Shown here: piece by piece, positions 1-22,635 of the stretch
Layout of the letters: every line of letters starts with the position of its first letter
How positions within the stretch are numbered: the first letter of the stretch is position 1
The notes under the pieces: model-generated
Databases searched by the model: none
What the model saw: the letters and a program-made list of their open reading frames with translations, nothing else
What the model was told of the DNA's origin: nothing
Origin: a virus
IMG/VR virus record: IMGVR_UViG_3300010354_004498
Coordinates: 1 to 22,635 of that record
Strand: one strand, 5' to 3'
Length of the DNA: 22,635 bases
Translations under genes and position numbers: made by a program

Positions 1-40
1 GACCAAGATGTCGGGAGTTCGAATCTCTCTACTCCGACCA
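1..40 (+). tRNA. tRNA, 3' end only (cut by window edge)
   Basis: Only the 3' part is in the window. A T arm is visible as GGGAG-TTCGAAT-CTCTC (positions 13-29, one G-U pair), followed by a seven-base acceptor strand TACTCCG, discriminator A and an encoded CCA (38-40). The anticodon lies upstream of the window, so the isoacceptor cannot be named. It heads the cluster continued by tRNA-Gly eight bases later. Confidence 0.85.
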
Positions 41-47
41 TTTTTAT

Positions 48-123
48 GCGGGTAAAGTGTTTACGGTTACACGGCGGTCTTCCAAACCTCAATAGATGGG
101 TTCGAATCCCACTACCCGCTCCA
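48..123 (+). tRNA. tRNA-Gly (anticodon UCC)
   Basis: The cloverleaf folds with acceptor GCGGGTA/TACCCGC, D arm GTGT/ACAC, anticodon loop CTTCCAA (anticodon TCC), T arm ATGGG-TTCGAAT-CCCAC and an encoded CCA at 121-123. The anticodon stem GCGGT/ACCTC has one C-T mismatch. It would read GGA/GGG. Its 3' end is only four bases before the ATG of the oxygenase-like gene at 128, so the two are probably co-transcribed and separated by tRNA 3' processing. Confidence 0.93.
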
Positions 124-127
124 GAAT

Positions 128-703
128 ATGAACAAAGTTATAGACCAAAACGACATTTTTAAGAAGTTTGATTTTAGTTCTGTAATTTCAGAGCATGATA
201 ATCAACAAGCCTGTTATATTATAAGAGATATAATTGCTACAGGAAACTACTTTAAAAATTCACCTAAATACCAAACACAAGAAAATATCTTTGCCCGTAA
301 AGAGGCAATTTGGTTAAAGTACCGGATGAGCTTTCTTTTTAGCGTTTTCTTGTACCTAGGTCGTGAAGTTAAAGTCAATAATATGATGGCTTGGAGTTTC
401 ATGACCAATCTTGAGGGTGCCGAAGATCGTGAAAAACTATGGCATGATCATTGGCATCCAAGTCATCCGCAGGCTAAGATGATGAGTGGTATCTTCTATC
501 TACATATCCCTGATGATGTAAAAGATAGAGACTACTGCGGAACAGAAATGGCACCTAAAGGTGTAGACAGCGACGAACGATATTATATTCGTCCAAGCGA
601 CTATCATTGGTTAGTTTATCCTAGCAATATGTGGCACAGGCCAGGCATAGTTCAAAGTAATCAATATAGATTTATATTGGCCGCTGACGTAGAATATATG
701 TAA
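128..703 (+). CDS. 2OG-Fe(II) oxygenase-like protein
   Basis: This 191-residue protein has the C-terminal layout of the 2-oxoglutarate/Fe(II) dioxygenase superfamily. A histidine-rich WHDHWHP segment (H106, H108, H110) is followed by a SGIFYL strand, a YPSNMWH segment with a candidate third iron ligand (H170), and QYRF with R181 as candidate 2-oxoglutarate anchor. This order (HxH, SGxxYL, FPSxxxH, R) is what I recall of phage oxygenases of the TIGR02466 type. The N-terminal ~90 residues show no domain I know. The substrate is unknown. The ATG lies four bases after the CCA of tRNA-Gly and has no Shine-Dalgarno, so translation may depend on tRNA processing or a longer precursor. The same C-terminal signature recurs in the gene at 1413. 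Confidence 0.75.
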   Translation: MNKVIDQNDIFKKFDFSSVISEHDNQQACYIIRDIIATGNYFKNSPKYQTQENIFARKEAIWLKYRMSFLFSVFLYLGREVKVNNMMAWSFMTNLEGAEDREKLWHDHWHPSHPQAKMMSGIFYLHIPDDVKDRDYCGTEMAPKGVDSDERYYIRPSDYHWLVYPSNMWHRPGIVQSNQYRFILAADVEYM

Positions 704-767
704 TACTTTTGTAACATGTTTTTTCTGCGTTTGCGATAAGTACGCATATAACAAGAAAGAAAAAATT

Positions 768-1205
768 ATGTTATCCTTTATCACTAATCTGACTGATCCA
801 TTACTAGATTACATCAAGGATGATCCGGTACGGCCTGATATCCCTAAAGAGTTTAGAGTAGGCAAAAATAAATTTGTCAGTGCTCTAGTTGAAGACATTC
901 CTCGAGCTATCGTTTGTGTGAGCCTACATGACTTTATTCCAGAAGATGTTGATGATCTAGCTAGAGATTCTGATGTACCAACTACAGCAATATTTTACAC
1001 AATCTGGAGTTATAGTCCGGGTGCCGGTGTAGAACTTCTCAAAGAAACTGTTAACGAAATTCGTAGACAATTTCCAACGATAGAACGTTTTGTTACACTT
1101 AGTCCAAAGACTGAACTAGCCAAACGTTTTCATCTCAGGAACGGTGCTGACGTCTACAGAGAAAATTTAAATACAGTTAACTACGAATACAAAACGCGGG
1201 TATGA
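768..1205 (+). CDS. small GNAT-like phage protein
   Basis: This 145-residue protein resembles a short conserved protein of marine T4-like phages that I associate with the GNAT acetyltransferase fold. The start has a DNDPVRP-like segment (KDDPVRPDIP, about residues 18-27). The C-terminal half has LLKETVNEIRRQFP followed by SPKTELAKRFHLRNGA and a closing VNYEY. The last part resembles the C-terminal FHxxNGA region of GNAT-like proteins. The classical acetyl-CoA motif RxxGxG/A is not evident, so catalytic activity is doubtful. The purine-rich AGAAAGAAAAA precedes the ATG. The last ten bases of the gene, including the stop, are also the 5' acceptor strand of tRNA-Gly(GCC). Confidence 0.6.
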   Translation: MLSFITNLTDPLLDYIKDDPVRPDIPKEFRVGKNKFVSALVEDIPRAIVCVSLHDFIPEDVDDLARDSDVPTTAIFYTIWSYSPGAGVELLKETVNEIRRQFPTIERFVTLSPKTELAKRFHLRNGADVYRENLNTVNYEYKTRV

Positions 1206-1269
1206 TGTAAAGGTAACCTGAATCCTTGCCAAGGATTATTTGCGAGTTCGATTCTCGCTACCCGCTCCA
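1196..1269 (+). tRNA. tRNA-Gly (anticodon GCC)
   Basis: The acceptor stem is GCGGGTA/TACCCGC. The anticodon arm AATCC-TTGCCAA-GGATT is perfect and shows anticodon GCC. The T arm is GCGAG-TTCGATT-CTCGC and CCA is encoded at 1267-1269. The D stem is weak. It would read GGC/GGU. Its first ten bases overlap the 3' end of the upstream coding sequence, whose stop codon TGA is at 1203-1205, so one transcript cannot yield both an intact mRNA end and this tRNA. Confidence 0.93.
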
Positions 1270-1278
1270 ATAATACGG

Positions 1279-1317
1279 CCCTTGTTGATGAGTTATAAAC
1301 TTACACAAGGGTTTTTT
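1279..1317 (+). terminator. Rho-independent terminator inside the tRNA cluster
   Basis: CCCTTGT (1279-1285) pairs with ACAAGGG (1305-1311) and six T follow. A second small stem AGTT/AACT lies inside the loop. It sits between tRNA-Gly(GCC) and tRNA-Arg(CCU), only six bases before the latter. Confidence 0.8.
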
Positions 1318-1323
1318 AATTTT

Positions 1324-1398
1324 CTCGCTGTAGTTCAACGGATAGAACAAGACACTCCTAAGGTCAAGATGGAGGTTCAATTCCTCCCAGTGAGGCCA
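1324..1398 (+). tRNA. tRNA-Arg (anticodon CCU)
   Basis: The acceptor CTCGCTG pairs with CAGTGAG (one G-U). The D arm is GTTC/GAAC with an AACGGATA loop. The anticodon loop CTCCTAA shows anticodon CCT. The T arm is GGAGG-TTCAATT-CCTCC and CCA is encoded at 1396-1398. The anticodon stem is imperfect, with GAC/GTC as its core and mismatches at both ends. It would read AGG. Confidence 0.88.
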
Positions 1399-1412
1399 TA
1401 CTTAAATAGTAT

Positions 1413-1994
1413 GTGAATCAACCTTTTACAAAAGTACATCAATTTGACATAGATTGCAATCTATTATTCAAAGAATGGCATGACATTGCCAGTAAACAGC
1501 AAATCTTTGCTGATTCAAGAACATATCTTCTACTGTTAATCACATATCCTAGTTCTTATAATCAGGATATAGACATTGCAAAATTCCAAAATACAATAGG
1601 TGTAGATAATTTTTATAATATTTCGTCTGAGTTTTCTGTTAGAAATATTGTAAAAGATTTTAAAAATACCTACACCGAGCATGTTGCTCAAAAAGTCAGT
1701 GAATATATAGAAACAAGTTTTTCAAACTATAACACTACAATCATCAAATATGCTGCTCAGCCACCTAATTGTAGAATGCGAACTCATGTTGATACGCACC
1801 CAAATAGCATGTTACCAAGATTTTTACTTGCTGTAAACGCTAAACATGGGTCCATTATGGAAGTAGACGGTTGTCAATATCCGTTAGATGAACAGGGATC
1901 CCTGTTCATGCTAGACAGAACTGTGGCTCATAGCCCAATTAATCAAAGCAATGACTATAGATTGTTGATGCATTTCGACGTCAAACAAATTTAA
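1413..1994 (+). CDS. 2OG-Fe(II) / Asp-Asn hydroxylase-like protein
   Basis: This 193-residue protein shows a plausible 2-oxoglutarate/Fe(II) oxygenase facial triad. HVD gives H125 and D127, then AHSPINQS gives H173, with R183 in DYRLL as candidate 2-oxoglutarate binder. The spacing fits the aspartyl/asparaginyl beta-hydroxylase-like group. The end (H-x-P...QSN-x-YR...DV) resembles the end of the oxygenase-like protein at 128, suggesting they are distant relatives. The start is GTG at 1413; the overlapping ATG at 1411 is followed at once by a stop. No Shine-Dalgarno is seen, and the start is 14 bases after tRNA-Arg(CCU). The next tRNA begins three bases after the stop. The substrate is unknown. 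Confidence 0.7.
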   Translation: MNQPFTKVHQFDIDCNLLFKEWHDIASKQQIFADSRTYLLLLITYPSSYNQDIDIAKFQNTIGVDNFYNISSEFSVRNIVKDFKNTYTEHVAQKVSEYIETSFSNYNTTIIKYAAQPPNCRMRTHVDTHPNSMLPRFLLAVNAKHGSIMEVDGCQYPLDEQGSLFMLDRTVAHSPINQSNDYRLLMHFDVKQI

Positions 1995-1997
1995 TCT

Positions 1998-2069
1998 GCC
2001 CCTGCAGATGGAGCTGTGCCAGGCCTTCTAAGCCAGGTTACGAGGGTTCGAATCCTTCCGGGGGTGCCA
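1998..2069 (+). tRNA. tRNA-Arg (anticodon UCU), irregular D arm
   Basis: The anticodon loop CTTCTAA shows anticodon TCT in a CAGGC/GCCAG stem with one A-A mismatch. The T arm is GAGGG-TTCGAAT-CCTTC and CCA is encoded at 2067-2069. The acceptor GCCCCTG/CGGGGGT contains wobble pairs, including the terminal G-U. The D arm is poor; CAG/CTG is the best stem I can draw. It would read AGA/AGG, codons used often by the genes here. Confidence 0.78.
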
Positions 2070-2070
2070 T

Positions 2071-2144
2071 GCTCCTATAGTTAAATGGTATAACACAGTC
2101 TTGGTAAGACTGAGTTCCAAGTTCAATTCTCGGTGGGAGCACCA
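2071..2144 (+). tRNA. tRNA-Thr (anticodon GGU)
   Basis: The acceptor is GCTCCTA/TGGGAGC, the D arm GTTA/TAAC, and the anticodon arm CAGTC-TTGGTAA-GACTG shows anticodon GGT. The T arm is CCAAG-TTCAATT-CTCGG with one mismatch. CCA is encoded at 2142-2144. It starts one base after the preceding tRNA ends, so the two form a tandem precursor. Confidence 0.92.
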
Positions 2145-2145
2145 C

Positions 2146-2174
2146 TTGACAACACCGTAATTTGGTGCTATACT
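2146..2174 (+). promoter_or_regulatory. sigma70-type promoter for the L7/L12-domain gene
   Basis: TTGACA at 2146-2151 and TATACT at 2169-2174 are separated by exactly 17 bases. It begins one base after the tRNA-Thr CCA. Transcription is expected to start near 2181, about 34 bases before the ATG at 2215. Confidence 0.82.
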
Positions 2175-2214
2175 AACACTATCAACTATTAAATCAATCC
2201 AAAAAGAGATAGAA

Positions 2215-2598
2215 ATGAGCGAAAAAAGCAACATGGACGAAGTTGTCTTTGATGGCATTCGTTTTTTGGAAAGCCTCACTCGCCATTATGGCCCACAAAA
2301 AGGTATAGCCGTTTGGGAACAAATGGGTGAAGTAATGGGCGATGAAGTCAAGGGCAAGATTTTTTTTGCCATGCTTGCAGGAGATAGATCTAACCGTGTT
2401 CGTGTTAGAGTAGGTACCTGCACTCAAGCGGTGTCTGCTATCAAGGCCATACGTGTGGCCACAGGCTACGGTCTAAAGGAAGCCAAAGATGCTTGGGATC
2501 GGTCCAAGGATCAGGTGGTGACAATTGATAATGTTCAGCTCGATGCTAAACATGAATTGGTCAGAACTTTACGAGATTTGGGTATGATTGTTTCATAA
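2215..2598 (+). CDS. L7/L12 C-terminal-domain protein
   Basis: This 127-residue protein has a C-terminal segment (about 74-127) that reads like the C-terminal domain of ribosomal protein L7/L12: SAIKAIRVATGYGLKEAKD matches the L7/L12 helix-turn-helix region, and LRDLGMIVS closes the domain. In L7/L12 this surface recruits translation factors. The N-terminal domain (about 6-52, with FDGIRFLESLTRHYG and GDEVKGKIFFAML) is not the L7/L12 dimerisation domain; I recall such an N terminus only from phage proteins. It is the first gene after a strong promoter, with AAAGAGA as a modest ribosome site. Binding host elongation factors or the ribosome is inference from the domain alone. Its stop is ten bases before the ATG of the phosphatase-like gene. 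Confidence 0.75.
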   Translation: MSEKSNMDEVVFDGIRFLESLTRHYGPQKGIAVWEQMGEVMGDEVKGKIFFAMLAGDRSNRVRVRVGTCTQAVSAIKAIRVATGYGLKEAKDAWDRSKDQVVTIDNVQLDAKHELVRTLRDLGMIVS

Positions 2599-2608
2599 GG
2601 AGAAGTGT

Positions 2609-3133
2609 ATGCCCTGGATACAAAATGTAGCATTAATTGATATCCCTAGAGGGCATCATATTAAGGTAGGTGAGAATTCCATGCTGATACAGATCTTGGA
2701 TCCCTGCATGGAATTTCCTGTGCCCAAGTACAAGTTCAAAGAAGTTCATCAATTTGAGTTTCTTGACATTGAGCAAGACGGCATGACTAATAACGGAGAC
2801 GGCAAGTGGACAGATATGAGCGAATTTGCCGTCACCCAAGAACAGGCCAATGAATTGGTTAGGCTGTTACAACATGCCCTAGCCAATCATATGGATGTAG
2901 TAGTTCACTGTCATGCTGGTATTTGTCGCTCAGGTGCTGTTGCAGAAATTGGTACGATGATGGGGTTTTTGGATGCAGAAGCCTACAGACAACCTAACCT
3001 GCTAGTAAAACATAAGATGATGCGAGCTTTGGGTTGGACCTACGATGAAAACGAAGAGTCCTACGAAGTTGGCAGTATGGAAAAAACTAGTTGGGGATTT
3101 GTAATTCCCAGTAAAGGAAAAAATAATGGATAA
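2609..3133 (+). CDS. protein tyrosine phosphatase-like protein
   Basis: This 174-residue protein carries the cysteine phosphatase signature HC-x5-R as HCHAGICRSG (H100, C101, R107), after a hydrophobic VVV strand and before a helix, as in the tyrosine/dual-specificity phosphatase P-loop. I chose the ATG at 2609 because AAGGAGA lies just upstream; an in-frame TTG seven codons earlier has no such site. Upstream DI (53-54) and WTD (67-69) may supply the general acid, but this cannot be settled by eye. The target is unknown. The 3' end overlaps the next gene by eight bases, suggesting translational coupling. Confidence 0.75.
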   Translation: MPWIQNVALIDIPRGHHIKVGENSMLIQILDPCMEFPVPKYKFKEVHQFEFLDIEQDGMTNNGDGKWTDMSEFAVTQEQANELVRLLQHALANHMDVVVHCHAGICRSGAVAEIGTMMGFLDAEAYRQPNLLVKHKMMRALGWTYDENEESYEVGSMEKTSWGFVIPSKGKNNG

Positions 3134-3425
3134 AGAATTCGCTAATGTTCCTAGTCATACTGTCGAAGCACTAGATCGATATTGGCATTATGGATTTATG
3201 CCTGGCAGCTTTCTTGGACTACTGCTCTGCGGGGACATCTACAATGCGATTGGTAGGGCAGATCATTCGAACAAATTTGCTCTAGGTTCAATTGTAGAGT
3301 ACATCGTGCGCAAAGCACCTAGAGGCAGTTACGGCAGTGAAGCACTGGTACAGGATTGGATCAACCAAGGTGAAATGTTTCAGCGGTATCAAAAACAACG
3401 TGTAGTAGAAATTTTAAGTAATTAA
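3126..3425 (+). CDS. small conserved phage protein (PGSFL / RAD family)
   Basis: This 99-residue protein belongs to a type I recognise from phages: an N-terminal helix (TVEALDRYWHYGFMPGSFL), LLCGDIYNAIGRADHSN, and a C-terminal part with a P-x-GSYGS motif and DWINQG. No catalytic motif is visible and the role is unknown. It overlaps the phosphatase-like gene by eight bases and ends ten bases before the phosphoesterase gene, so it is part of the same operon. Confidence 0.75.
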   Translation: MDKEFANVPSHTVEALDRYWHYGFMPGSFLGLLLCGDIYNAIGRADHSNKFALGSIVEYIVRKAPRGSYGSEALVQDWINQGEMFQRYQKQRVVEILSN

Positions 3426-3435
3426 GGAGAGCGAA

Positions 3436-4041
3436 ATGCCCAGCGTATTTTTAGTAAGTGATACGCACTTTGGACATGAAAAGACCTGCTCTGTGTTTAA
3501 GAGAGAAGACGGTTCTCCGCTCAGACCTTTTAAAAACGCAGAGGAAATGGACGAAGAAATGGTACGTCGCTGGAACGAACGTGTTCGTCCTAACGACAAA
3601 GTCTATCACTTAGGAGATGTGGTCATCAACCGCAAGGCTCTTAACGTCCTTTATAGGCTTAACGGTGACAAGGTGTTGATAAGAGGTAACCACGATATCT
3701 TTAAGCTCAGTGATTACACTGAACACTTTAGAGACATTCGAGGATACCACGTAATGAACGGAATGATTCTCAGTCATATTCCGATCAGTGAGGATAGTCT
3801 AGCTCGTTTTGGTGCAAACATTCACGGGCACCTTCACGCTAATCGCGTAAAGAAAGCACGTGGAGTGGACGCTAAGACCGGTAGGACACTCTACAGTGAC
3901 GAAATTGATCCAAGGTATCATTGCGTCTGTGTAGAACAAACTGACTTTACGCCTATACTTTTTGAAGATGTCATAGCACGAATCAAAGAGGAAGGTGGTA
4001 CTGTGGGCTTCCGTAACGGAAATGGACCACAAGTTGATTAA
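3436..4041 (+). CDS. calcineurin-like metallophosphoesterase
   Basis: This 201-residue protein has the full set of metallophosphoesterase motifs in order: DTHFGH (D9, H11), GD (60-61), GNHD (84-87), SH (113-114) and HGHLH (130-134). These bind a dinuclear metal centre in calcineurin-like phosphoesterases. The length suits the small single-domain phage and bacterial members. The substrate (nucleotide, nucleic acid end or phosphoprotein) cannot be told. AAGGAG precedes the ATG by a normal distance. It is the last gene of the operon starting at 2146 and is followed by a strong terminator. With the phosphatase-like protein upstream, the operon contains two predicted phosphohydrolases. Confidence 0.92.
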   Translation: MPSVFLVSDTHFGHEKTCSVFKREDGSPLRPFKNAEEMDEEMVRRWNERVRPNDKVYHLGDVVINRKALNVLYRLNGDKVLIRGNHDIFKLSDYTEHFRDIRGYHVMNGMILSHIPISEDSLARFGANIHGHLHANRVKKARGVDAKTGRTLYSDEIDPRYHCVCVEQTDFTPILFEDVIARIKEEGGTVGFRNGNGPQVD

Positions 4042-4057
4042 AACTACTCAGTTTTAG

Positions 4058-4083
4058 ATAGGGCCTTAGGGCCCTATTTTTTT
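4058..4083 (+). terminator. Rho-independent terminator
   Basis: ATAGGGCC (4058-4065) pairs perfectly with GGCCCTAT (4070-4077) around a TTAG loop, with a run of seven T ending at 4083. It closes the operon that ends with the phosphoesterase gene. Confidence 0.9.
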
Positions 4084-4102
4084 GACTAAAATTTCTGCAT
4101 CG

Positions 4103-4108
4103 TAAATA
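4103..4108 (+). promoter_or_regulatory. possible late promoter (TAAATA) before GNAT gene
   Basis: TAAATA lies five bases before the ATG at 4113. It resembles the core of T4-type late promoters. TTGACT at 4082-4087, 15 bases upstream, could alternatively act as a weak -35 element. If this is the promoter, the mRNA would have almost no leader. Confidence 0.35.
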
Positions 4109-4112
4109 CAAG

Positions 4113-4568
4113 ATGATACAGCAGATAACCTGGCAGGAAATACAAGAAGTTTGGTCAACGTACCTATGGCCCGATAGATCTAGCCCCATTCAAACTCACA
4201 GCGCCATGTGTTTTCTTGGAGATCACAATATGTACAACAAAACTACTAGGGTAACTTTTCTAGGTTATTATATTGATGGAAAGTTGTGTGGTGTAAACAG
4301 TGGACACGGTTGCGCTGAAGTGCCAGTTTACGGTAACAACTACCGTAGTAGAGGACTGTTTGTTCACGAAAAATATAGGGGACGGGGTATAGGAACAGCT
4401 CTTTTACTGGCTACCATAGAACAAGCACGTACTGAAAACTATAAATCTGTGTGGAGTTATCCAAAAAATACCAGTTGGGATACATACAATAGAGCTGGTT
4501 TTACATTGGCAAGCGCCTGGCACGACTCCGAAACAGGCACAAATGCCTATGCTTACTGCATTTTATAA
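4113..4568 (+). CDS. GNAT family N-acetyltransferase
   Basis: This 151-residue protein carries the GNAT acetyl-CoA site: GLFVHEKYRGRGIGTALL, with the R/Q-x-x-G-x-G motif at about residues 89-94, followed by helix LLATIEQA. Further on, SWDTYNRAGF resembles the usual N-x-x-A-x-x-x-Y-x-x-x-GF region. The length is typical of single-domain GNATs. The acceptor (protein, amino acid, sugar or small molecule) is unknown. No Shine-Dalgarno precedes the ATG, and the gene sits alone between a terminator and the fibre gene. Confidence 0.88.
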   Translation: MIQQITWQEIQEVWSTYLWPDRSSPIQTHSAMCFLGDHNMYNKTTRVTFLGYYIDGKLCGVNSGHGCAEVPVYGNNYRSRGLFVHEKYRGRGIGTALLLATIEQARTENYKSVWSYPKNTSWDTYNRAGFTLASAWHDSETGTNAYAYCIL

Positions 4569-4581
4569 TAATAGAAAAATA

Positions 4582-4588
4582 ATAAATA
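4582..4588 (+). promoter_or_regulatory. T4-late-like promoter before fibre gene
   Basis: ATAAATA (within TAATAAATA) lies 24 bases upstream of the ATG at 4613. A Shine-Dalgarno CAGGAG follows at about 4600-4605. The motif resembles the TATAAATA late promoter of T4-like phages. It is placed before a structural gene, which is where a late promoter is expected. Confidence 0.55.
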
Positions 4589-4612
4589 CATGGATAGCCA
4601 GGAGTTTTCAAC

Positions 4613-6280
4613 ATGCCTTTACAGATTAGAAGAGGTTCAACAGCGCAACGTTTAACGATTACACCGTTGCCGGGTGAATTAGTATACGATACAACAACAG
4701 GTCAACTTTACGTAGGTAACGGTTCAACTGTTGGCGGAACAACAACCACAGGAATTAGCTTAGAAGATGCTAGAGATGCTGCTGCTGGTCTTTTGACTTC
4801 TGGTGTTCACAGCGGTATTACCTTTACCTATAATGATGCACTAGATCGTATCGATGCAACGGTTACTATCGGCGGTACTGGCCCGTTTGACGGTGACATT
4901 AGCGGTAGTGTTTTTGCCGATAATTCAACCCTACTTGTTGACGGAACTGGTGCAAGCATTGTTGGACCGCTAGCATCTACTGGATCCACACATACAATTA
5001 CTCATAGTGTTGCTGCTGATGCCACAGGTTTAACAATTACCGGTACTGATCTTTCTTACACACAAATAACGTCAAGATTAAAGGTAGTATTAAACGGCAC
5101 AAGTTCTTCAACTGACCATGGCGTATCTATAGATAGCTTTAGTAATGGTGCTGTTGGACCTAGAATTGCTCTTTACAAATCCAGAGGTACTCAGGCTTCT
5201 CCTGAAGTAGCTGTTCAAACAAATGATTCACTTGGTGATATTTGGTTCTTAGGCAGTGACGGGACACAAACCGCCACAGGACTTCGATTTGGCGGTCAAG
5301 TAACAGGTACTCCTACCGCATTCGCTATTCCAGCTAAATTTAGATGGCAGAGTAATATAAGTGGATCATTCACCACAAAGATGGAATTAAGTGATGTTGG
5401 CACACTAAGTGTAAATTCAATTCAAAACTTCAGTGGTACAGATTTAACATTAACTGCAACTAACCTGCAAATAAACGGCACTACAATTCTAAACAATCGT
5501 GCAGAATTAAGATTTGAAGACACTGACGGAAGTAATTATGTTTCACTACGTTCTCCTGCGGTAGTTGCTAGTAACTTAACATTTAACTTACCAAGCACAG
5601 GTGGCAACAATTTGGATGTGTTATACACAGATGGCGCAGGTAATTTAATACTTGGGTCACTGTCTAATGTATTCCCCGGAAAAGTTGGTGCACAGATTGC
5701 TATTGGAACGAACGCTGGTCAAACTAGTCAAGGTACTAACGGTATAGCACTAGGATATCAAGCTGGTCAAACCAGTCAAGGTAACTATGCTATTGCCATT
5801 GGGTATAACGCTGGACTAACATCGCAGCATAACAACAGCGTGATTATCAACGGTGGATCAGCTACATTAAATTCTACAGGCAGCGGAACTTATATTAATC
5901 CTGTTCGTCTTACAGCACCAACTGGTAACTTATTGTACTATAATACAACAACAAAAGAAATCATTTACAGTACGGCATTGTTGATATCAACGGTGCAGGC
6001 TACTTTGGTTGCTGCAAGTACAATCACAGGTGACCTGTATGGGTCTGTGTTTGGAGCAGATAGCACAATGATGGTTGATCAAACAGGGTCAAATCTTAAT
6101 GGAAGAGCCATCACAGCTACCAATCATTTCCAATTACCAGTCTATGCGGACGACACAGCCCGACTAACAGCAATACCAACACCGTCTAAAGGCATGATGA
6201 TTATGATGGAGGCTGGATCTAGTCCAGCTGCCACAAATAATGTTCAGGTGTTTGATGGTTCGTCTTGGGTAAACTTATAA
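4613..6280 (+). CDS. tail fibre-like structural protein
   Basis: This 555-residue protein begins with QIRRGSTAQR...PGELVYDTTTGQLYVGNG (about 4-37), an N-terminal module I know from phage fibres and structural proteins. The middle is rich in T, S, G and N and in short beta-type segments. At about 360-415 there are three 16-residue repeats with AIGxxAG and ALGYQAG, like the YadA-type beta-roll of trimeric adhesins. A motif GD-x-x-GSVF-x-x-x-ST-x-x-VD occurs twice (near 94-110 and 473-489). The last ~55 residues (ADDTARLTAI...VFDGSSWVNL) look like a phage fibre tail domain. It probably forms a trimeric fibre for host contact. It has a good ribosome site, a late-like promoter and its own terminator. 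Confidence 0.8.
   Translation: MPLQIRRGSTAQRLTITPLPGELVYDTTTGQLYVGNGSTVGGTTTTGISLEDARDAAAGLLTSGVHSGITFTYNDALDRIDATVTIGGTGPFDGDISGSVFADNSTLLVDGTGASIVGPLASTGSTHTITHSVAADATGLTITGTDLSYTQITSRLKVVLNGTSSSTDHGVSIDSFSNGAVGPRIALYKSRGTQASPEVAVQTNDSLGDIWFLGSDGTQTATGLRFGGQVTGTPTAFAIPAKFRWQSNISGSFTTKMELSDVGTLSVNSIQNFSGTDLTLTATNLQINGTTILNNRAELRFEDTDGSNYVSLRSPAVVASNLTFNLPSTGGNNLDVLYTDGAGNLILGSLSNVFPGKVGAQIAIGTNAGQTSQGTNGIALGYQAGQTSQGNYAIAIGYNAGLTSQHNNSVIINGGSATLNSTGSGTYINPVRLTAPTGNLLYYNTTTKEIIYSTALLISTVQATLVAASTITGDLYGSVFGADSTMMVDQTGSNLNGRAITATNHFQLPVYADDTARLTAIPTPSKGMMIMMEAGSSPAATNNVQVFDGSSWVNL
5714..5829 (+). repeat. three 48-bp repeats in the fibre gene
   Basis: GCTGGTCAAACTAGTCAAGG starts at 5714, recurs at 5762 with one change, and recurs in a diverged form (GCTGGACTAACATCGCAG) at 5810. 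The 48-base period equals 16 codons and encodes the YadA-like AG(Q/L)TSQ repeats. Confidence 0.85.
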
Positions 6281-6300
6281 TATACATATTGAATAGATTA

Positions 6301-6323
6301 AACGCCCTTTATGGGCGTTTTTT
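6301..6323 (+). terminator. Rho-independent terminator after fibre gene
   Basis: AACGCCC (6301-6307) pairs with GGGCGTT (6313-6319) around TTTAT, followed by T to 6323. The -35 box of the next promoter begins two bases later. Confidence 0.88.
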
Positions 6324-6324
6324 C

Positions 6325-6352
6325 TTGACTATGTATTAATCTCATATATAAT
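6325..6352 (+). promoter_or_regulatory. sigma70-type promoter for the tRNA-like RNA
   Basis: TTGACT (6325-6330), a 16-base spacer and TATAAT (6347-6352). The start expected about seven bases downstream (6359-6360) coincides with the first base of the acceptor stem of the tRNA-like RNA. Confidence 0.82.
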
Positions 6353-6359
6353 AGTACTT

Positions 6360-6469
6360 GTGGTCGTGAGTGGAATTGGCAGACCTGCCGCCTCTCCGTA
6401 AGGAAGGCTGGTGATGGGGCAAAGCTGTAAGCGAGGCCTTTGTAGGTTCGAAACCTACCGACCACACCA
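6360..6469 (+). tRNA. unusual 110-nt tRNA-like RNA, anticodon unresolved
   Basis: The ends are clearly those of a tRNA: acceptor GTGGTCG (6360-6366) pairs perfectly with CGACCAC (6459-6465), discriminator A and CCA follow, and the T arm GTAGG-TTCGAAA-CCTAC (6442-6458) is perfect. GGAATTGGCAGAC (6372-6384) resembles a tRNA-Leu D loop. The middle does not fold normally. The best hairpin has loop CTCCGTA (6394-6400) on stem CCT/AGG, extended by GCC/GGC across a bulge; read literally this gives anticodon CCG. Alternatively GCCTC (6390-6394) pairs with GAGGC (6433-6437), enclosing 38 bases as if the anticodon loop held an insert. At 110 nt it exceeds usual class II tRNAs (about 85-95). It could be an odd tRNA-Leu/Ser/Arg, an interrupted tRNA or a tRNA mimic. 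Confidence 0.6.
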
Positions 6470-6507
6470 GCTTAACACATAAGTATTACACAACAAAGGA
6501 ATAATAT

Positions 6508-6702
6508 ATGGATAATACAGTTGAACAATTGAAAAGAGCATTTGAACTATTTCTTGCAGAGGATGCAAAGTTTAGTGGTGGCAATGGTGCCGCCGGAACT
6601 CGCGCTCGCAAGGCCCTTCAGGATGTTGCCAAACTAGTTAAGGCACGCAGGACTGAAATTACGGCAGAAAAGAATGCAAGAAAAGAAGCCAAATCAGTTT
6701 GA
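6508..6702 (+). CDS. histone H1-like (Hc1-type) DNA-binding protein
   Basis: This 64-residue basic protein has an N-terminal helix (VEQLKRAFELFLAEDAKF) followed by GAAGTRARKALQDVAKLVKARRTEI (about 28-51), which matches the core of bacterial histone H1-like Hc1 proteins, and a lysine/arginine-rich tail. Such proteins bind DNA non-specifically; small versions are encoded by several large marine phages. The likely role is DNA compaction or nucleoid effects, by inference. AAAGGA precedes the ATG. It follows the tRNA-like RNA and probably shares its promoter. The next gene starts inside its 3' end (29-base overlap). Confidence 0.8.
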   Translation: MDNTVEQLKRAFELFLAEDAKFSGGNGAAGTRARKALQDVAKLVKARRTEITAEKNARKEAKSV

Positions 6703-7258
6703 TGATTTAGATAGTATAGAAATAGATCTCAGTGGAGTGACCTCCACTGGGTTCTCCGCTATAGATCTCTCAGGTGCTGCAGGACAACCTGTCTACACTC
6801 TTGATACAATGAACTATGACTCGATCACCTACAACGGAGCTAGTATTAGTACTATATCAATTCCTAGTATTACCTCAGGTTTGGGTGGTGCAATAAGTGG
6901 AGGCGGTGGAGGCGGTGGGCAATACACTTTTAATGTAGGCAGTGGAGGTGGAGGTGGAGGATTAAGCAGTGGTTATGTCTATACTACAAACACAACCGGA
7001 ATTGATTGGAATCAGCCTCCCTCTGTACACATAACACAAGGCGGCATAGACATGCCAAAGGATTCGGATATCAAGATTGGAGATCGTAGTCTTAAAACAT
7101 TTATGGAAAATGTTGAACAACGGTTAGCTATTCTTAGACCAAATCCAGAATTAGAAGAACGTTGGGAACAACTTAAAGAACTGCGTAATCAATACGAAAC
7201 TCTAGAAAAAGACCTTCTAGAGAAAGAAAAAATAATGAAAATCTTGAAGCAACAATAA
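6674..7258 (+). CDS. glycine-rich phage protein with C-terminal coiled coil
   Basis: This 194-residue protein has an acidic N terminus, a Ser/Thr/Gly-rich low-complexity middle with two polyglycine tracts of six or more residues (about 76-100), and a conserved-looking C-terminal part: DIKIGDRSLKTFMENVEQR, LRPNPELEERWEQLKEL, then a heptad-like charged helix ending in KQQ (about 165-194). I recall this C-terminal domain in many marine T4-like phages, but its role is unknown. The glycine linker and coiled coil suggest a virion or assembly protein. The ATG at 6674 lies inside the histone-like gene. Its stop TAA overlaps the thyX ATG by one base. Confidence 0.7.
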   Translation: MQEKKPNQFDDLDSIEIDLSGVTSTGFSAIDLSGAAGQPVYTLDTMNYDSITYNGASISTISIPSITSGLGGAISGGGGGGGQYTFNVGSGGGGGGLSSGYVYTTNTTGIDWNQPPSVHITQGGIDMPKDSDIKIGDRSLKTFMENVEQRLAILRPNPELEERWEQLKELRNQYETLEKDLLEKEKIMKILKQQ

Positions 7259-7941
7259 TGAATGTTAAACTACTATCCTACAGTCAACCCGCAGACGAAT
7301 TTAGACAGCACGGTCTCGAGGATGCGCAGGAACTCATTGCGTATTGCGCCCGTGTCAGCAATCCAAGCAACCAATTTAACACAGACACATCAGAGAAGCT
7401 TATTAGATATCTTGTTAAACACCAACACTGGTCACCGTTGGAGATGGTGTCAGCATGTATCGAAATTGAAACGACCAGAGACATTGCCCGCCAGATTCTC
7501 AGACATCGTAGTTTTAGCTTCCAAGAATTTAGCCAGCGATACGCAGATCCTACTAAGGATCTTGATTTCGTCATTAGAGAAGCACGGTTGCAGGACACAA
7601 GAAATAGACAAAATAGCGTTGAGTTGGATCTCTCAAATGCTGATCAAAGAGAGCTTAACAATCTATGGCAGGAAAAACAACAGGCTGTTATTAGTGCCGC
7701 TAGAGAGGCCTACACTTGGGCTGTCACTCACGGCATAGCCAAAGAACAGGCTCGTGCTGTTCTGCCCGAAGGCAATATAAGCAGTAGAATTTATATGAAC
7801 GGAACACTTCGTTCTTGGATTCATTTTATTCAATTGCGTAGCGGACACGGCACACAGAAAGAACACATGGAAGTTGCTCGTGCCTGCGCCGATGTGATTG
7901 CCAAGGTATTTCCTATGAGCAAGGAATTTGTAAGTGAATAA
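7258..7941 (+). CDS. thyX: FAD-dependent thymidylate synthase ThyX
   Basis: ThyX converts dUMP to dTMP using methylene-tetrahydrofolate and FAD with NADPH. The 227-residue protein contains the ThyX signature RHRSFSFQEFSQRY (82-95), preceded by HWSPLE (57-62), which corresponds to the conserved H-x-S-x-x-E region. EQARAVLP and the later RSWIHFIQLRSG match the conserved C-terminal part of the family. The length is typical. It would supply thymidylate for phage DNA synthesis independently of host ThyA. It is translationally coupled to the preceding gene (TAATG) and its end overlaps the next start by eight bases. Confidence 0.96.
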   Translation: MNVKLLSYSQPADEFRQHGLEDAQELIAYCARVSNPSNQFNTDTSEKLIRYLVKHQHWSPLEMVSACIEIETTRDIARQILRHRSFSFQEFSQRYADPTKDLDFVIREARLQDTRNRQNSVELDLSNADQRELNNLWQEKQQAVISAAREAYTWAVTHGIAKEQARAVLPEGNISSRIYMNGTLRSWIHFIQLRSGHGTQKEHMEVARACADVIAKVFPMSKEFVSE

Positions 7942-8317
7942 TGAACTTAATAAATTCTGTGAAAATTACGATGTAAGAATTGTAGACGATCAAAAAAGAC
8001 ATCACCGTATTAGACCTCCGGTTTATTTTACTGATCCCTCAAGAGCAGATCTTATTCGCAACGATATCATAGAACATAAAACAGAAAAACTATACACTCT
8101 GCAGATTCCAGAAAGCCGACTTCAATCATTAGTTGAAATGGAAAAACGTTTCTTTTCTAACCACAAACATGATCGTGGATACGTAGACATGTTTGAAGTG
8201 CTAATGGACAAAGAACGTGAAGAATCTTGGTACAGACAAAGCAATCCAGCAATAAAAAAGGCTTACGAGCAATATTCTATGCTACTTAATCTAGCAGGTT
8301 ATCAAAGGAAAATATAA
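7934..8317 (+). CDS. conserved phage protein, unknown function
   Basis: This 127-residue protein starts at a GTG inside the 3' end of thyX; no in-frame ATG gives a comparable length. It is charged, with a central segment DPSRADLIRNDIIEHKTEK and a C-terminal part that includes EMEKRFF, DMFEVLMDKEREESWYRQSNPA and EQYSMLL. I have a sense of the same family in other marine phages but know no function. It has no signal or membrane segment. Tight overlap with thyX and a one-base gap to the next gene indicate co-transcription. Confidence 0.72.
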   Translation: MNNELNKFCENYDVRIVDDQKRHHRIRPPVYFTDPSRADLIRNDIIEHKTEKLYTLQIPESRLQSLVEMEKRFFSNHKHDRGYVDMFEVLMDKEREESWYRQSNPAIKKAYEQYSMLLNLAGYQRKI

Positions 8318-8318
8318 A

Positions 8319-8732
8319 ATGGCTGTATGGAAACTAACAAATTATCATAAAAAGAATGCTGTTGAACGTCAATTTTGGACTAAAGACGGTGTCACTATTA
8401 TTAAAGAAGAAGGTTATCGTTGGGGCGTATGGAGTTGTGAATGTAATGAACGACCCGATGTAGATCTAGATAACCCCGATGGTTGGGAACAGTTTTCACA
8501 AGAACAAGATTGGGACATGGAAGAAATGATAGACGGTTGTTGGGTAGAATGGACTTGGCCCGACGACATGCCTGAAGAAGAACGCGAACGTATTGAAGAA
8601 CTGTGGAACGAAGATTCTTTTGAAGCCATGGAGAATGATGGTTGGTATAACGACGATACTGAACATTGGGTCTACGGTCCGTTGCAATTAAACAACGAAG
8701 ACACAGGCGAAGAATTCGTTGGAAAAGAATGA
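8319..8732 (+). CDS. acidic tryptophan-rich phage protein
   Basis: This 137-residue protein is very acidic and contains 12 tryptophans (about 9%), many in pairs with acidic residues (WEQF, DWDMEE, CWVEWTWPDDMPEEER). Two cysteines occur as CEC near residue 40. No catalytic motif is visible. AAAGGAAA precedes the ATG. Acidic small proteins of phages can mimic DNA, but nothing here proves that. It is the first of a run of tryptophan-rich genes. Confidence 0.7.
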   Translation: MAVWKLTNYHKKNAVERQFWTKDGVTIIKEEGYRWGVWSCECNERPDVDLDNPDGWEQFSQEQDWDMEEMIDGCWVEWTWPDDMPEEERERIEELWNEDSFEAMENDGWYNDDTEHWVYGPLQLNNEDTGEEFVGKE

Positions 8733-8734
8733 TA

Positions 8735-8763
8735 TTGACAGTTTTTTAAAAATTTTGTATAAT
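8735..8763 (+). promoter_or_regulatory. consensus sigma70 promoter
   Basis: TTGACA (8735-8740), a 17-base AT-rich spacer and TATAAT (8758-8763): a perfect consensus. It follows the preceding stop by two bases and starts transcription near 8770, just before the ribosome site AAGGAT and ATG at 8793. Confidence 0.9.
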
Positions 8764-8792
8764 TAAGTTGTTCAAGTAAGGATTTATACAAA

Positions 8793-9629
8793 ATGGCTTC
8801 AAGGTCAAATTACTGGAGTTGTTCTCCATTTGCCGATTGGATTCGCGGCACTACCAAAGGCAGCGCAAAGACTAGTCGCGGCTGGCGCGAATGGGAAACA
8901 GAAGCTAAAACAAAATATCCTATTCGCTATTGGATCGCAGAGGAAGCCTTAGATGCTGTTCAAAACTTCCTCTGGTGGCCTATTGATAAACTTTATGATG
9001 TCAAATATTACATTAACAACCGCTGGATTACTCGCACTCATAGCCTTACCGCTCATCCCCGGAATATTAAACCGGGTAGTTGGTGCGACGTGGGAAACCG
9101 TTTTTTGCCTTGCCTATTCAATGAGCTTGTTGATTTTGTTGAAGTGGAGTTAGCATGGTGGCATCTTGCTTGGAGTCCGGAAGAAAGACCCAAGTATAAT
9201 ATGCCTTGGTGGGCTGTAGGTTGGTGGCGTATTCGTACATGGCGTTGCCCGCAAGCAGGACTCGACAATCTTTCTTGGCAAAGCAAATTAGTTTGGACAG
9301 AAGACGAAGTAGGAGATGATAAAGAAAAAATTGGAAAGCCTACTTACCAAGCTGAAAAGGCCTTAGAAATTCTTGCACTCTACAAATGGTGGACTGAAGT
9401 ATACCCTAATCGTCCGGATCCGCATGATGCCGGAGGTTGGACTGCCTACTGTAACCTGAAGCGTGAGAACGGCGGTGACTTTTTTGACTTTGAGGACCGC
9501 ACACCAGAAGAAGCAGAAATGTCAAAGACAGCTCTGGATAAAACTCACGAGATTGAACAAGCTCAAGAACAAGAAGACGAAGAAATGATGATTCGTCTAA
9601 TTAAAATTAGAAACAGCTTATGGACGTAA
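8793..9629 (+). CDS. tryptophan-rich conserved phage protein
   Basis: This 278-residue protein has 23 tryptophans (about 8%), many as WW pairs. Recognisable blocks are SNYWSCSPFADWIRG at the start, RYWIAEEALD, KLYDVKYYINNRW, a central GSWCDVGNRFLPCLFNELVDF and PNRPDPHDAGGW near 215. I recognise it as widespread in tailed phages with no assigned function. The last ~50 residues are charged and probably helical (EQAQEQEDEEMMIRLIKIRN). It is directly behind a perfect sigma70 consensus promoter, so it is probably made early and strongly. Its end overlaps the next gene by ten bases. Confidence 0.82.
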   Translation: MASRSNYWSCSPFADWIRGTTKGSAKTSRGWREWETEAKTKYPIRYWIAEEALDAVQNFLWWPIDKLYDVKYYINNRWITRTHSLTAHPRNIKPGSWCDVGNRFLPCLFNELVDFVEVELAWWHLAWSPEERPKYNMPWWAVGWWRIRTWRCPQAGLDNLSWQSKLVWTEDEVGDDKEKIGKPTYQAEKALEILALYKWWTEVYPNRPDPHDAGGWTAYCNLKRENGGDFFDFEDRTPEEAEMSKTALDKTHEIEQAQEQEDEEMMIRLIKIRNSLWT

Positions 9630-9808
9630 AAAAGACAAGTCACTTTAGGCGTTGGGTCTATAATCTTTGGGACGATTCCTGCCAAGAACGGTTGACGTGG
9701 CGCCAACAACCTGCTACAATGCAAGAATATTGGAACACAAATAAATACTGGCTTAAACATGAATACGTCAATCAAAGAAAAGGTAATGGAGTCTCAAAAG
9801 CCTGCTGA
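9620..9808 (+). CDS. small tryptophan-rich phage protein
   Basis: This 62-residue basic protein contains FRRWVYNLWDDSCQERLTWRQ and EYWNTNKYWLKHEY, a pattern I associate with a family of small T4-like phage proteins (RRWVYNLW...EYW...YKYWLKREY). It has five tryptophans. The function is unknown. The ATG lies ten bases inside the preceding gene and its 3' part overlaps the next gene by 50 bases if that gene starts at 9759. Confidence 0.65.
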   Translation: MDVKKTSHFRRWVYNLWDDSCQERLTWRQQPATMQEYWNTNKYWLKHEYVNQRKGNGVSKAC

Positions 9809-10121
9809 AGGAATTCTCAAAACAAGCGACTGGGGTGATGCAAAAGCATACGATGTAGTTTGCCAATGCGGATCTACAGATCATACACATCATCTTTGGG
9901 TTGAGGCTGAAGATACCGGGATTACAGTAACTATATATTCAACAGCAAAATCACCTTGGTGGTCAATGAACAGATTCAAACAAATTTGGACATTGCTTAC
10001 CAAAGGATATCTTGAACACGAAACCAATCTCGCAATGAACGAGCAGACTGCTCTAAATTACGCTGAAACTCTTAAACAAGCGATTCACGATGTCAAAACT
10101 TTCAAAAAGTCCAGCACGTAA
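9759..10121 (+). CDS. conserved phage protein (ILKTSDWGD family)
   Basis: This 120-residue protein contains GILKTSDWGDAKAYDVVCQCGSTDH, then WVEAEDTGITVTIY, PWWSMNRFKQIWTLLTKGY and ALNYAETLKQAI. The C-x-C plus D-H-x-H-H cluster (about residues 36-46) could bind a metal, but this is speculative. I recall similar proteins in many tailed phages without known role. The start is uncertain: ATG at 9759 gives 120 residues, while ATG at 9786 gives 111; neither has a well-spaced ribosome site. Its end overlaps the next gene by 32 bases. Confidence 0.72.
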   Translation: MNTSIKEKVMESQKPAEGILKTSDWGDAKAYDVVCQCGSTDHTHHLWVEAEDTGITVTIYSTAKSPWWSMNRFKQIWTLLTKGYLEHETNLAMNEQTALNYAETLKQAIHDVKTFKKSST

Positions 10122-10626
10122 CACCTTCCAAGCGACCAAATACTTAGAACGCCGAGCAGAAGAAGGTAGAACTCCAGAAAACGACCCGGATGTCAAGGCC
10201 ATGGTAGATATGTACCAAAGTTTTTCTGACGATAAAGATTGTCAAGAAAATGATCCCGAATGGGCCAAAGACAATATGGAATATGATCTACGTTCCGCTG
10301 ATTGGATTTTAGAGAAAGTTCGCGCCAACGACGCCTATGCTCAAAATTTGTATGCGGCCATGTGTAACAACGGCTTTATTAAGTTGGAAGTAATACCTAT
10401 CCTCAAGCAGGAGGAATGGAGTTGCAGTTGGCGCTATGCTGGTGGAATAGTTGCAGATATGCGGCAAGAGGGAGACTATATAGATTGGTATTGTTCGGGT
10501 ATTCGTAATGCCGAAGACGATCCAAAAGATTATGTAGGCGAAGGCTGCATAACCGACGAGATCCGGAACGATCTTCAACGTCTTGGCTGGGCAGTGGCGC
10601 CTGGTGGAGATTGGGAAAACTTTTAA
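10090..10626 (+). CDS. conserved phage protein (WRYAGGIVADMR family)
   Basis: This 178-residue protein has a charged helical N-terminal half with NDPDVKAMVDMYQSFSDD and RSADWILEKVRAND, and a C-terminal half with WSCSWRYAGGIVADMRQEGDY, WYCSGI and GEGCITDEIRNDLQRLGW. The C-terminal half recalls a widespread tailed-phage family of unknown function. No catalytic or membrane signature is evident. It starts 32 bases inside the preceding gene, so the run 8793-10626 is one compact operon. Confidence 0.78.
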   Translation: MSKLSKSPARNTFQATKYLERRAEEGRTPENDPDVKAMVDMYQSFSDDKDCQENDPEWAKDNMEYDLRSADWILEKVRANDAYAQNLYAAMCNNGFIKLEVIPILKQEEWSCSWRYAGGIVADMRQEGDYIDWYCSGIRNAEDDPKDYVGEGCITDEIRNDLQRLGWAVAPGGDWENF

Positions 10627-10648
10627 CTTAGGAGATTAATAGACTAAA

Positions 10649-10840
10649 ATGACTTGGGAACTCTACGAAGTGTGGGCAGAGGACGATAGCGGACACGAAA
10701 AATTGGTTGAAACAACCAAAAGCCGCAAACAGGCGATCGACATCGCAAATGACTGTATTAAAGAGGGATATTCTGTGGCCCGCATACTACAAGAAATTGA
10801 TGATGATGAAATGAAGTTGGTACAAACCTTTAAAGGTTGA
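10649..10840 (+). CDS. small phage protein, unknown function
   Basis: This 63-residue acidic protein (WELYEVWAEDDSGHEKL..., then SRKQAIDIANDC) looks like a small alpha/beta fold. The strand-like VWAED and the helix SRKQAIDIANDCI resemble small phage proteins that modify a feature by position. The function is unknown. AGGAG lies about 15 bases before the ATG, farther than usual, and no better in-frame start exists. Its stop overlaps the -35 box of the next promoter. Confidence 0.62.
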   Translation: MTWELYEVWAEDDSGHEKLVETTKSRKQAIDIANDCIKEGYSVARILQEIDDDEMKLVQTFKG

Positions 10841-10865
10841 CCTGTATGCCAATCTATGCTATAAT
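10837..10865 (+). promoter_or_regulatory. sigma70-type promoter before the 396-aa gene
   Basis: TTGACC (10837-10842), a 17-base spacer and TATAAT (10860-10865). The -35 box overlaps the stop codon of the preceding small gene. Transcription should start near 10872, before AGGAG and the ATG at 10898. Confidence 0.82.
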
Positions 10866-10897
10866 AACTTTGTTATCAACACTTAGGAGCACTCAAA

Positions 10898-12088
10898 ATG
10901 GCTAAAGCAGCAGTTAAGAAAGTTCGTGTTACTGCCAAACAGGTTGCAGAACATCGTGCTGGGTCCAAACGTGATCTAAGTCCAAAATGGGATAATTGTG
11001 AAACTTGGACTGCTGATGCTTATCTTAAGCATTTTAGAGAAGCCATGCAATACTACAATCTGAACCATTCTGGTAAAGATTTGAAACCTCAGGTTATCAA
11101 TTGGATGGGCCGTAACGGATACACTAAAGAACAAATTAAGTTGTTCAAGGATACCAAAGACTGGCGCAGTTCCGTTACCATGGGTGCTATTGCTTCTTGT
11201 CTTAATCGCGGTATGATGCCTGTTCGAGCAGATTTCAACAACGGTAAGTCTACTGCACTTTGGTTGGGCGAACGTATTAAAGAAGTAATCATTGACGGCG
11301 AGAAGGACATTGCTGAAGCAGAAGTAGTAGAAAAGACTGCGGCTCCTATGATTAATATTCAAGAACGTCTTCGTGAAGCGGCTGCTAAGATGACCGCTGA
11401 GATTGAAGATTCTATTGAAAAGTATCAAACTGATCCGGACGCATTTGATCCTAAGGAATTTAAAATCATCAGCGTACTTAAAGGTAAAGGAGCCAAGGCA
11501 GCTCATGCTCGTATTATCAAAACATTCTACGAACGCGATCTAGCAGAGCTTGAAGAACTTGCCAGCGGTAAGGGCTGTGAACAACTGCGCGAAGGTTATA
11601 GTCATAGAACTAAGAAGCAAATCCGTAAACTGATTGATTTTTACACAGAAGTTATGAGTGCCTGTGACATGCTGGCCGAAGAAGCCAAAGTTACTCGTAA
11701 ACCGCGTAAGGTCAAGGCAGTGAGCAAGGATAAACTTGTAAGCAAACTCAAGTTTAAGAAAACTGACGATTCACTTAAACTGGTCAGTATTAATCCTACA
11801 GATATTATTGGTTCAAAGGAACTTTGGATCTACAATACTAAGACTCGCAAACTGGGCAAATATGTAGCAGAGGATTTTCAAGATCTTGCTATCAAGGGTA
11901 CAACCATTATCAACTTCAGTGCTAATAAAAGTGTTCAAAAAACCCTTCGCAAGCCCACAGAACAAATGAAAGCATTTAAGGATGCGGGCAAGGTTGCACT
12001 ACGCAAGTTCCTTGAAGACATCAATGCTGTAGATACTAAGATGAACGGACGTATCAACGCAGACATTATTTTGCTAAAGGTAGCGTAA
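10898..12088 (+). CDS. conserved basic phage protein, unknown function
   Basis: This 396-residue protein has a basic N terminus (AKAAVKKVRVTAKQ), WDNCETWTADAYLKHFREAMQYYN (about 31-54), a region SVTMGAIASCLNRGM, a long helical middle (about 150-250, with INIQERLREAAAKMTAEIEDSI), a lysine-rich linker (KVTRKPRKVKAVSKDK) and a C-terminal domain around residue 300 (SKELWIYNTKTRKLGKYVAED). I recall similar proteins in marine T4-like phages but know no function. The basic character suggests nucleic acid contact, as inference. It has its own sigma70-type promoter and a clear AGGAG site and is transcribed as a single gene or with the following late gene. Confidence 0.8.
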   Translation: MAKAAVKKVRVTAKQVAEHRAGSKRDLSPKWDNCETWTADAYLKHFREAMQYYNLNHSGKDLKPQVINWMGRNGYTKEQIKLFKDTKDWRSSVTMGAIASCLNRGMMPVRADFNNGKSTALWLGERIKEVIIDGEKDIAEAEVVEKTAAPMINIQERLREAAAKMTAEIEDSIEKYQTDPDAFDPKEFKIISVLKGKGAKAAHARIIKTFYERDLAELEELASGKGCEQLREGYSHRTKKQIRKLIDFYTEVMSACDMLAEEAKVTRKPRKVKAVSKDKLVSKLKFKKTDDSLKLVSINPTDIIGSKELWIYNTKTRKLGKYVAEDFQDLAIKGTTIINFSANKSVQKTLRKPTEQMKAFKDAGKVALRKFLEDINAVDTKMNGRINADIILLKVA

Positions 12089-12105
12089 TGTTTGCCTAGA
12101 GTTTG

Positions 12106-12112
12106 ATAAATA
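12106..12112 (+). promoter_or_regulatory. T4-late-like promoter (ATAAATA)
   Basis: GATAAATA lies immediately before the structural gene; the ATGs at 12118 and 12121 are only five to eight bases downstream. If transcription starts six or seven bases after the motif, as in T4, the mRNA would be leaderless or nearly so. No Shine-Dalgarno is present. Confidence 0.5.
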
Positions 12113-12117
12113 TTGGT

Positions 12118-12996
12118 ATGATGAATACTAATATCGATCAAACTCTAGAAGCATTTAACCAAGCAATAAAAGACCTAGTTAGTGCTGCTCATCAACCTGT
12201 AGCACAGGAAATAACCACCCATATTGAGTTTCGCGCTAAAAAGGGCGATACTAATGCGGGTAAGGGTATTCTGTGGATAGGTGAGGGCAATGCTAAACAA
12301 CTGGTTTTTAATCCTAATCCGGACAGATTTTTTGCTTCTGAATCTATCGATTTAGGCAAAGACAAGCACCTAGCAGTAGCAGGTGTAAAAGTGATTGATG
12401 GCAAAGAGATTGGGCCCAGCGTTACCAAGAGTAATCTACAACAGTTAGGTAGATTAAAAGGACTAGTTGTTGACGGTCCTGTAAACATCAATCAGCATCT
12501 AATTTATAACACATCAACAGATCGTCTAGGTCTAGGCACAGACTTACCCAACGCCGCTATCAGCGTAGCAGAACAGGGTATCGAAGTCATGCTAGGCACT
12601 TCAGATAATCTTCACGGAATCGTTGGTACATTTGCCAATGTTGATTTTGATGTGGTTGTTGGTAACGTTCCTAGAATAAGTGTTTCTGCAAGCGGAAACG
12701 TAGTATTGAGCAATTTCAATAGAAATCCAATTCAAGTTAAAATTAATGGCAAATTAAGCGTAGGTATTGAAACACCGGATCCTGCTGTAGATCTTCATGT
12801 TGCCGGTCCTGTAAGATTAAACAACCACATTCAGATGTACGCTAGTGCTCCTCCCTCTGAGGGAACATATACCAAAGGCGACATCGTATGGAATGATGCT
12901 GCCACAGTTGGTCGCAATGTGGGATGGATTTGCCTAACAGCAGGTAGTCCAGGTGCATGGTATCCTTTTGGTGAGATTAAAGATAGACATTTCTAA
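12118..12996 (+). CDS. fibre-like structural protein
   Basis: This protein of about 292 residues begins with a helical segment (NIDQTLEAFNQAIKDLVSAA) and then FRAKKGDTNAGKGILWIGEGNAKQLVF. The rest is a beta-rich fibre-type sequence with phrases such as GLVVDGPVNINQHLIYNTSTDRLGLGT and AVDLHVAGPVRLNN, and it ends WICLTAGSPGAWYPFGEI, a common end for phage fibre or baseplate-attached proteins. I chose the ATG at 12118; an in-frame TTG at 12103 would place the late-promoter motif inside the gene. It is most likely a virion component. Its stop overlaps the next ATG by one base (TAATG). Confidence 0.75.
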   Translation: MMNTNIDQTLEAFNQAIKDLVSAAHQPVAQEITTHIEFRAKKGDTNAGKGILWIGEGNAKQLVFNPNPDRFFASESIDLGKDKHLAVAGVKVIDGKEIGPSVTKSNLQQLGRLKGLVVDGPVNINQHLIYNTSTDRLGLGTDLPNAAISVAEQGIEVMLGTSDNLHGIVGTFANVDFDVVVGNVPRISVSASGNVVLSNFNRNPIQVKINGKLSVGIETPDPAVDLHVAGPVRLNNHIQMYASAPPSEGTYTKGDIVWNDAATVGRNVGWICLTAGSPGAWYPFGEIKDRHF

Positions 12997-13643
12997 TGGA
13001 CCATACCATTGCCGTTGTAGTTGGTAACGGCGAAAGCAGAAGACATTTTCCTACATATAAAATAACTGGTCATGTTCCGTTGATCGGTTGTAATGCCATA
13101 CATCGAGATACCATTGTTGATCATTTAGTTTGTTGCGACGAACGTATGATCAGGGAGGCTGTTCTCAATCCTAATACCATGGAAACTCGTATCTATGTTC
13201 GCGAACACGGTTACCAGCTATTCCGTAAAATACAAAAAAGAAAAAACATACATCTTGTTCCCAATATCCCACAACCGCAACTGATAAGAGTAGACAATCC
13301 AAGAAATTGGGGTAGTGGAACGTATGCACATTTAATTGCAAGTCAATTAGAAGGTATCAAAACTGTTTATATGTTGGGGTTTGATCTGCATAGTCAAGAT
13401 CAATATGTCAACAACATGTACAAAGGCACAAAAAATTATAGTGTAAGTGCCAGTCATGCCATCGATCCAACTTACTGGATATGGCAATCAAATAAAGTTT
13501 TCAAACTCTATCCTCATATAAATTATAAAGTAGTTAACAAACAATCTTGGACATTGCCAAAAGAATGGTCTGTGAGTAATGTTGAAAAGATTGACTATGA
13601 ACAATTTGAAAAAATTTGCGAAACGGAGTTGTATAATAAGTAA
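12996..13643 (+). CDS. Rossmann-like phage protein (VVGNGESRR family)
   Basis: This 215-residue protein starts with a hydrophobic strand and a glycine-rich turn, AVVVGNGESRR (residues 5-15), then PLIGCNAIHRDTIVDHLVCCDERMI. Later GSGTYAHLIASQLEGIKTVYMLGFDL resembles the second half of DUF115/MptE-like or sialyltransferase-like Rossmann folds, where a small-molecule or nucleotide ligand sits at the first glycine loop. The substrate is unknown. I am sure it is a gene, not of its enzyme class. It is translationally coupled to the structural gene upstream, and glycan-related genes follow about 3 kb downstream. Confidence 0.65.
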   Translation: MDHTIAVVVGNGESRRHFPTYKITGHVPLIGCNAIHRDTIVDHLVCCDERMIREAVLNPNTMETRIYVREHGYQLFRKIQKRKNIHLVPNIPQPQLIRVDNPRNWGSGTYAHLIASQLEGIKTVYMLGFDLHSQDQYVNNMYKGTKNYSVSASHAIDPTYWIWQSNKVFKLYPHINYKVVNKQSWTLPKEWSVSNVEKIDYEQFEKICETELYNK

Positions 13644-13669
13644 TTGTGTCATATAATAAAGAGGTATAT

Positions 13670-13843
13670 ATGTCAAAGCTAACATACGAAGACAACCAAG
13701 GCACAAAAACAATAGTTGAATTAGATAAACTTAATTTAACTGACCTAGAAGTGGACCTAGATGTAAATATGCTAGAACCATTGTGGGAACAATTAAAGGC
13801 AAAACTAAAGGCAAAGCAACCAGTTGTAGAAGAAGTTCTATAA
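13670..13843 (+). CDS. small acidic phage protein
   Basis: This 57-residue protein (MSKLTYEDNQG...LTDLEVDLDVNMLEPLWEQLKAKLKAKQ) has a strand-rich start and a C-terminal amphipathic helix. The ATG at 13670 is chosen because AAAGAGG lies eight bases upstream; a GTG at 13646 would put that ribosome site inside the gene. The function is unknown. Confidence 0.6.
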   Translation: MSKLTYEDNQGTKTIVELDKLNLTDLEVDLDVNMLEPLWEQLKAKLKAKQPVVEEVL

Positions 13844-13872
13844 CTACAAGAGGTCTTAGGCATCATCCCTCT

Positions 13873-13879
13873 CTAAATA
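13873..13879 (+). promoter_or_regulatory. possible late promoter (CTAAATA) before queD
   Basis: CTAAATA lies 43 bases upstream of the queD ATG, with a good AAGGAG ribosome site between. The same core, CTAAATA, stands before the minus-strand EF-hand gene. Confidence 0.4.
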
Positions 13880-13922
13880 CTCTGCTGTCATCAAACTTGC
13901 TACTTACATAAGGAGACTAGAG

Positions 13923-14408
13923 ATGGCAAAATTTTATTCTACAAAAACATATGGCAATGACAGAGGTCTGTCATGTTGCTTCCGTCAATGGCGTGCCACA
14001 CACAGCCATTGCTCATTACTACATGGATACTCAATTGGTATTCGATTAGTATTCGAGTGCGAAACACTAGATGACAAAAACTGGTGCATGGACTTTGGTG
14101 GTCTAAAGGCATTTAAAAATTGGTCTGAGCATATGTTTGATCATACCTTGGTAATTGCTGAGGATGATCCGGATCTAGAAGTGTTTAAAAAATTAAATGA
14201 ATTAAAAGGCGGTCACAACGATCAAGGCGTATGTGATCTAAGAATTGTTCCGGCAGTTGGTTGTGAAATGTTTGCTAAGATGTGTTATGACAAAATGTCA
14301 GAACTGCTTAAATCCACGGATATGAGATATCCAGTTAATCCGGCGGTGCGTGTAAAGAGTGTAGAAGTATTTGAACATGGAGCTAATTCTGCTACATACG
14401 AAGGATAA
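13923..14408 (+). CDS. queD: QueD-like 6-pyruvoyl-tetrahydropterin synthase family
   Basis: This 161-residue protein matches the 6-pyruvoyl-tetrahydropterin synthase/QueD family: FRQWRATHSHCSLLHGY (20-36) holds the catalytic cysteine (C30) and zinc-ligand histidines, followed by DFGGLK and FDHTLVIAEDDP. In bacteria QueD makes 6-carboxy-tetrahydropterin for preQ0/queuosine; phages use the pathway for tRNA queuosine or 7-deazaguanine DNA modification. No queC, queE or folE is visible here, so partners would be elsewhere or from the host. The usual LHGHN is LHGYS, replacing one canonical zinc histidine by tyrosine; I recall HGY in phage homologues too. AAGGAG precedes the ATG. The dadA-like gene starts one base after its stop. 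Confidence 0.88.
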   Translation: MAKFYSTKTYGNDRGLSCCFRQWRATHSHCSLLHGYSIGIRLVFECETLDDKNWCMDFGGLKAFKNWSEHMFDHTLVIAEDDPDLEVFKKLNELKGGHNDQGVCDLRIVPAVGCEMFAKMCYDKMSELLKSTDMRYPVNPAVRVKSVEVFEHGANSATYEG

Positions 14409-14409
14409 G

Positions 14410-15588
14410 ATGAAAACAGTTGCGATAGTTGGGGCAGGGATTGCGGGAGTGATCCCTGCCTATTATTTGGCGAAACAAGGTTATAGTGTAACTATTATAG
14501 ATCAAGAACGATATCCTGCCATGCGGTGTAGTTATGCCAATGGTGGACAGGTCAGTGTAAGTAATAGCGAAGTTTGGAACACATGGTCTAATATAGTTAA
14601 AGGCATTAAATGGATGTTTACCAAAGATGCTCCATTGTATGTGAGTCCTAAATTAGAGTGGGATAAAGTTAGATGGTTGACCAAATTTCTTTATCACACC
14701 GTGATCAAGGATCATATTCCTAATACTGCCAGCACCATACAACTAGGTGTTACTAGTAGAGCTCTTTATAAACAGATTATTGCAGACGAAAATTTACAAT
14801 TTGATCAAAGTGATTGTGGGATTCTTCACATCTATAAAAATCAAAAATATTTCGATGCTGCAAATTTTATTGCCCCTGTGTATACTGCTAACGGTTGTTC
14901 ATGGGAAATGTTAGACAAAGAACAATCAGAAAAAATTGAACCAGCACTAAAAGACAGCGTAGACATTATAGGTGGTGTTTGGACCAAAGAAGATTGGGTT
15001 GGAGACATTCATAAGTTTTGTAATGAGTTAACACAACTAATGGTAGACAAGTACGGTGTTAAGTTTTTACACGGAGTTGTCATAGAAGATTTAGACAGAC
15101 TTAGTACACTCTACGACAAGGTTGTAGTTGCTGCGGGCGTTGGGAGTGCCAAATTAGCTGGAACAATTGGTGACAGTATTAATATCTATCCAGTAAAAGG
15201 ATACAGTATCACAATACACCTGCGTGATCAACGTTCTATAAATGCTGCTCCCCAAACAAGTATTTTAGACGATGAAGCCAAAATAGTTTGTTCAAGATTG
15301 GGTAATAGATTAAGAGTAGCTGGCACAGCAGAACTCATAGGTGAAAACTACGACATAAAGCGTGACAGAGTAGAGCCACTGCTAAATTGGGTACACAAAA
15401 ATTTTCCTCATGTAGACTGTAGAGAATACAGTAGTTGGTCTTGTCTTCGTCCTATGACGCCTAATATGATGCCTATTATAAGTAAGAGTAATACAAGGCC
15501 TAATATATATTATCATACAGGCCATGGACATCTTGGATGGACCTTAAGTCCTGCAACAGCAAAACAACTTATAGGATTAATGGCATGA
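14410..15588 (+). CDS. dadA: DadA-like FAD-dependent amino acid oxidoreductase
   Basis: This 392-residue protein begins with the FAD/NAD dinucleotide-binding motif GAGIAG (8-13) and the following ALLL-type helix and acidic strand end (VTIIDQE). The C terminus has [14 protein letters not shown] and [18 protein letters not shown], the conserved FAD-contact block of DadA-type D-amino-acid dehydrogenases and related amine oxidases. These deaminate D-amino acids (e.g. D-alanine) oxidatively. The substrate is not certain by eye; glycine/sarcosine-type oxidases share the fold. I use the ATG at 14410 with AAGGA upstream; an earlier in-frame TTG would overlap queD. The stop overlaps the kdsA ATG (ATGA). 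Confidence 0.82.
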
Positions 15589-16409
15589 AAACTGTAGAAG
15601 TAGCAAGATATAAGATTGGTATTAAACATCCGTTGACTCTGATTGCCGGCCCTTGTCAAATTGAAAGCAAGAGCCATGCAGAAATGACAGCAGGACATCT
15701 TGTTAAAATTGCCAATAAGTTAGGTCTTCAACTGATTTACAAAAGCAGTTTTGACAAAGCCAATAGAAGTAGTGTGAGAACCAAACGTGGCCTAGGTATG
15801 GAAAAGGGCTTAGAAATCCTCAATCACATCAGAGGAACTTTTGAAATTCCTGTGCTTACTGACATTCACGAAAGCTATCAAGCAGACTTAGTTGCACAGG
15901 CAGGTATTGATGTTATCCAAATTCCTGCTTTTCTCTGTCGACAGACAGATTTACTGTTGGCAGCGGGTCGCACAGGTAAAACAATCAATGTTAAGAAAGG
16001 CCAGTTTCTAGCACCTCATGACATGAAAAACGTTGCTGAGAAAATTGCTTCGACTGGAAATGATAACATTATGCTTTGTGAAAGAGGATATACTCATGGA
16101 TATAATAATCTTGTTGTTGATATGCGTAGCCTACCCATTATGGCAAGCACCGGGTATCCAGTGGTCTTTGATGCTACTCATAGTGTACAACAGCCTGGAG
16201 GAATGGGAACAAGCTCAGGCGGAGATCGTACAATGGTACCAGCCTTGGCGAGGGCTGCTGTAGCCACAGGTCATGTCAGTGCTGTCTTTATGGAATGTCA
16301 TGAAAATCCAGACTATGCACCCAGTGATGGTCCAAACATGATTCCTTTAGATCAATTGGAAAACATTTTAACAAAGATTGTGGAAATAGATGCAGTCGCC
16401 AAACGGTGA
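15585..16409 (+). CDS. kdsA: 3-deoxy-8-phosphooctulonate synthase KdsA
   Basis: KdsA condenses phosphoenolpyruvate with arabinose-5-phosphate to KDO-8-phosphate, the first committed step to the KDO of Gram-negative lipopolysaccharide. The 274-residue protein has all family blocks: IAGPC (20-24), [11 protein letters not shown] (53-63), [55 protein letters not shown] and SDGPNM. C24, H199, E237 and D248 correspond to the metal ligands of the metal-dependent class known from Aquifex; the enterobacterial class has asparagine instead of that cysteine. The ATG at 15585 overlaps the preceding stop (ATGA). No kdsB, kdsC or kdsD is visible here. Its end overlaps the glycosyltransferase gene by 20 bases. 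Confidence 0.95.
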
Positions 16410-17175
16410 AACCAAAGAAGAACGTAAACTTCGTAAAGCCCTAGCACGAGCCCAAAAAGAATCTGTTGTTTTACAACCAGATAAATTTACGGTAGTATGT
16501 GTACGATTTGGTACGAAATACGGAAGAGAATATGTAGAACGTCTACGCAATATGGTAGCACGTCATACCACGGTGCCTTATGAATTTGTTTGCATCACAG
16601 ACGATGCTAGACAGATCGAAGGTGTGAGAAGCATAGTTCAACCTATACAAAATTATAGAAAACCTTGGTGGCACAAGGTTCACATGTTTGATAAAAAGTT
16701 AGACATCTCGGGTAGGATAGTATATTTTGATCTTGATGTTATTATCTGTAATAACATAGATAAACTATTCTTAGATCACGGCAACATGTTTTTAGGAATC
16801 AAAGACTTTAATAGAAAGTTTCATTCAGGTTGGATATACCTAAACAGCTCTGTGATGAGTTGGGTACACGGACAACAAAATCATGTCTATGATCAGTTCA
16901 TGAAAAATCCCAATGATGCACAAAGACTACAGGGCGATCAAGATTGGATTTGGAAAGTTAGTAAGGATCGTATTAAGTTTTGGCCTACAGAATGGATACA
17001 AAGCTACAAATGGGAAATACGAAATAGAGACGAACTAGTGAATAGAACTGGCAAACAAGGTTTCAAATTTATTACTAATCCATTAATACCCCAGGGCTGT
17101 TCTATAGCAGTATTTCACGGCGATCCAAAAATGGAAGAAGTAAAGGATCCCTTTGTCGTTGACAACTGGCAATGA
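16390..17175 (+). CDS. glycosyltransferase (GT8-like)
   Basis: This 261-residue protein has the features of a nucleotide-sugar glycosyltransferase with Dx[14 protein letters not shown] (33-45), a strand [11 protein letters not shown] (62-71), WWHKVHMF, then [12 protein letters not shown] with D114-L-D116, [21 protein letters not shown] and a C-terminal VFHGDPKM, like the HxG-x-x-KP end of GT8 enzymes. The acceptor is unknown; phage glycosyltransferases modify DNA, virion proteins or host surface sugars. The DxD and kdsA context favour a sugar/envelope role but do not prove it. The start lies 20 bases inside kdsA. The end carries the -35 box of the next promoter. Confidence 0.82.
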
Positions 17176-17187
17176 TCCTACTATAAT
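17159..17187 (+). promoter_or_regulatory. perfect consensus sigma70 promoter, leaderless configuration
   Basis: TTGACA (17159-17164), a 17-base spacer and TATAAT (17182-17187) lie across the end of the glycosyltransferase gene. A start seven bases after the -10 box falls at 17194, the A of the next ATG. Confidence 0.88.
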
Positions 17188-17193
17188 AGTAGT

Positions 17194-17484
17194 ATGACTA
17201 CTATTACTCGAGAACAACTATCCAATCTTTTGCACTTAGGCGAGTGCATTGTAGAATTTACCAAAATCAACGGTGAGGTGCGTACTATGCCTTGCACTCT
17301 TAACGAGTCGCTGATTCCACCTCCTGTTGTTCATGTAACCAATACAAATAATCCTATTGACTTTCCGGCTCCCAAGAAAGAAAAGAAAGCGAATCCAGAT
17401 GTTATGAGTGTTTGGTGCTTAGACAAAAAGGAATGGCGGTCCTTCCGTATCGCCAATGTAATTTCTGCAAAAGTAAAAGAATGA
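17194..17484 (+). CDS. DUF2693-like small phage protein
   Basis: This 96-residue protein has an N-terminal part EFTKINGEVRTMPCTL and a C-terminal part NPDVMSVWCLDKKEWRSFRIANV, which fits a small phage family I know as DUF2693-like (KVDGxxRxMxCTL...VWDLEKxxWRSFR), probably a small SH3-like beta barrel. A lysine-rich linker (APKKEKKANPD) joins the two parts. The function is unknown. The ATG coincides with the predicted transcription start and no ribosome site is present, so the gene may be read from a leaderless mRNA. It is coupled to the next ORF by ATGA. Confidence 0.78.
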   Translation: MTTITREQLSNLLHLGECIVEFTKINGEVRTMPCTLNESLIPPPVVHVTNTNNPIDFPAPKKEKKANPDVMSVWCLDKKEWRSFRIANVISAKVKE

Positions 17485-17603
17485 CTAACGACGAGCTTAT
17501 TAAAACTTTAAAAATTGCCAGCAAAAATGTTAACGATAATATCGCCCTTGCTATGCTATTAGTTATGGCTGCAGAACGAATTAAGGAATTAAGCAATGCG
17601 TAA
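17481..17603 (+). CDS. 40-aa ORF, unknown
   Basis: This short ORF (MTNDELIKTLKIASKNVNDN..., ending AAERIKELSNA) is predicted to be helical. It starts by ATGA overlap with the preceding stop and ends eight bases after the start of uvsE, i.e. it bridges two genes without a gap. An earlier in-frame GTG at 17412 would overlap the preceding gene heavily. The operon-like placement is the main reason to accept it. Confidence 0.55.
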   Translation: MTNDELIKTLKIASKNVNDNIALAMLLVMAAERIKELSNA

Positions 17604-18618
17604 AATTGGCTTTGCCTGCAAGTGGATTGACCATCCTGGGCAAGTAGACGGCATTAAACCAAAGGACGACTGTAAAAAATATAACACAGGGTCCACTACC
17701 GTTGCCTGGTTAAATAGACAACACAAGGATGTGGCTGTTGAAAAGCTGTGGGATCTTATGAAGCAAAACATAGAATCCACACGACTCCTTGTAGAAAGGG
17801 TAGGTGGATTAGATGAAAGTTTGCGAATGGTACGACTCAGTAGCGATATTCTTCCTGTGTATACTGAGTCGAGCTGGTCTTGGTTTTGGCGGACTGCCGA
17901 TGTACGAGATTACGCAGAAAGACATTTTAGACGGGTTGGGGATTTGGCCCGTAAGAATCATGTTCGGCTCAGTTTTCATCCTGGTCAGTTTACTGTTCTT
18001 GCATCTGCTGATGACAACATTGTAAATCGTAGTATCGAAGAGTTTGAATATCATGTGGATATGGTACGTTGGATGGGATTTGGACAATCGTTCCAGGATT
18101 ATAAAGTTAACGTACACATCAGCGGTAGGCGAGGTCCCCAAGGTATTAGGGACGTACTTGGACGTCTTAGTGTAGAAGCTCGCAATTGTATCACTATTGA
18201 AAATGAAGAAATAAGCTATGGACTCGATGATTGCCTTTCTATTTCAGATGTCGTTCCTATCGTTCTTGATATCCATCATCATTGGATTCGTGAAGGAGAG
18301 TACATTTCGTCACGCGACGATCGTGTTCAACGAGTTATTGACAGCTGGCGCGGCGTTCGCCCTGCTTGCCATTATTCTGTCAGTAGGGAAGATGTTCTTG
18401 TAGATCACTGCAAGAAAACCATGCCTAATCATAAACAACTGTTAGAAACAGGACACAAAAAACAAAAGCTCAGGGCACATTCTGACTTCTACTGGAATCA
18501 ACCAGTGAACGAATGGGCACTGAGCTTTCGTGAAAAGTTTGATATTATGTGTGAGAGTAAGGCAAAAAATCTTGCCAGTCAAGCACTATATCAAGAAGCT
18601 GTCAGATTAGGCCTTTGA
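17596..18618 (+). CDS. uvsE: UV-damage endonuclease (UVDE/UvsE)
   Basis: UVDE nicks DNA 5' of cyclobutane dimers and 6-4 photoproducts, starting alternative excision repair. The 340-residue protein shows the TIM-barrel metal motifs in order: RLSSDILPVYT (80-90), SFHPGQF (126-132), NVHISG (172-177), IENEE (201-205), DIHHHW (225-230) and a late AHSDFYWN. The length matches bacterial enzymes. It starts eight bases inside the 40-aa ORF. For an aquatic phage it would repair UV lesions in virion-delivered DNA, by inference. Its 3' end overlaps the convergent EF-hand gene by 12 bases. Confidence 0.93.
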   Translation: MRKIGFACKWIDHPGQVDGIKPKDDCKKYNTGSTTVAWLNRQHKDVAVEKLWDLMKQNIESTRLLVERVGGLDESLRMVRLSSDILPVYTESSWSWFWRTADVRDYAERHFRRVGDLARKNHVRLSFHPGQFTVLASADDNIVNRSIEEFEYHVDMVRWMGFGQSFQDYKVNVHISGRRGPQGIRDVLGRLSVEARNCITIENEEISYGLDDCLSISDVVPIVLDIHHHWIREGEYISSRDDRVQRVIDSWRGVRPACHYSVSREDVLVDHCKKTMPNHKQLLETGHKKQKLRAHSDFYWNQPVNEWALSFREKFDIMCESKAKNLASQALYQEAVRLGL

Positions 18619-18951
18619 TTTTCTAGTTCTAATTTTTTTAACAGCGGCTTTTGCATCAGCTTTGGTTACTTTACCATCGCCATCTACATCAGCTGCTTTT
18701 TTAACACGAGCTGTAGTTTTAGAAACTGCTGCCTTAGTTTTAGAAACTGCTGCCTTAACATCTGCTACGTCAACTTTTCCGTCTTTGTTTACGTCCAGAG
18801 CGTTAGCTACAGGCGCGGCAACTGGTTCCGCAACTGGAGCTGGATCTGCTGGTTTATCTTCTGCCTTGGCCTCAGGTACATCCTTGAGAACAAAACGATA
18901 AGCACCGTAAATAAGAGCGCCTGCAAGTCCTAGTACGATTAATAATTCCAT
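18607..18951 (-). CDS. membrane-anchored EF-hand/dockerin-like protein
   Basis: This 114-residue protein on the minus strand begins with a hydrophobic segment (ELLIVLGLAGALIYGAYRFVL) likely to be a membrane anchor. A Pro/Ala/Glu-rich linker follows (AEDKPADPAPVAEPVAAPV). Two calcium-binding loops DVNKDGKVDVAD and DVDGDGKVTKAD, each with D at positions 1, 3 or N, 5 and 12, are separated by lysine/alanine repeats, and the tail is basic. The loops match EF-hand or dockerin-type repeats. Calcium binding is strongly suggested; the role is unknown. AAGGAGA precedes the ATG. It is convergent with uvsE and divergent from the SOD gene. Confidence 0.78.
   Translation of the reverse strand: MELLIVLGLAGALIYGAYRFVLKDVPEAKAEDKPADPAPVAEPVAAPVANALDVNKDGKVDVADVKAAVSKTKAAVSKTTARVKKAADVDGDGKVTKADAKAAVKKIRTRKSKA
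18714..18755 (-). repeat. 21-bp tandem repeat in EF-hand gene
   Basis: Two identical 21-base units (18714-18734 and 18735-18755) encode a duplicated KAAVSKT heptad between the two EF-hand loops on the minus strand. Identity at DNA level suggests recent duplication. Confidence 0.85.
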
Positions 18952-18973
18952 AGGTATATTCTCCTTAGCGAGT

Positions 18974-18980
18974 TATTTAG
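18974..18980 (-). promoter_or_regulatory. possible late promoter for EF-hand gene
   Basis: On the minus strand this reads CTAAATA, 22 bases before the ATG of the EF-hand gene and ahead of its AAGGAGA site. It is placed back to back with the plus-strand ATAAATA two bases away, forming a divergent pair. Confidence 0.4.
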
Positions 18981-18982
18981 CG

Positions 18983-18989
18983 ATAAATA
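18983..18989 (+). promoter_or_regulatory. T4-late-like promoter before SOD
   Basis: GATAAATA lies about 30 bases before the ATG at 19020. It faces away from the minus-strand CTAAATA. An A/T-rich TATAAAAA further down (near 19000) might be an alternative element. Confidence 0.45.
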
Positions 18990-19019
18990 TACTGTAGACT
19001 ATAAAAAGAGCACTTTATA

Positions 19020-19586
19020 ATGGGTTTTGACTTCCTTAAAACATTTGACATTACTGAATCTAAAAAAGAAAAATTAGAACAGGAACCCCTGTCTTTTGGA
19101 AAAAGAGATTTGGAACCTGTAATGAGCAAGGCCACTATAGATTATCATTATACAGGTCTTGCTGCCAAATACTCAGAACGTTATAACAAAGGTGAAGGCG
19201 ATCCTAAATTCAACTACGGTGGTGCTATACTTCATAATCTATTCTTTGCTAACCTGCAACCGCCAAATAGCAGAAACAGCCCCGGTGGTGCTAGTGAAGA
19301 ATTAATCAATAAAAAATATAAAGATTTTGATACATTTAAAACAGCATTTGAAAAAGAATTTATGGCTGCACAAGGCTCAAATTGGATCTACATGGATTAC
19401 AATGGGTCTTTACATACTATTCATAATCATGAATACAAAAAGGATATGAAAATTGCCCTGTTGATTGATGCATGGGAACATGCGTGGGCATTAGACTATC
19501 AGCAGGACAAGGCTGACTATCTTAAAAATATTTGGCGTATTGTCAATTGGGACGTTGTCAATGAGCGCCTAAATAAGGAGCGATAA
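19020..19586 (+). CDS. Fe/Mn superoxide dismutase
   Basis: SOD disproportionates superoxide to hydrogen peroxide and oxygen. The 188-residue protein keeps all four metal ligands of the Fe/Mn family: H43 in DYHYTGL, H72 in ILHNLFF, D150 and H154 in DAWEHAW. LEPVMS (31-36), AAQGSNWIYM (117-125) and KADYLKNIWRIVNW near the end also match. The N terminus has about 20 extra charged residues (ESKKEKLEQEPLSFGKR) before the domain and no signal peptide, so it is probably cytoplasmic. Fe versus Mn cannot be told by eye. No clear Shine-Dalgarno is seen. The 39-aa peptide gene starts two bases after its stop, with its ribosome site in the SOD end. Confidence 0.93.
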   Translation: MGFDFLKTFDITESKKEKLEQEPLSFGKRDLEPVMSKATIDYHYTGLAAKYSERYNKGEGDPKFNYGGAILHNLFFANLQPPNSRNSPGGASEELINKKYKDFDTFKTAFEKEFMAAQGSNWIYMDYNGSLHTIHNHEYKKDMKIALLIDAWEHAWALDYQQDKADYLKNIWRIVNWDVVNERLNKER

Positions 19587-19587
19587 A

Positions 19588-19707
19588 ATGATTGATACAC
19601 TATTTTGGATTTTAGTAGGGGCATTTGTAGGCTGGCATTTTCCGGAGCCCTTCTGGGCTAAGATAATTAAGGAAAAAGTTTTGTCTGTTGTACAAAAAAA
19701 ACAGTAA
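19588..19707 (+). CDS. 39-aa membrane peptide
   Basis: This short ORF encodes MIDTLFWILVGAFVGWHFP followed by EPFWAKIIKEKV and a basic tail ending QKKQ. The first ~18 residues are a likely membrane helix with a GxxxG-like small-residue face, followed by an amphipathic helix. AAGGAG is well placed before the ATG at 19588. I recall similar tiny proteins (membrane helix plus W-x-FP) in marine phages. The function is unknown. It sits between SOD and the histidine-rich protein. Confidence 0.72.
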   Translation: MIDTLFWILVGAFVGWHFPEPFWAKIIKEKVLSVVQKKQ

Positions 19708-19716
19708 ACTAATCTC

Positions 19717-19729
19717 ACGCCTTAGGCGT
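19717..19729 (+). other. small hairpin in intergenic gap
   Basis: ACGCC-TTA-GGCGT forms a five-base-pair hairpin between the 39-aa ORF and the histidine-rich gene. It lacks a T tract, so it is not a convincing terminator; it could be a remnant or an RNA-processing/stability element. Confidence 0.4.
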
Positions 19730-19752
19730 TAATATAATACAAGGAGAAGATT

Positions 19753-20064
19753 ATGAAAGCAATTATTGCCGCAGTATTGTTTTGTCTCAGCGGAACGGCT
19801 CTAGCACAACATCATGGACATGGTTTTAGACACAATAACTTTCATCATAGACATCATTGGCACCATAAACATAACTGGGTAGTTCCTGCACTTATAGGAG
19901 GTACAGTAGTTTACATGGCTACTCGTCCAAGTCCTGTGATAGTTCAACAACCGCCACAGACCTTGGTACTACAGCCAAATCAAGTTACCATTGACGGTGT
20001 TATATATACCAAACAGACAATGATTATTAATGGCGTTGAAACAGAAGTTCTAGTTAAACAATAA
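19753..20064 (+). CDS. secreted histidine-rich protein
   Basis: This 103-residue protein has a textbook signal peptide (KAIIAAVLFCLSGTALA, cleavage likely after ALA18). The mature N terminus is extremely histidine-rich: 11 His in the first ~22 residues (HHGHG, HHRHHWHHKH). A short hydrophobic segment (VVPALIGGTVVYMA) and a Pro/Gln/Val-rich C-terminal region with TIDGVIYTKQTMIING follow. The His cluster suggests binding of transition metals (Ni, Zn, Cu, Fe) in the periplasm or at the membrane. This is inference. AAGGAGA is just upstream. Neighbours are SOD and iscU/iscA. Confidence 0.82.
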   Translation: MKAIIAAVLFCLSGTALAQHHGHGFRHNNFHHRHHWHHKHNWVVPALIGGTVVYMATRPSPVIVQQPPQTLVLQPNQVTIDGVIYTKQTMIINGVETEVLVKQ

Positions 20065-20074
20065 GGAGCAAACA

Positions 20075-20464
20075 TTGGCCTATTCTTCACAGGTAGTTGA
20101 TCATTATGAAAACCCCAGAAACGTGGGAAGTTTTGATAAGTCCGATAGCGATATTGGTACTGGTATGGTTGGTGCACCTGCTTGCGGTGATGTTATGAAA
20201 CTACAGATAAAGGTTGACGAAGATGGTATTATTAGAGATGCTCGTTTCAAGACATACGGCTGCGGTTCAGCAATCGCCAGTTCGTCGTTGGTTACAGAGT
20301 GGGTTAAGGGTCTGCATATTAATGATGCTGTTAATATCAAAAACACACAGATCGCAGAAGAACTAGCACTCCCCCCGGTTAAAATACATTGCTCTATCCT
20401 AGCAGAGGATGCTATCAAAGCCGCTATAGAGGACTATAAGAAAAAGCATGATCTCGTTAACTGA
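20075..20464 (+). CDS. iscU: Fe-S cluster scaffold IscU
   Basis: IscU is the scaffold on which the cysteine desulfurase IscS builds [2Fe-2S] clusters. The 129-residue protein keeps the numbering of E. coli IscU: C37 and D39 in ACGD, C63 in [12 protein letters not shown]105 and C106 in [21 protein letters not shown] (99-103) is the HscA chaperone recognition motif, so interaction with host HscA is plausible. The start is TTG at 20075 with AAGGAG well placed. It ends 17 bases inside iscA. No iscS, hscB/hscA or fdx is visible in the window. Confidence 0.96.
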
Positions 20465-20768
20465 GGTAGCGGCGCAAAAAGTTCAATTGCAGTTAGACAA
20501 AAGAGGCAAGGGTCTAGGTATCCGGATAGGTGTTAAAACCACAGGATGCTCGGGACTTGCCTATGTTCTTGAGTATGTGGACAACGTATTTGAAGGTGAT
20601 AGAATTTATGAATCTAACGGTGTACATGTTTATGTAGACCAAAAAAGTTCAGCCTATCTAACCGGACTAGAAATGGATTGGGTACGTAACGGACTCAACG
20701 AGGGGTTTGAATTTCGTAATCCTAACGAAAAAGATCGCTGCGGTTGTGGTGAAAGTTTTAGAGTCTAA
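20448..20768 (+). CDS. iscA: A-type Fe-S carrier IscA/ErpA-like
   Basis: The 106-residue protein matches the HesB/IscA A-type carrier family. Three cysteines that bind Fe or the cluster are present: C34 in TTGCSGLAY and C98/C100 in CGCGESF near the C terminus. [12 protein letters not shown] and FRNPN are typical. A-type proteins deliver clusters to apo-enzymes. The length is standard. It starts 17 bases inside iscU, indicating translational coupling. The choice between IscA, ErpA and SufA cannot be made by eye. Its end overlaps the minus-strand zinc-ribbon gene by four bases. Confidence 0.94.
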
Positions 20769-21106
20769 ATTTTATCTATAGGTAAGTCTGCGTCTGTAGA
20801 CATTGACCATATTTTTTTATGCTCAACACCCTTTCGTTGAGCAAATCTTTTTACGTCACAGTTAGGGCAACAATGAAAATAGTTGTTGCTCATTCTTTTA
20901 CTGTGCATGTTTTTTAATTCTCTTTCAAACTGCACATCACAATTGTCGCAGGTAAAAATAGCTATGGTCTTTCGTCTTTTATAGCCATGTTCTACGCCTA
21001 GTTTACTGCGTCTAACATATTGATTTTCTTGAACTTTAGTATCTATAAACACCAAGTATTTACATTTGGCTTGTAAAAACTTTGGATAAATACCATAGAA
21101 TTCCAC
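20765..21106 (-). CDS. zinc-ribbon phage protein (possible HNH-like)
   Basis: This 113-residue minus-strand protein has a CDNC pair and later CPNC (C-x2-C ... C-x2-C, about 30 residues apart) with [23 protein letters not shown] between and after, fitting a treble-clef or zinc ribbon. The C-terminal NCDVKRFAQ-x-KGVE-x-KKIW is similar to a phage family I recall, sometimes labelled HNH endonuclease; I see no certain HNH triad. The start is uncertain: the GTG at 21106 gives 113 residues, while earlier ATGs would extend antisense into the structural gene. The codon run on this strand is open and the protein is coherent, unlike the many shadow frames. Confidence 0.62.
21086..21092 (+). promoter_or_regulatory. 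T4-late-like promoter before large structural gene
   Basis: GGATAAATACC lies 30 bases before the ATG at 21123. It falls inside the 5' end of the minus-strand zinc-ribbon gene, so transcription from it would begin antisense to that gene's start. Confidence 0.5.
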
Positions 21107-21122
21107 ACTGATAGGAACAACT

Positions 21123-22635
21123 ATGGCAAGAAAGATTATCAATATTGGTACTATAGGCAATGACGGTACCGGCGACAGTATTAGAGACAGTTTTAGAGCA
21201 GTTAATGATAACTTTAGAGAACTGTATTCTGCACTAGGGTTAGGTGAACTACTAACCTTTATTGGTCTCGATGATACTCCAGAAACATATCTTGGCAGAG
21301 AAAATGCCTTACTAACTGTCAATACTAATACTGATGGAATAGCTTTTAGAACCCTGCAAGCCGGTGTTGGTATTCAATTAGACTTTGATACGAATCCCGA
21401 AGAACTTACTATTAATAGTACCTTCAGTGATATTCAAAGCGATCCAACACCCAACCTTGGTGGTCCACTGAATGCTCAAAGTGGCGGTACAAGATATCCT
21501 CTGGGCAATTTACTAGATCTTACAAGCACCTTAGAAATAACAGATGCTGTGTCTCGTATGAATGCCACACACGGTGTTATCAGTGCAGATGCTGATCGTC
21601 TAGCAGTCAACAAAAAATATGCTGACGGTAAAATTTCACTAGCCGGTGTAGATACTGTAGATCCTTTTACAAATACAACTAATACCGCATCTGGTATTAT
21701 GACTGGTCCTTTGATTCTGTCTAGAGATCCAACAGATGCAGACGATCAAACCTATAATGGTTTAATTGCCGCAACAAAGAGCTATGTTGACAATTCTGGT
21801 TTTAGTAGTCGTGTTAATCTATATGTTGCTACAAGTGGTAGAGATGATCGACCAGGAGTTGGCACTGATAAACAGGGCAGATCGTTGCCCTACGCATATA
21901 GAACACTAGAAGCTGCTCTAAAAAGAGCCGAAGAATTATTGTTAGAAGCTCCACTAGAAATTGGTCCTTATAAGAAAGTTTTAACATGGGGTGGGGGTTC
22001 TTACGATCCAGTAACACTTGCTGATATTGACGATATATCTGCAACAACAGGATCTGGATTCAGTCCACAGTTTATCTATATGAAAGTAGATACTGTGTCA
22101 ATCGCCACTGGAGGATTAAACTATCTTCCGGGTGATGTATTGACTGTAGTAGGCGGAACAGGTACACCTGCACGATATGAAGTATTAGCAGTTGGACCAG
22201 GGGGTTCGGGCGGTAGAGGACCAGTTACTTCTATTAGACAAATTACAGCTGGTAGTTATACTGCACTACCTACTCCTGCTACAGGAGCAGCAACATCATG
22301 TCCTGGTAGTTCATCTGGTGTTAAACAAGGTTGTACGTTAGATATTACATTTAAAGTAGCAAGTGTAACAGTAAATCCGTCTAGCGGGCGAGGTTCTGGA
22401 TATGGCCTGGTAAGTGTTAGATTTGTAGGCGGTGGCGGAAGCGGTGCTTTTGGTACAGCTGATGTTAATGCAGGTGACGGTGGTATAGATAGTATCACCG
22501 TAACCAATGGCGGTAGCGGATTCACATCCTTGCCAAACGTTCTTGTAAGTTTGCCAAGATTTAGACTATACACCAGTAACTATAGAACAAGTGCTACTGG
22601 TAACCCTGCGGAATCAAGTCCTGCTGCGAATGCTC
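21123..22635 (+). CDS. large phage structural protein, 5' part (runs off window)
   Basis: An open frame starts at ATG 21123 (AGGA upstream) and stays open for 504 codons to the window edge. The N terminus reads ARKIINIGTIGNDGTGDSIR then DSFRAVNDNFRELY, a module I know from virion proteins of marine T4-like phages (baseplate/tail fibre type). Further on are AVNKKYADGK, IMTGPLILSRDPT, GLIAATKSYVD, NLYVATSGRDDRPGVGTDKQGRS and PYAYRTLEAALKRAEELLL (about residues 155-280). From there to the end glycine-rich beta segments such as TGGLNYLPGDVLTVVGG recur. It is most likely a large tail or fibre component. It follows a late-like promoter. The exact structure cannot be given because the 3' part is missing. 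Confidence 0.8.
   Translation, partial: MARKIINIGTIGNDGTGDSIRDSFRAVNDNFRELYSALGLGELLTFIGLDDTPETYLGRENALLTVNTNTDGIAFRTLQAGVGIQLDFDTNPEELTINSTFSDIQSDPTPNLGGPLNAQSGGTRYPLGNLLDLTSTLEITDAVSRMNATHGVISADADRLAVNKKYADGKISLAGVDTVDPFTNTTNTASGIMTGPLILSRDPTDADDQTYNGLIAATKSYVDNSGFSSRVNLYVATSGRDDRPGVGTDKQGRSLPYAYRTLEAALKRAEELLLEAPLEIGPYKKVLTWGGGSYDPVTLADIDDISATTGSGFSPQFIYMKVDTVSIATGGLNYLPGDVLTVVGGTGTPARYEVLAVGPGGSGGRGPVTSIRQITAGSYTALPTPATGAATSCPGSSSGVKQGCTLDITFKVASVTVNPSSGRGSGYGLVSVRFVGGGGSGAFGTADVNAGDGGIDSITVTNGGSGFTSLPNVLVSLPRFRLYTSNYRTSATGNPAESSPAANA

Follow-up and report, generated by a model that had tools for sequence, protein, structure and literature searches.

What is made from positions 6360 to 6469 of the plus strand of the viral DNA analyzed here (IMG/VR record IMGVR_UViG_3300010354_004498; the window, 22,635 nt in all), where a promoter leads into the outer parts of a tRNA and the middle forms no standard anticodon arm? 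The original prediction offered several readings, among them an interrupted tRNA with a short intron and a tRNA mimic. The facts it reported and the mimic option have held up against relatives of the locus in other phages; the interrupted tRNA has not.

Some unpaired bases omitted, the 110-nt RNA reads GTGGTCG-TG-AGTGGAATTGGCAGACCT-GCC...GGT-GAT-GGGGC...GCCTT-T-GTAGG-TTCGAAA-CCTAC-CGACCAC-A-CCA. The 5′ strand of its acceptor stem (GTGGTCG, 6360-6366) pairs perfectly over 7 bp with CGACCAC (6459-6465), and the D arm TGAGTGGAATTGGCAGACCT (6367-6386; stem 6369-6370/6385-6386) has a tRNA-Leu-like loop with U8, A14A15, G18G19, and A20a. The arm that replaces the anticodon arm, here called P3 (6387-6412), is closed at its base by GCC (6387-6389) with GGT (6410-6412) and capped in this copy by GCCT-C-TCC-GTAA-GGA-AGGC (6390-6408). 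A long variable arm follows (6416-6440), in which GGGGC (6416-6420) pairs with GCCTT (6436-6440), two basal G-U pairs included, and an inner helix GCT/AGC encloses a GTA loop (6424-6432). U48 of the A15-U48 pair (6441), the T arm GTAGG-TTCGAAA-CCTAC (6442-6458, with a 5-bp stem), the discriminator A73 (6466), and an encoded CCA (6467-6469) complete the molecule. The fold has a z-score of −2.18, with 3 of 200 shuffles equally good. Upstream, on the same strand, lie a sigma-70-type promoter (6325-6352), with TTGACT (6325-6330), a 16-nt spacer, and TATAAT (6347-6352), and, recognized by reading the sequence only, an intrinsic-terminator-like hairpin with a T run (AAACGCCC TTTAT GGGCGTTTTTT, 6300-6323) that closes the preceding tail-fiber gene (4613-6280, with an Mtd_N domain). 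With 7 nt between the −10 box and G6360, transcription would start at G6360 or T6359. Rereading these positions thus confirmed the perfect acceptor stem, T arm, and CCA, the Leu-like D loop, and the −10 box placing the start at the acceptor stem, all of which had been noted originally.

Standard callers pass the locus by. ARAGORN called five other tRNAs in the window and not 6360-6469, and Rfam did not call this segment at the gathering score and gave no tRNA match there even at an E value of ≤10. Among 10 loci of the family described below, the gathering score of the Rfam tRNA model RF00005 (29 bits) was reached by one member only (L251, 29.8 bits). Short members, such as L209, L251, and L128, are labeled by ARAGORN as tRNA-Pro, tRNA-Arg, Ser, Gln, or undetermined, a choice taken from the P3 cap; a family lacking an anticodon accounts for these wrong Arg, Pro, Ser, and Gln labels.

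An exact 21-base pattern spanning the T arm and acceptor strand (GGTTCGAAACCTACCGACCAC) occurred in 47 IMG/VR stretches, all carrying the same RNA with the same 5′ half, so that the window RNA is more than a product of chance. With further patterns, some built on the D arm and others on the T arm, the family grew to at least 219 full-length IMG/VR phage loci and at least 149 distinct sequences of 94 to 121 nt, totals that are lower bounds. The search for covarying homologues that the original prediction had proposed was in this way rewarded, and the window RNA is a member of an RNA family so far unrecognized; from one sequence, neither this spread nor the retained leucine identity set could have been seen. 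A covariance model, R1, scored it at 103.1 bits (E = 6.4e-29 in the window), the window RNA being itself 1 of the 51 sequences in the model; family members scored 59 to 110 bits, and ordinary tRNAs remained under about 53. Judged by sequence, many freshwater phages carry such an RNA, with the parts for leucine loading and without an anticodon.

Outside this material no family member was found. A scan of the genomes of 84,980 prokaryote species gave no exact match, and a second scan of the same 84,980 species gave three matches on Bacteroidota contigs, which were without the RNA structure and were judged to be chance. When the window RNA and two of its relatives were compared by BLASTN with 50,697 phage records, the matches were T-arm fragments at best, and no family member appeared. 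No match at family-level scores was present when Melnitz, DC31, P26059A, and ten cultured jumbo phages were scanned as whole genomes; the R1 matches inspected there were ordinary tRNAs, an uncalled 79-nt sequence in DC31, an ARAGORN-labeled tRNA-Pyl, and a second Leu-like RNA, to which we return below. The DC31 sequence (Limnohabitans phage, L358:1501-1579) is tRNA-like, scores 29.7 bits with R1, and is not called by ARAGORN. No earlier description of a phage RNA of this kind was found in the open-access literature.

The secondary structure was evaluated with 51 representatives of <87% identity. Across the acceptor, D (2 bp), P3-base, variable-arm, and T helices, 98.8% of cells were paired (93 to 100% for the individual helices), with two-sided changes in 16 of 22 pairs and 130 compensatory cells; the covariation score was 0.393 versus 0.168 for shuffled alignments, none of 500 reaching 0.393, and fell to ≤0.10 when the structure was slid. 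Pairing in the acceptor stem reached 99.7%, with two-sided changes in six of seven pairs, and its variants (GTGGTCG, GCGATCG, GCGACCG, GTAGACG, GCAGTCG, and ACGGTCG) each occur with the matching partner. The T stem was paired in 100% of cells and the variable arm in 99.2%, with two-sided changes in four of the five variable-arm pairs; the basal helix of P3 was paired in 92.8%, and all three of its pairs showed such changes. The two D-stem pairs are invariant, the stem being short, so covariation lends that stem no support. Stems of 7/5 bp were presupposed when members were extracted, and this arrangement fits with covariation; the 8/4 or 9/3 arms that mark allo-tRNAs were not found. The variable arm is longer than that of tRNA-Leu, with its basal G-U pairs and inner helix; this conserved arm probably binds a partner.

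Above its basal helix, P3 is free to change. Its caps include CTGC-TTA-GGCAG, CCC-TTCG-GGGG, GTAA, GAAA, GNRA, and T5 loops, a 7-nt CYCATAG loop, and forms of >30 nt, and the shortest arms consist of a short stem and a 3-nt loop. The place of the anticodon arm is thus held by a hairpin of any size with any loop, and there is no conserved anticodon; an arm with a 7-nt loop and a Leu anticodon is absent as a family feature. The observation that no standard anticodon arm forms therefore extends from the window to the family, and so freely do the size and loop of the middle arm vary that these RNAs are not ordinary class II tRNAs with a clear anticodon.

The remainder of the molecule is strongly constrained. 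U8, A14A15, G18G19, U48, TTCRA, G53-C61, and A73 are present in 149 of 149 members, A20a and the U8/A14 and A15/U48 combinations are likewise invariant, and the 3′ end reads ACCA in 141 of 149 (ACCG, ACAA, ATAG, or ATTA in others). Because the search patterns themselves forced part of this conservation, the set was split by the arm used for selection. Members selected by a D-arm pattern only kept U48, A73, and TTCRA in 61 of 61 cases, at least four of the five bases of TTCGA having been demanded at extraction, and in those selected by the T arm only, all 75 had the D side conserved. As an internal control, the ordinary tRNA-Leu genes in the fetched DNA had A73 and U48 in 34 of 34 cases each, and the tRNA-Ser genes had mostly G73 and C48. 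The ordinary tRNAs that scored highest with R1, in these phages, in Melnitz, and in cultured jumbo phages, were tRNA-Leu.

In Escherichia coli, leucyl-tRNA synthetase (LeuRS) recognizes A73, A15-U48, G18G19, A20a, and contacts between the D and T loops; the enzyme does not depend critically on the anticodon or the variable arm and still charges variants that lack both arms, and the anticodon arm matters for editing (PMC9976931). The family has A73, A15-U48, G18G19, and A20a, together with the 7-bp acceptor stem, the 5-bp T arm, and the elbow nucleotides, so that, on comparison of sequences, its invariant positions match this published set, which was measured in E. coli and from which the phage hosts may differ. 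In one subtype, AGC-AAATTGGCAAA-GCT, the D loop departs from the Leu consensus, though not at the identity positions. The invariant identity set, the R1 scores of tRNA-Leu, and the lack of an anticodon point to a tRNA-Leu derivative that has kept what LeuRS needs and shed what the ribosome needs. We consider it fairly probable that the window RNA is a paralogue of phage tRNA-Leu that has lost its anticodon and is now a free-standing noncoding RNA.

Its transcription appears to be its own. In 137 of 149 members, exactly 6 nt separate a TATAAT-like box from nucleotide 1 (the gap in the window is 7 nt); TTG stands at −35 in most members, and TATAAT at −12 is found family-wide, in 60 of 61 members of the D-arm-selected set. 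ARAGORN made 236 distinct calls in this material; a box at −12 precedes 19 of them, and 15 of the 19 are, counted by eye, mislabeled family members, which leaves about 4 of 221 ordinary tRNAs. The predicted +1 of the promoter falls at or within 1 to 2 nt of nucleotide 1, so RNase P would have little or nothing to remove. Each RNA-positive record scanned held one full-scoring copy, which in large records sits tens of kilobases from most tRNA hits; a divergent member within a tRNA cluster (L373:1501-1612) retains a TTGACA/TATAAT promoter of its own, with a 6-nt gap to nucleotide 1. Nine nucleotides past the CCA of the window RNA, the motif ATAAGTA (6479-6485, plus strand), which resembles a T4-type late promoter, may serve the next gene; it occurs in the window at 736, 6479, 13636, and 15478, on the plus strand only, and a form ending in GTA or GGA lies within 32 nt downstream of the RNA in 95 of 217 loci. 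As the next gene often has its own ATAAGTA, the RNA would be read as a separate early transcript.

The neighborhood is conserved in part. A divergent radical SAM gene of ~325 aa, mostly 28 to 65 nt from the RNA, is the first gene upstream in 146 cases; its product is highly conserved (GRFCNYNCSYCWPYARSDK; L143 and L247, for example), and more radical SAM paralogues stand behind it in many loci. In the window, a tail-fiber gene takes this position. The gene that follows the window RNA directly (6508-6702) encodes a small Hc1-like (histone H1-like) protein. The four largest contigs encode a T4-type major capsid protein, and the capsid gene of the 353-kb contig is nearest those of jumbo phages such as Phosso, XaC1, PA5oct, and 121Q (65 to 68% DNA identity). 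Four RNA-positive records (L377 to L380) contain a permuted tmRNA of the betaproteobacterial type, with differing ARAGORN tag peptides, which suggests betaproteobacterial hosts. A Leu/Phe-tRNA-protein transferase was absent from 14 RNA-positive records, which thus showed no N-end-rule user of the phage's own; a host enzyme could act instead.

Other explanations must be weighed against these observations. The interrupted tRNA of the original prediction would form its anticodon stem from GCCTC and GAGGC and lose the middle ~38 bases, and the window alone can take this fold. Among the 51 relatives, however, the five pairs form in only 29, 44, 14, 10, and 14; the helix that would close the insert is thus not conserved, and the reading falls with it. 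GAGGC, besides, is part of the covarying variable arm, and the bacterial tRNA introns so far known are group I introns, which are far longer. We find an intron here scarcely credible. That the RNA is an odd decoding tRNA with its anticodon in the P3 loop is highly improbable: a subgroup does have a 5-bp stem and the 7-nt CYCATAG loop, resembling an anticodon loop, and ARAGORN does label short members Arg, Pro, Ser, or Gln, but P3 changes freely in size and loop (UUCG, GNRA, and 3-nt loops included), the labels conflict within the family and derive from the cap, and the basal helix and an internal loop separate the D stem from the 7-nt loop.

The RNA might instead be a decoy of tmRNA and SmpB, a small tRNA-like domain that carries no message, as tmRNA is the known RNA that is charged, has an elbow, and lacks an anticodon, and a two-piece tmRNA lies in roughly the same region of the related phage Melnitz (PMC9004378). 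Yet RNA-positive phages have their own permuted beta-type tmRNA, the closest relative of the family is tRNA-Leu rather than tmRNA, and G3-U70 is missing in 145 of 149 members (where 3-70 is G-C or A-U), so that alanylation is not expected; such a decoy seems very unlikely. Two further readings concern the neighbors. In the window, the next gene begins 38 nt past the CCA with no terminator seen between, and a paired 5′ end would withstand decay, as expected of a cis-acting leader that caps the downstream mRNA or serves as its LeuRS-binding operator; but the RNA stays constant while the downstream genes differ between subgroups, many of these have their own late-promoter-like motif, and a cap would not require a conserved CCA and A73. 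We regard a leader as unlikely. Quite unlikely, too, is a partner RNA of the radical SAM enzyme, acting as an amino acid carrier in a biosynthetic pathway. The divergent gene is near the RNA in most loci, and among the 80 closest relatives of the enzyme an automatic search found 55 adjoining the RNA, with more recognized by eye; however, large contigs of 353, 199, and 146 kb have the RNA and lack the gene, which makes the enzyme a neighbor and not an obligate partner, the tail-fiber gene takes its place in the window, and some relatives of the enzyme are located elsewhere.

For the anticodon-less tRNA-Leu paralogue, we propose that host RNA polymerase would make the RNA early, that host enzymes would trim the end or add CCA, and that host LeuRS would load it with leucine, since the LeuRS identity elements are kept. 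EF-Tu may bind the charged RNA, which would be unable to decode. The prediction is thus of a charged, nondecoding RNA made early in infection, and if charging is real, phages would have a new way to use the host translation apparatus. As to purpose, our tentative first choice is a decoy or sink for enzymes of the acceptor end, possibly LeuRS, EF-Tu, or defense enzymes that act on class II tRNAs by modification or cleavage, a role close to the decoy for host tRNA enzymes that the original prediction had also offered; as second choice, there is a small chance that the RNA is a dedicated leucine donor. More generally, and with some doubt, these RNAs might be natural anticodon-free leucyl-tRNAs, charged by host LeuRS, that deliver or withhold leucine outside decoding and dock a dedicated partner through the variable arm, forming a class of nonribosomal aminoacyl-RNA.

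Several known systems resemble the family. With the class II tRNA-Leu of bacteria and phages it shares the 7/5 stems, D loop, A15-U48, G18G19, A20a, A73, and CCA; it differs in having no anticodon, a variable hairpin for the anticodon arm, a longer variable arm with an inner helix, a promoter that starts at nucleotide 1, and, in most large records, a place outside the tRNA cluster. Charged RNAs without an anticodon are rare, and tmRNA is the standard example. Like tmRNA, the window family lacks an anticodon and retains the upper half of a tRNA; unlike it, the family is about 110 nt long, has no message or tag, almost never has G3-U70, and bears Leu rather than Ala identity. Allo-tRNAs, metagenomic tRNA-Sec-like class II RNAs of which some are unusable for translation in E. 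coli (PMC7609411), have 8/4 or 9/3 arms, Ser or Ala identity, and anticodons, whereas the family has 7/5 arms, Leu identity, and no anticodon.

The second Leu-like RNA of cultured jumbo phages likewise lacks an anticodon. R1 flags it as an RNA of ~112 nt, uncalled by ARAGORN, in CBB (L402:1501-1613), pEa_SNUABM_47 (L396:1501-1612), and Kaldavass (L404:1501-1612), and BLASTN picked up all or part of it in 16 records from phages of Erwinia, Pectobacterium, Serratia, and Xanthomonas; it is annotated as tRNA-Val in CBB and elsewhere is unannotated or overlaps tRNA-Arg and tRNA-Cys labels. The RNAs of CBB, BF, SNUABM_47, Kaldavass, and XbC2 share with the window family the Leu D loop, A73, a hairpin for the anticodon arm, its tip short and capped (GTC-TGACAATAGC-GAAA-GCGACGATAG-GAC in CBB), and a variable arm with a 5′ bulge, but, where inspected, they lie inside the tRNA cluster and have no promoter starting at nucleotide 1. 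Their R1 scores of 41 to 43 bits are no better than those of ordinary tRNA-Leu, which leaves common descent unproven; these cultured phages nevertheless offer a laboratory system. A further parallel is man-made: a minimal E. coli tRNA-Leu without anticodon and variable arms, charged by LeuRS (Larkin et al. 2002, as described in PMC9976931). The window family retains a third arm, capped, together with the long variable arm, and in it nature appears to repeat the laboratory result, tRNA-Leu charging without the anticodon arm, in many phages and as a separate, promoter-bearing gene.
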